A stretch of 64,000 nucleotides of DNA, from positions 501,686 to 565,685 of the forward strand of contig NW_022985188.1 of assembly GCF_010093535.1 (NCBI RefSeq), given 5' to 3'. Shown here piece after piece: positions 1 to 64,000 of this stretch. This stretch comes from Lindgomyces ingoldianus (Eukaryota; Ascomycota; Dothideomycetes; Pleosporales; Lindgomycetaceae). A model generated the notes under the pieces. The model ran no database searches. It was given only the letters and a program-made list of their open reading frames with translations, and was not told the origin of the DNA. The position numbers and the translations under genes were made by a program. The first letter of the stretch is position 1. Each line of letters begins with the position of its first letter.

Positions 1-1152
1 TCGCTCATAGTACCGCGAAAGTTTACGTACTTCTTCCAGACAAATTTTCGCCACATGGATTCTCCGCAAGTTGCATGCAGGTGGGGTGTACTTCGCGCGA
101 AGAAGCGGTTGCCGAACGTCCGTGGATCATCGAGGGTCTTATCCGTGTCGACAGGGAGATATATGCACTTACCACTGCTCATCCAATCTTCGATGCAATC
201 TCGTACGGAGATGACTCTGTGAGCGAATTATCTGCATCAGAGTCGAGTTCTTCATCTAGCTCCGATCTATCTGGTCCTAACAATTCTCCTCCTTTGGAAT
301 TTCCAAGAGGAACTCGACTTACCAACGTTTCTGAGACGCAACCCCACACAGCTCAGAGGAGCGAAGAGTCTTCGAGGTGGTCATTGGCTGCTCTAGGTCC
401 TGTGAACTACGCTAGCCGATCCAGTTTGTCCGGATTAGGAGACTACGACTTCAGCACGACTGAGAGTTACTTTGCGCTCGTACAATTAGACCGGAGGGGA
501 GATGTACTGTACAATTTTTACGAGTCTCCGGGAAATCCCCAGTCAGAATTTTGCACTATTAAGAGTATCTCCTCAGATTTTACTGGTGGAGAAGTGCTCA
601 TGATCTGCTCACCAGCCGATGTTAGGCCGGGATATTTACTTGATGGATCGGCATTATTTATGAACAGAATGAGCGTCTTTCATACCAAAAAGATTCAAAC
701 TCAAGTCCCCTTTGGTAGGTGACCCTCCACATTCAAAGGAGTTTCTAGCCAGCACTATGGCACACGAGGGGCATTCTGTTAGCTAACCACACATAGAAAT
801 CAGCGTGTCTGGTACCTGGGTTGTCTGCGGCGGGAGCTTGCTTAGAATGATTATCGCGGTATATGAGTGCGAGGCATACGTTCATATGCTACCAGTCGAT
901 CAAATAATCCGAAGCATCCAATCACTCGTGTCCAAGAACGGCCGCAAAGCTTTAGTCGACCTTGCAGTCAGGAACCTTCCCAGGATACAGTATGACCAAG
1001 AAGGTGAAATCACGGTGGTAAGCCCCTCACTTCCTAGAGCTCAAGCAGAGAAGCCTCATGTCTCTTCCACTGATGCTCAGCCGCCTCCAACAAAAACGGC
1101 AGAGGGAGAAAAGACGGGAATAGAGACGGGAATAGAGATACCAAATCTCTGA
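1..1152 (+). CDS. Partial gene: trypsin-like-fold fungal protein (5' end outside window)
   Basis: The frame is open from base 3, so the 5' end lies outside the window. The protein has a TTAHP motif about 60 residues into the visible part and a Ser-rich linker. A break at the TGA of 720-722 is removed by an intron 719-803 (GTGACC...CAG), which joins PFG to SVSGTWVV. This arrangement resembles the His and GDSG regions of chymotrypsin-fold proteins, and the GDSG-like site reads SVSG, so the usual Gly-Asp pair is missing. That suggests a degenerate, perhaps non-catalytic protease-fold protein; the fold is inference. The 3' end is uncertain: the frame runs to TGA at 1150-1152, but a strong GTAAGC donor at 1018 could end this exon earlier. 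The tail before 1152 is hydrophilic and resembles the N-terminal tail of an MFS transporter. Confidence 0.5.
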
Positions 1153-1157
1153 ATTTA

Positions 1158-2808
1158 AGAGGCCTGCGGCTTATAGGTGTCCTTGTTGCAAGGTGTGTGT
1201 TCGCTTCCTGCCTTGGTCTAGTAAGTCAGCTCCCTTACTCTCTCCATTCGAAAAACCCGTTAATGGCAGATAGGGTAACACGATGGTTCCTACAATAGCC
1301 CCGAAGATATCAGATGAGTTTGATGATCTACGTAATATTGGATGGTACTGTTCTGCGAATCTACTAGCGGCGAGCACAATGGAGCCGATCTTTGACTTAA
1401 TGGACACTTGGTTCTCGCCTAAATGGATCCTCCTATTGCGTGTGGTGTTTCTAGTGGCCGGGTGGATGGTATCAGGGTTTGCACGAACATCCACTATCTT
1501 GATCGTAGGCAGATTAATTTCTGGGGTGGGAGTGGCCGGGGGTCTGAACGGAATCTCTCACCTTCTGGCAATCGCGGTTCCGCCACCTGTACTTGAAAAG
1601 CACTGTAACTTCTTGATGGGCATGTCATACGAACTCTCTCGGATTGGAGGATTGTTGTAGGCACTCTATGAACCTAAGTGGAGATCCTGAGCTTACGTCG
1701 TTCTAGTTTTGGAGCCGCGCTTGCCGATTCCCTCAAATGGCGCTGGTGTTTCTACCTTATTTCCGGCTTTATGTTACTTGTACCCATATTTGCGATTCCC
1801 CTGCTTGAAGACTCAAGAGTTGTACAAGGCCGATGGCCAAACTTCTGGAAAATTCAACACTTGTTGGCTATATTGTCTTCTTTACCCACAATTTGCTTGC
1901 TTCTTGCTATGCATTGGGGTATCCGGGATGGCTGGGGAGCCGCAAAAGTGATCTCATTGTTTGCTCTTGCTGGAATATACCTTACATTTCGTTTCCTTTA
2001 CACTTGGAAAGCTGGTCCCGCCGAATTACACTTGCTCTGTATAAATATCACGTTTGGGGCTTCGTTTTACCCTCTACTTTACCTCCTCCGTAAGTCAACG
2101 ACCCTCGTTTTCGCGTGTTAACAACATTATTGACGGTACGCAGCGATTTGGCTCCAAGCTCTACAAGTAAGCAATACTATTGACGGAAGTGTAATGTTCC
2201 TTCCTGCCATAGCAACCCTCTCTGTAGGGGCCATTCTAGGAACCAGTCACATTATCCCAAGGACGATATCGTTCATGGAAGTCCTCTTTTTCTATTCTTG
2301 TGTGCTTATGGCAGTAGGATCTGGGCTATTATCCACGCTTCGAGTGGACAGCGGCCAAGACAAGCGAATAGGGTACCAGGTTCTATTTGGTCTTGGGGCT
2401 GGTCTTGGGGCTAGCCTCGGGGTGCGCACAGCAGCGCTCTTGGAGACCATCAAAAATGAGCACCGATTGGACAATCCATCGACTGTGCGAAGAAGCGAAG
2501 TATGTGGAGGCGCCCTCGCAATCGGAGCAGCGCAAGTGGTCCTCCAGACACAGCTCCTCAAAGGCGCACCGGAAGTGGCGTCACTCCTGAAGACTGGAGC
2601 TACTTCGTTTAAGAACAGCACCAGTCCAATCCCGCCCTCATTATTGATCGGCTACAATACTGCTTTGACTCGGGCTTTTCTTGTCTCTGCTGCAGCAAGC
2701 ACGTTGGGAGCTACGGTCAGAATAGTCGTATACATTACACACCGGCTTTCAACACGTCAACCTCCATCTGAATACCTACCCAGGCCTGATGAGCTGGAAC
2801 AGGAGTAG
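1158..2808 (+). CDS. MFS transporter, 14-TM drug/toxin efflux type, start not found
   Basis: Four exons join in frame: a TM1-like exon ending at 1220 before GTAAGT, then 1274-1656, 1707-2089 and 2144-2808. The product reads NTMVPTIAPKISDEF, IGWYCSANLL, LIVGRLISGVG, a WRWCFYL motif and LPIWLQA, the usual order of DHA14-type major facilitator proteins that export small molecules across the plasma membrane. About ten or more hydrophobic segments are visible. The oddity is the 5' end: the TM1 frame has no ATG before a stop at 1071, and the neighbouring gene's frame ends at 1152 only a few bases upstream. The gene may have lost its start by deletion or frameshift, or an upstream exon is not recognised. 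No efflux substrate can be inferred. Confidence 0.6.
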
Positions 2809-3692
2809 GAGCCAGGACTATAATGTTAAATCACCTACCTCTGTCTGAATTTGGCATTTACCCTCAAACTCAACGCTACGTTCCTGCTGAACTGGCTACT
2901 CCTCCTCCTACTGAACTGGAGTTATTGCCAATCTCCTCTTCTCACCGTTTTCTATCACCCTATTACAGAACTATCTATTCTATACCTGTCAAAAAAACCT
3001 GACTACTCAAGGACAATAAAGTGGAGGTAAAAGACCGTACCCGAGGAGATCCCGTACATAAATGCTATAGTATTAGAGATTAGTGTGGCGTTTGGGTATG
3101 TGAGAATATGACTGCGACCTAGGGGGAGAAGACCCAGTCAAGCAAATTAATAATCTAACCCTTTTATATTAACCCCCCAATATTTTCTTTATCTCCTTTT
3201 ATCAATGAAAATGTTGGGACGGAGAATATATAAGGTATGGTAAATGATGGAGCGACTAGGCGACCGGATTTCTAGAATGTGAGTATTGTCTCTCGCAGAA
3301 GGAAGCTCTTACGCAAGATACTAGTTACACTATAGTCTAATGGACACTATGAATGGAGCATGCTGTGGGAAGACTTAAGAGCCATCTGATATTTCTGGCG
3401 ATATTGTGTTTTCTTTTCCGAAATACCTCAGATTATATGCTATTACGTGCCGCAGCAGAGCCTACCACCCGGTAGAAACCAAGTAGAGAAGAATGAAATC
3501 TTGAAACGCCTTCCGCTGTAGATTTAATGGCCACTAGCTATTTACGGAACACACTAACACTAGTTCTTTCGGGGGCATTCAGACACCCCTTTAGTTTCCC
3601 ACACCGCATTGTCATTTCCCTATGTACAAATATCTACATCACACACAGCACTTCCTTCCCCCCGTACTCCCACATCTCAATCTCATCATCCC
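2809..3692. other. Intergenic, no gene seen
   Basis: This stretch separates the 3' ends of the MFS gene and the GH43 gene, which converge. It is moderately AT-rich and I see no coding pattern, tRNA or transposon end. It should hold the terminators of both genes. Confidence 0.6.
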
Positions 3693-4778
3693 TCACGGAT
3701 ACTTCGCCCCCAACGCACTCACCACCACCGCATTCACCGGCAACACGGCGCCATGTCTCAAATTCTTCGGAAAATTCGCCCTATCACTGGCCGTCCACCC
3801 CGCATTTCCCTTCTGCACATCAGTCGTCTCAAACGGCCTATACCCGTCACTGCCATAAAAATCCAACAACACATGCGCCTTCCCAGCAGCTTGATTATCC
3901 CAATACGCCGCTGGGCCCTCCACCCCCGACTGGATAATCGCAGACGCACCACCTGGACGTGTCCATGTGCCGAAGAGGCCAGTTGAGGAGAGCTCCATGA
4001 ATACCGTCTTTGCGGTTTCGTCTTTCATAAACCGCGCATATGACGAGCCGCCGATAGGCAGGATATCTAGGTCGATGATATTCGTTGGACTCTTATTAAT
4101 ATAATCCTGGGGCGCGGAAAACGTCTTGAAATCCTTGGTATACGCATATCTGATCCTAATAGCACTGGGACTCCCCGTGTGTTTCGTATCACTAGTCGGA
4201 TAGAATTTGCTCGCCCAATGTACGAAATACTCGCCTTTCGCCTCATCCCAGAGTGCTTCCGGCGCCCATACCATCCCCGCTGTTGCATCCTCCACTACGA
4301 CTAACCTCTCGTTACCCCAGGTCACAAGGTCGTTGCTTTCCCAGACGAATATCCCACGACTGCCTGTGCGTTGGGCGGCGTCCCATGTCGTTTTCCCAAT
4401 GTTGAGGTCAGTGCCGATGATGTACCATTTCTTGCCAGCTTCGCTACCACCGCCGGGGACAATAGCGGGATCGCGGACACCCCCGGTGCCTTTTGTGGCG
4501 GTGATGACGGGGTTGCCTTTGTTAAGGGCTTTAAAGGAGAGGGCGTTGTTGCCGTTGGAGAGGTAGAAGTATATGCTGGGTTTGTCGCCTAGGAAGAAGG
4601 CGCCGAGGTATCCGGTTAGAGAGGGGTCGGCACGGGAGGTGAGGGCGTTGGTGTTGGCATCGGTATTGGTGGCGGGGAGGTAGGAGGTTAGGTTTAGGGA
4701 TTGGTAGATTGGGGTAGAGAAGGTGGGCGTGAAGAGAGCGAGGAGGGGAGCGTAGAACAGCGATATTGATGACCGCAT
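3693..4778 (-). CDS. Secreted glycoside hydrolase family 43-like protein
   Basis: A single-exon protein of about 361 residues. I chose the Met at 4776-4778 because it begins a signal peptide (MRSSISLFYAPLLALF) followed by small residues; an in-frame Met 24 codons upstream would bury that signal. The body carries motifs of the five-bladed beta-propeller family GH43: GGVRDPAIVPG near the first blade, WESNDLVTW, and WAPEALWDEAKGEYFVHWAS. GH43 members cleave arabinofuranosyl, xylosyl or galactosyl bonds of plant polysaccharides outside the cell. I cannot assign the subfamily or substrate. Length is normal for a one-domain secreted GH43 enzyme and there is no binding module. It is transcribed away from yju2. 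Confidence 0.75.
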   Translation of the reverse strand: MRSSISLFYAPLLALFTPTFSTPIYQSLNLTSYLPATNTDANTNALTSRADPSLTGYLGAFFLGDKPSIYFYLSNGNNALSFKALNKGNPVITATKGTGGVRDPAIVPGGGSEAGKKWYIIGTDLNIGKTTWDAAQRTGSRGIFVWESNDLVTWGNERLVVVEDATAGMVWAPEALWDEAKGEYFVHWASKFYPTSDTKHTGSPSAIRIRYAYTKDFKTFSAPQDYINKSPTNIIDLDILPIGGSSYARFMKDETAKTVFMELSSTGLFGTWTRPGGASAIIQSGVEGPAAYWDNQAAGKAHVLLDFYGSDGYRPFETTDVQKGNAGWTASDRANFPKNLRHGAVLPVNAVVVSALGAKYP

Positions 4779-5537
4779 GTTGTTCAGAATTTCGGGAATG
4801 CTAGCCACTGAGGCATGCAAGCAAGGAATAGTACAACAAGTCGAGCTCAATTGGACTTGAAATTGACAAATTGCTGATCGAGCTTAGACAGAAGAGAGAC
4901 GTTGAAGTCCATACTTAATAAGAAAATGGGACCTGGTTGCCGAGCTTCATCATAGGCTGGCAGCTATCTATCCTATAGGAGCGAAATCTAAAATCCGGTG
5001 GTGTCGTTATTGCAATATATTTGCTTCCGGGCAGAAAAGCGGAGGTTGAGGCTCTTTAGGCGTTTAACCCTGTGTGTTGTGTCACATGCGGAGGTTTTAG
5101 ATTGGGATTTTAGGGTAGGGGCTGTGATTGGCTGCGTCAACGCTTCGAAGCGTTTGATGTTCCTGTCAGTTCGAACGCGAAGGCAGAATCGAAATTGGTC
5201 GTGTGCTGGAATTCCCCACTGAAGCTAAAAAGGCCCTTGACTGATAGACTCGGCTAGGAAGGACAGGAGAATATTGTTTCGAAAGGGTTCAGTGCTGGGA
5301 AGGAAAAGTGAAGCATCTGATTGATATGATGATGCTATGTCAATGTAAGATTCCCGAACACCGTTCATGCTTCGCCAGATTCTACTCTCTGAAATTGTTG
5401 CTCTTTTCAGAGAGTGGATGCCGTGAAGAGGGTTCTAAAACGTCCGGGAGGCTATACCACATCATGGATCCATTCAAGGCAGAGCATGGAAAGCTCTATA
5501 CGATCGATAAAGGTGGAGTGGATGCAAAGAGTGGGTT
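4779..5537. other. Intergenic: GH43 promoter and yju2 3' flank
   Basis: Both flanking genes are on the minus strand, so this holds the GH43 upstream region and the yju2 terminator. No coding sequence is recognisable. Confidence 0.6.
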
Positions 5538-6419
5538 TCAGTCACTGTCTGAGCCGTACCCGTCGAGGAGTACAGCCGATTTCGCTGGGGTGGGCTTTGG
5601 TGGGTCTGTGAAAGCTGGGACTGGTGGTGTCGAGGTCTGGACGGGCTTCTTCTTGATGCCCAGAGCGGCGCTCGCATCCTTCTTCGTCTTGACCTGCTTT
5701 GTGAATGTCGGTATTGGCGCTGCTGCTGGTGGCGCGGCTTCCCACTCCTCATCGTCAATCATTTCTTCCCCAAGATCGAGCAAGGACCTCCGCTCGAATG
5801 CCCTCCTAGCAGCCTCCGCATCCTCCTCTTCCTGCCTCTTCCGCTCGTCGTCCACAACATCCGCGACGTCGGCTACATCCGTCTTCGTCCCCTCCTTCTC
5901 CGCCTTCTCGATCCTCGCATTCCGTGACCGAATCTCATCCAATGCATCCGCGATAGCCATCTCTGTCTTCGCATCGAGCACTTTTGTTTCTAATTCCTTC
6001 ATGGCATCGTGCTCCGCCTCCTCTCTCTCAAGCCTGTCCAGTCTCTCCTCTTCCGTCTCCTCAGCCAACTTCGCCTCTCTCCACGGCTCAAAATTCCGTT
6101 TCGCGCCCTTCTCGCACTCGTAATCCATATTCTTCGGATCTGTCTTGAAGGTGATTTCTCCGCTACATCTCGTGCACCGAATGTAGAAGCGGTAGACGAC
6201 GATGTTGTAGTACTTCTCGTCGGAGGTTTCTTTACGCGCGTTGAACTTTCGGCCTTTGTAGATGAACTCGCCACAGTGCGTGCATTTCATAGAGAAGGGC
6301 GCCATCAGACGGACGGTTTGGAGTTTCTTAGGCCCGGTGGATTTGCTGCGGTTGCGGCCGAGTTTGGAGGGGTCGAAGTCGGGAGGGTAGTATTTGGTGA
6401 GGACTTTTCGCTCGGACAT
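5538..6419 (-). CDS. yju2: Pre-mRNA splicing factor Yju2/Cwf16 (CCDC94 family)
   Basis: An intact 293-residue protein that begins MSERKVLTKYYPPDFDPSKL, the hallmark N-terminus of the CWC16/Yju2 family. Two CxxC pairs (C46/C49 and C82/C85) form the zinc-binding core, followed by YNIVVYRFYIRCTRC and KTDPKNMDY. A long charged coiled-coil region (about 110-220) and a disordered basic tail follow. Yju2 joins the spliceosome with the Prp19 complex and promotes the first catalytic step of splicing, acting in the nucleus. The gene is a single exon here and looks complete. It is a housekeeping marker just outside the unusual locus at 7.4-11.2 kb. Confidence 0.93.
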   Translation of the reverse strand: MSERKVLTKYYPPDFDPSKLGRNRSKSTGPKKLQTVRLMAPFSMKCTHCGEFIYKGRKFNARKETSDEKYYNIVVYRFYIRCTRCSGEITFKTDPKNMDYECEKGAKRNFEPWREAKLAEETEEERLDRLEREEAEHDAMKELETKVLDAKTEMAIADALDEIRSRNARIEKAEKEGTKTDVADVADVVDDERKRQEEEDAEAARRAFERRSLLDLGEEMIDDEEWEAAPPAAAPIPTFTKQVKTKKDASAALGIKKKPVQTSTPPVPAFTDPPKPTPAKSAVLLDGYGSDSD

Positions 6420-7439
6420 AGTGGCGGTGGATCAGATGAAGAGCTAGACAGGAGGGATGGGTTGTGTTTTGGGGGGTCCTTGTATTCGGTGAGAGTATCG
6501 CGAGCGTGAGGTGTTGTGGTTGTTGAATTGTTGGAGTGCCTGCGGCGAAATAACTAAGCTAACTAACGCGTGCCCCCTGCGTAGCGAGACACCCTGTGTG
6601 GCGAGACAAATAAGGGCTACTTTGACTTTCAGCAGCTGAAAAGTCCATGCGCGCAACAAAGTTGTTATAATTCTATAGGGATGACCTACTGGAGCCAATT
6701 CTAAATGCCTATAGTCAACACTTTCCTAAAAGTTACGTTTGCACTGTCACCTCTGCGCCTGATTTATACAGCGCCTTCTTTTGTAGCGTAATAGACTTAC
6801 CCCCCTACAGCTTTAATGGTAAGTCTTTCTTGCTCCTACTTTTCATAAAATAGCCTTATACTAGCCCCAAACCCTCCCTCTAAACTTAGAAGTCATCATT
6901 AGCCTTGTGCGCGCTGTTGTGGGCAAATTCATACACGGCCGCCATGTCGATTTGGTACTTCTAGCGGAAGCGAACACTGATCCTAGCTAACGCGAGATGA
7001 CTCCGCGCGTATTTAACGATTGACTTGGAGCAGCACAAGGACTCACCCGACCCCAGCGCTGGAAATGATCCTTAATTAATCCGTATATCTCTCCGCAGTG
7101 CCATCCATTCTAGACGGTCATGACAAGGGGGTAGCTATTGCGGCTCGGTCTTCCTCCCTGCTTGTGGTGGCGAACTAAAGTATCTTATGCATCAATTGTG
7201 TGCTTATACGTACCTAGTCACATTACCACAGAGCCCTTTTTGCTTGAAGAGGATATGGATCAAAGAGTCTTCGCATCAGCAGTCCTACTGAGGTTTATCT
7301 AAAACATTAGTCATTATAGTACGCTTGCTATAAAGACAAGCAACATAGATAGAAAAAGTGTACATGTAAGTTCTGCTTAAAAGGGTATATCAATTGCGTA
7401 CATGTACCCATTTCTCCATGAATCCTGGCGTAAGGTCGT
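6420..7439. other. Intergenic between yju2 and the HET gene
   Basis: It holds the yju2 promoter and the HET gene 3' flank. No open gene is visible. Around 7161-7192 there is a short segment that matches, in inverted orientation and with mostly C/T and G/A differences, a segment at about 11437-11475 beyond the HET gene, which may be a decayed repeat. Confidence 0.5.
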
Positions 7440-10400
7440 TCACACAAGTCGTATATCGATCCTCTGTTTTACGACGTAGTCGCTTTGTATCGATCCAACA
7501 CCAATCCTTCTATACTCGCCATCCACACCGGTTGACTTGACAATTAGAATATAGAATTCTTGAATACCCCTATTGCTTCTCCTTCCTACAAGAACACATT
7601 GTTCTTTGCGAAGATCTTGACCTCCCTCAACGTCATACTGCATCCTCCCTCTTTCTACTCCACTATAATCCAAGACCGTACACTGTGTCTCATAGAGTCT
7701 TGTTGTACAGTTCTGAAATGTCCATAGGTCGGCGATTATGGCGTGGTCGCATTCGCACTTCTCATCAAATAGGAGGTGATCATTCCACTCAACTTCACCT
7801 AGGGTGATGTCCATGAACTGAATGCCTCCACTACATGCCATCCATGACCAAGATGGCACATAATAATCGTACGCAATCTCTTTCATCTTGTTGTTCGATG
7901 CCTGCCAAAGGAGATTCCTATGAAAGTACTTCTGGAAGATGCCATATCTGCTATGACAATTTAAAGCACCCTCCATACGAACCACCAAACCAGATATTGC
8001 AACGTATCGGTCAGTTGGGACAGTAAGAGTCCGCATTGAGTAATCCTGGAAAAGGAAAGCAATACAGTCTAGCGTACGTCTCATGCCTGATCGAATGAGC
8101 CGATCCGGGAAATTTGGATCTAGTATAAAGTACCTGTTTGTTACAGGGCTATAAATCAAGATGTTTTCGTCAGACAAATGTTGTCAACAGGATTTTAAGC
8201 TCTTACCTCCGTAGCCGGGTAAGGTTCTCGCAGTAAATCCCTTCGCCACATTCCCAGTATGTCTGATTGGCACTAAAATGGATAGTACGTCGCGACAGAA
8301 CCCCTTCCTGCATTACCCAAGCTCGCTTGTTAAGTAGCGCATTGCCAACATCATTGTTAAAATCATCTATATCAGTGCTGATATAGAACTGTTTGCCGGA
8401 AGCATCTTGAACATAGACATACTCAGTGCTTACGTCCCGCTTAAGGAACCCTGCTTTAGAGTTGACTGCCGCAGTTGCAGCAATTACGCAGTGAGCGTGC
8501 GAAAAGACAGTTTCCATTTTCCCAGATTCCAATTCCCAATCTTTACCATTATCTCCATCTTGGATGATGCAGAGTGAGTCAATCCAGAGATAGGAGATGT
8601 CAAGCTCTCGGGTCACCTTAACGGCGTCTTGGAAAGTCTTTGGTAGTTCAGAAAGACTAAATCCTTTGGACCGCTGAATAATATTATCCCGAGTTGTACA
8701 GTATACTTTCTTCTCTTCAATTGATGGATCACCCCAGCAGTGAGATAATGCGACATATTTCTGCTTGGCTATCTCTGAGACAGATACAAGACGGATAAAG
8801 TCTGAAGCGTAATCTAAATCCTTTGGATTACCAACGTAGAGGACTCTTGTCGGCATTGCTATTTTGGATGCATCTTGGCCCTTGTGGCAACTATGAAACT
8901 TGTCGCACTGACGAAGCCATGCGCGAAGGAGTGCAAATTGCGTAGGGCTTTCACGCTCAGGTAGAATTGGGAGGCCTATTGGGATATCGCGTCGCATTCC
9001 AGTCGAGTTCTCTGTTTCAATATATACAGTAAGTACTGCTTTTCTCTAGCACGCAGGAATATTCAAGAACGGACCTGGATCCCAACAAAACCGTACAAGA
9101 CGTGGGCCTTCTTTTACTCGAAGTGCTGAGTGAGTTCGCTCTATGTGTATATTTCCGTGAGCACCGTGGAACCGCTGAAATGCTTGAAGAAGCAATTTGC
9201 AAATCGAACAGTTTTCTGCAGAAGTACCGATATCAGAAAGACTAGTGCGGTAAGTGGTATTCGTATGAGCCTCAGCTACGAGTGCGCTGCAGTAGGAACA
9301 AACGTGGATGATATCAGGTAGCGGACGTAGTCGTAAACTCGAGAGAAACTGTTGTGCAAAGTGGTTGTCGAAATGAAGAAGCCAATCTTTGCGAAACTCC
9401 TATTCCCTAGTTAGTCTACTGTCTACACTTTCACGGTCAACTTACCCTCTACACCACCAGACACACCTGCATTAGCAGCAGCCTCGCGCCTCAGTGTTCG
9501 CAGGTCAACTTACTTCCTACCCACCAGACACACTGGCATTAGCAGCAGCTTCGCGTCTCAGTGTTCGCAGGTCAACTTACCTTCTATACCACCAGACACA
9601 CCAGCATTAGCAGCAGCCTCGCGTTTCAGTGTTCGCAGGTCAACTTACAAACTACATCACCAGACACACCAGCATTAGCAGCAGCTTCGCATTTCAGTGT
9701 TCGCAGGTCAACTTACGTCCTACACCACCAGACACACCAGCATTAGCAGTAGCCTCGCGTTTCAGTGTTCGCAGGTCAACTTACGCCCTACACCACCAGA
9801 CACACCAGCATTAGCAGCAGCCTCACGTCTTAGTGTTCGCAGGTCAACTTACAACCTACACCAGCATTAGCAACAGCCTCGCGTTTCAGTGTTCCCGGGT
9901 CAACTTACCACCTACACCACCAGACACACCTGCATTAGCAGCAGCCTCGCGTTTCAGTGTTCGCAGGTCAACTTACGTACTACACCACCAGACACACCNN
10001 NNNNNNNNNNNNNNNNNNNNNNNNNNNNNNNNNNNNNNNNNNNNNNNNNNNNNNNNNNNNNNNNNNNNNNNNNNNNNNNNNNNNNNNNNNNNNNNNNNNN
10101 NNNNNNNNNNNNNNNNNNNNNNNNNNNNNNNNNNNNNNNNNNNNNNNNNNNNNNNNNNNNNNNNNNNNNNNNNNNNNNNNNNNNNNNNNNNNNNNNNNNN
10201 NNNNNNNNNNNNNNNNNNNNNNNNNNNNNNNNNNNNNNNNNNNNNNNNNNNNNNNNNNNNNNNNNNNNNNNNNNNNNNNNNNNNNNNNNNNNNNNNNNNN
10301 NNNNNNNNNNNNNNNNNNNTTCGCAGGTCAACTTACCTTCTACACCACCAGACACACCAGCATTAGCAGTAGCCTCGCGTTTCAGTGTTCGCAAATCAAC

Positions 10401-11151
10401 TTACGCCCTACACCACCAGACACGCCAGCATTAGCAGCAGCCTCACGTCTTAGTGTTCGCACGTCAACTTACGCCCTACACCACCAGACACACCTGCATT
10501 AGCAGCAGCCTCGTGTCTTAGTGTTCGCACGTCAACTTACCTTCTATACCATCAGACACACCAGCATTAGCAGCAGCCTCGCGTTTCAGTGTTCGCACGT
10601 CAACTTACCACCTACACCACCAGACACGCCAGCATTAGCAGCAGCCTCGCGTTTCAGTGTTCGCAGGTCAACCTACAAACTACACCACCAGACACACCTG
10701 CATTAGCAGCAGCTTCGCGTCTCAGTATTCGCAGGTCAAATTACCTTCTACACCACCAGACACACCAGCATTAGCAGCAGCCTCGCGTCTCGGTGTTCGC
10801 AGGTCAACTTACCACCTACACCACCGGACACACCAGCATTAGCAGCAGCCTCGCGTTTCATTGTTCGCAGGTCAACTTACCACCTGCACCACCAGACACA
10901 CCAGCATTAGCAGCAGCCTCGCGTTTCAGTGTTCGCAGGTCAACTTACTTTCTACACCACCAGGCACCAGCATTAGCAGCAGCCTCACTCATCAATATAG
11001 GCGTAGTAGTAACTCACTTCCTAAGACGTCGTACTTTAGTTTAATGTTAATTCTCCTAGGGAAGTACTTGCCTTCTAAACTAGATTATTAGCTTGACAAA
11101 AAATACTAAGACGAACTAGAGGAGTACCGTAAATGAGCACTTATTGTCCAT
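7440..11151 (-). CDS. HET-domain (heterokaryon incompatibility) gene with a microexon array in its 5' part
   Basis: Large exons are 9075-9399, 8207-9011 and 7440-8148, joined in frame by introns 9012-9074 (GTCCGT...CAG) and 8149-8206 (GTAAGA...TAG). The first holds two CxxC pairs (VCSYC, NCSIC). The second holds the HET domain: KYVALSHCWG, LPKTFQDAVKV, YLWIDSLCIIQDG, KMETVFSHAHCVIAATAA and NKRAWVMQEG. HET proteins trigger cell death when genetically different hyphae fuse. Exon 9075-9399 has no in-frame Met and begins directly after a 46-nt intron (9400-9445, ACTAAC branch, ATAG acceptor), so coding must start upstream. Upstream lies the 68-nt array, read as phase-0 one-codon exons, and then a possible first exon at 11128-11151 (MDNKCSFT). 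Unsure: the first exon, and whether 9012-9074 is an intron or contains a nonsense codon. Confidence 0.7.
9446..11020 (-). repeat. 68-nt tandem array of intron-like units with variable one-codon 'microexons'
   Basis: Every unit on the minus strand has GTAAGT near its start, TGCTAAT about 24 nt before its end and a terminal TAG or CAG; the intron part is 65 nt in nearly all units (64 at 9517-9580, 53 at 9856-9908, 66 at 10952-11017). Between acceptor and next donor lies a variable triplet. In transcript order: 11018 GAA, 10949 AAA, 10881 GTG, 10813 GTG, 10745 AAG, 10677 TTT, 10609 GTG, 10541 AAG, 10473 GGC, 10405 GGC, 10337 AAG, (gap), 9977 TAC, 9909 GTG, 9853 GTT, 9785 GGC, 9717 GAC, 9649 TTT, 9581 AAG, 9514 GAA, 9446 AGG (number is the lowest plus-strand base). 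A further one, 11072 AAG, lies just outside, between non-repeat introns. No triplet is a stop. Changes at signal positions keep function: 10676 gives GTAGGT, 10884 gives CAG. Confidence 0.9.
9999..10319. other. Assembly gap (run of N) inside the tandem array
   Basis: The gap is 321 N. The triplets on either side are 360 nt apart, which is not a multiple of 68, so either the gap length is only an estimate or a unit of unusual length is hidden. About five units would fit. Confidence 0.98.
11128..11151 (-). other. Possible first exon of the HET gene (ATG plus seven codons)
   Basis: ATG at 11149-11151 opens eight codons (MDNKCSFT), then GTACTC at 11127. A 53-nt intron (GCTAAT branch, TTTAG acceptor) leads to triplet AAG at 11072-11074. 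A 51-nt intron with a GC donor (GCAAGT) leads to GAA at 11018-11020, and the array follows. All joins are phase 0. The donor GTACTC is weak, so the start is tentative. A CTATAAG-like element lies about 40 nt upstream. Confidence 0.4.
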
Positions 11152-12672
11152 ATTTCTGCTCACAATAAGTACTAGAAGTGTACTTATAGACAAAAAAATT
11201 AGTAGAAAATCAAGTATCTAAGTTGTATAATTTGCAGTGAAAGAATGCCTCTAAGTTGTGGTTGCAAAGATGCGGAGTCCGATTACGGCTGCCTAGATGT
11301 GCCGGTCCTACAATTGTTCCGATTTTAAGCGGCCTTCTTGGTGCGGCAAACTAATTAGATGAGGTGCCGAAGCGAAGCAAATCACTGCATAGCAATTGTT
11401 TTGGTGGCAGTATCTTTAAGCTGACGGTTGCCGCATAACGCATAAGATACTTCGGCTCGCCCCTACTAGCAAGGCGGATGGCCGACCTGTTCTGGCCACT
11501 CTCTTGCCGTGAACGTCAGTGACTGAGGATGACATTCAGCCCTGGATAGCCTAGTGTCTGGCCGTCATCACAGCTCTGCTCTACCGTACCCAGCCATTAC
11601 GAACACAAGCCATCCGAACTGTTCATGATCCATGCACGGAGCCGTTCCATGTTTGGCCATACAATAGCTGTATCACCAAAATATATCAAGCTTTCCACCT
11701 TCGTCTGTGTTTGCAACGATGGGGTGCTGTATGTGACATTAAACCCACTCGCCGAGGCGTAGGCTTCAATTTCTAGGGCCACCTCACTCTACCCGATCTC
11801 ATATTTGTACGGATGTATTCCTCTTCAACAAACCGAGACTAGAGATTGGCTGCTGCTTGGTCTGGACATTAGGCATGCTTGGACGCGAGAACCATGACGA
11901 CGTAGTGGGCTTTGGTTAGGTCATTCGTTCAGTAAGTGGAGGAGACATTGGCGGATGGCTATGTCGAAGCTGGTTTTGACCCTGACACGTGTTGGCTGAC
12001 TACGCGAGCGCCGGGATCGACTGAGTCACTCGCACTGCTCCTAATCCTTGGCCGGGTTTACTTATCTTCCGAGTGTTTGTGCCACCAACCTGACAGTAAA
12101 TTAGAAGTACCACACAGTGAAGCGACCTTACGTGAATTTACCTGCGACAGCGCGCACAAAGCTTACAGTGACTTCCCAGCAGGGGGCTCTGAGGCTAGGA
12201 TAAGGCTATTATTCAACGAAAATTCAGAGCGAAAAAGGCTTGATGTTGACGCTGTAGGGAGAGAAGTCTGTCATGCCATGAAAAAAAGAGCTGTAAAAAT
12301 TAGGAGCGGAGGCAACCATGCAAACGTAACTTCTAGGAAAGAGTCGATCATGGATAAGCAGAAGTAGCTAGATTTGTAGCAATATTTTTTGCGTGCATAA
12401 CCTCTCCAGCTGCTGGAAGTCAATGTTCTCGCTATGCAGGGAAGGACGTTAGTTAAGCTGGTAAGTTACGCCCTATGACTGACTAATCACGCCAAGGCCC
12501 TAATGGTTTCCCCACCACGTGCGCCCGCGATTCACAGGCGCGACTCGGCGGCAACGTGAAATACACAAGCGCAACTCTCTCACTCCCCGTGGCCCCCATA
12601 TCTCCTTGCAACGTTTGTGTACAAAAAAAAATAGACTTACACCACATCTAACCTGCATGGGAGCGCGCCATT
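11152..12672. other. Intergenic: HET gene and cdc16 upstream regions
   Basis: The HET gene and cdc16 are divergent and share this 1.5 kb. An open frame of 143 codons at 11936-12367 has no recognisable family and unusual composition, so I do not call it. About 11437-11475 resembles, inverted, the segment at 7161-7192. A 9-bp inverted repeat (11139-11147 and 11162-11170) surrounds the proposed HET start. Confidence 0.5.
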
Positions 12673-14639
12673 ATGGAGAAATACTTGCGAGATTGGCGGC
12701 AGGACGCTCTGAACAAACATCAATACGAGTCGGCGATTTTCGTTGGAGACAAGCTGCTTGCTTTGACGAGTACACCACCTCTGCCTTCACGAACGCTGGA
12801 GAGGGCCGCGCTAACTTGTAGATAGACGACGATAAAGATGCGTTTTGGCTAGCTCAAGTCCATTTCAGCACCGGCAATTACAATCGCGCGCAATCGTTCC
12901 TCTCCCGCGGCGACCTGATCCAGAATAACGCCTCGTGTCGGTACCTCGCAGCCCACTGCTCGATCAAGCTTGGGAAAACCGAGGAAGCACTTTCGACACT
13001 GGGCGACAAGAATCCTACGCACCTCATATCTGCTCCTGGCAGCGCTCGTCAGAAACTGAGACATGTCGACGTCAACGCTCGGGCGGGTGCTAAACACCTC
13101 AAGACGGCTTCGCGGAGCGACCGGGTCCCCACGAGCGAGGAACGTGACAGGGAAGACGTCACGAGTCTGAAGTTCGAGGCTGGCATGTGCTATTTGCGAG
13201 GAGTGTGCTATGCGAAACAGAATTCCTTTGACAGGGCGAAAGAGTGTTACAAGACAGCCGTCCAGATCGACGTCCAATGCTTCGAAGCCTTTGACCAGCT
13301 CATGACAAACTCCCTCATGTCGCCCGAGGAAGAGTGGAAATTCCTCGAGTCCCTCAACTTCGATACCATCACCGTGGACAACAACCCCTCGCTCTCCCAA
13401 GAAGCTGCACAGTTCACGAAGACCCTGTACACTACACGCCTGTCCAAGTACTCCCGTCCGGAAGAATTCACAGCAGCTACTGAGACTCTATCAACACACT
13501 ATAGTCTGGCCTCAAATCCAGATATCTTACTATCAAAGGCAGACCTCCTCTTCACCCAATGCCGATTCCGCTCCGCTCTCGCCCTCACAACCTCCATTCT
13601 CTCTTCCGACAAATACAATTTCGCCACTCTCCCCACCCACCTCGCCTGCCTCCATGAGCTCGGCCAGAAGAACGCCCTCTTCCTTCTCGCCCATGACCTC
13701 GCCGACACCCATCCCCAAGAACCCTGTTCTTGGCTCACAGTAGGCATTTACTATCTCTCGATCTCCCGAATCGCTGAAGCCCGTCGCTTCTTCTCTAAAG
13801 CCTCTATGATGGACCCGCACTTCGGACCCGCCTGGATAGGCTTCGCCCATACCTTTGCCGCAGAAGGCGAGCACGATCAAGCCATCTCGGCCTACAGCAC
13901 TGCGGCTCGGTTATTCCAGGGCACCCATCTCCCACAGTTATTCCTCGGGATGCAGAACCTGCAACTGAACAACCTCTCCCTGGCCCACGAGTACCTCAAC
14001 ACAGCCTACGATCTGTGCAAAACAGATCCCCTGCTCCTGAACGAAATGGGTGTGGTGTACTACCACGAAGACGCGCTGGCCGACGCCATCACTTTTTTCC
14101 GTCGCGCACTTAGTATTGCCGAACGCAACGACAGCGATCGAGACGCCTGGCTCCCAACGCGCACTAATCTCGCGCACGCGCTGCGGAGATACGGTCATCT
14201 GGATGACGCGCTTGCCGCTTTCGAAGAAGTGCTGCGACACGGGACTAAAGACGCAGGAGTCTTTACCGCGAAAGGCCTCGTGCTGCTCGAACTAGGCCGC
14301 TCGTGGGACGCTGTCATCGCTCTCCATGAAGCTCTCGCTGTCGCGCCACAGGACCCAATGGCGACGGATTTACTCACTCGAGCGCTCGAACTCTGCGAGT
14401 CGGATGATAGCTTGTTAGGGGCGGAAGGCAGTATGGGAGAGTCGGTGGGGATGGGAGCTGTGAGTGATGAAGATATTGACAACGAATTGGAAGGAAAGAT
14501 TAGTCGGCTGAGAGAAATCCAGCAGAACAGGGCAGGGAGGGGAGGCAGACGCGGCAGGAGAGGTGGTGCTGGGTTTGTGGGTGGAGGGGCGCTGGAGGAT
14601 GAGGGTGGTGAGAGTATGGTGGTGGACTCGGATGTGTGA
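12673..14639 (+). CDS. cdc16: Anaphase-promoting complex subunit Cdc16/Cut9/APC6
   Basis: Two exons, 12673-12769 and 12826-14639, are joined by a 56-nt intron (GTACAC...ATAG); this gives KLLALT joined to NDDKDAFWLAQVHF and about 636 residues. The N-terminus MEKYLRDWRQDALNKHQY fits the Cdc16 family and fixes the start. The rest is a chain of TPR repeats, for example CYLRGVCYAKQNSFDRAKECYKTAV without break in pattern, WLTVGIYYLSISRIAEARRFF and NEMGVVYYHEDALADAITFF, then a disordered tail rich in Gly and Arg. The protein is a TPR scaffold of the APC/C ubiquitin ligase, which targets cyclins and securin in the nucleus. Housekeeping gene, complete. Confidence 0.93.
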
Positions 14640-15196
14640 TGAGAGCGTCCGGGTCCGGCAAGAGTGAAAGAAATTGAGGGGAAGGTGGATGGAGGTTTGG
14701 CTGCTTAGCTTGGCTGCTTAGCTTAATTCTTGCTGTGTTTGAGCGGTTTTGGTTTTCAGCGGGTGGGATGCATGGCTGGAGTTTTTCGGTCTGGATACTA
14801 CCCAACTGGGGAACTGGTCTTGGAGTTGAGAGTAGCCCTCAGGTGATGGCTCAAAAGTGTTGGGTATTCTCCCCGCTTCATAGTGTAGATCTGCATAATA
14901 CTAAAATGGAAATAATTTCACAGCCAGGGGTCTTTTTAGTGATTGGTGAGTTATTGTAGGTCATGTTTATGACAAACAGCTCGAGCGGACTCTCTAGGAC
15001 ACTAGTATCCTGTGTCCACAGTCCCTTTATCCACGCACTATTTAAGCCATACTCTTTACAAGTAAAATATATTCAATACCCATTCATATTCCCATTATCA
15101 CTACTTGCTTTCTACTAAGCTTCGCTAGTAGGATGATCCGCAGCTATACTCATCCTCCATCCCTTAGCTCTAAAAACCCTACCCAAACATCTGTCC
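14640..15196. other. Intergenic between convergent cdc16 and GH2 gene
   Basis: Both flanking genes end here. No coding region is seen; terminators are expected. Confidence 0.6.
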
Positions 15197-17854
15197 TCAC
15201 TTCCCAATCTCAACAACCTGACTCCCAACATTCCTCCCTAAAACCTCAATCTTAGCACCCGCATAGCTCCTAGAATACTCCACTCGCACCTCAATCTTCT
15301 CCTGTGGAAACAGAGTAACATAATTATCCTCCCAGAACACGGGCACAACATCCTTTCCCCCTGCATCCACTAGATTGAGCTTAACAAAAACAGCCGGAAC
15401 ACTCCCCTTATTCTCTAAACAGACAGTAGCATTCCCCACACCCTGACTCGTCGACGTAATCGCCACGTTCGCGGACTCAAGATCATTTAGCGCTGTGTAG
15501 GAAGTATACGAAGTAACGGGCGTGGAATACCACGTCGAATTCCGCCAATCAAGGACATCAGGTTTAGGGGATAGCCAGTATACATTTCGGCTAAGGATCT
15601 CGTTTCCGTTTTTTAGCAGAAGGCGGAGAAGCGCGGTGTCCTTGTCTTTAAGTTTGTCCAGTCCGGGGACTTTATCCAGGATTTTCTTACTGTGATTCGG
15701 CGCCGTGGTAGCAGTGACCGTTTGTGAGGAAACCCGTGACCCGCTGAGCGACAAGAGTTCAACTTCCACGGTCCTCGGGCCCGATTTATCAAGACTCCGG
15801 TTTATCAAATATACCGAACTATCCGCATAATCGTACGCAACATGCTCAATCCTACTCCCCGTCTTAGTGCCAAAGTACGATCCTGCTGGATGGAGGTAAT
15901 AGTCAAAAAGACTCCAATGCAAGCTCGGCCACGCGTTATTCAACATCCAGTAAATCAGGCCAGTAGCAGGACGGGCCGGATTAGACCATTTCGCGGCATA
16001 CGCTTCGAATTCCGCGCGCGTGGCCTCGTAGTCCGCCATCTGAGCTTTCAGCAAGTAATCTGGTAGACTGGTTGGCGCGCCATATCGCTTCCATAAGGCC
16101 GTGTTGTAGATTTCGCGGGTGTAGAAGGAGGATACGTTCGTGCTCATATGATACAAGCCCTTGTTCGGCGCTTTCCAGAGATCTGCGAGGTCGGCAGAGG
16201 ACAGGAATTTCTTGAGAGATGAGAGTTCGGGTGTGCCGACTCCGGCTCCGAGTTCTGAGCCAAAGCCGAATGCAGCACCGAGTTCACTGCCGTACCAATA
16301 GTTTGGCGGAACCCAGTCGTATGGGCCGTCCATTTTCATGCCCCCGTTTCCAAGGAGCGACGGGAAGCCGCGTTGGGAGGCTGAGGCTATGATCGGGGCT
16401 TGCCAGTCATACGCCTGCAATGCCGAGACGTAGATTTTCGTTGCTTTATCATCAGGCCAGAAGTCTGATCCCACGAGGAAAGCGAGGGTGGATGGGTGGG
16501 AAGTCATCATTGCGGCTTCATGTCGCATAGAGGCGTTCGCGATAGTGTAATCAGGGGCGGTCCATTTTTGACCAGAGCCTTCGTCGTTGTATGCCCAGCC
16601 TTCCCATTTGTCGCAACACTCCCAGCCAGCCATTACCATGAGCCCCATTTCGTCGGCCAGAGAGTATAACGCAGGGTGTTCTTGTTTGCCTTCCAAGCGC
16701 ACCGTGTTCAAGCCCATAGAGAGCATGTATTTGAACTGCGCGCGGAGTTTCTCGATATCGAAGCGCAAGAAAATGTCGGATGTGTAGCCCGCACCTAAGA
16801 CTTGAAAAGGTTTTTCGTTGACGAAGAATGTGGTATCATTTGTGGCGCTGAGTGTTGATGTCACAGTTCTGATACCGAATTTCGTGGGTGTCGTGATGGC
16901 CGACTTGGACAATGTCGTGTATGCCACGCAAGAGAAACTATACAACGATTGACTTCCCCACTGCGCTGGCCACCAGATCTGCGGGCTCGTAATCGTCATA
17001 TTAAGAGTCGCAGTCTTTGCAGCTTTTGCAGGAAGCGTGAAATTCATCGCTGGGTGCTGTTCCATCTCTTTACCGGCTGGATCTGTAACCGTACACACCA
17101 TCTCCCCCCATATCTCCTTCGACTCCAAATTCTGCATATCAACCTTCAGGCTTAGATTCACTGCATCCCCCCGCCCGGACTTCATTGAAATGGCGCGTGG
17201 AGCAGAGAGAGATACAGCGCCTGTGCGCGTCACATCGATGTCACGCCAGATTCCGGTGCCATTGTCTGGCGGGTAGGGATTCCAGTCTACGAATCCGAGG
17301 GCTAAGTCCCGGTCGTAATTTGTTGGGTACACGCGGATCAAGAGAATATTCGTGCCATCTTTAATTGCATCCGTGATGGAAAAGGTGTGCCCTGCATATG
17401 CACCTGCTTGGGTGTTTTTGTCTGCTACGAGTTTCCCATTGATGTAGACATCTGCTCGGGATGTGACGCCGTTGGTGGAGAGCAGGAAATGCGTCTCAGG
17501 TTCTTGAGTAGCGTTCAGAGCGAATTCTGATCGGTAGAACCAGGGGACTTGGAATTGTGAATAATCCACTTTTTGGAGATTGGCGGAATAGAAAAGGTCG
17601 GTGTCTTTGTAGGCGTTGCTCTCAAGAAGAGCAGCCATTAATGTGCCATGCGAGCCTAGGGTGTACCAAGAAGATGTATCAAGCGAGGGAGAGGAGAGTT
17701 TCGAGATATCGACATTAAGTTTGGAGGACGATTGCAGTTTCCAGGTTGGTATTGTGGTGGATTGGCCATTTGAGGAAATAAGTGGTGTCGTCGCGAATGC
17801 CAGGCTCAGGAGGCATAACACGACCTGTAGAGTCGTAAGGGCTGAACGTGCCAT
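15197..17854 (-). CDS. Secreted GH2 exo-beta-D-glucosaminidase
   Basis: A single-exon protein of 885 residues with a signal peptide (LQVVLCLLSLAFATT). Domain order is that of the chitosan-degrading GH2 subgroup: N-terminal sugar-binding jelly roll with FYRSEFAL and NGTGIWRDIDV, Ig-like domain, TIM barrel (about 350-640), then C-terminal beta domains. The barrel has VRLEGKQEHPALYSLADEMG, VGSDFWPD with the likely acid/base Asp near residue 464, and GSELGAGVG with the likely nucleophile Glu near residue 534; their spacing of about 70 matches bacterial CsxA (Asp469, Glu541). The enzyme removes glucosamine from the non-reducing end of chitosan oligomers outside the cell. Other GH2 activities are less likely given these motifs. 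Confidence 0.85.
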   Translation of the reverse strand: MARSALTTLQVVLCLLSLAFATTPLISSNGQSTTIPTWKLQSSSKLNVDISKLSSPSLDTSSWYTLGSHGTLMAALLESNAYKDTDLFYSANLQKVDYSQFQVPWFYRSEFALNATQEPETHFLLSTNGVTSRADVYINGKLVADKNTQAGAYAGHTFSITDAIKDGTNILLIRVYPTNYDRDLALGFVDWNPYPPDNGTGIWRDIDVTRTGAVSLSAPRAISMKSGRGDAVNLSLKVDMQNLESKEIWGEMVCTVTDPAGKEMEQHPAMNFTLPAKAAKTATLNMTITSPQIWWPAQWGSQSLYSFSCVAYTTLSKSAITTPTKFGIRTVTSTLSATNDTTFFVNEKPFQVLGAGYTSDIFLRFDIEKLRAQFKYMLSMGLNTVRLEGKQEHPALYSLADEMGLMVMAGWECCDKWEGWAYNDEGSGQKWTAPDYTIANASMRHEAAMMTSHPSTLAFLVGSDFWPDDKATKIYVSALQAYDWQAPIIASASQRGFPSLLGNGGMKMDGPYDWVPPNYWYGSELGAAFGFGSELGAGVGTPELSSLKKFLSSADLADLWKAPNKGLYHMSTNVSSFYTREIYNTALWKRYGAPTSLPDYLLKAQMADYEATRAEFEAYAAKWSNPARPATGLIYWMLNNAWPSLHWSLFDYYLHPAGSYFGTKTGSRIEHVAYDYADSSVYLINRSLDKSGPRTVEVELLSLSGSRVSSQTVTATTAPNHSKKILDKVPGLDKLKDKDTALLRLLLKNGNEILSRNVYWLSPKPDVLDWRNSTWYSTPVTSYTSYTALNDLESANVAITSTSQGVGNATVCLENKGSVPAVFVKLNLVDAGGKDVVPVFWEDNYVTLFPQEKIEVRVEYSRSYAGAKIEVLGRNVGSQVVEIGK

Positions 17855-18371
17855 GACGACTTCGACCAGAAAATGCGAATTGCGTGTAATGACTGGATGC
17901 GAAATTTATACGTTTACCCCAAAGTTTCAAAGACGAGATACAGCCATGGCATATTTCGCAGATCTCATGAGGATAGATGGCAATCTGCGGTCGGCCAATC
18001 AGTGCAACGTCAACTTGGGGCAGCTCAGGTCGTACCTCGTACTTTTCTAAGACATGGTGTGAGCTCACCACCAAATTTCCGCCCAGATCTATCAAAAGCC
18101 TAAATTAGCAGGCATTCAACCCTAGTTCCGGCAAGACTGTACGGGCGACAAACTTGGAAATAATTTGTGATCATCAAGGGGAATGCTAATTGTTTATTAT
18201 GCTCGTTTCTCCGCATACCAAGACATTTGTAATATGCAGTTACATCCACTAGAGACGAATAGGCAGTCTGTGCTTCTGATGTTCCCAAATTCAAAAGATG
18301 GGTTAAGGAAGGCTATGCACTTGGGCCGTAGATGTGCCACCTGTGCTGCGGCTCTGCCACCTTTATCTAAC
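17855..18371. other. Intergenic: GH2 promoter and ACAD 3' flank
   Basis: Both neighbours are on the minus strand. No gene is recognised. Confidence 0.6.
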
Positions 18372-19816
18372 TCATAGCTTCCAACCGCGCTTTTTCGCAA
18401 GAGCGGTTTCTTGTCTCACGGCTAGGTCAGCGATAATTTCCTCGCTTCCACCGCCAACGACCTGAGGGTAATTAGTTAATAATCGTACTGTCACAGGGAA
18501 AAAGCGGGTGCACTCACCATCATCCTCAGATCGCGACTCATCTGCTCAACCACAGCTCCAGGTCCACCCTTCTGATATCCAGCACCACCGAAAATTTGCT
18601 GCGCCTCGCGATTTGCCATCTCCAAAATGCGGCCGCCATGAACCTTTGACAAGGCTATTTGGCCCGCAATATCTGGATCTTGCCAGCCGAGTGGTGACTT
18701 CGAAATGTGGTATGCAAGCTGCTCCAGCCAGGCCCAGTGACTTTCAACGTATCGCCCAATTGTGGCTAACTTGTGACTGATGATCTGATGCGAGATGAGA
18801 GGTTTGCCAAAGGTGTGTCGTTTATGTGCGTAAGCGAACGACTCTGAGAGACAGGTGCGTGCCTTGCGGTTGCAGCCAACGGACATGATAAAACGCTCCT
18901 TGTTGAAGTTGGTCATGATTATACGGAACCCTTCGTTCTCTTTGCCGACCAGGTTTTCCACGGGAACGTGGACGTCGTCCATTTCCACAAAGCTCGCACC
19001 TCCGCCTTTCTGCCCACTGTTGGGTATCCGGCGAAAGCTCAAGCCCTTCGAGCTTGTGGGAATGACTAGGACAGAAATCCCTTTCATGCCAGGCCCACCT
19101 GTTCGCACCGCTGTCGTCATGTGTGTTGCCCATGGCATACCAGTAATCCACTTTTTGTATCCATTAACAACGTAGAACTTGCCATCCTTCGTCTTCTCGG
19201 CCGTAGTTTGGATGTTCGCCACATCAGACTGTATACGTCCTAATTAGCTTCGCCTTAATCAAAACTGCGTTTCACCTACTCCGCCACTAGGCTCGGTAAT
19301 GCCCAAGCAAAAGCTGGTCTCCCAAGTAAACAGCCCAGGTAGCCACTTCCTTTTTTGTTCCTCAGTCCCATGATGCACAATTGGCGGCACCCCGATGACA
19401 CTGCCACCGCCCAATGACGTCATCACACCCCCTTCCACCCTACTTGTCTCGCACATCAATGTCATCAAATGAAAGACATCCAAATCTGCAACCGGAATGC
19501 CCGCCGGGCCAGGGATATCCTTTGGTCGATACTGCTCGGGTACATCCGCAAAGGCAAACCCAGACCTCGCATACTTTAGTCGCGCTGCATCAGGAGCTTC
19601 ACCTTTCTCTTCCCACTCCAGCATATATGGCTTAACATCCTCATCGATATAGGCACGAATTGCATCCCGCAATCTCTTGTGCGAGTCATTGTAGTAGGGC
19701 GAGACGAGGGAGCTGTACCAAGCAGGTTCGCTCCAAGGCGCGAGGTTCCCAAATGTTTCCTTCTTTTGGGCAGGCATTACGGAGGGGGCGAGAGATTCTT
19801 TCTTCAGGTTCACCAT
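18372..19816 (-). CDS. Acyl-CoA dehydrogenase
   Basis: Three exons, 19280-19816, 18518-19228 and 18372-18461, joined in phase 0 by introns of 51 and 56 nt, give about 445 residues. Family motifs appear in order: FADVPEQYRP, CLGITEPSGGSDVANIQT (FAD/substrate loop), GYKKWITGMPWATH, SGQKGGGASFVEMDDVHVP, NFNKERFIMSVGCNRKAR, RHTFGKPLISHQIISHKLA, QQIFGGAGYQKGG and the C-terminal GGGSEEIIADLA. The enzyme oxidises acyl-CoA thioesters to enoyl-CoA with FAD in beta-oxidation or branched-acid degradation. No classic PTS1 is present (the end is GWKL) and I see no clear mitochondrial presequence, so location and substrate stay open. Confidence 0.9.
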
Positions 19817-20221
19817 GGTGGTAGTCGCTGATTCGGAGGCATGGTGAAGTGTGGGAGTGAGGCGTGATAAAGCTCACCAGGAAGTGGTATTACCGCGGCT
19901 CATCCTGAAGAGCTGGGGGGCAGGGCGAGTCAGCGCCCAGTTTACAGAGGCCAATCACGGGTTGGCTCCGACGCCTCAACCTCCAACCTGATCATGGCAC
20001 TACCTCTCCGGGCATCTACTGAGTCATTGTTGAATAATTTCAGGTAGGTATCTTGATACTTTGAGAAGTCTCCTGTTGAGCCTATCTGAAGGTTTCACGA
20101 GACATCGGTGAGCTCAGGTCCGGCTCTAAGTCACTCCCTAGGCAACAGTTCTCGTACGGCTGTATATTTCCAGCTCTCCACGCTAGCTCAGTAGGTCTCT
20201 TCTTTTCATTCAGCAACTGCA
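19817..20221. other. Divergent promoter region of the ACAD and F-box genes
   Basis: About 400 nt between two genes read in opposite directions. It should hold both promoters. No motif is claimed. Confidence 0.5.
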
Positions 20222-21403
20222 ATGTTCGCCACTCTGTATCTGCGCTTGCCAACATCCAATTCATTGGACAACACTAACGTACCCCGCCTAACATTATCTG
20301 GCCTCAACGACGACGTTCTCCGCGAGATACTCGATCACCTGTCGGTCTCCGTCACTACAAATTATTCATTCAGCAGACCACCCACCACCCTAAAGAATCT
20401 ATCCCTAGTGAATCATCGTCTGCGGAATCTCGTTGTCCAACAACTGTTCCAGAAAGTTACAATATGCCTATCTAGAGCACAGCTTCGAGATTCCAAGAAT
20501 GGTGACTGGGACACCGCTCGCCGCGCCATTACAACCTTGACTAGTAACATCATGGTGCTATCCGTAATCAAGATTCTGAAATTTGATATATACGGCAACG
20601 GGGAACCTGAGAGGCCAGTATCAGATCATAACATGCACAATCTTGTTACCTTCCTTACCTGCCTTCCGAATCTCGAGAACTTATCTATTCACATCCCCAA
20701 GCCGCACATTCCAGCCTTCCAAGCCGCCTTTAGAACCTTCGACTCCGCTTCACCTTTCATCTTTCCTAATATCAAGACGCTCGTAGCCCACCCTCTCTCT
20801 GTCTTCCTGATTGACAGGTGCCCGAATGTGGAGAGAGTAGGACTACAATCCCCCCAATGGTGCCGCACTACCGGCTCATACGACCCCAGCGACGTCGTAG
20901 AGGCATTGCGAGGTGACCTCAAATTTATTGGGAAGCGTGCAAAACATATCAAACATTTCGAAGCTCGTTCTCGCTGGATGTTTTACGAGATCTATGATCT
21001 CGCGCACGCCTTCCCAAACCTCGAACGCCTGAGTATGCGATCATACGGAGGGGAGTATTGCTCGGGGATAGGCGATATTATGACGGCTTTAGGAGAGAAT
21101 TTCAAGACGCTGAGGCGATTGGATATTGACGAGGCAGGCAAATTACGATTAGGCTTCCATGGCTGGCCTCCCTGTGGTAACATGTTCATTGGACCTCAAG
21201 GGCAGGAAGCCTACGAGGAGTACAGTACAGCAGAAAAGAGGGCTGAGAACAGAGCCGCAGAGCTCGCCTTTCGGAATATTAAGAGTTTGAAAGAGCTGTG
21301 GGTCGGCGACTTTGCCGTTGCAAGGAAAGTAGGTGAAGAAGCAGAGATGAAGTGGGAGTGGACGACGAATTATGATATGGTTAGGGGAGAGATATCAAGG
21401 TAG
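20222..21403 (+). CDS. F-box/LRR-like protein
   Basis: A 393-residue single-exon protein. Residues 26-70 (LTLSGLNDDVLREILDHL ... LKNLSLVNHRLRNLVVQQLF) fit a fungal F-box-like helix bundle, and the rest has loosely spaced leucine-rich segments (LPNLENLSIHIP, FPNLERLSMRSYGG, IKSLKELWVGDF). F-box proteins bind Skp1 and present substrates to SCF ubiquitin ligases. No substrate can be inferred. This family is numerous and variable in Pezizomycotina. Confidence 0.7.
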   Translation: MFATLYLRLPTSNSLDNTNVPRLTLSGLNDDVLREILDHLSVSVTTNYSFSRPPTTLKNLSLVNHRLRNLVVQQLFQKVTICLSRAQLRDSKNGDWDTARRAITTLTSNIMVLSVIKILKFDIYGNGEPERPVSDHNMHNLVTFLTCLPNLENLSIHIPKPHIPAFQAAFRTFDSASPFIFPNIKTLVAHPLSVFLIDRCPNVERVGLQSPQWCRTTGSYDPSDVVEALRGDLKFIGKRAKHIKHFEARSRWMFYEIYDLAHAFPNLERLSMRSYGGEYCSGIGDIMTALGENFKTLRRLDIDEAGKLRLGFHGWPPCGNMFIGPQGQEAYEEYSTAEKRAENRAAELAFRNIKSLKELWVGDFAVARKVGEEAEMKWEWTTNYDMVRGEISR

Positions 21404-22176
21404 GATTTCGGCTTTCACTTCTAACCAATACCTGCTCCAATGATGATACCATTGGCTCAAATGTATTCTAGCAATACCCTCACTTTAGTCTAAGTTCTAT
21501 CATTTTTTGCTGGATAAAAAATAGAAACACTTGAGTGCGAAAAGGAGGTTAGGCGACAACTGCAAAGACTCAACACGTTTGAAACTCTAGAGCAGACAGA
21601 GTAGAATTTGAGGAATCGAGTGATTTGATTCCAATGCTCTTTGCCGTTGAGTCACATGGCTAGCTTAGCGTATCGGCCTTGCTTGGAGCAAACAGTTGCC
21701 ATGGCCTCATCACTTAAACACTATCAGCTCAACAACTCCCTCAAGGGTCGTCTTTGTCAACATATGTCTCACGTCGTTCTCACTTCCTGCTTCAATTAAA
21801 TGTTTGTAAGTCGCAAATTGCGTGACACGAAATTCCTTGAATTCCTGATTCTTGGCCCCACCAGCAATCTTTACCTTGCGGGATACGATCGTCGAACTGT
21901 TTGTCCTCCGTCTTCACCATCGCCGTAGCTTTTTTATTACTTTTTCCTTTGGCTAGAATCGGCTTACGTCAAGGCGCCGCCACCTCAGGAGCCAAACAAC
22001 AAACACCTGTCAATAGTCGCATCGCTGGCAAAAGGTTTATAGAACACAGTAATTTCCCTAACAGTCGCATGCCTCCATCTGCTTAAATCCTACGAGTGCT
22101 TCAATTCTCTCCACTCGAAGAGCCACCTCATTTTACCCCTCTCAACCAATATCCCTTCTAGATCTACACATCCACT
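21404..22176. other. Intergenic, no gene seen
   Basis: It holds the F-box gene 3' end and the upstream region of the 22.2 kb gene. A CT-rich stretch before 22177 fits a fungal promoter. Confidence 0.5.
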
Positions 22177-24156
22177 ATGCCTTTTCCTTGCCCAGACCTA
22201 CACGACTCCCTATTCCTCGCCACCATATTCATCCTCTCTATTTCCTTCTTCATGCTGCTGCATATCCGTGTCCACGACACTAATAGCCTCAAATACCTTC
22301 ACAAGGATCACAAGGGTCCACGTTGGGAGCTCGAAGACCAACGCCGCTGGATGGAAGGCCTGCTTACTTCGACTCTAAACAGGGCACGGATGGACCCCGG
22401 GCTTTGGGGTCTCTTTATCGATGAGCTAGATAGAGGTTTTAAGATTATAGAGGAAGAGTTGACGGCTTTGAAGTTTGTGTATGAAGAGATAAAGGGGCAC
22501 GGGAAAAAGAGTCATTATGGGCCTTGTGATGAAATAGCTTTTTGGAATTGGTCGATTAAGAATTTGCCGTGGATTCTAGGGTATCCAGACTTCAATGAGG
22601 AGGAAGAGACAGGGTTTCTGCATAGGCAAAGAGAGTGGCAACAGGGTTTGCGAGGAGGGTCTGGGACGCCGGACCTCGGTGATGGGGATGATAGCATAGG
22701 AAAAGAACACGATGATGAGTTGCAAGAAGAGGCAAATAGAAAAGAAAAAGGAAAGGGCAAAGCTGCGGACGCGGAACAAGAGAATGAAGGAAACTCGATG
22801 GAGGAGCAGCCAGAAGAGCCTACTCCGCAGGGCCTCAACCCGTTCCAAGCTACTCCAATGTATGGCCTCGATGGACCAACGCTATTCGGAGACAATGATC
22901 TACGCTACCGATGCCACGATGACCCCATCACCCCGCCTTCGTTTCGCGATGGACATCCTCCCCGCCGCTATCGCCTTCCCGGCCACTTTAATCTATACAC
23001 TTCAACTGCATTCGCTCGTTGCGGCTTTATGGGCGGTTATCCAAGCGATCCACGACCGCCAAATGACCGCCAGACTGGATATATACAATCAACCTGGCGA
23101 GAGGACCCGCGTCCTGAGTCTGCTCCATTTGCACCAACAGGCTCTGCGCCGTCTGCACTTTCAGGAGCGTTCCATGATGAGGGAAATGGGAGACAGGAGA
23201 GTAGTCGACCCTCACATGATTCTCCTCCAGAATTCAAAGAGTCCTTGGATAAGGGGAGTGGTAATTCCGCTGGTAGCGTGCATTCTAGCCCCCGTAAGCA
23301 GCTATTGCCTTCACGAAATGATAGTAATAGAGTCTCTAGAGGTCCTCGTGGGTGCAATTCCGGATCTGATCCCCGATCTTTTAGCCAGCAAGGTCATAAC
23401 AACCCCAGACCGCCATGGAATGGATTTGAAGGGGATGGTTACTCCCGGTCTATGCCAGCGGTACGACCGGATCCCCTAGAGAGCGCTAGTACTCATGAGA
23501 ACTCTCCCGGCAATAGACGGTTGTACCAGAACGCCAATTACCGGCTACAAAATCACCCCTGCTTCAGAAATCAACCCTCAGAGTGCCCTGAACTAATGCG
23601 ATTGATACACTTTGGTGAGCTTTTGTTCCCAGCGTCGGGTAGCGAGAAATTTTTCACGGAAAGAAACATAGCGCCTGTAGTAGTGCTAGCTGAACAAGGC
23701 CCATGTCGAGCACCATGCCAACCTCCGTTTAAAGCTTCTAACGAATGTCTAGCAGAAGAGCCAGAAGGCGAGCATACAGACCGAAACAGATACAAAACAA
23801 TCTACACCTTAGAGGAAGTAAACGCACAACCAGAAGACGGCATAGAATTCCTCAACGCGTGCGATGCGGCCGAGGAACGCCGAACTGAAGTGGAGGAAGG
23901 TAGGATAACTAGGTACTCGGTGCCAAATCCTAACATCGTGGTTTCGGGGCCACCGAATCTTAGAGAGGGATATGTTGAATATTTGAGTGAAAGCCAGAAA
24001 ACCATTTTCCTTCATCCCTTGCTTCGTATTCCACTAGTCGAACCATGCCAGTCTGAAAGGGGCGAGAGCTCGGGGAGGGTAAGCAGGGAACTTCAAACAA
24101 GAGTACAGAAAGAAGGGAAGCGTCTGTATCCCCTAGGCGTCCATGGCGAGAAATGA
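22177..24156 (+). CDS. Unrecognised single-pass membrane protein, long disordered tail
   Basis: An open frame of 659 codons without introns. Residues 9-30 (DSLFLATIFILSISFFMLLHI) form one N-terminal hydrophobic helix with few charges before it. Then come a helical, acidic region (about 45-110: WELEDQRRWMEGLL, FIDELDRGFKIIEEEL) and a long disordered part rich in Glu, Pro, Ser and Arg. I do not recognise a family. The shape resembles that of the 25.0 kb gene, which also starts with a short leader and one helix. A second frame is open for 255 codons across 22712-23479, so the coding frame in the middle should be treated with care; an undetected intron is possible. Confidence 0.5.
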   Translation: MPFPCPDLHDSLFLATIFILSISFFMLLHIRVHDTNSLKYLHKDHKGPRWELEDQRRWMEGLLTSTLNRARMDPGLWGLFIDELDRGFKIIEEELTALKFVYEEIKGHGKKSHYGPCDEIAFWNWSIKNLPWILGYPDFNEEEETGFLHRQREWQQGLRGGSGTPDLGDGDDSIGKEHDDELQEEANRKEKGKGKAADAEQENEGNSMEEQPEEPTPQGLNPFQATPMYGLDGPTLFGDNDLRYRCHDDPITPPSFRDGHPPRRYRLPGHFNLYTSTAFARCGFMGGYPSDPRPPNDRQTGYIQSTWREDPRPESAPFAPTGSAPSALSGAFHDEGNGRQESSRPSHDSPPEFKESLDKGSGNSAGSVHSSPRKQLLPSRNDSNRVSRGPRGCNSGSDPRSFSQQGHNNPRPPWNGFEGDGYSRSMPAVRPDPLESASTHENSPGNRRLYQNANYRLQNHPCFRNQPSECPELMRLIHFGELLFPASGSEKFFTERNIAPVVVLAEQGPCRAPCQPPFKASNECLAEEPEGEHTDRNRYKTIYTLEEVNAQPEDGIEFLNACDAAEERRTEVEEGRITRYSVPNPNIVVSGPPNLREGYVEYLSESQKTIFLHPLLRIPLVEPCQSERGESSGRVSRELQTRVQKEGKRLYPLGVHGEK

Positions 24157-25032
24157 TATTCCGTCGGATAGAGGGCTGGGTTTCGAAGAATGGTCCTAGA
24201 CGAACCCCAACCCGTTATGATCCTCCAGTTGAACGAGGTACGAGGTGAAAGACTGCTGCTAAGTCGCGAATTCCGATGTTGCAAATTGATGGTAGAGAGA
24301 CGGAAGAGGAATTAATTCGTGTTATGGAGAGTGATTGTAGACAGTAATTTGCGAGAGGTGTGCTATGTTTAGTGTCCGAATGATTCGCAGCATGTTACGG
24401 ATGGTGAGCTTTTAGAATCCATCGCGGTTATTAATAGCACCCACTCTAAGTTTCTTACTCATTTTCTGAGAGTATACAGAGCAAGATAAATTCATCTTGG
24501 GATCATAGAAATTCATATTCATATTCATAGTTTCACTCCCCACCAACACCATTTCTACTCACCTTCTTGTTTGGATTTGCTTCTGCTACAGTTTTAAAGC
24601 AGGATGCTCTTTAAACCATTACAGTCTGAGATTGGTCGAACTAGATAACAATTGCCACATCCAGAAGACTTTCTGTGTCCCCACCGTCGATAAAATGGTC
24701 TTGTTTGTGAACCCGTCATCGCTGATCCACTTCAACGTGTACCTTGGGAATGTGAAAAAAAAACTCCATAAGCGTGACTGCCAATCAGCCACATGTTAAT
24801 TAATGCCAATCGACAGCACACTAGATCCGTCATCTCATGATGTGTCGTTCATCAACTCATAGTCCAGCACTACTACCAGCTGGCGACAAGACTAAAGCAA
24901 GGCAATGAGAATACATATTTATATATATATGTGTGTGTATTTATATCGTATGTATCACGTTCAGTTCCCCTTTAAACGTTTCGACAACCAGAACTTCAAC
25001 ACTCCCATTTTGAAACAGGATCTACCTGCACC
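24157..25032. other. Intergenic with a short TA/TG-rich microsatellite
   Basis: No gene is recognised. A TA/TG-rich run lies at about 24913-24945, just upstream of the 25.0 kb gene, and could act as its TATA region. Confidence 0.5.
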
Positions 25033-25884
25033 ATGCTCGTCGAAATTCCAATTCCACGTCCAACCTCCCTTCTCATTTTCTTACTCTTTACCATATCTGT
25101 TGCGTTCGGTTTTACAATGTGGCTCCAAAAACAATCCATCGCCTCCCTAGCCCATCGCCTTGACCAGTCTCAGTGCCAAACCGATAATTGCAAGCGATCT
25201 CGACCTCGCGACTCCTTCAGAAAACCGAAACCCTGGAACGATCGAGACAAGCAATCTTGCCCTTGCAACTTCCAGTCCAGGAGCCGTTATAGCGGGCAAT
25301 ACAGGCCTTACGACTTCTTCAGGCAGTCTCAGCCCTGGAACAATTATACCAAGCGATCCAATCCTTGCGGCTACTTCGGTCAGCCATATGGTAGACCTAA
25401 AGAACCATTATCTGTTTTGCTAAATTTGCCGGCCTTGCGCTGGGGTAAAACAAACGATGCCTTGGGAAACATCGCCCGTTCCTTGGATGTGATTGCCTAC
25501 CACATGAACGAACGGACGCACCCTGACCTGCAACCATCTCGTAATCCCAGTTCGCCTCGGATGACTCGACCGACGCATTTTAGCGGGGAGCGCCTTAACT
25601 CGTACGTGGATCCTACGGCAGGAACAGGGCCTGGCTGGGAACATGTTCCCTATCGTACAGGTCCGCCCAACTTTGAAAACGAAGGCATCAACGACGAAGT
25701 AGAACACCAGCCTCGCTCTCCTAGCATAGAAACCCCCCTCTCCGATTCCGGAATTAATTCTCTAGACATTGACTACACGTATTCGGATGACGAAGTCTAT
25801 GCCGCAACTGAAGCGAGAGCTCCGAGGGATTTCGATCGTGCGCGTAGCATACACGAGGCCAACTTTCCACGGAGACTCCGGTAG
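25033..25884 (+). CDS. Unrecognised single-pass membrane protein with an internal repeat
   Basis: An open frame of 283 codons. Residues 11-30 (SLLIFLLFTISVAFGFTMWL) form a membrane helix after a short Pro-rich leader. Residues about 50-110 contain two copies of a motif of roughly 36 residues, RKPKPWNDRDKQSCPCNF and RQSQPWNNYTKRSNPCGY, each with Pro-Trp-Asn and a PC dipeptide. The remainder is disordered. The last codons precede GGTAGGG, so a further exon may add sequence in the frame that continues to 25999. No family is recognised. Confidence 0.45.
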   Translation: MLVEIPIPRPTSLLIFLLFTISVAFGFTMWLQKQSIASLAHRLDQSQCQTDNCKRSRPRDSFRKPKPWNDRDKQSCPCNFQSRSRYSGQYRPYDFFRQSQPWNNYTKRSNPCGYFGQPYGRPKEPLSVLLNLPALRWGKTNDALGNIARSLDVIAYHMNERTHPDLQPSRNPSSPRMTRPTHFSGERLNSYVDPTAGTGPGWEHVPYRTGPPNFENEGINDEVEHQPRSPSIETPLSDSGINSLDIDYTYSDDEVYAATEARAPRDFDRARSIHEANFPRRLR

Positions 25885-28414
25885 GGTAATGGACAGGATG
25901 AAAGCTAACGGTGAGAATAACGAGGGGGCTTCTAGCAGTGGAAACTCTCAAAATAATTTAGATCAGCAGGAACGAAAAGGACAGAAGAAACTGCAATAAT
26001 GGGACGTCGTAGTGAGTCTTTCGTCGGCCGGGAAGTGATGAGATTGAACAGATAGGATAAGTCTATACAAAGGATTAATCTAGACATATCCAGACATGTG
26101 GTATTGATGAAGCTTGAGCCATCTGTGGAGCTTATGCCGTAGCCTAAAAGACTTGGTCATATCTAATCTCCCCCAACCCAGAAGATATGTCCTCGCAACA
26201 GCTAGAAAGGCATTCATTCACTTGTTGAAACGCAGAACGAGGCTTCCTCTAAAAATTACACTACACCGCCATTATTAGCCCTCCGAATCTTCATCAAGCT
26301 AGCTTGCGTGGTGAGACTGCTGCTGTTCCTCCCACACTGAACAAGCAGCACTCATTCGACCAGAGTCCACATGACTTAGTACTAGAAGAACCTGATAGCC
26401 ATTCAACCACAAGTTGTACATCTGAAAGGGAAAGGCGTTCCAGGGGGGGTGGAGGCTCGCGGTACTGAAGGGGTAAGTAAGATGATGAGAGAGGGAAGGA
26501 TGTCGAGATCTAGAATTGGGGGATCGGGAGGTGAAGTCTTGGGCTCGAATGATAAGTCAAAAGGAGTGGGATTGCGTGCTCCGTATCTTCCGTTCTCTCG
26601 CTGTGTCGTATCGTAGGAGTAAGCTAGTGCGCGCCGGAGGTAGCTCGAGCGGTTGCAAGGATACAATGACTACGTTTTCTCTAGATTCTTCCATAAAACC
26701 GTCATCGAACCTCCTAGGCGTATATACTGGAATATTCATTATTTTCTCCAAAGCCTGACCCATTCATCCATTCCCAAGTAAACATTTCCGGTACGTCCTC
26801 ATCTGGTTGCTTATACCAGTACCCGGTGGCTGCCGAAAGGATGTTCGGATCATTCAAGTTTGGCTGATGTATTGTGGTAGAGTCTCTCATAGATTTCCCG
26901 GAGGTGAAAGATAGATAGATACAGATGACCCCAACCAAAGAAAGAGAGACTACAAACAATTCCCCGGACAGGAGGGGAATTTGAAGATGATGGAAGGCGT
27001 ATTAGGATTGGGGCTCGAGGGTCCCATGGTGTGCCACATAATTTGTTTGATATTAAATTCAAGATGAAATAGAGGGATGTTGTGGTAAGGACGGGTGGGG
27101 TTCTGTGGAACATGCTCAGGTGAAGTAGCGCTACCTAAGTCAGGTGATCCACCCAATTATGTCAGCAGAGCAGAGATTCTCTCTATTTCTTATTCAACAT
27201 TGTCATTAATCGACGTTCCAGCGCCTCCCAGTTACATTCCCATTTCAACGCTTGTGGTAGTTAGTGCCCTGCCTAATTGCCGCCTTGTTGATAACACCAA
27301 AATGTTAGATCCCTTGCAAAATGACTTTAAACCAAAATTTTCAAGGGCGACAAGTTCATCATCTAGTCTAGATATAGTATGTAATTCGCCGCAAAAACTA
27401 TCTGCCTACTCGTCGTCGAATCAGGTAATGCCAAAAGCAGCCTCCACTTGCATTGATCGTGAGACGGAGGAATCAATCTACGGATGGGGCTAAGGAGAGT
27501 TCAGATGCCTAACCTAGGGCAACTAAAATGTCCGGTCATGGCACCAACAGGGCGAACGTTTCCTGAGCTTGATTCAGTTAAGCTTGTTTATGCAGATACG
27601 CCCGTACGGGGCACTTATGCTTAAACGAACTAACATTCAGTCTCAGCAGCCTCTCTATTCTCACGGTGCACCAATATGTCTTATTTTCATCAGATCTTAA
27701 TGGCCGTTGATGAACATGATCGGAGCAACCTTGTAGTCTCATCCCGCTTTTACCCCGGTTATACGGCCGAATGATGCGCAATATACGCCTATTTCGTTGC
27801 GACTCCCCAGGCGCAGCCTCGCCACAAAGTCAATTTTAACTTCAACTGCGTCATCGCACAAGACATGTTGCGTTTCAAAAGACAAATGCGCAGCAGAAGG
27901 ATGCACCAGATCCTTCTGGCGGAAATGTCAGGCACAACGTTTCGAGCAAAGTCCCCGGCTAACCAATAGTAAGCATGCATATTCCGCCCCAAATGATCCT
28001 TCAGAAAACGGACTGAAAAAGATTGATCGTTGCACCGCAATGCTACTTTGCGCGAAGGAAATGCCGGGCCCGAGAAACCCGAACTCTGGGACAGGAGCTG
28101 GTATCTCGCAAGCTGCAACCGTTTCGGAGAAGACGAAGCAGACGACATGGGCAGATGGTGGAGGGTTTGCGTTTGATTGATTCCATAGAGCAATTTCAAG
28201 GCTTTTCTCGGAGGACATATGACACCGAGGAATGCTTGGAACGTTAGATATAAGTATCTCTGGGTTGTACAACTTGAGATGATATCTACAGCATCAGAGG
28301 TTTTATCAACTAAACCCTTAACTACCCTCGTCTACTGCCCCTTCGATACTCCTTGAAGTTGTACGATAGCTTCCTTTAAGCTTTTCCTATCACCAACGAC
28401 CTTCCACTCTTAAA
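25885..28414. other. Long stretch with no convincing gene
   Basis: Several open frames of 60-136 codons occur on both strands, but only the one at 26714-26959 (listed separately) has a sensible shape. I see no domain, tRNA or transposon end. Confidence 0.4.
26714..26959 (-). CDS. Possible small membrane-anchored protein
   Basis: An 81-codon frame that starts with a hydrophobic helix (MFVVSLSLVGVICIYLSF) and continues with a hydrophilic, acidic tail ending in YSSIYA. The helix at the very N-terminus makes it look like a small version of the neighbours at 22.2 and 25.0 kb. It is short and unsupported by a family, so it could be chance. Confidence 0.25.
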   Translation of the reverse strand: MFVVSLSLVGVICIYLSFTSGKSMRDSTTIHQPNLNDPNILSAATGYWYKQPDEDVPEMFTWEWMNGSGFGENNEYSSIYA

Positions 28415-29211
28415 ATGGCCGTCACACTACCAGAAGAAATCGCCAATGCCCTCATCCGCGGGGCCCTCCTTGGTGCTGGCGAAGCCTTTGGAGCCAATAG
28501 TCTCGTAAGCCCTTTCCTCCACCGTGTCTTTAATATCAAGACAACGCTAAGAAACTTCATGAATAGGATCTAGTCCAACCAGAAATCAAGGATACTCTAG
28601 CTAAGCCCACGCTGAACAACACTTGTGTCTTCTACATGACGGGAAAGCCGGGTACAGCTGACAGCAGCGTTGTCAACATCAACGGCTGGCTCAAATGTAC
28701 GTTCACTCTTCTCTCCTCTCCATTTCACTAGAAAACCCTCGCGTATATTGATGGCATGCCTTCAGGCGGCGATCAATCAAGCCTTCTTGGATCCTGGATC
28801 AACGTGCCCGCAAACATGGATCTCAAAATGACGGACCCGCGTGTCGGCGACATAACAGTGAACTTCCAACCCAGCAAATTCCCGACCTTTCCCTGGCCGG
28901 GGGACGCCATCATCTACAACGCCGCGTGGACCGACTACCAATTCGATAAAGCCGTCGGTATCGACAACTGCATCCGCGACTCCGGACGTGGCGGAATTGT
29001 TGGCAAGGATTGCTACAACAAGAACATTGTTGTGAGAGTCTGTACCGAAGGATTCGCCGACGGTTCATACGGTGTCATCAACGACCAGAACATCATTAAC
29101 CATGGTTGGATATACACGATGGCGTTGCCAGTACAGGGCGTGAATCCCGGGTGTCCGAATGCACCGGCGAAGGTGAAGCGGACGCTAAGTCGGTTTGAAG
29201 TACCGGAGTAG
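28415..29211 (+). CDS. Unrecognised small protein, three exons
   Basis: Exons 28415-28504, 28567-28696 and 28766-29211 join in frame through GTAAGC...TAG and GTACGT...CAG introns and give 221 residues. The ATG follows a purine-rich TTAAAATGG context. The product starts MAVTLPEEIANALIRGALLG, has no signal peptide, and has Cys residues in a regular arrangement (NNTCVFYMTG, IDNCIRDSG, GKDCYNKN, VVRVCTEGF, NPGCPNAP). Trp and aromatic residues are frequent (GDAIIYNAAWTDYQF). The exon structure and codon use look genuine. I do not recognise the family. Confidence 0.6.
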
Positions 29212-30011
29212 AGGGAGTGATGAGGGTGAAGGTGTATATATGGGGCTTGCTGTGTAGGTTTCGGGTGCTGGAATAAGTGTTGCATGGATACAGTTTCTGT
29301 ACATATATATATAACTATGATAGCTTGCTGAGTAAGTTTCTGTGCCGGAAGAAAAGGAGTTTCGTTAGTGGTCCGACCCCATTTCTCTGGTGTGTACGTC
29401 AAGGCTACAGTCCTATGTGATAGACCACAGGGCTATGAGAGAACAAGTTGTGTACTACCGTACCTAAGTACAGATCCATTCTCGAGCTGTTCCGTTCCAG
29501 TTCATTCCAGCTCACTCAATACCCAGGCCTAGCTCGGTTAGGGAACAGCTCGCGGTGATGGCTTCCGCCCCCTTGGCGTGCATCCTTGACCTCTCTTTCC
29601 CATACACACCCACACACATATATCCTATTCAAAACCCCACCGAACCAACCATCAGAAACCGTCCCATAACGCCCGGGACAATCCTGCCAACAATGTCCGA
29701 GCCGACGCCATTTCCACCTCATAAGCACCTCTAGCAAAGAAACCTGCATGCAATCGGTGTACTTTCCACAAGTATGACAAACGAACGAAACCAGAGACGG
29801 GAAATGGAGAGGGGGATAAATCTACGAACAACCATCCCGTGCAATGCCCCAGATGCACCCAAAAAGACCAGCTACCAAAGTAAACTCCTAAGAAATGGAA
29901 TACTGAAATATAGGAGGATGGAGGTCCGTATCGCCATGTAAATGCTCAGAGTTGATCAGTGTGTCATCCCAGTATGCAGAGGCGCCGCAGGCGGAAGGTG
30001 AAATGGCCTGG
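29212..30011. other. Intergenic between convergent genes
   Basis: The 28.4 kb gene and gid7 end here. No coding region is seen. A short TA run lies near 29305. Confidence 0.55.
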
Positions 30012-32403
30012 CTACCGACTGTAGCCGTTCGAAGTCGATTGAAAATGTGGTGGGGCTGGTTTCCATATCCGAACCTTCATGTCGTCGCCTGCTGAGGCGA
30101 AGACCTTGGGATCTGTGGGGTGCCAAGCTATCGAATTGACACAGCCATTGGGATGAGCATCGAGAGCGTCGACAAGGAGGCCATTCGTCCTCCAAATGTA
30201 TATCCGAGAGTCTAATTATTGGTCAGCATGGTAGTTAGGAGCAGAGAGGGATGAAAACTTGCCTTCACTTCCACTAACGACAAAGTTTTCGTTTGCCCCA
30301 CCGAAAGCAGAACGAATAATAAATTGTGTCTGAACTTGGCCTGAGTACCGTTGAATGATCTCTCCAGTGTCGATTTCCATGAGTTTGATCTTGTTTTCGT
30401 TCATGCTGATCAGCATATGCTGCGAGTCTTGGCTAATGTTGACTGATGTGAGTTTGATGTCGTCCAATGTCCATTCACAAATCTTCTCGTACGAGGTGAA
30501 GTCATAGACAAGGATCCTGTTTTCCAAGAGCACGACAAGTCGCTGGCCATCCGGCGAAATTGCGAGATCGTTGACGCGGAGATTGTCCTCAATCCATCTG
30601 TGGACAATATTTCCGTCCGTGTCCCATACAGCTAGTCCGTATTTAGTATCCTGAGAGCCAATGACCACGGTTTTTCCATCTGGAGCCCACCCTGCTGTTG
30701 TACATGGGTATGTGAAATCGCTAATGGTAGTAATGCATCGTCCACTCTGAGCAAGGGTCAGCAAAAATACTTGGACTAGTGATTGAACCCAAGCGTCTTA
30801 CCTTTACATCCCAGATTCGGGCTGAGCATTCTTGTTGCGTACAACACGTGATGATTCTAGTGTCATCAGGGCTCCAAGCGACATGAGTGACCCCCGCATC
30901 GTGCTCATTGAGTTTATGTAGAAGCTTATAAGTAGTTGTGTCGTAGATGACGACGGTGCGGTCTTTGCTTGTCGAAGCTAGCTTGGTGCCATCATTCGAG
31001 AATTTTAGGTACCAGACTTCATCGCTGTGATGCCGAAGCTCAAGCACGGGTTTCATCGGGAAGTCGTCCCGATCACAAGTGTGATCCACATAGAGTGATG
31101 GAGAGGCTGCGGTGTTGTGGTAAAGGCAATTTGAGATCCAACTTTGCTTCACCTCATCTAGAAGAATTGCTAGTCGATGTTCGGGAATCATGACACTGGG
31201 CGATATAGATTCTACATGCTGTCAGTGAGCTGTGGCGTGGATGGAAAGGTGTGATTTACTAGAGAGTTCAGAAAGTAAAAGGGTTCGGGAGTCACCCTTT
31301 GCTCCATCCCATTGGGCTTGAAACTTCAAATCATCGGCAGATTGACACATCATGAGACTGCAAGCGATTAGTGTCAGATCTCAGGAGTCAAGACGGGGAA
31401 GATTGAGCTTGCCTTGAAAGAGCATGCAACCGGCCAACATCTTGGTGAAGTGGGGTCAGCTCCTGCCGGAGAACCATGAGGGCCTTTCCCAGGTCACGCC
31501 GCTCCAACAGCTCCAGATACTTCTGTTGCTTCATCCAAAACAGCATTTCGTCTCTATTAGCCCCTTCCGCCAGTGTCAGGCCTCCGGTATGCCGTGCGGT
31601 GGAGGTTGATCGTGCAGACTTCGCCCAGGACTTTGCGTAAGTCCCATGTCCATCCAGATCAATTCCTCCCCCATTATCATAAGAATTCGTGCCAAATAAT
31701 AGCTCCTCGGCCTCCGCCCAATCCCCTTTCAATACCGCACTGCGAAATGACGCTACTGTGGGACCTTCCAGCTGATAGCCACTTTCTTTGCATAATGCCC
31801 CCGCAGCGCCGTGGTATCCCAGATCCGTCAGGCTCTGAATTAAAATACGCGTAACTTCCTCCCTGTCATGGCCGAAGAAGGTTGTGGGCACTGACCGTCC
31901 GTTAGCTACAGAGCTTCCGTTCGTGTACGAGGCCGTGGAACCGTTGCTCTCGGCCTTGGTATGTGAATCCCCATTCGCTACCTTCCCCAGGCTCCCCCTG
32001 TACCCCGGAGAGCGTGTGGAGCCATTTGAAAAGTTCTGTATGGGTGACTGGGACCGTTTTGAAGCGTCGTTGTCAAGGCGCATTGTCCCGTCTGCTCTGC
32101 GCCTTCGCTTCGATATATGTCGGGAGGGCCGGCCTCTAGAGGGGTGCGATGCGGAACTCTCTGAGTCGTCTGAACTCTCAGAGAGGCTGTGTCTGCGCTT
32201 GGACGTGGTGGCCGGTGCAGAGGAAGTGGCAGGTGTCGCAGATGGCTGGCCGGAGGCGCTTAGGGTAGGTTGCTGGGTAGAGAAAAGGGCAGAGATTTCT
32301 GGGGAAGGAGAAGCTGGGGAGTTCGGGATGGCTGGGCGGTCGGAAGTGACTGGGGTGGGGGGATTAGGGGGGATTTCGTCGGCCAGGACGAACGGTGGTG
32401 AAT
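30012..32403 (-). CDS. gid7: GID/CTLH E3 ligase subunit Gid7 (WDR26 homologue)
   Basis: Exons 31413-32403, 31260-31357, 30802-31211, 30263-30746 and 30012-30211 join in frame. Domain order is a disordered basic N-terminus (KRRRRADG), LisH/CTLH region (FFGHDREEVTRILIQSLTDLGYHGAAGALCKESGY; LLERRDLGKALMVLRQELTPL), the ISPSVMIPEHRLAILLDEVKQSWI linker and a WD40 propeller ending AGDDMKVRIWKP. In yeast Gid7 shapes the GID ubiquitin ligase that destroys gluconeogenic enzymes. The two introns starting at 31412 and 30262 use GC donors (GCAAGC, GCAAGT). The start is unresolved: the frame is open without Met from 32083 to an acceptor TAG at 32404, so a short first exon lies upstream. Confidence 0.88.
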
Positions 32404-33676
32404 GCTAGCCGCAATGACGCGGGTGCAAGTCGGTATAGGCGACACTGCCCTTGACTGGCTCGGATCCCGAATCAGGAGGGAGTCATCAGTGACGAGCGAC
32501 GAGCAAACGCTGGGGAAGCTGCAGAACAGAGCTGGCAGGAGCGAGGGGGGGGTTGTGGGAAGGAGCAAAGGACGTGGGGCGAGCTCCGTGGTGAAGAGTG
32601 GTTGAGGATGTCACGACGGGCGATGGTGAGGGCCGGACATATAGCGGCGGGTCGTGCCTGGGCCACCCGGAGCGTCAGCGTCGTGAGAGTCGTGGACGAC
32701 GAGCGGTCTGGATCAAGGAGCGTTCAGAGGCTGGAGGTGGTCGGAGCAGTGGATGTTGGGTGGTAGTAGAAGCTCTTAGTCTGCAGAAGCAGCAGTGGCC
32801 GGATAGACGTAGGATCCTTGACCAAAAGCGTTAACCTGAATTCGGCAGGGCTAAACTTGGCGAGGCACCAAGAAATGAGAGGAATGGCAGCGCAACACGA
32901 AGAATAGTGCGAAGAAAGACGATAGTCTGGTCGTGAAGAGTGGAGTCGCAGCGGTAGTACTGATGCGCGCACTATCTTGATAGGTAGTCTCCCACAGGAA
33001 GGTCCAGGCACAGTGTCACGGGATGTTGTGTAATCGCGCTGCGATAAGAAACATCCAGCGTGGAACGCACTAAGCGAAACTTCCGTCACCGGACCTCTCC
33101 CGCCTGTTGTTCTTCATAACTTTATACCGCAGATGTCAGCCAGAGGTCACAGTTGAGTGTCCCGGAGGAGCTAGTTTTGTCCCTGTTCGTTGTCATGGAA
33201 CCGGCGCGGCCATCCAGGCGCTGCCACACGTCACATGAAACAAAGCACCGCCAACCATCGGCAAAGGACTCCTTGACCTGAATTCAGCCTGCGCCAGGCA
33301 ACGGCACAAAGGGGGAGAAAAATAAACAGCCAGGATGAGCTGCCGGCGATCTTCATTTGTTTCCCGAAGCCTTCCAATCATATTTGATGAGTGGGCTTCG
33401 TGAAAGAAAGGGTAATTTGCCTTTCTCAACAAAATCCAATTCTTCAACTCTCCACTTGTGGTGTCGAGACACTACATCTATTTTCTTCTCTCTCTGTTAA
33501 ACATTAATGCAATATATGTACCAGAAGGTCCCAATTACTCTCTCCCCTGTTCTTCGTATTTTCTTCTCTCACTTGTTCCCTTTGCTCTACAGCAGTTTCA
33601 AGGTCGAATTGCTCCCCGCCCCATGCTCCCTAACAATAATTAGTTACCTCACACACTCTTCACGTTATAGGGATAC
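32404..33676. other. Upstream region of gid7 (probably with its first exon) and GH1 3' flank
   Basis: The missing gid7 start codon should lie here. An ATG at about 32643 opens eight codons but its donor phase does not fit. A GC-rich stretch (32400-33000) is followed by an AT/CT-rich stretch. Confidence 0.4.
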
Positions 33677-35631
33677 CTACTTAAACCAGTTCAGAAACTG
33701 GAACATGCTCGCTTTCGGCGTCCGCTCCAAGCTCGTATAATTCACATACTGCAAGCCAAACCTCACACTCGTCCCAGAGCCCCATTCAAAATTATCAAAG
33801 ATAGCCCATCCCCAAGCGCCCGTCACATTGACTTTATCATAGTGAATCGACGCCAAGATGCTATCAAGGTAGCTCTGAAAATAGTCTGCCCTTCGCAGGT
33901 CCCAAAGGATTTGGTTCATATTGCTAAGTTGCGCCTCGAATGGTTCTGCAAAGCCAAATTCGGTGACAACGATGTCGGGGATCGACGGGAAGAGCACAGT
34001 TGTGAGATGTTTGAGGAATTTGCGGATGCCGGTTGGCGTGTCGTAGAGCCAGCTCATTGCCGGGTCAGCAGCTGGGCCTAGGGGGAAGCCATTCGATGCG
34101 GTTGACGCGCTGCCAGCGCAATCCGGGAACCCTGGGTGCGAGCGATTTGAAACACAAGCTTCGATTCCTCCGTCGACTTCGAACGCAGTGAACGACGAGT
34201 ATCTGGATATCCCGCATTAGCCACTGCCCATCTGTCTAGTAATGTCTACACTTACCCATCAATAGCATAGAAATCACAAGATCCTTTAATCATCGTTTTC
34301 TCCTCCTGCGTCAACGTAGGAAGCAGATCTCCAAGCGTATCTTTTAGACTCTTCGGATAATCGCCATCTGTCCATGGCCCACCAAACCAACCCACCGCGA
34401 AATCAAAATTCCTCTGTCTCGCAACCTCATCCTCGGGTTTCGTACTATTCGCCTCATAATAATTACCCGAATTCTTAAACGTAATCCTGCCCTTACCTTT
34501 GAACTCCTCGTGGTACCATTTCGCCACCCTAGCATGCGCCAGCAAACTATAGTGTCCGCACAAGAAACGGGACTTTACCGGACTCGTAGAATTGAAGGTT
34601 GGATAGTACTTTCCAGCGGGATAGTACGAGAACTGCCAGTTGCAGTATTGGGGTTCGTTGATGGTGAACCATTCATCGACGTACGCGTCATAGCGGGAGA
34701 TAATGAATTTGGCGTAGTTGAAGAAGTCGTCAACGATTTGCGGGGACGACCAGGCGCCGTATTCGTTGTAGAGGGCGAGGGGTGTGTCCCAGTGAAAGAG
34801 AGTTACTGCAGGTGTGATACCGTTGGCATGGAGTTCGGCGATCACATCGTCGTAATGCTTAACCCCGGCTTCGTTGATAGGCCCTTTGCCGAAAGGGAAG
34901 ATGCGTGGCCAGGAGATGGAAGGACTGAATGCTAGAGGTACTGTTAGCGTTTATTATTCCCGAAATTTGCTCATTCATTTGTTCCTTGTCCTAAACAAAC
35001 TTTGCCGTCGGATCTCTTCTCTCCTCTCCCTTCAGATTAAGGTCGGATACTTACCCTTAATCCCCAACCCTTTCAACCTTGCAAAATCCTGCTTATACAA
35101 CCAATAGTGGCTCCCAACCACATCCCCCGTCGTATTATCTGACACAAAATTCGGCACCCGATGGCTCAGCAAGTCCCAAATACTCGGCCCTTTACCCTCA
35201 TCTTTCGCTGCGCCTTCAATCTGATACGCTGAGCTAGCTAACCCCCATTTGAACCCTTCCGGCAGCTTAAGGTTTGCGAGAGAGGGGTCTTTAGAAGCCA
35301 CTAAGGGGTGGAAATTTGAAGCGAGGGGTTGCGCGTAAGAAGTGGGTTCTGGGGTAGGTTTAATGGTAGTGGTGACGGGGCCAATGGAAACGGGGCCGAT
35401 GAAGTTCCAGAGCAGGGCGAGGGCGGAGTTGGAGAAGTCGGTTTGGGGAGTCGCGGACGTGGGTTGAGCGGAGGCGTTGAAGGTTGCGGAAGTGTAGCCT
35501 GAGGGTACGGCGAATGACAATGTACTGGTGTTTGCAAATTGTGCGGTGGTAAGGGATGGGAGAGAAAGGAAGAGAGAGAAAAAGACTGGGAGCAATTGCC
35601 ACTGTAATTGACCCATCTCAGGCAATTTCAT
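33677..35631 (-). CDS. GH1 beta-glucosidase with signal peptide and Ser/Thr-rich N-terminal extension
   Basis: Exons 35055-35631, 34256-34931 and 33677-34202 join in frame via GTAAGT introns and give about 592 residues. I chose the Met at 35631 because it leads into a signal peptide (LLPVFFSLFLSLPSLTTAQ); a Met nine codons upstream is possible. An unusual Ser/Thr/Pro-rich segment of about 100 residues precedes the barrel. GH1 motifs are FKWGLASSAYQIEGA, FSPSISWPRIFPFG, TLFHWDTP, FTINEP with the acid/base Glu near residue 285, VVTEFGFAEP with the nucleophile Glu near residue 499, and a closing WAIFDNFEW. GH1 enzymes cleave beta-glucosides such as cellobiose or plant glycosides. The usual TENG reads TEFG. 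Confidence 0.88.
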
Positions 35632-36746
35632 ACCGGAAATGAAAAGGGAGAGATTCAAGGAACCAGACGCTGAAGAAGAGACTGGGATAAAAAATACCTA
35701 TGAGGATCTCTGAGAAATTTATAGTCCGTTACTTCGCTCGCCGTACGTGTTACCTTGCCGCGATCACATCACTTCAATCCACCAACCCAGGAATATCATC
35801 TAGGTTTGCATCAAACGTCCCTCTACCTCACACTAGCCTCGCACCGACCCTGTGGCTCACCCTCGGGAATAGGCAAATGGGCATATTAACCCAGGTTCTT
35901 CATAGGGCGAGGTGGGTAGGCTAACATGATCTTCGCTCGAGCACCGGGCGCGAGGAAATATAGTGCCTGAAAGAAGTTTTCGATTCGGAAGATGGTTCAA
36001 TCTGAGAGCACGATGGACGTTAATTCACTGCTTGGCGGAGTTGAGGGAGATCTTGCTCCGTGATGGATGGGGATTAGTGGGAGGGGATGGGGTTTGATTG
36101 GTGGGCCTGGAGCTTTCTAGAAGCTTGGGCCACGTGGGGAGAGCTGGAGCTAAGGTGCGAAGTTGTTGGACGAAGAGTAAGTGTAGCTTGAGCATCTAGT
36201 TCAACGAGAGTTGGGGCGTAGTTTTGGAGTTTGGAAAATGTATTGTAGCATGCTCGCCTAGGCTAGCATGTGGAGTTGGCTTTTTAGAATTTTAGGCTGG
36301 GTCGCGTCCCGCACTTCCGATTCTACCTCACGCCTCATCTGCCCGTCAATCCCTTCATGCAGGTGCCTGACCAGGTGTTCAGCCATGCGCACATGGCCAA
36401 CTGTTCAGCGGATCTTTGTCTGCTAGTCTTTCCGTGTCCAATATACAACCTCCCGAAGATTCTGGGTTCAATTTTTGAACAAGTCTTTCACACTCTTCTG
36501 CATCACTAAGCCACACGCGACGAAATGGCATCCTAATGCATCAGCCTTGTATAGCTGTAGACTTGTATGGCTTCCTGATAACGCCTTGCTCGCCAACCCT
36601 TGTCCTTTGAACTCGAACAATGAATTGAGAGGCGTTCGATAAAACCACAGCGTCTGGAAGGTTTCAGCCCTGCGCCTCAACATGGAGGTGACAGGCTGCC
36701 TTTTCGACTATTTCATATATCATGTCATGCGACCAAACTCTCAAGA
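35632..36746. other. Intergenic: GH1 promoter and upstream of a membrane-protein gene
   Basis: The flanking genes are divergent. No gene is recognised; an open frame of 71 codons at 36468-36683 looks like chance. Confidence 0.5.
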
Positions 36747-38757
36747 TTGCGTTCGCCTTCTCTGTCTTCCATATTTCAGGAGTTCTTTCTTTGCTTCGTC
36801 ATGTGCTTCATCTGGAGAAGGATGTCGCAAGTAGTGCTAATCGCAGGAGCGTTTTACATAAGCCCAACGGCGGGCATGCTATGGGGCCAGTGCTTAAAGG
36901 ATGTCCAAGATCGATCCCTCAACGATGAGCAGTTTATTTTTGACCGAGCCTTGTTCCATAATGGTTCTACTCCCGAAAATCCTATCCTAACTCTTCGCGG
37001 TTGTAAATCGCTGTGTGGCGGACCTGGTCTCCATATCTACCCCGATTGGGGAAGCATGGTACTAAAACCCCGGCACAAATACTAAACAAGCCCAGTATTG
37101 CCCCAAATAAAGACCATTTGCTAACTTTTTGGCAGTAAGCATGCCTTTTGCTCTTTGTCTCCCAACATTTCTCTATGCCTTCGCTGAAGATCCACATGTG
37201 TGCTTTCCTTTATTTTAACAACAAGCTAATGATATTCCCACCTTTAGCATCAATTCATGGGTGCTGCCGGCACTCGTAAGTCAACAAGCCGAAAGCAAGA
37301 CACTGTCTGGATTATAAAGCTGATTAAATCCTCCTTTCAAGGTTATACTCACGCAAAAAGCTGTGCGCGAAGGCAACGGCTTGTGGGATACGATTCATAT
37401 TCTCGCCAATCCGATACACTGGTTTATCGAAATGCTACGAATGATCGAGCACGCGCGGCGGTTTCGGCGGTTAGCAAGCGACAGCTTCATCCCGGGACTA
37501 GAAGATGGCTATAGGCAAGGGCAAGGTAGACTGAAGTTCCTAACTAGGCTCAAGAATTACGAAAGCCAATGCGTTCAGCTATACACATGGAAAAATGTAA
37601 AAGAAGATGATTACGAGCGCAAGATTAGGATTAAAGGGACTTACCTCCAAGCATTGAAGACCGCCAGTGGGATCAGTGTGGCTCAAACCGAATACCTTCA
37701 CCGAGAGATCTTACAACCGTTACTTAAGACGCGTAAGCAAAATACCTGGGAGATCGAACACGAGATTGCCGAAGACATTGCTACTAGCAGATCTGGTCGA
37801 CTACTACTCGCTGTGATTGCGATTACCCTCTACATCTGGCAAGTAGTGTCCTCGTTCGTCCAGGTCATCGGCGGATCCTGGACAACTGTGCCTGGAGGTC
37901 GGATCGGACTAGCAATGTTCTGGCAATGGATGGTTGCCGCTGTCCTCATCAGCAATTTTGTGGGCAGTTTTCCGACAGAAGACTACTGCAAAAGAATTGT
38001 TAAGAAAGTGTACGGAAGAGCCGGGGTAGATTTTGATGAAGAGATCAAAAGAATAACAAGCTTTCCACCGAACCACGGAGAAAGACGGTTTTCACGTCGG
38101 TGGAGGCGCCGAGTGATGCTCGTTCTCGTCACGCTAGCTATTCTCCCTGTCCTAAGCTCTATAGTCGGCAGCCTGGCAGTACTTTGGTATCTTCCACCTA
38201 AGGGCCCCAATTGTCGGTTTTTTCTCCTCGTCTCTATCAGCTTCGTCTACATCGTGAACGCAGTTCTTACTTCTCTCCTTCTTTTGGGCCAGTGGACAAC
38301 CCGGATTAAGGACCTCCTTATAGCTCTTACTAGCACTATCCTCATCATACTCTCTGCATGCGGCCTTTTCAACACATGCGCATGCTGGAGTGGCGTTTAT
38401 CACCTCGGTCCTGAGAAAGCCACTGTATACCTGAACAGCGAGGAAGTCTTCGCGCCGTTACTAAGAAAAGTGTATCCGGCAATATTCGTCACGTGCTTCG
38501 TCTTCCAGTTCATCTCCTTTGAGTTCATGAGGTGGTTTGGCTGCGAGGGGATGAGTATATTGCGATGGAGCAAACGCACGAAGAAACGAAAGACCGAGAG
38601 CCCTGAGAGTCGAGGGTTACTCGACCCGTGTGCTTTAAGAGGGCAAGAAATGGAATTGATGATTTATCGAGCTGGGTATGGAGAACCAACTCTAAGGAAT
38701 GACAGCGCAACAGGATCGGTCCAGATTACTCCTCCTCGTCGAGGGCGTACATATTGA
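36747..38757 (+). CDS. Multi-pass membrane protein of a fungal-specific family
   Basis: The first exon (from 36747) codes a leader helix and SPTAGMLWGQCLKDV, then CKSLCGGPGLHIYPDWGS, a Cys-rich and YPD-containing segment of a family common in Pezizomycotina. The main exon is 37342-38757; it codes HILANPIHWFIEMLR and about six membrane helices between residues corresponding to 37795 and 38540. A small exon 37248-37275 (SWVLPAL) joins it in phase 0. The link between about 37059 and 37247 is not solved: splice sites exist but none keeps the frame by eye, so a frame error or unusual splice may be present. Function is unknown; such genes often sit in accessory regions. Confidence 0.55.
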
Positions 38758-38899
38758 AGGATAACTAGCGAAGTGCATATATAAGATATGGTCTTAGCAT
38801 AGGTCGTACCTCCAAGTATTCAACAACTGCATGGCGTTGCACGCCCACCTACAGCAAAGCCGACTCTTGCTAGTGCATCTCGGTTTTTTGCAGGTTGTT

Positions 38900-41149
38900 T
38901 TAGGAGGTCAGCAGAACATGGAGGCTTCTTTGCAGTATGTCCAGCTCTTGTTCCAGCTTATTCTTTTGCCTCTCAACATGGGCTTCAGCCCGCACAAGAC
39001 GCTTCAAATCTTTGAGTTCTAAATTTGCCTCCGGGACGATTTCCTCGATGTGATCCGTGAAATGGCGTCCAACGACTTGAGTTATTACATTCATTAAGAA
39101 GTTCTCTCGGATGATCTACTCAAAATTTCAGTCGGTCAGGATCTCAGCGGGTGACGCGAACCTTCTTACATCATAATGAATCCAGGCGGCAATGGCGTAG
39201 TCTCTAGCAGTATTTCGGATACACTGCTCTTGGGTATGAATCCCGATATCTTCGGCATATGTACTTCCATCATGACAGCGATCGTCGTCGGTGCTATCAG
39301 GGATCTTATTTAGTGCTGCCCTCGCATTCGCCGCTCGTGCGTTTTCTCTGTATCTGCGCCGCTCGCTTTCAAATCGTCTGATGAAATTCACAGGGTGACA
39401 TTTACGCTCTTCCTCCAGAGTACTAAGCCCTTCCAAAGCTACGATCTTAACATTATCGATCCGAGGAACGAGTAATTCCATATATCGACCTGCAACTCGC
39501 TTCGAATTACCAAAGCCGGATGATTTCGCAGGTTTAGCGAAGGATAGTGGCACGGCTTGGTGGAAGTAGCGACAGCAATGGTCATAAACTTCTTCCACAT
39601 ATTGCTCCGCTATCACCTTCCAGTTTCGGGACAGATTCCAAAAGACTTCACTGATCACGCCATGACGATAATCTCCCGGCAGTTCCTGGCCTCGTGTGTT
39701 CCGGATGATATATGCGACATAGTCGATTTCTTCATCTTCACTCCTGAATGTTCTCTGTGTAAGTCCATCAATCTGCAGCTTTGGCTGATGCCATGACTGT
39801 AAGTCGTGATTTGGATCCGGGGGAGAGACCAAGACGCAGCAGTTCCATGTATGACCGAATTTCATCAGCCGGTCACGGAAGACCTCGGTGTCTCCCACTA
39901 TTCGGGAACGTAATCTAATAGGATCCGTCTCAGGGAATTGGAGGATATCAGAGTTCCAGATGCCGCGAGCATGATCTCTTGCATTGTATTTCAACCGCTC
40001 TACTGCCGCTTGAAACCTCGCTCTGAGTTCTTTATCCTCAAAGACCTCGCACCCTAGCGCGTCGATGTCCATCTTCAATTCTCTCGTCCTCGATTTGATA
40101 TTATCCCGGATATGTGGGAGTTGGCTCTTGGCCACGCTGAATAGAACCTTACGAAGCCGCTCACCAAGCCTTTTCGCACCTCGAAACTGCGAAGGAACAT
40201 GCTTCCATTTGGCATTATTTTCAAACCATTTTTGCTCAAGTTCGTCCCTGCTGTGCTGCTCCCCTTCTGGATCATTCTTTAACACATGCCACTGGATCTT
40301 CAACTCCTTCAACTCGTCCGGAATTTGGCCATTGCAAAGGAGATCCACGTAGAGGTTCCGGCTGTTTCCGACATCTGGATGAGTTATGGCCGCTATTGTT
40401 CTTCGACCGTCCGGGTCGTATCTCCTGCAGAGGTTCAAAACGCCTCCGTTGCTGTAGTCATCTACTGCCCTGATTACTGCCAGGATCGTCGAGTTCTCTT
40501 TTTTTATTTCCTCGACGGTAGCATCTTTGACCATGTTTAAAACCTCATCTCCCCCGCCAGAAAAGTCGATCAGACCCGGCAAGTCCAGCAGCTGCAACGG
40601 TTTCTGTTCCGGACCAGAAATTGTAATGCACAATCGATCCCTTGCGAACTTCGCTTTTGCTAGATCACCCTTGAAGATCCGCTCGGTGGCTTCTTTCATG
40701 ACAAGTGGAAGTCTGCTGTCTGCCTCTGAGGCTGGAAATCGGTGCATAAACTGGAGAAGATCTTTCTTTTCATCGGACGTCCGGCCGACAGGAAGGATCG
40801 TTGCTGTAACGCACTCTTCCTGGTTCTTTTTCAGCGTAACCACAGTAATGTACTTTGTACAGGAACCCTGGCCAACCGGAAAAGGAATCCCTGAAAGAGC
40901 CTGAAGCGTCGAGCTTTTCCCCGCCGACTGATCTCCACAAACCACTATCTGAGGGAGAGGATACTTCTTTTCAAGGTCGCGAATACCAATTTGTAATTGT
41001 CGCAATTGATCAATAGTATCGAGGATCTTTGCGTCCTCCCCATCGTCAGAGTTCATGAGTGAATAGCGATAACCAGATACCGGCGGTGGGTCACTGAAAC
41101 CATTGACAGGAAGCTCAGCAGGCCCATTAGATTCAGTGGGGTTGGCCAT
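38900..41149 (-). CDS. Dynamin-like (Mx-type) GTPase
   Basis: Exons 39170-41149 and 38900-39115 are joined by a 54-nt intron in phase 0 and give 731 residues. The GTPase domain has the P-loop GDQSAGKSS (72-80), the switch threonine in SCTKYITV, DLPGL (189-193) and THPD (256-259, usually TKPD). A stalk of helices follows, and the second exon supplies a GED-like end (IIRENFLMNVITQVVGRHF ... AEAHVERQKNKLEQEL). Dynamin-like proteins assemble on membranes and cut or remodel them. This Mx-like type is expanded in Pezizomycotina and differs from Vps1 and Dnm1; its role is not known. It is divergent from the zinc-finger gene at 42.1 kb. Confidence 0.87.
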
Positions 41150-42125
41150 GTCGACTGTGACACTAAGCTAGTGTAAAGAACAAATCTTGGAAGTTGTGGG
41201 AGACGGGGATGATTCTGCTAGCTTACATTAAGAGGCATTGCCGTCTGGAATTCTTACTGGCAACCGTGGACCTTCGGAAAACTTGGATCAGAGGAGGCTG
41301 AGAGTGGATGTTCTCGGCCCCACGAGGCTGAAGACTGCATGCTTCAGCAGCTTGCCGAATTTGGAAACTTGCAGCCTGAGTGGCACTCGTGTGATGAATG
41401 GGCGGGCTGAAATCAGGCCAGAGCCGATACATAACCCTTGCAGGAAGCAATTGCATGTGCTCCTCTCGTCTTGTCTCATTCGATATGTATCAGAAAAGGC
41501 TTGCTCAGTCACATTCGGAAGACCGAAATTCTGCCTCACGGCCAGTAAAAATGGTGGAATATTCGGCTTGACTTGGATTTTAATGTTGCCTAGGAATCCG
41601 TTCACCGATTAACACGGTTTCTGCCCAGTTTCCACTCTATTGGTGGCGTCAGTAGAAACGGATGCATCTGATTACTTAACGTGACAGACGGGAGGATGGT
41701 AATTTAGGGCCGGCGTTTACAGGCCCTTTGCATCCTCCTTATTTCTGGTAAGAGATCAGAGTGATCCAATCCGCCCTGCGAGTGTTCCCGAGTAGGTGCG
41801 AAGATGTTGTATTTTGGCAGTGAAGGCCAGTGCGCAAATCGAGCGTTCCAAATCCAGAGCCGCATTTAGCAAATCGAAAGACTGTTACGGTATTCTTGAC
41901 CGGTCGAAGGCGTATCCCATATTTCCGGTTAAGATACATGAGCTATTGAAGTGGCTTGCAAACGTCACATGCGGCCTAACTGCATCCAAGAACAAGGGGA
42001 GGCGAAAGTTCCGAGCTAACTCACCGATGCTTACGGAAATACATAGAAAGGTAAAATAATTCCTGATCCGCCAGCCGCATGCTCTATCAAACCTTACCCG
42101 ACCTTCGCATAACAGCAGCATCAAT
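41150..42125. other. Divergent promoter region
   Basis: About 1 kb between the dynamin-like and zinc-finger genes. No convincing gene is visible on either strand. Confidence 0.5.
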
Positions 42126-43892
42126 ATGATTGAACCGATATCGATTACAGCTTGTGTCCTCGGGGGCGTCAATGCTTTACAGGCTGCCAAGAAGCTTCTG
42201 GACGAGTACAAAGAGAAAAGAAGGATTAAGAAATCTCTCTCAGAGGCTGCTTCGGAGGTCAGTCGCGCTCCTCGAGCAATATGCTACCAATACAACTATA
42301 TGATTTCAGTGCTAGGAAGCCCGCCGAAAGTGGGCGGTAAGCTTCCCAATCTCGCATAAAGGATTCAATATACTAATTCTCTCGAAGGATTGCAATTACA
42401 GTCGCTTAGGGATATGTGGGAAATATTCGAAGCTGATCGAAGAAATGTAGAAAACCTGATTTTTTCTCTTCCCTCACTCGAGACAGATGAAGAGCCACCG
42501 ATGGAAATGCAGAGGCTCTTAGAGAATGCCAAGGAAATAGAGACGACAACGAAATCTCTGATAGAGAAGCACGCCCTGATATCCCACAACGATGGATTCG
42601 TTGTTAAGGGGAAATTACCAGATGCCATTAGGCCAAGAGACTTCTGCTACGGTGCCCTCCTCCTCCAGTCAGACAGGGACAAGTCAATCCGTGACATTGC
42701 GGTTCGTGTGCCGGGATTGAACGAGCGAGATTTTATTTGCAAGCACTGCAACCTGCGCGTCGGATCATACGGGGCTTTACGCGCCTTCGACGACGAAATA
42801 AGCCTCTCTAGAAATCTTCTGCCCCAATCGCACTTAACCGTATGCGCTTCTCTAAGGGAGCTATCGGCTTTCTACAAATGCTTAGCTTGTTTTAAACGCA
42901 ACAAACAAGTTGATTTCGCAACCGCAGAGGGCTACGAAAAACATATTGTGACTGAGCATCCGAAGCTGACAGATTTTCATATTCCTCAGGAAACTGAGAC
43001 TAAATTAAGCGCTCAGCGGGAGCTCGAGAATCTTCGCCGCAGGCCCAATACCATCACCACCCCATCAACGTCGGAACCTCGAAAGTCCTCGGTAGTGCTA
43101 GACTCCCCTGTGAGTGAAGTAAGCACTGAACAAGGTTGGAAACCCCTGCAAGGCGCTGCGGCCGACAGCGGAATCATACAATCTACCCCAAGATTCGCAA
43201 GCCACACTGCCGTAGAAGAGGAAAGGAACCAGAATCCGGGTGGTGTTGAAGAAGTCTCGGCTTCTCAAAGCTCTTACTTTTCTCTCACAGGTAGCAATAC
43301 CTTTGAACGCGATTTCTATTCGAGGTCTTCAGAACAGGATTCATTTCCGAGCCCTATCATACCGGCCCTTCAGACAAATGCCATAACTACATCGTCCGAA
43401 ACCAAAGAAACCACCCCCGTCACAACTGGAATGATGCACGATCCCGGCCCGCCACGCGAACTCGATGGCCAAGAAGTCTTACCACCTTACCAACCTGCTG
43501 AATGGAGCCTTCACGAGATGCCAGACAATAGCACCCAAAACCTCGCCAGCTCATCAAGGCCATCCACTGACCCTTTCGTAGCGCCAGCCCCACCAGTTGA
43601 GCTATCAGCTCAGCAACCGCCTCCATTGCGAGCACCTCCGCCACCACCGCCGAAACCTGGAAGTCCCTACGCTCAGAATCAGGAGGCCATACTGGTGCCC
43701 GGCATGCAGAGGATCCAACGGAAACCGATGCAGAGCCGCAATGTAACCCCAAATCATTCTGCGGCGCATTCTCCTCGCTCACATAGCCCGTCGGTGTTTC
43801 CGCCGACACAAGAAAATGCCCAATCGGGGATATTGGGTGAGTCGGGAACGACGCATCAGTTGAGGGGACTGCCAGGGGCCTTTACATCTTGA
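42126..43892 (+). CDS. Zinc-finger-containing protein of unknown function
   Basis: Exons 42126-42336 and 42388-43892 are joined by a 51-nt intron (GTAAGC, TACTAAT branch, AAG acceptor) and give about 571 residues. The N-terminus (MIEPISITACVLGGVNALQAA) looks like the short helical leader found in many fungal immune-like and ankyrin proteins. A coiled region follows, then CKHCNLRVGSYGALRAF and a C2H2-like element (CLACFKRNK ... GYEKHIVTEH). The last 220 residues are Pro/Ser-rich and disordered with a PPPPPP run. A regulatory or scaffold role is possible, but no function is established from sequence. Confidence 0.65.
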
Positions 43893-44301
43893 ATATGTAG
43901 ACTACTTTGGCTATAAGCCGTCATCCAAAGAGAGACCGAATAAAACGAACCAGAATTCTTCCTTGTAGCAATGAACCCGACTCGTATTTTGCGTGGGATC
44001 GTCATCGAATGTGTACTAAATCTCGGCGGATCTTCCCCTTTGAATCATAGTCCTCACACAATTTGTGTGATTCGCCTGTATCTATTGACCCCGGCCTGCC
44101 TTGTCTTTATCTCATGCATTTTCATTTTGCGGGGAATTTGCTGCTCAGCCGAACTGTCACTCTCAATACACAGTTGCGCTCGACCATCTTTCATAGTAAA
44201 TGAATAAATATAACGCCCAGACTAGGTCCACTCGGGTTTTACATCGCAGCTACTAATACTTGCTTGATTTATGTAATACCCTGACAATTTACTAGTCCAT
44301 C
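43893..44301. other. Intergenic between convergent genes
   Basis: No gene is recognised. Terminators of the zinc-finger and membrane-protein genes are expected. Confidence 0.5.
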
Positions 44302-45633
44302 TTAACTAAAGTGAGGAATATACTTACTCCAGTCCACGGTAGTATAGATACTTGGTGGTTGAGACCGGAAAGTAATGAAAAGTGCAACTATGAGATACAA
44401 GCGCATTGTGCCATACACGGCTATGATACAATATTCAAGGTTACCGATCTCGCGACCGTTGTTCTCCCTTTCTTGACGATTAGTCCTCCCTAACCTTTTA
44501 AGGAGAGGATACACATAGGAGTCATTGATGGATGACAGTGGCCCCTGGGGGAGAGATATAAGAAGCAGAAATAGGAGCACTGTTGGCATGACTGTAGATG
44601 CGACCGCCGCCACCCTCCACATAATGGTTTCAACCCGGGTGGGGAAAGCAAAATTCCAAGCTATGATATGCACTGCTCCAAAAAGGCTTCCGGCCGCCAT
44701 AGAAATACGCATACTATGCTTATGGTGGCCAGCAAAGTAATGAAGTGTTTTTATTCTGCCCTTTTCCTCGAGGGCCTTAATAACACTGGTTTGATATTCG
44801 TCCGAGATTTCGATGTCGGACTTCCACCCTTTATTAACTTGGCTTCGCAGGGTCTGAAAGTCCAGTGCAGGTGCTTCCAGGATGGTTATCGTCTCGTTGA
44901 CCTGTTGCGGTTTACTACATTGAAGCATGAGTAAGCTATGTCCTTGGTGGGTTGGACGTGTGGGCTCGTATACGTACGAAAACCATGTCACATAAGTTAC
45001 GAGCGAACAACCAACAAAGCCGACGGTAGCAAGCTCAAGCGGTGTGATTGGAAGGTTTTGTTGCACTCGTGCGCAGCATTGTATTACTAACCAAAGTGCC
45101 TGGAAGCACGCAGTGGCCTTAACGAGTATATCCGCTTTGCTCCTGTCGTCGATATCCCTCTTCGTGACTGGCTTCGGGCTGCCACTATCTTTTAAATTCA
45201 TAATACCGCGGCCGCTGACACGGATAACCAGAGGTGGATTGTTTCGGCTTTTAACCACAAATCCTCCCATTAGCGCAAAGAAGCCGTGGGTGGTGGTCCA
45301 GTCTTGAGATATTTCGTTCTTAAATTCATCCACAGATTCATTGGCGAGTAGGTATTCGCCAATTGCAGACCCAATGAGCATCTCCGGAGCAATAACAGTG
45401 AATGCCATGAGCCACACCTTACGAATTGAAATCCATTGCCATTTCTCATCGCGCCCAGGGACCATTGGATGCTGGATCGTCCATGTGCAGATGAATATTG
45501 TGAATAGACAGGACCACAGAATGTCCAGTGTGCCGCGACCGTATGGCCGATTCGGTTTTGAGACCCAACCTAGCCAATCTGGGGGAGTGGTAGTCTTGGT
45601 GAACGAGGGAGACGGCGATACTTGAGTTGTCAT
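44302..45633 (-). CDS. Multi-pass membrane protein of a fungal-specific family
   Basis: A 443-residue single-exon protein. Near the N-terminus it has the conserved pattern of this family: GTLDILWSCLFTIFICTWTIQHP, then IRKVWLMAFTVIAPEMLIGSAIGEY. A central soluble loop and four or more helices follow (SLFGAVHIIAWNFAF, VAAVASTVMPTVLLFLLLISL, LYLIVALFITF), and it ends in VDWSKYIPHFS, also typical. These proteins are widespread in Dikarya and often lie near HET-type genes. No function is known. The gene seems complete. Confidence 0.7.
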   Translation of the reverse strand: MTTQVSPSPSFTKTTTPPDWLGWVSKPNRPYGRGTLDILWSCLFTIFICTWTIQHPMVPGRDEKWQWISIRKVWLMAFTVIAPEMLIGSAIGEYLLANESVDEFKNEISQDWTTTHGFFALMGGFVVKSRNNPPLVIRVSGRGIMNLKDSGSPKPVTKRDIDDRSKADILVKATACFQALWLVIQCCARVQQNLPITPLELATVGFVGCSLVTYVTWFSYVYEPTRPTHQGHSLLMLQCSKPQQVNETITILEAPALDFQTLRSQVNKGWKSDIEISDEYQTSVIKALEEKGRIKTLHYFAGHHKHSMRISMAAGSLFGAVHIIAWNFAFPTRVETIMWRVAAVASTVMPTVLLFLLLISLPQGPLSSINDSYVYPLLKRLGRTNRQERENNGREIGNLEYCIIAVYGTMRLYLIVALFITFRSQPPSIYTTVDWSKYIPHFS

Positions 45634-46080
45634 ATCATATGACTGGGGGAGTAAAGTTAGGTCTTAGGACAACTTCGGGGTTTTTGGGAGGGGTACCGCT
45701 GCGTACAACGAACTCTTTAAGGTTTCTCTTTTAACTTTGATATTGCTTTTGGCAATTTTCTCTCGGCAACTCCCGGCAAGCTCCACTCCAAGATTCCTTG
45801 TCAACTCTCTAGTATTAAACACAAACTACGAGCACCGCAAGCCTTCATCAGAGGTGGATGGAGTAAGGAAAGGGTCAACTTAAGCCGCTTCTACGCTCGT
45901 CTTCGGTATATACCGTGCCGTGGACTATTTGGCTCCGTGTCCCGGAGAGTTGTTTCATCATGGATTACTGGTGCGCCGGAAAACCTCTCTATTAACCAAA
46001 CCGAGTGGCGCATTTTAAAGTTCGGTGTCCTTAGCCGCATATCTGATGGGGCTGAACCCGTGCCCGGTAGCTCACAATTC
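45634..46080. other. Intergenic, no gene seen
   Basis: Promoter of the 44.3 kb gene and 3' flank of the Zn2Cys6 gene. Nothing coding is recognised. Confidence 0.5.
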
Positions 46081-48493
46081 CTACCCAAACATACCAAACA
46101 ACATCTCCGGCTGTTCAGCATTGTTATCCATGTTTGAGCAGAACTCCGAGTTCTCCAACAGGAAATCCTGGAAAAGGTCGCGATACCCTTGGTTCCCCCA
46201 CTCATCAAGCCGCTCCCAAGCTTGCATGCCATCAGGAAAGGCTCCCACACCCAACCCAGTCTCTACATCACTGCTCCCTGTCACCGCTGCCCCAACATCT
46301 ACATGGTTCGGTATCGATCCTGTTTCCCGCTGAGATGCACTCCGCTCCTGCACTGATCCACTCAAATCCAAGCCTGCCCTCTCGAACATGCCCCTGATAA
46401 TCATGATCGGTTTCTTGAGCCCAGAGTTAGCACCTCGTTGCTGCTCTTTCAGTGCATCGAGGAAGAACTTAATAACAGATAGGCGCGAGTGATGGTCCGT
46501 CCAGTGAAGCAATGGGATAACAGTTGCAGCAGAGAAAAGAGCGTATGAAAAGAGATATGGAGCACGGCGGAGGGTGAAGGAGGCGCGATAGGATTGTGCG
46601 AGAGAGTAAATATGCAGTGCGGCAGATACGCAGCGTTGTCGGATCTCGGGCTGCGAAGGTGACTCGATTTTGCGAAGGTGACCTTCCGGGAGGAAGGGTC
46701 GATATAAAAGAATATGGAGTGTGTGATAAGTTGTACTATTGTATGTGATGTCAGGCATATCTCTTATATTAACAGTGCCAGCTTACTGTGGATAGAATCT
46801 ATGTGGCGGGGGTGTTAAGTCCTTTTCTGGATCATATTGAAGGTGGGCAGGCAGACTGCTCGACCATTCATCTAGCATTTTCTGTACTTCGTGAACTTGT
46901 TTCCATGCTGCCTCAGGCGACGAAAACTCCAGCCCTGGTTTGTAGAATTTGTCAATAATGTCAGAAGTAATATCCGCGAGCACGAGCAAGCTGTTTCTAT
47001 TTGAGACATTGTACTTGGGTAATGGTGTGTATACTGGTATCGATGACGGTCGAAACGAATCCAGGCAGGGAGACCACAAATCCATCTCATCATATGCATC
47101 CAGAATCTCCCTATCCGGCTCAAACCCTTGGATAACGTGGAGGGAAGGGGGCCTTCCGAAGTAGAGCGAGTTGAACCGATCGTTCATATACGAACCCCAG
47201 AAGACCCGCCTCTGCAGTTCCGAGTCGATGGCTGTTTGGGAGTATTCAGGTTCCTTTGCCAGAAGACTTGATGTTTGAACCTTGGCTGGATTAATATCGA
47301 GCCCCAAATCAGATATCATTCGGTACGAGATACCGCAGTATAGCCACCCCAGTGTCTGATAGCCCCTTGTAAGTAGAGACGAGCCCATAACGATGAACGC
47401 GCTTATACTGGCAATGCTTGAGGTCCTCATTGAGGAAGGTAGCAGTTCCTCAAAACGTCGGAAAAAGCGACTACCAAGTGTCTGCGGATCTCCGGGCACA
47501 TCCATCAAGTCTTCCCGGCCGCTCTGCAATGCCCCATTGTGCAGCATTGCATGTAAGAGAAGTTTGTTTGAATAAGGGCCGCCTGTTGCAAGACTCTCCA
47601 TCACGGCTGGCCGATATACGCACAAGTATGTGTTGTACTGATGGTTCCAGTACAAGTTCAACAGATGGTTGGCTGTTTGGGGATCAACGCCGTCCAGATC
47701 CCACTTGGCCTGCCACGAGGACAGCTGCTCCAGCTGTAGTTGTCGAGCAGTGTTTGCAAAGAGCTCAAGCCGCCATTGATCTATTTTTTTCTTTTTCTCC
47801 TCTTCGAGGTTGAAATTGGAGGAGACTGCGACGTGTGGGCCATATGATCTTGTGCTCATGACTTCCGAATTTGAAGTTCGTGTTAAGGAAGATGGCGATG
47901 AAATATCCCGAAATGCTGAGGTTGGGCCGTGAATAGAGAATCCAACTTCGCTTCGCACAATAGTGTGCATTTCTGCTACGTGAACGACCTGGCTGTTTCT
48001 CCGTGCTGCACTTGTGCCGTTGCCATGATGGTTCTGGAGCGGACTCCTACTCCTCTGTAGTTGAGCTGTGGACGATGGACTCACTTCGGGGCTGCTTGCG
48101 ATAGAAGCTATCTGCTGCCCAGTAAGAGATGCCTCTTGACGTTCAGGTTGTCCAGATAGCCGGCCAACTATGGCTTCCAAGCTAGCCATCTTGTCGCGCA
48201 TGGCCTGGACAGTCTGCCGTGACACGACATGACTCTGGCGGCGGTCATTCCCATAGATACATTGGCGATTCTGCGTCCGACAGAGGATGCAGACCGGGCG
48301 TTGGCCGTCACATTTGATCTGTTCAAATCTTAGTTGGGTTATGAGCAAAAGCGGAAATACTTGAAGGGTGGTCAAAATTTTGAGTTGGGAATCTGATGGT
48401 TACCTTTCGCCCGCGACACGACTCGCATGCCTTACATTTGCGGGTTGTGCGGGGGTTCATCACCGTGCGTGACTTTAGGGTGCAGCCAGGCAT
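46081..48493 (-). CDS. Zn(II)2Cys6 fungal transcription factor
   Basis: Exons 48404-48493, 46787-48318 and 46081-46735 join in frame and give about 758 residues. The binuclear zinc cluster spans the first splice site: C23, C26, C33, C40, C43 and C50 fit CX2CX6CX6CX2CX6C (ACESCRGRK joined to IKCDGQRPVCILC). A linker (QTVQAMRDKMASLEAIVGRL) may form the dimerisation coil. The middle region, with LGLDIN and RRVFWGSYMNDRFNSLYFGRPPSL, is the fungal-specific regulatory domain. Such factors bind CGG half-sites and usually act on nearby pathway genes. Its place next to a transporter and catabolic enzymes suggests it is the cluster regulator (inference). Confidence 0.9.
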
Positions 48494-48781
48494 GTTGAAG
48501 CCTGCGGAGATGCGGATATATACCACCATTTAAAGTCAACCTTAGAACCAATACCCGGCACGTGATCTACGATTCCCCGCTGGCCCCGCACGCTACCATT
48601 TGGTTAGCGCAAGACCTCGGAGTTGCTTTTGCGCTAGCATCACTCTACATTTAAGTCACAAACTGATTTTCTCGTAGGCACAATAAATGCATTCACGACT
48701 GAGCCGCTCTTCCTTCCATCCCGTCAACCATGTAAATGTACTATGATCCCTTCATCCGAAAACTCTGCCAGAAGGTAGTTT

Positions 48782-50623
48782 TCAGGGTGTGTACCTAAAT
48801 TCCGGGGAACCATGAATAACCCTAAGCCCCTGGTCTGCCTGCTTATTGCATCTCCTTAAGTAGAAGATGAGGATAGTACTGATGATAGCAACGAGGACAA
48901 CGCAGCTTCGAGTCCCAAATTAGTATATATTCCCAAACGGGACTGGGTTACTTACACAAGAACTGCAATAATTCCTGGGATGTAGTTTGGTGCATCCTGA
49001 GTCCTATACACCAAGCTACCCGAAATTCCACCAATTGCTCCCAACCCAGTCATGAGAGCTGAGCAAAAGCTACGTTGCCATTGCCCTCTAATGTTGCTCG
49101 CCTACTTGATATAAATACAGAGTTTAGCCAAAGAGATGCGGTGCAGCTTACCTGGTATGCTATAAGCATTGGGATATTCGTGTTAATGGCCGCCACGGCA
49201 AAGAAGACACCAACGTATCGCACCCATGGATTTGTTGCAAATCCAGCCATCGGAAGGCCAATGATGGCAACCGCACAATTTAGGATAAGCACTGGGGCTC
49301 TCGTGCGATGACGGTCCGCAAACCATGCGCAACCGATCATCATCAATCCACTAGCGGCATATGGAGGTGCAATCAGGCACTGAGAAGCTGCGAGACTAAA
49401 TTTCAAGGAGTCTCTTAAGATGATCGGAAGATAAACTTTTTACCGCGTTAATTCCACAACGAAGAATAGGAATAGATTACTACTAACAAGTATAAGCGTA
49501 AGATGCTGTGCATGTGCAGCTATCATAATCGTCAGTGAAGAGACCCATGTCTTTAGTGACAAAAAAGACCGTACTCACAACTGCATGAAGCCGAATGCCC
49601 AGATCTCCGGTAGCTTGGCAGGAGCCAGATAGAGAGACCACGCAAATTCCTCAGCTTGGTAGTCCCCTCTATCAGCTGTGAGGCGATCTATTATAACCTG
49701 GCACTCGTCCTGCTTGAGGAAGTGAAATGATGGTTTCTTGATTTCTTGGTCCGGGAACTTGGGAAGGGAAAACCATCCCGCAATGCCAACCAGGAGTGTA
49801 ATCTGTTCAATATCAGGAACCGATTTAGCCACATCGAAAGTCACTCACAATTCCTTCCATGATAAATATCCTGGGAGGGTTATGTCAGTTTAATGGTTTG
49901 TATCTATCTCACTGGAGTGGTTGACATACCATTCCCAGCCTTTCACACCGTTAAGTCCATCCATTTGCATGAACCCGTACGAGAGGACCCCAGAGAATGA
50001 AGATACCAGGACGCCGATAAAGTAGTAGACTGAAAATCGTTTTGCAAGTTCAACTTCCTAATTAGTACCTTTCATAACCAGGACATGCAGAGCCACGACT
50101 TACATCGAGTGAACCAGGTTTGAAGGAGGTAAACACCCCCTCCAAAGAAACCACTTTCGAGAACCCCCAAGACTAATCTCAGAGCTACCAGAGTTGTCCA
50201 AGAATTCGCAAACCCGAATCCAATTATCAGCGCACCCCAAAGCAAGACCACTCCTGGCAAGACGATTCGCGGTCCCATCGCCCTAGTAAGCCATGTCATG
50301 GGAGCTTGCAATAGCACGTATGTAATGAAGAAACACGAAACCATCAACGCATAGCGGTACCCTATCCATAGATCTAGGTCCTCGCGCATACCAGCAATGG
50401 CAGCGTTGGCGACGTTGCTTCGATCCATTAGCGAGATGCCGAGCATGAGACCCAGAATGGGAACCACTCTCCAGTCGACCACTCTTTGGATTCGCGCCAC
50501 CTCCTTTGGAGTAAAACTTTCCTGGCCTTCAACCTCCTCTTTACCAGCGTACGATTGTTCTTCCATGTCCTCAACGTGCAATGCTTCAGACTTGGCGACG
50601 TGTAGGTCGCTGTGATGGGCCAT
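48782..50623 (-). CDS. MFS transporter, anion:cation symporter (allantoate permease-like) type
   Basis: Eight exons join in frame: 50104-50623, 49930-50053, 49849-49870, 49579-49802, 49488-49519, 49152-49435, 48956-49101 and 48782-48905, for about 491 residues. The start at 50623 gives MAHHSDL and an acidic N-terminal tail. Motifs of the Dal5-like family are seen: VVPILGLMLGISLMDRSNVANA, LRLVLGVLESGFFGGGVYLL, WFTRFELAKRFSVYYFIG, GWEWIFIMEGI, WFADRHRTRAPVL and NIRGQWQRSF. These carriers import organic anions such as allantoate, nicotinate or aromatic acids with protons. The 22-nt and 32-nt exons are short but needed for the frame. It is probably the uptake carrier of the neighbouring catabolic cluster. 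Confidence 0.87.
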
Positions 50624-51144
50624 GTTTGAAAGTAAAAATGACTGGGAGGCGTACAGATAGGTTCTTGAAGTGAAGAGTGTAACAGGGGAATACAACAAAT
50701 TTCTGTTTGCTCTTTAACGAGGTCTTCCCCCCTTTAAGTCGCGATGAATGCAATAATTTTAGCCCGCTGAGGGCAAGCAGTATGGAGCGGGGAATTGAGC
50801 GCCGAGTCCATGGTTGTGATCCGGTTCCCTGGTGTGAGCTCATGTCTGTGCAGGATACATTCGCATCCCCGTGGGGCCCCGCACTGCGGAGATTGTGTTC
50901 ACCATAGATGTAAAATTTGCTCATGAAGACCTGATAGGATTCGTTACGGTGTCCATTTTCCGAGCTAGGTTCTAGAATTTAAGTTTGGGCATTAGGAGGA
51001 CACGAGTCAGGTGCAGGAACGAAGAATTTCTTTGTCGGAGAATGGAGGTCCCAAATATCCGATACATCAACCTGGTATTCACATTTCTCGGCGGTGTGTC
51101 ATGGGAAAAGTGAGGCCTCGGCAGGTAGTACATCCTTAGAAATG
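50624..51144. other. Transporter promoter region
   Basis: About 520 nt between two minus-strand genes. No gene is recognised. Confidence 0.5.
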
Positions 51145-51828
51145 CTACTGCTGATATAGCTCGGCTAGAGCTTCAAGCCGCTTCAATGAAACCCTTAGAT
51201 CGAATGTGCCCGATCCCATTCTCCCAGTATGATGTGTCCACTTGTTCTGCGAAACCTTCAGTTCTAGTCCTGAGCGTGAAGTCAGCCTTGATATTTCCCC
51301 TTGCCCAATATCTTCATCGTACCTCAACTCTTCTAATGATATCTGCGTTTGTTCATATTTCTCCTGGGATGTATATCTCTCAAGCACTGAGACCTCCGTA
51401 GCGACTCCATCTTTTCTTTTCAATGGCATAAATGTGAGAACATGCTCCATCTCCCTACACTTCCGGGCCAGCAGGTTCAATTCTTCCAAAAGGACTTTAG
51501 TCTCTTCATAATGTTTCGTGATATATCTTCTCACAACGATGAGGTTGCTGTTCGTTTGTGAATGTTTGAACTGGACATCTGCTACTTCTCTCGCAAGAAA
51601 TCCATTCGCACAAGCTGGTTCTAGAAAAATGAGAGCAGTGGGATGGACGAAGAGTTGCTCCTCCACGCCTACAGATCGCATTCTCTTGTATTCTGGACTG
51701 CTTCGATGGGCTTGTGTTAAAGCTAGTTCGTCGGCGTACCTACGAGTATAAGCTACGTAGAGAAGAGAAACGTCATGGTTAGTAATGATTAGGGACGTAC
51801 ACTTCGAATCCACAGCAGCGGTGCTCAT
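51145..51828 (-). CDS. Unrecognised protein inside the catabolic cluster
   Basis: The frame is open from 51828 to 51145 (227 codons). A 48-nt segment 51753-51800 has GTACGT, ACTAAC and TAG in the right places and is a multiple of three, so it is probably an intron; removing it gives about 211 residues. The product contains YTRRYADELALTQAHRSSPEY, FLEPACANGFLAREVADVQF and a helical, charged C-terminus. I recognise no domain. Position between the transporter and the CMD-like gene suggests co-regulation but no role. Confidence 0.5.
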   Translation of the reverse strand: MSTAAVDSKCTSLIITNHDVSLLYVAYTRRYADELALTQAHRSSPEYKRMRSVGVEEQLFVHPTALIFLEPACANGFLAREVADVQFKHSQTNSNLIVVRRYITKHYEETKVLLEELNLLARKCREMEHVLTFMPLKRKDGVATEVSVLERYTSQEKYEQTQISLEELRYDEDIGQGEISRLTSRSGLELKVSQNKWTHHTGRMGSGTFDLRVSLKRLEALAELYQQ

Positions 51829-52398
51829 CTTGCTGATCTAGGGGGCTCTTCCTAAACCAAGAGTAGGACACATTTCGCGGCTCGTTGGCATATGTTGTAT
51901 CGGCAATGTCGCTGATGAGACTAAGAAACTATAGATGTTATGAGCCTACACGCCCCCTTTCATTGAATCCTCCACTCTCAAGGGAGTACCTTCTCAAGTT
52001 TCTCTTCTGATCCACATAATGGAGTGGGAATAAGAGCAAAAGACATGTTATGATGATAGAGTGGACTTCGGAGACAGGAACTCGAAATGCTGGCTTGGAG
52101 GAAGCAGCAACAAGGAGGTTTGAATGTGAGACGACATGCGACTTTTGTGGCTTCCTCAGTCTTTCCCTGGAGTAAGGAACGTGTCCTACAGCCCGCAGTC
52201 TAGCGGTCGTGTACAACTGGCACGGAAGGCGGAGATCTCGAGCTCCGTAAGCCGGATCCCAAATGGTGGGATTGGGATCACCGCATCTCGCACTTTCGTC
52301 CTGCTCCTAGCTCCAAAGCCCTAATATATGCATCGTTGAACCATAATTCGGGTTCTGCTCTCTGTAATTTGAGTTTCGGATTACTCGCCTGTCTCACG
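51829..52398. other. Divergent promoter region
   Basis: It lies between the 51.1 kb gene and the CMD-like gene, which are divergent. No gene is recognised. Confidence 0.5.
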
Positions 52399-53361
52399 AT
52401 GCCACCACGTCTTGATAACGCATTCATATCCTCACTCGCAGAAACTGGGAAAGCGGCCTGCCCGCGGTTTCCTTGGTATAGAGGTGCTATTGTCGCACTT
52501 GGAGCTCTGAACTACCCCGAAGAAATACCAGCATTTTATACGTATGTTCTCGAGCACTATATTCCTGAAGACGCCCGCAAAGAGGAGACGAAAAAGATTC
52601 TCGAAGGCCTGACGAAGGCGTCAGGAATTGTCGGTGCGGCAAAGGTAAGTCCCGTTTTAGGATTGCCTTATGATAAAGGCCACCTTGACTCCACTGCTTT
52701 GAGATGTGGTAAAATAGAGCATTGCTGACATTTCCCAAATTGGGTTGCTGTAGACCGGCAATGCAGTACGCGCTTTGAACCCAACCATCCCAACGCATCT
52801 AAAAGACAACACGTGCTACAGGTATGTAGAACCCGGGCGCACAATCCCTATTTGGAATCTGCCAGAGCTGAAGACTAGGCATTCAGACAGAGTGAGACAT
52901 TCGAAAACGCTTCGAAGAGAGGACGGGAATTCCATCGCCAAATTTACGGTCGAAATCCTTTCTTTGCGGACTCCCAGACTAAGAACGCGGCAGCAGATTA
53001 CTACTGGATTGTGTCAAGTAAGCCAACCTCCGGTAACCCAGTACTTTGGTCTAATTTGCAGGGGTTAATGCTGATCGAGTTATTCGCCCGCGCAGATTTG
53101 TTTTATGGTTACATTTTCTCTTTCGATGAAATCCTTGATGGGCTAGAGACAAGTCACTGTATCTTATCGGCGTTACTGGGTATAGATTGCCAGGAGCAGG
53201 TTAGAAACCACATGATCGGGATGTTGTTGAATGGTGCAAAGAGAGAAGAGATTGAAGCATTCAGGAACGTGGTATTGAGGCTTGCGGAGAAGTTAGAGGT
53301 GAAGTTCAAGGATGCACCAATTCCGATTCCAGCCAATCCGGAAGGCACCAATATGTTGTGA
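52399..53361 (+). CDS. Carboxymuconolactone decarboxylase/AhpD-like protein
   Basis: Exons 52399-52644, 52754-52821, 52887-53010 and 53062-53361 keep the frame and give about 245 residues. The start at MPPRLDNAFI fits the family; an upstream Met is 21 codons away. AhpD/CMD features are GIVGAAKTGNAVRAL, GREFHRQIYG, and the helix pair LETSHCILSALLGIDCQEQVRNHMIGMLLNGAKREEIEAF split here for length as LETSHCILSALLG then NHMIGMLLNGAKREEI. Only one Cys occurs in the usual CxxC region, so peroxidase activity is unlikely. Family members open or decarboxylate lactones in aromatic degradation. The donor after 53010 is GTGTCA; a better GTAAGC six bases on breaks the frame. Confidence 0.65.
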
Positions 53362-53613
53362 ATAGCTCTAGTCGGGGGGTTCAGGGATAAGTGAAAGATT
53401 TTATGGCAGTCGGAGCAATTTTATGTCGGCGTTGATGAGAATTAGGCACATAGTGATCTTATCTTCTCTAGCTAAGACCTCGGCGAACATCACCTCTGAA
53501 CATGCACACTCCGTGTTTATCACTCGCGCGTGAATTTTTGGCATAAACATATCGAAGATGGACCTCAAGGGCGACCCTGACCTGAAAACCTTCTGCTCTT
53601 TCTCCTATCCACT

Positions 53614-54832
53614 CTAGAAGAAGGCGATAATATTTGGCGGCGAAGCAACAACTCCCTTGTAATTCAACGGAGCCGATGAAAGGAAAAATGACCACCTCTT
53701 TAACTTCTTACATACCTCCGACAAGCCCTCTAAATCAAACAGCTCGCCAATAGGTGTTCCCCACCCTGACAAGAGCACGGGATGCAACGAGTATTTTTGA
53801 TCCGTTGGAGCTTTATACACACAACGATTCAGCATGCTAAATTAGAAAGTTGTAGATTCTGTTTAGGGTTGACTTACGGAAACATTCAAAAGCGGGATTA
53901 TCTCCTGCAACCGCAGCAAATTGCTGCTCCCAGAGCCATCGCAAGGTCTCTTCCGACTGCCCGAGCCCAGGCCAACTGTGCCCTGTTTTGTACTCTTCTC
54001 TAGCTGAGGAGTCGAGTTTGCCGTACGCTTGTACGAAGCCTGTGCGGAGAAACAAGATATCTCCCTTGCGCAATTGGATCTGTTTTTCTTGCAATATCGC
54101 TTTGACGCTCTTGAGGTCAACTGGGTGAACCTGCGTTGGGTCGTACTGGATACCCTTCTCTTGAGCCCAACTATAATAATCGATGAGGACGCCGCGTCCA
54201 GCAATTCCTTGATCAGCCCAGGCGTCGATGCCATTGATGGTGGTGTCGTTCGCGCAGTGGATGTCTTCTTGCGTCACGCTGTTATCGAATCCTAAGTATC
54301 AGCCCTGTCCACTTTTTTCAAATCCTTCGAGCATAGATAGGCGTTGTATTACCCGTTGTAGAACATCTTTTCCTGTTGGTATCCGAAATGCCGGAAGCTA
54401 TCCCACTGCGCACTCCCTTGGGTATTGAATGATATCTACGATGATTAAATCCGAATTTTAGTGTGAGAAAATCTTTAGTCTACTCACAACATCATCATTC
54501 ACAATTCTGGGGGCCTTATTAACCATCTTCTTCTCAAACCCGACGCGGCCTAGCAGAGCGGGGCTGATGAAGTCGAGAGGGAGACTGCAGGATACTCTGT
54601 GAGCGTCCCCCAGATTTGAAACTGCAGATATTGGATTGAGAAGTGCTCACTTCAAGCCTACTCTAATGCCGGTCTGAAATTCCTCTTTCGCTGCTCGCAG
54701 GACATTCTCATTTGTCAGATAATTTAGCGCTCCCAACTGCGAATTCTCCCAAAGACCCCATGCCGAGTACGGAGGGTCGCCTTTTCGGAGAGGAAGGTCA
54801 TCGAAGCTAGGTAGAGATTTAGATGTGGCCAT
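53614..54832 (-). CDS. Cyclase-family (kynurenine formamidase-like) metal hydrolase
   Basis: Five exons, 54651-54832, 54488-54584, 54353-54435, 53878-54278 and 53614-53810, join in frame and give about 319 residues. The protein starts MATSKSLPSFDDLPLRKGDP, then SAWGLWENSQLGALNYLT and LPLDFI. FNTQGSAQWDSFRHFGYQ replaces the typical HxGTHxDxxxH metal site of the bacterial family with the fungal variant, and GIDAWADQGIAGRGVLIDYYS, GDILFLRTGF and HPVLLSGWGTPIGELFDL follow. This fungal group is annotated as putative cyclase and is usually thought to hydrolyse amides or lactones. In this setting it could open a lactone made by the monooxygenase (inference). Confidence 0.8.
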
Positions 54833-55095
54833 AATGTGTATAGTTCGTATTCTCGATCTCTTAGAAGAGGAGTGTTTCTCAAAAGGTTTTGCTTTCCTTT
54901 ACCGTTTTGTTAATGGTGGGTGACGTAGCGGTTGCGGAGATGAGAATACCGCAAAACGGAGAATCGGATTTTGAAGGTACACTTCGTAAATCGGGTATTA
55001 TACATATTCAACAGAGCTCTGGCTGTTCCAACGGACACTCTAATCCCTCTCAACACCCAACCAAGGTTTTCATTCACACCCTCTGATATCTCACA

Positions 55096-55749
55096 ATGGC
55101 TCCAGGCTGCATCGTGGTGTACCTCGAACCTAAAGACTCCACCGGCTTCGCTAGCTTACAATCATGGCTCGCAACCATCCCTGAAACCATCCCTGGAGTA
55201 CAAGTCATGACGAAGCTCGAAGCCACAGACACTGTAGACGCATCCCGCCCATACCGTCTCGAATCCCTCATCCAAGTCGAAAACATCGACACCATTCAAG
55301 ACGCCACAATCTCGCACCTCCGCACATCATCCAACTCCTTACTCTCCCGCTCAGACTGGCACCTCTTCCGCTCCATATCCTTCGACAAAAAGCCCGACTT
55401 CGACACCACCAGAACACCACCTCTCAACATGCAACTCGTGCAAGTTGGTATGGCGCCAAGAAACGAGCCCGAAATCATCGCAGACTATCATAACTGGTAC
55501 AAAATAGAGCACATGCCGTTCCTCGCCCAAGTGCCCGGCTGGCAAGTTGGAAATCGGTATGAGCTTCTCCGTAGCATTGGTGATGGAGCCGAACCTGCGA
55601 AGCCATTTTTAGCGGCGCATTTGTATGATGAGGTGAATGGGCTGGGGGGACCTGAGTGGAGGAAATCGGTGGATTCGGCTTATACGAAGAAGATTCAGAA
55701 GAATACTAGCGAGCCTAATCATCGGCGGACGTGGAAGGTTGCTGGGTAA
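55096..55749 (+). CDS. Dimeric alpha-beta barrel (EthD-like) protein
   Basis: An intact single-exon protein of 217 residues. Two ferredoxin-like halves are apparent: residues 4-66 (CIVVYLEPKDSTGFASL ... YRLESLIQVENI) and 113-190 (QLVQVGMAPRNEPEI, DYHNWYKIEHMPFLAQVPGW, FLAAHLYDEV). The pattern W-x3-EH-x-P-x4-VPG is typical of EthD-type barrels, small proteins that accompany oxidative degradation pathways, sometimes as enzymes that act on aromatic intermediates. It has no signal peptide. Gene order, lying between cyclase and monooxygenase, supports membership in the same pathway. Confidence 0.65.
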   Translation: MAPGCIVVYLEPKDSTGFASLQSWLATIPETIPGVQVMTKLEATDTVDASRPYRLESLIQVENIDTIQDATISHLRTSSNSLLSRSDWHLFRSISFDKKPDFDTTRTPPLNMQLVQVGMAPRNEPEIIADYHNWYKIEHMPFLAQVPGWQVGNRYELLRSIGDGAEPAKPFLAAHLYDEVNGLGGPEWRKSVDSAYTKKIQKNTSEPNHRRTWKVAG

Positions 55750-56293
55750 CTTCGATGGACAGATTACTACGTTGATAAAAACGAATTTTTACCTCATTCA
55801 TACTCCCAGTCCTTCCAATTTGCGTGATACTTGCTTCGAGAATACTGCGATGAGCCTGAACCGTGCGGTATCCGTACAAGCGTTTGCAAACATGTACAAA
55901 TACTGCCCTGAAATTTCCGGCCAACAGGCAACTTGACAAGCCGTTCCTCGTGTATTGTTGGAGTGATTTCCCCGCGTTACATTTTGCGGAGAAACGGAGC
56001 TACTTGACTCTCGGGGCTAGACTCGGAGTTCACATCTCCGCGAGAGGACCTCCACTCCTCGTATCCCATACCCACTATCGGACTTGCCTCTTCCTGCAAT
56101 TCACGCCCATGGACGCGTCGTGGATTCAAAGAAAAAATCTCCTGATCATCATGATAGGCGCTGTTCAGACCTCCGATTCAGTCCTAGATGAAGAAGTGAA
56201 CGTGCATTACTCAAACCATTTAACAGCCAGCCTGAGTTGCAGAAGTTCACCATTGAGACACTTTGTTGCACAGTCCCTATCATCGAAGGCACC
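55750..56293. other. Promoter region of the monooxygenase gene
   Basis: Two plus-strand genes flank it. An open frame of 144 codons at 55863-56297 overlaps the monooxygenase start and looks like chance. Confidence 0.5.
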
Positions 56294-58283
56294 ATGACCA
56301 TCCCTCAAGAAACACCCTTCAAGATTCAAAATGTACCGCTTGGAGCCCACCGTCCAATCCGAGTGGTCTGCATCGGAGCCGGGTATTCGGGGCTAATGAT
56401 GTCCATAATAGCAGAGAAGAAAATGAAAAACCACAACGTTGACTTCCGTGTCTATGAGAAGAACCATGATTTGGGGGGAACCTGGCTTGTGAACAGGTAT
56501 GGGAGGTGCCGCAGGAACATTAAAAGACTCAGGAAAGAAGGTCAGAGTGCTAACTAGTAGCTTTGATGCAGATATCCCGGATGCCAGTGTGATATCCCGG
56601 CCCACAATTATGCGTATAGCTTCGCGCCGAATCCCTCCTGGCGGAACTACTATGCAACTTCTGCAGAAATCCAAGCGTACATGAAGGATGTTGCGAAAGC
56701 ATATGTTTGCGAGAAGTTTGTTGCGTATAGTCATACAGTGACGAGTGCTGTGTGGCAGGAGCAAGAGGGGAAGTGGCGTCTTACTGTCGAGTCCGAAGGG
56801 CACGAGTTTATCGACATTTGCGACGTCCTCATTAACGCTGGCGGCATTTTAAGGTATGAACCCCAAAGCTCGATCGAATGTCGTGGGAAGACCTGCTGAA
56901 GGGCTGTTAGCAACTGGGAGTGGCCAAACATACCCGGGATTGAGAAGTTTCTGGGCAAGCTTCTCCATTCAGCAGACTGGGATACGTCGTATGATTGGAC
57001 AGGGAAGAACGTCGCCCTAATTGGGATTGGATCCTCTGGTATTCAGATTCTGCCCAAGGTGGCTGAAGGTAAGAACATGATGGCTTCAGGAAACGGCATG
57101 CTAAACTTCGTTAGAAGCAAAACATGTCGACTTTTTCGTCCGATCACCAACCTGGATCACTCCCGCTCCAGGAATTCTAGAACCAAAGGTTGGCCAAGGC
57201 CCAGAAGTCGACGAGGAGTACAATTACGCACCCGAGGAGCTCACACGATTTAAAGATGATCCTGAGTATCTTCTTGAGCATCGACGTGAACTCGCTGAGA
57301 AACGCATCGACGAATTCAAAGCCCACATGGACGACACCGAATCCAAAGCACGCGTCAACAAGCTATTCCGCGAATCCATGATAGGTCGTTTAGGGGAGTC
57401 TGAAAAGGGAAGAGAAATTGCCAAATGGCTTTTACCAGAATTTCCTGTCGGTTGTCGACGCCTCACGCCTGGACCCGGTTTCCTAGAGGCTTTGGTACGA
57501 GACAACGTCGACAGCTGGTGGAACGACATTGATCGTATTACCGAGAAGGGAATCCAAAAGAAGGACGGCACAGTGATAGAGCTCGATGCTATTTTCTGTG
57601 CTACCGGGTTCAACACGACGTTTAAGCCACAGTTTCGTCTCATTGGCCGCAATGGAGTTGACCTGGCTAAGAAGTGGACAGACGACGAACCCATGGCGTA
57701 TTTTAGCACCACGATTCCAGATTTTCCAAATTACTTTGGTATGCCCACTTACGACCTGACCGGCCCTACCCTTCCAATTGCAACTTGATCAAGTAACTGA
57801 CTCATGTCTACAGCTTTTATTGGTCCCAACAGCCCCATATCGAATGGCTCTCTGGTTCAAGCGATCCAAATGACCGGAGTTTATATCTACAAATGCATCA
57901 ATAAACTGCAGACCCAAAGCATAAAATCCATGGAGGTTCGCTTCGACGCGGTACAAGACTACGACGACTATGTCCAAACATGGCTGAGCAAAACTGTGTG
58001 GGTATCGCCGTGTCGAAGCTGGTATAAACGTGGAACAACAGATGGTCGTGTTGTCGCTGTGTACGGCGGTAGCTGTTATCACTTCATAGAAGCGTTGAGG
58101 GAGCCAAGATGGGAGGATTATAAGTTAGAATACTTTAGGGGTGCAGGAAAGAACAGGTTCAGTTGGTTAGGCAATGGTCTTACGGTTCGGGAAGCGGAGG
58201 GGAAGAAGAGCGTTGGAGATACCCAGACGTTGAATTTTGAGGATTATTGGGATCTTATGGTTCTGCCGGAGATTTACTATTGA
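56294..58283 (+). CDS. Baeyer-Villiger (FAD/NADPH) monooxygenase
   Basis: Exons 56294-56496, 56572-56853, 56911-57068, 57115-57738 and 57814-58283 join in frame and give about 578 residues. The first Rossmann motif is VVCIGAGYSGLM near residue 30, then [20 protein letters not shown]. The type I Baeyer-Villiger fingerprint FxGxxxHxxxW reads FLGKLLHSADWD near residues 175-186, followed by the NADPH Rossmann motif IGIGSSGIQILP and the ATGF of DAIFCATGFNT. Type I enzymes insert oxygen next to a ketone to give an ester or lactone. This is the probable oxidative entry step of the cluster; the substrate is unknown. Confidence 0.9.
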
Positions 58284-60285
58284 TCAAATTAAAACCACAC
58301 TCCTCCAAATAAGAACGTAGCTCCAGGTGCGAGTTTAAGTGAAGGGAAAAAATCTCGTGAGGTCACGACACTAGATGAGTTGGATTTAAATAGATAAGTC
58401 AGCCTCATGAGTGCACTGTTCATCAAGGGTAGTTCAAGGAATGCTCTCTCGATGTCTCCCTATTACGCGCTAAGTAATATAACGTCTTCCTCCGCGCAGG
58501 GTAACTACAGTTAGGTGCTTGATATCTATAATTCTTGTTCGGTTATTTTATGACTCTGGTATCGACTCGGGAGAGTTGTAGTTAGCTACAAAGCCGCCTG
58601 GGTATATGTGCTGGCGGTCGACTGTGGGAACAGAGAAACGCAAATAGCTGTTGAAACCAATCCCTAGTTGTGTTGCAAGTGATGACGGAGGTCATTTCGT
58701 GTTTGTAGTCTACATGTGCATGGCTAATTCGCTGATGTTTGTCAGTAGACTACACAGCAGTCGTAGAGCGACACTAACCTTAAATAGGCGCACTCCGTCA
58801 TTTCTATCGCTGAACGCATCACTTCAAAATTCATTTTCCACCCAAGCTAATCCATTTCAGGCTTTCTTCATCCACCAAAGCCGAGTACTGCCTCATCCTT
58901 CCTCTTTACCATGACCCCCTATCACATAAGCGTCTTTGGTTTCTTCACACTGCTATTTGGCGTCCACGCCAATGCCAATCGTGCATCATCGATCGGGTCT
59001 ATAGCACGTTAATGGCACAGACTCAGGGTTCAAACTCTCCATTCACATGTCGAGGCAGCTGCCTTCCCTGTAAGCTATCCACCCGAAGGGTCATGTTAGC
59101 TCACTCTTCGCACCTGCAAGTCTAGAAGCCTCGAAGGTTCATTGCCTTCCAGCTGCCCAGGACCACGCTTTTGTAGCAGACCTCAGTCAATGTTCTATTC
59201 CAACATGAGCGACCGAGCCGACAACTATACACACGACAAGCGCCAAGTTTCTCGGACAGGTACTGCTGTTGGAGTTTGCGAGGCAGATGCCTCCGTCATC
59301 ACCAATCTCGATCGAATCCTCTCCTGTTGGTGGAGTTGAATTTTGGACTCCTTGTTATAGTGAAGAGAAGTCTGCTTGTTTTCCTCACGGCTAGCCCCGT
59401 ACCTTCACGTGATGAATTCCGACTTTGATCAGAACAGAATTTGTGAACCGGATATCTCAGCACCACATAGACATGCGCGCACATGTTGGCATGCGAGAAT
59501 GTAACGGTGGACACAGCACAAGAACGATAATGGTCGCTTCCGATGAAGGGAGCGGAGAGCAACCAAACTGATTTTATATTCGCTTTGTGCGGTGTTAGGA
59601 CCTTGCTGACGGCCTGCAGATCATTGACGATCCGTAGCACAGGATTAGCACCGGCACGACTCACAAACGGCGGTAGTACGGTGAGGGAAGCCATGGGCAC
59701 GTTGGAAGGGGCCATTGTGCGAATGCTGTTGGAGTCCGTTGAATGTAAGCAATTTATCCCTTTCAGACTGGCAAACTTGGAAGAGCTTATCTGAAGTGCA
59801 TATGATGTACAATGTAGTGCTCCCAAGGCCCGGATCTGGGCACCCGTGGACAAGCAGTCTCGGTTCGGTGGTCCCTGTCTCACCTTCCTGCTCAGCCGCT
59901 GTTTTTCAAACGTATTAGGGCCTTCCAAGGTTGGTAGCCAGTGCACTTCGGGAGCCAGTGCGGCAAATTCGTAAACCTCTGGGGAGCGAAGACCTGTTCG
60001 ATTTAGTACTGCGTCGACTAGTTAAAATTATGGCGACGGAGGGAATACTGCATTTCAAAGCAAATCAGATGTCTATTTGACAAAGAGCAGTCATCTTCAC
60101 TGCCTTCTATTATTTGGATGATATTATATCCGAAGTTCCTGTGACCTGAAACCGACTGTTGCAGACGGCAAGCTCGACCGGCCAAAACCGGTATTAGGTG
60201 CCAACAAGGAACCCTTGACAATAAACAAAAGTTGGGCAGTACTGGTTAGTAAAGCCTCAATGTATACACTTTGGACGAAGTAAAT
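58284..60285. other. Two-kilobase stretch with no convincing gene
   Basis: It separates the monooxygenase and the chaperone gene. Open frames up to 215 codons (59299-59946, minus) have no family signal or sensible composition. I see no tRNA or repeat. It marks the edge of the catabolic cluster. Confidence 0.45.
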
Positions 60286-61417
60286 CTAATTCTTCCTCTG
60301 TTTCTTAGGAGGAGGAGACTCACTTGACCCCTTCGATTTTTGGCCTTTCCCGACAAGTCCACGGATATCGATCTCGCCATCGCTGTCGTCCTCCTCATCG
60401 AAGTCCTCAATCTCGAGGTCGGACCCATCATCGTCGTCTGCCTCGTGGGCTTGCTCTGCAAATGTGTTAGCCAGTCATCTTCGGACAAGTCGAGGTTTAT
60501 ACATACTAAAGTACTTGATGGCGGACGGCCACATATCTTCGGCGATGATGGTGGCGAGCTCATCTCCTTGGGGGAAGACCTCAACCTCCTGGAAGTCCTG
60601 GTCGTCCTCATCGATGGCCTCATCCTCGACCTTTTCCCCTCGCTTTCTCTTCTCCATGCGCTCCTTCTCGAGCTTGTTTGCTTGCTCTGATTCTTCCGCG
60701 CTGACCCACCTCCAGCTTGAGACGAAACCGAACCATGCGAAGAAGCTATTTGATGCATCCTCGCCCTGTTCGATCATCTTTGCCAAAACCTTGTATTCGG
60801 GCAGGCTGGTCTCGATGGACTTGGCGTTGCCATTCGACTTGGCGAGAAGTTTCTTCCTCGCCTCGTACAGCGCATATGCCGCATCGGTGAGGCCGCCAGT
60901 CAAATCCCTGCCCTTCTTCCAGTGAATCTTGACTGGCTCGGAGACGAGGCCTTGCCACTCATCACCATCCATCGCCTTCCTGTACCAGAACTTCTTCTCC
61001 AGCAACTTGTCCTCGAAGTAGCTGTTCTCGCTGAATCCGAACTTAATCGAAAAGCTGCGCGGTGAACCATTTGCCATGTGCATCTCAAAGCGTGAGACTT
61101 CTAGGGTTTCAAGGCAGTCGGCGAAGACCTGGGAGTCGGAGGGTAGTATATAGTTGTCGACCTCTGGCGGTGACTGCTCGAAGACAAGAGCCCAGAAGTG
61201 AGGGATCTTGGCTATGACGGCGGCGCGCTGCTGGAAGAGGGGAGCGTGGAGAGCATCAGATTTCCTGACTACAGCAACTAGAGTTAGCATTGCAGAGTGC
61301 TGCCTGGATAAGGTAAAGCGGCTTACTTATCTGAAGCTCAACATCTTCAAATTCCGACTCAAGTACACTGAGCTCTTCGAATCGCGCCAGAACCTCCTCG
61401 GGATTGATTTCGGTCAT
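60286..61417 (-). CDS. NAP/SET-family histone chaperone (Vps75-like)
   Basis: Exons 61327-61417, 60507-61268 and 60286-60455 join in frame and give about 340 residues from MTEINPEEVLARFEEL; an in-frame Met 16 codons upstream is a second candidate. The NAP fold is clear: dimerisation helix (VLESEFEDVELQI), KIPHFWALVFEQSPPEVDNYI, FSIKFGFSENSYFEDKLLEKKFWY and the earmuff region WVSAEESEQ. The C-terminus is an acidic stretch (DDDDGSDLEIEDFDEED) ending in basic PPPKKQRKN, a likely nuclear signal. SET/Vps75 proteins bind H3-H4, and Vps75 works with the acetyltransferase Rtt109. The choice between SET and Vps75 is not certain. Confidence 0.85.
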
Positions 61418-62155
61418 GGTGCGGACTGCCGTGTTTGTGGCAATTGCGTTCTCTAGGAAAGGCATTGTTTCAGCAATTGTGAGATTGTTTGATTGGAAAT
61501 GGTCGGCTTACATGGTAGAGGAGGTTATATAGCCTCAAAACGGACGGTGGGTGCCGGCGGAGGCAAGAATCTTGTTGGGAGCTCAGAACCTTAGAAAAAA
61601 TTCTGGTGGGGCAGGGATCTGCGCGTAACCACGCGGGGCGCACAGGCCAGCCGCATCGCCTCCTCATGGTACAAATGCTGTCATCTTCGGTATATTGTCC
61701 TCTGCACTGCTCTGTCGCGATGCGAGTAACACTTCACGCAGGCTTTCATAACACAGTTGATGGAGCGGTCTTCTCCAATTTTCGGGTCTGCGCCTATCAG
61801 CTCCTATGGTTAGTGACGCGCTTCCGGGTAGGGCTGAACGCTAGTGCGTCTAGCGCGCTCCGGAGCCTGACACTGGCTTCGACTTTTCACCTCCGCCTCA
61901 ACCAGATACAGAGTCACTCGTCTGATTCATGCCGTTGCTGACTCCAGCTATTTTCCAGGCTGCAAATATAGAATGATCCGGAATCATTTTTCTTGTTCTC
62001 CAAGTCACCACATTCTCCGTAAAATCGGCAGTTAGGACGTTCTGCTGCCATATCTCTCAACATTTTCTAACCTGGTTTCGCTTGTTCTGCGTTATCTGCA
62101 TGTCACCGTCAGCCTAATTCCGTTGGTCTTCATCCCTCATTCAGTTGCTTCCAAT
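61418..62155. other. Divergent promoter region
   Basis: It lies between the chaperone gene and the 62.2 kb gene. CT-rich tracts occur before 62156. No gene is recognised. Confidence 0.5.
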
Positions 62156-63328
62156 ATGGGTGGACAGGCCTTTGCTACCTCGGGCCCTAACGGAACTCCA
62201 CTCGGGGTTCCCCGCATGCCATCCGATGTCTATAGAAAGGTGGCTTCTGATATCCAGTCTCGGCTCAAGGGCATCTTTCGAAGTGTTGTAGTGCCCCGAG
62301 AAGCTCCTGGCAAGCCCAACCATGGCGACGTCGACATACTAGTCGAGGGCGCCCTCTGTAAATGGACACCTACCTCCATAGGACAAGAAATTGGAGCGCT
62401 TCATCGCATCACTCACGGAGGCACCCACAGTTATGCCATTCCCTACCCAGATCTGCCCGGTTCGTTCGTTCAAATCGACGTAGAAATATGCCCTGGCAAC
62501 GATACTCCAGATGGCGCTGAGCTCTTTGAGTGGACAAAGTTCATGAAGAACGATTCCGACCTCATGCAGATTATTGGCGTCTCTCACAGATCACTCGGAA
62601 TCACGTCTAATGACAGGGGTCTTCATGTTCGCGTCAAGGAGATTGAACCCCACAACAAGAAGAAGAGCCAGATATTCCTAACACGGAACCCAGAAGAAGC
62701 GATGGCATTCCTTGGGCTAGATATATCAAAATACTGGACTGGATTCGCGACTGAGGATGAACTATTCGAATGGGTCTCTCGAGGACGGTTCTTCTCTCAT
62801 ACCTTTCTCGACGAACGCACAGAAAAGGCAAATGATAGGCAGAGAATAAGAAAGCGTGGAATGTATCGTCGTTTTATGGAGGAGTATATGCCTACACTTC
62901 GAGAAACAGGAACACTAGACGAACCCTGGACGCGACAGGGCGTATTGGAAGAAGCCCTCACAAGCTTCAACAAACATGAGAAGTATCGAATAATGATGGA
63001 TGAGTATGTGACGCAGGAGAGGAGCGACGCGCTATGGAAACGGATCAAAGAAACTCTTCCACTCGAGGGATCATCCTTAGGTATGACATTGAAAGGCTTG
63101 AAGCGTTGGGTTGGCTTTAAGGATGGCCAACCTTACATTAGTCCTACTCGTCTCACTGATGATCCACCTACTTGGATCCTAGCTATGGGAAATACCGGAG
63201 TGGATCAAGTCTTGGTTTGGGTCAAGGAGAACTGGGCGGAGGCGAAGGCTTTGGAAAAGACGTATGTGGTGAGTTTTGAGCCTAATCAACATTCCTCACG
63301 ATATTTACAGAAAGCCAACCGTGTCTAG
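62156..63328 (+). CDS. Conserved fungal protein with nucleotidyltransferase-like GDVDILV motif
   Basis: The frame is open to 63328. I chose the Met at 62156 (MGGQAFATSGPNGTPLG) because similar fungal proteins are expected to begin MGGxAF; the frame also contains a Met 11 codons upstream. A 42-nt intron 63269-63310 (GTGAGT...ACAG, multiple of three) near the end is probable and would leave KTYVKANRV as the C-terminus. The motif GKPNHGDVDILVEG resembles the catalytic GxVDxxV of nucleotidyltransferase folds, followed by SFVQIDVEI, which could supply a third acidic residue. About 375 residues in all. Enzyme activity is not shown. No signal or membrane helix is present. Confidence 0.65.
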   Translation: MGGQAFATSGPNGTPLGVPRMPSDVYRKVASDIQSRLKGIFRSVVVPREAPGKPNHGDVDILVEGALCKWTPTSIGQEIGALHRITHGGTHSYAIPYPDLPGSFVQIDVEICPGNDTPDGAELFEWTKFMKNDSDLMQIIGVSHRSLGITSNDRGLHVRVKEIEPHNKKKSQIFLTRNPEEAMAFLGLDISKYWTGFATEDELFEWVSRGRFFSHTFLDERTEKANDRQRIRKRGMYRRFMEEYMPTLRETGTLDEPWTRQGVLEEALTSFNKHEKYRIMMDEYVTQERSDALWKRIKETLPLEGSSLGMTLKGLKRWVGFKDGQPYISPTRLTDDPPTWILAMGNTGVDQVLVWVKENWAEAKALEKTYVVSFEPNQHSSRYLQKANRV

Positions 63329-64000
63329 CGCGCTGCTAAAGAAGCAGGCAAGACCAAAGGTTGAAGCGCAATGATTTCGCATAGATACCTAAATTGTCGT
63401 TTCGAAGGCCCAACGGTTGTTTCTTACATCAGAAATCGTGGTCACGATGGAGCTAATATGTTGAGCCTCTCGCTAGAATCAGGGAGAACGTGAATTCTGG
63501 TCCTGAATTACAGTACTCATTCAGGGCAGTCGTTCCAGTCTGCAGAGAGGTTGTTTGTACTAGGTAGCACACCACCATCATGAAAACACTATCACACATA
63601 CGTGTACAGCATCGGTTGGAAATACCTCTTCAATCCCTGACTCATCATAATTCATGCGAAATGATTTCATTCGGTAATCTATAAGCCGACGCTTTCCTTG
63701 AAGCATCCACCCAGCTCCGCTCAGCTCTGCACCGCCAGCGCAGAAATCTGCTGGTCTCCCCATTCATGGAAAGAGCACAGGTCCGATGTTCAAATTTTCA
63801 ATTTTGTAGGGGTAACATATCAGTTTTGAAGGGGTAACAAGAATACTGGAGTGGAGCAGACAGGGTGGTTCATCCGGTTCATTCGTTGGCTGCATGGCGC
63901 TTGGCTGGAGTGACCACGGGTCAATGAGGAAGCATGACACCATGGCTGTTCTCAATGCGAGCGAGAGCCGTTCTTTTGCGGCGCGCTGCAACGAAGGCGA
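63329..64000. other. Window end, no gene seen
   Basis: 3' flank of the 62.2 kb gene. Open frames of 61 and 75 codons at 63578-63763 and 63764-63991 look like chance. Confidence 0.5.

Follow-up and report, generated by a model that had tools for sequence, protein, structure and literature searches.

A chain of predicted one-codon exons at the 5' end of a HET gene in Lindgomyces ingoldianus

In Lindgomyces ingoldianus, a HET gene has at its 5' end a tandem array of 68-nt units, most of which consist of one short predicted intron and a single codon. The locus (C27) is part of the window, i.e. the whole analysed stretch of 64,000 nucleotides, and array and gene are both located on the minus strand, where an exon of eight codons is followed by at least 21 triplets and then by the intact HET gene (9399-7440). 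We put the probability at about three in four that splicing would join the codons of the array, so that each unit contributes one residue to a variable tail at the N-terminus of the HET protein. That the triplets are one-codon exons is a prediction from the DNA sequence, and as such it is strongly supported. If they are spliced in, the gene would possess at least 21 one-codon exons, and mutation, exchange and splicing would act on single residues.

The array and the HET gene in the window

The predicted first coding exon (11128..11151, ATG...ACG) encodes MDNKCSFT and has the donor GTACTC. Its counterparts at the same place in the paralogues would encode MENKWSFT in C56 and ATGGGGAAAAACTGGTTATTTACA in the degenerate copy C61. 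It is followed by a predicted microexon AAG (K; 11072..11074) with a GC-AG donor, which reads AGG in C56 and AAG in C61, and by a second one, GAA (E; 11018..11020), alike in all three loci. The upstream block of the array (10337..10951) contains ten predicted microexons with 65-nt introns and a 68-nt period, their triplets being, in order, AAA GTG GTG AAG TTT GTG AAG GGC GGC AAG. Beyond a gap of 321 N (9999..10319), the downstream block (9446..9979) contains nine further predicted microexons (TAC GTG GTT GGC GAC TTT AAG GAA AGG), whose introns are 53-65 nt long, and the last predicted intron of the chain (9400..9445, GTAAGT...TAG) leads into the HET exon. The 21 triplets comprise ten distinct codons and would read KEKVVKFVKGGK...YVVGDFKER, with the N gap in between; since this gap could hold more units, their true number may exceed the 21 visible.

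The preliminary description had placed at least 21 triplets in an array at 9446..11151, and this is indeed what is present: each of the 21 lies between an AG and a GT or GC donor, which is GTAAGT in 17 of 21 cases and GCAAGT, GTGAGT, GTAGGT and GTAATT once each. It had also described every 68-nt unit as an intron plus one triplet. This applies to most units, but introns 1 (11127-11075) and 2 (11071-11021) are no copies of the unit, and intron 3, after GAA, is a copy with a diverged 5' half. The distance from triplet to triplet is 68 nt with the exceptions 54, 69, 56 and 67. At the sequence level, the units are head-to-tail copies including a whole intron and exon bases; the predicted exons of the chains are 3 nt and the introns 46-76 nt long, and in C27 and C56 the AG and the GT or GC donor are intact in every visible unit.

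The HET exon next to the chain (9075..9399, starting with EFRKDWLLHFDNHFA...) contains no methionine and begins at 9399, immediately 3' of the acceptor and in phase 0, just as had been described. A 63-nt intron (9012..9074, GTCCGT...CAG), whose place matches by eye that in P0003 and other annotated relatives, separates it from the exon with the HET domain (8207..9011). The PF06985 match (1.2e-30 for 8997-8203) reaches 107.2 bits compared with a Pfam gathering score of 22.5, the reading frame is intact, and the last exon (7440..8148), identical to P0018 of Lindgomyces ingoldianus, extends to the stop codon. A pseudogene had been considered because of an in-frame TAG (9048-9046) and was rejected, since this TAG lies inside the 63-nt intron. 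The HET exons are under constraint, as dN is 0.18 and dS 0.63 between C27 and C56. The annotated protein P0018 is identical to the product of the window gene from Met 8997 onwards, and the annotation ignores the array.

The gene is flanked by a TIR-like inverted-repeat arm (6562..7214) and a second arm (11438..12426) that matches the first one with 72% over 220 nt, the limits of both being approximate. The kinase locus C13 has these arms in common with C27.

Sequence variation and related loci

When the 68 columns of the unit are ranked by entropy, the triplet columns take the ranks 1, 2 and 3 in C27 and 1, 2 and 4 in C56, with mean entropies of 1.58 and 1.55 bits compared with 0.245 and 0.247 bits in the intron columns. 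The per-site difference between units is 0.67 (C27) and 0.64 (C56) for the triplets and 0.12 in both arrays for the introns if gaps are counted as differences; without gaps and without the first unit of each array, it is 0.08 and 0.09 for the introns. Unit pairs with no more than two differing sites in their introns have unlike triplets in nine of ten (C27) and three of four cases (C56). Of the nine columns that make up the core splice signals GT, CTAAT and AG, each array has eight without any variation, which is more than the remaining intron columns would predict (p 0.0014 for C27, 0.0038 for C56).

All triplets are sense codons, as had been claimed. However, this is weak, since zero stops in the 50 triplets of both arrays is not significant (P = 0.27 from positional base frequencies), and it was dropped as evidence for coding. 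The indel-free state of the triplets was dropped as well, because too few units contain indels. Thirteen residue types occur among the 50 triplets, while Ala, Ser, Thr, Ile, Cys, Met and Trp are absent; Thr is present in the triplets of C13 and C25. The association between triplet identity and intron sequence is not significant (permutation p 0.63 for C27 and 0.06 for C56). Recent duplication of whole units would lead one to expect such an association, and its absence implies that either the codons change very fast or the introns are converted separately. The idea that the unit might contain a structured element or an RNA gene was rejected, since the only two Rfam matches score 19.2 and 18.5 bits, far short of their gathering scores of 35.1 and 36, and the folding of four units is no better than that of shuffles (z 0.60, -0.12, -0.17 and 1.31).

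The same layout is found in the HET paralogue C56, with 29 visible triplets. In C25, the third and more distant HET paralogue, seven consecutive predicted one-codon exons lead from an upstream kinase exon to the HET exon; the end of the former and the start of the latter are both in phase 0, and the chain is in phase with both. The eight introns of this chain hardly resemble one another and there is no detectable tandem repeat, therefore it is no minisatellite. Within an interval of 581 bases, chosen after the chain had been noticed, there are seven AG-N(k)-GT sites for k = 3, and every other k between 0 and 15 gives at most one. The seven sites make up a single chain, compared with a maximum of two in a row in 20,000 block shuffles. 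Resemblance among the C25 introns is slightly above that of shuffled ones (1.5 versus 0.14, sd 0.66; the C27 introns reach 50). The C25 gene suggests that the one-codon build can outlive the resemblance of the introns.

In the kinase gene C13 there is a 77-nt array related to these. The C10 array has decayed, having lost one AG and one donor by our own reading of the sequence, and the rest of the 7-kb C10 locus has nothing in common with the HET loci. A genome search with 555 bases of array DNA gave only C27, C56 and C10 among the matches listed (at least 12); C13 and C61 were identified by other means. A donor-AG-NNN-donor pattern recovers C27, C56, C10 and C13 together with a dispersed repeat and scattered matches, of which those at C4 and C44 and the dispersed GTAAGTAGGCAC... 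repeat were set aside as transposon-type repeats. In the few kb analysed per locus, no such chain is present at 27 of 30 HET loci and at 11 of 12 kinase loci. Chains of at least three are also absent from a C13-like kinase relic on C34 (L063) and from the TIR-type loci L045-L050, the one pair in L046 being taken as chance, and none of the type [CT]AG-NNN-GT[AG][ATG]G occurs in 286,641 bases of reversed sequence, in which overlapping loci are counted repeatedly. Eight exon translations from C27, C56, C25 and C13 gave three HET matches, two to protein kinase families and three without a match.

Alternative explanations and a possible mechanism

The chain of 3-nt exons in a HET gene, as proposed in the preliminary description, agrees with the constant phase 0, the ATG exon, the in-frame join to the HET exon and the same arrangement in C56 and C25; the exons themselves stay predicted. 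Some observations count against a tail, namely the annotated start of P0018 at Met 8997 without the array, the open frame under a single intron (11127-9400), the slightly raised resemblance of the C25 introns and the short leaders of relatives. The conserved HET exon start is reached by seven of 120 listed relatives in a motif test, and four of these seven have just 2-4 residues ahead of it (MPW in P0002, MS in P0004, MDH in P0063, MRVQ in P0099), so the family can do without a long tail.

One could assume that the array is a minisatellite within one ordinary intron (11127-9400), so that MDNKCSFT is joined directly to the HET exon and the triplets are never coding. The in-frame single-intron join, the lack of significance of the missing stops and the similar leader of P0037 from L. 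palustris (MGAEKWKDSSFQ), which runs straight into YDGW, are all in line with this. We nevertheless regard it as improbable, since it gives no reason for near-saturated triplets between AG and GT in units that are otherwise approximately 88-92% alike, leaves the near-invariant GT, CTAAT and AG unexplained, and has to face the seven triplets between splice sites in C25. Transcripts might also start downstream nowadays, at Met 8997, and the array might be a decaying relict of formerly functional units. The annotation of P0018, the decay of C10 in a locus otherwise unlike the HET loci and the degenerate state of C61 fit such a history, which is very unlikely for C27, since that start would cost the HET exons 113 residues that can be aligned by eye in P0002, P0004, P0010 and P0037, and since no visible unit of C27 or C56 has lost its AG or donor, in contrast to C10.

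Two other explanations accept the splicing of the chain. The codons might be free of diversifying selection, being a mutational hot spot or neutral, with only the 3-nt length of the spacer being of importance. Near saturation of the codons, their non-significant association with the introns and the occurrence of codons several substitutions apart (GAC, CCT, TTT, GGC) speak for this, whereas C27, C56 and C61 retain K or R in the first microexon and E in the second despite diverged introns, and just 13 residue types occur in 50 triplets, an argument weakened by the shared descent of the units. Overall, we consider this reading unlikely, though it deserves to be taken seriously. Copying of one introner-like intron into each codon junction of an old N-terminal protein sequence would account for variable triplets, near-identical introns and the missing association between them. 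It is, however, highly improbable, because every insertion would have to occur in phase 0 after a codon, because the intron was found only in the arrays C27, C56 and C10 among the matches listed, and because in C25 the introns are dissimilar and yet the spacing is one codon as well.

As for the origin of the variable, putative recognition tail that we favor, tandem duplication of intron-plus-codon units combined with selection on the codon would most likely have produced it. Unequal exchange would probably gain, lose and homogenise units, and selection on the codon would leave introns alike and codons different. Three nucleotides between acceptor and donor leave no room for exon definition, hence intron definition and sequential splicing would be needed. 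The spliceosome would be likely to remove the introns successively, each 3-nt exon joining the growing 5' exon, which would challenge models of splicing with dozens of acceptor/donor pairs 3 nt apart. Skipping of any number of units would keep the frame, and one gene could thereby give tails of varied length and composition; because the exons are 3 nt long, removal of 9400-11127 as one intron leaves the frame open too, and mixed or skipped forms are possible.

Known precedents and proteins of relatives

The assumption that no gene of such a build had been described does not hold. Codon-sized, alternatively spliced 3-bp microexons are known from the NACHT-ANK (nank) genes of Tuber melanosporum (PMC4986451 and PMC10197012, both citing Iotti et al. 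2012), where several 3-bp exons in fungal immune-type genes were proposed to diversify the protein. As described there, the nank genes are NLR genes with a sensor domain, whereas in the Dothideomycete Lindgomyces the hosts are HET-only and kinase genes, and the chain is predicted at the N-terminus or between the kinase and the HET part. At the sequence level, both have runs of 3-bp exons, but neither NACHT nor ANK was found in the eight exon translations. Codon-sized microexons are thus known from truffle; as predicted here for HET and kinase genes in a Dothideomycete, they are new. The truffle belongs to the class Pezizomycetes. According to a paper from 2024, functional microexons in filamentous fungi had not been described before it (PMC11121469), which implies that not every author in the field cites the truffle work.

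If our reading is true, it would carry the truffle case over to Dothideomycetes and to genes of the HET and kinase types, and would suggest a general route for fungi to diversify non-self recognition. It is tentatively conceivable, though rather doubtful, that one codon per exon is a shared or repeatedly evolved device of immune-type genes in at least two fungal classes, used in Lindgomyces by HET, kinase and kinase-HET genes, with shuffling of units at the DNA level and skipping at the RNA level giving many in-frame tail variants per locus, a combinatorial, Dscam-like repertoire, and with some copies in TIR-bounded elements. The HET gene of the window may be of a cell-death type or serve heterokaryon incompatibility; of the HET genes in general, just a small fraction has a known function in allorecognition (PMC10197012). 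It is speculative that the tail tunes recognition or binding by the HET protein, by analogy with the diversifying WD-repeat residues of het-d/het-e. These Podospora anserina genes contain WD repeats under concerted evolution, with four diversifying residues per repeat and variable repeat number (PMC1805685), and members of the family carry a HET domain (PMC4986451). As far as these sources describe them, het-d and het-e are allorecognition genes with internal repeats, theirs being a WD40 protein repeat, whereas the Lindgomyces repeat is almost all intron with one codon left, and the combination of NACHT and WD40 is not found in the exon translations from C27, C56, C25 and C13.

The MEG genes of Schistosoma consist for the most part of small exons whose lengths are mostly divisible by three, and skipping therefore leaves the frame intact (PMC10526429). 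They resemble the Lindgomyces chain in this respect, but their exons are mostly 15 bp and their introns 0.1-5 kb long, the proteins are secreted, and tandem codon-sized units are not mentioned in the available text of that source. Introner-like elements and sister stwintrons are described as near-identical spliceosomal introns in many unrelated fungal genes (PMC4457414, PMC8469720), whereas the copies described here occur, among the matches listed, only in tandem arrays at one gene end. In Cryptococcus CNN00420, a whole intron with exon ends is duplicated and copy number is polymorphic (PMC2395259), but that unit is given as approximately 107 nt with few copies. The tandem duplications and intron gains in PMC4974935 concern single new introns. 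Splicing of exons as short as 1-3 nt, also in fungi, is illustrated by the 1-nt exons of Fusarium CYP621A (PMC12940212) and Arabidopsis APC11 (PMC4674806), the three microexons of human RPS24 (3, 18 and 22 bp, PMC11162997) and the microexon switch of Trichoderma Xlr2 (PMC11121469), all of them reported as single or few exons and not as chains.

One-codon exons might also account for the odd gene models P0018, P0054 and P0104. Array introns look partly translated in P0054 (Phaeosphaeriaceae sp. PMI808), with approximately four stretches like AAANPxxFGGVG, and so does an array intron in P0104 (Macroventuria anomochaeta), with TAANAVVSGGV. Neither the N-terminal region of P0054 nor that of P0010 gave any match in a protein search besides the proteins themselves. 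P0010, a relative on a contig of 2,106 nt that by eye is already spliced at both HET introns, has MVQDRDRVVRYEER immediately ahead of YNNW, the conserved beginning of the HET exon.

The array and the HET gene in the window

The window belongs to contig C27 of an assembly of 68.4 Mb in 99 contigs. Its minus strand carries a predicted first exon of 24 nt beginning with ATG (11151-11128, MDNKCSFT), after which 21 triplets are visible. All of them are flanked by an acceptor AG and a donor; the array and the one-triplet spacing of the preliminary description are indeed present. The donor is GTAAGT in 17 of the 21 cases, and GCAAGT, GTGAGT, GTAGGT and GTAATT occur once each. The 68-nt unit of one intron plus one triplet applies from the second triplet on, where a 65-nt intron sequence containing TGCTAAT and TAG recurs; it does not apply in full to the first copy of this sequence, whose 5' half has diverged. 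A run of 321 N (9999-10319) lies inside the array.

The HET gene starts directly after the last intron of the array (exons 9399-9075, 9011-8207 and 8148-7440, minus strand). It is intact, with no internal stops and a HET domain scoring 107 bits, and its product from the Met at 8997 is identical to an annotated protein of Lindgomyces ingoldianus (Pleosporales), P0018. An apparent stop at 9048-9046 could be dismissed, since it falls within a 63-nt intron. The gene downstream of the HET gene (5538-6419) resembles a splicing factor of the YJU2/CWC16 type.

The reading of the array as a series of one-codon exons is strongly supported at the sequence level. Removing the array in one piece, as a single intron, would likewise keep the frame. 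Among the best 120 of 4,883 protein hits, seven relatives extend as far as the conserved beginning of the HET exon in a motif test, and four of these seven have only 2-4 residues ahead of it.

Related arrays and chains elsewhere in the genome

In the paralogue C56 (locus L009), the HET gene is 78% identical to that of C27 at the nucleotide level over 607 aligned codons (dN 0.18, dS 0.63), and an exon MENKWSFT and 29 visible triplets are present. C61 (L044) is a degenerate copy that retains the first two microexons, AAG and GAA, and one repeat unit; its HET match contains 24 stops. C27, C56 and C61 all have this initial pair, encoding K or R and then E. Judged by eye, the HET copy of C61 (L044 3000-5300) has perhaps degenerated by repeat-induced point mutation, and its single unit is either the sole remnant of an array or a sign that the array never expanded there. 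All that the 7-kb locus of C10 (L010) has in common with the HET loci is a decayed array, with about eight units at 67% identity. C13 (L042) carries a related array of 77-nt units (L042 4269-7520; triplets ACT, TAT, an N gap, GAA, CTT), bordered by ATGAGTAAC on one side and a protein kinase exon on the other. The 3' half of its unit is similar to the HET arrays (87.5% over 40 nt). Since N gaps lie inside the arrays of C27, C56 (811 N, L009 3896-4706) and C13 (L042 5977-7337), the unit numbers of these three are minimum counts. N runs also occur inside the NLR-like or HET-like loci L046 and L049. Two AT-rich repeats (G000:C44:49432-49649 and C4:184384-184557), where GTAAGT is repeated at intervals like those of introns and with gaps of 3 nt, were set aside as transposon repeats.

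Chains of at least three consecutive AG-NNN-donor sites were absent from the reversed sequence (286,641 fetched bases, overlaps included), and chains of at least two numbered 15 in the real and one in the reversed sequence of a 263,249-base set. Of 71 HET matches, 30 loci were fetched with short flanks, and a chain of at least three was found in the three best matches, C56, C27 and C25; C25 itself is also the sole one of 12 kinase loci with such a chain.

C25 (L043), with 51% identity over query residues 139-397, comes next among the HET relatives. Here, seven triplets (AAT GAG TAT AGA TTT ACC CCG), each with splice sites on both sides, lie between an upstream kinase exon (PF00069) ending in phase 0 and a HET exon starting in phase 0 and without a Met, an arrangement that suggests a kinase-HET fusion gene (L043 1647-6310). 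The eight predicted introns (49-76 nt) are not recognized as an array by Tandem Repeats Finder, and their pairwise alignment score is 1.5 against 50 for the C27 introns; as shuffled C25 introns score 0.14 (sd 0.66), a trace of likeness remains. In a 581-base interval, picked after the chain had been seen, the pattern [CT]AG-N(k)-GT[AG][ATG]G occurs seven times with k = 3 and at most once with each of the other fifteen k from 0 to 15, and the longest chain in 20,000 dinucleotide-block shuffles was two. Because the one-codon spacing persists where almost no other repeat feature remains, it is hard for us to see the C25 chain as the product of a minisatellite alone.

Variation among units and a possible mechanism

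For the alignment of 18 units of C27 and 26 of C56, units broken by N gaps as well as the first and last triplets with their introns were left out. The triplet columns rank 1, 2 and 3 (C27) and 1, 2 and 4 (C56) of 68 by entropy, with means of 1.58 and 1.55 bits compared to 0.245 and 0.247 bits for the introns. Units differ at 0.67 (C27) and 0.64 (C56) of the triplet sites versus about 0.12 of the intron sites in both, gaps counted, and even where the introns of two units are at most two sites apart, the triplets are unlike in 9 of 10 (C27) and 3 of 4 pairs (C56). In each array, eight of the nine GT, CTAAT and AG columns are invariant (p 0.0014 for C27, 0.0038 for C56); the remaining one is due to a gap in the alignment next to a 12-nt deletion in C27 and to a single GC donor in C56. 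Introns differ by 0.08 (C27) and 0.09 (C56) within an array and by 0.11 between arrays, gaps and first unit excluded, as expected under homogenisation within loci. Finding no stops among 50 triplets is within chance expectation (P 0.27), and the association of triplet type with intron type does not reach significance either (p 0.63 for C27, 0.06 for C56).

Each unit is probably spliced by intron definition, in order, with the 5' exon growing by one codon per step; as all these exons are 3 nt long and in phase 0, any number of units could be skipped. Unequal exchange in the DNA would alter the unit number and maintain the similarity of the introns, whereas the codons would be held apart by selection or by very fast change. 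In this way, the N-terminal tail (in C25, the kinase-HET linker) would come to vary in length and residues. We can only guess at a role in recognition, by analogy to the WD repeats of het-d and het-e, for which concerted evolution with four residues per repeat under diversifying selection is described (PMC1805685).

Precedents, other species and inverted repeats

The preliminary description was wrong in stating that no gene of such a build had been described. This kind is already known from the codon-sized (3-bp) microexons of NACHT-ANK genes in Tuber melanosporum, for which alternative splicing is reported (Iotti et al. 2012, as referred to in PMC4986451 and PMC10197012); this known case makes the spliced reading of the Lindgomyces array more likely. 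An exon of 1 nt with transcript support in Fusarium (PMC12940212) indicates that fungi are able to splice even smaller exons. In contrast to the truffle case, the genes concerned here are HET and kinase genes of a Dothideomycete, the codons occupy an N-terminal or linker position, the units are tandem and near-identical in two HET paralogues, and a third HET paralogue has an apparently old, diverged chain.

Read in one frame, the repeat intron gives in its 3' half a peptide like AAANPxxFGGVG or TAANAVVSGGV. By eye, about four AAANPxxFGGVG-like stretches occur in the annotated N-terminus of P0054 (Phaeosphaeriaceae sp. PMI808) and one TAANAVVSGGV stretch in that of P0104 (Macroventuria anomochaeta), and on the basis of this match we read both N-termini as putative misannotated arrays. 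The relative P0010, from a 2,106-nt contig, is probably RNA-derived, since it appears by eye to be already spliced across both HET introns. It begins with the 14-residue tail MVQDRDRVVRYEER directly ahead of the conserved YNNW, which is suggestive of a spliced tail. The residue palette of this tail is similar to that of the C27 triplets. In P0037 (Lepidopterella palustris), MGAEKWKDSSFQ is joined to YDGW.

Long inverted repeats flank the array genes of C27, C56 and C13 (window 6562-12426, L009 about 1751-9468, L042 2556-9569), and L048 and L049 are further loci of this type. With at most three mismatches allowed, a 26-base terminal pattern matches the genome at 31 places (control: 0), the two ends in the window being too diverged to be among them. 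By eye, the matches include six inward-facing pairs 4-19 kb apart, and the cargo of the inverted-repeat loci varies, comprising HET, a kinase, an unknown protein of 797 aa, a HET-like protein of 770 aa and a small, perhaps secreted protein. The ends look like TA + A(A/C)...
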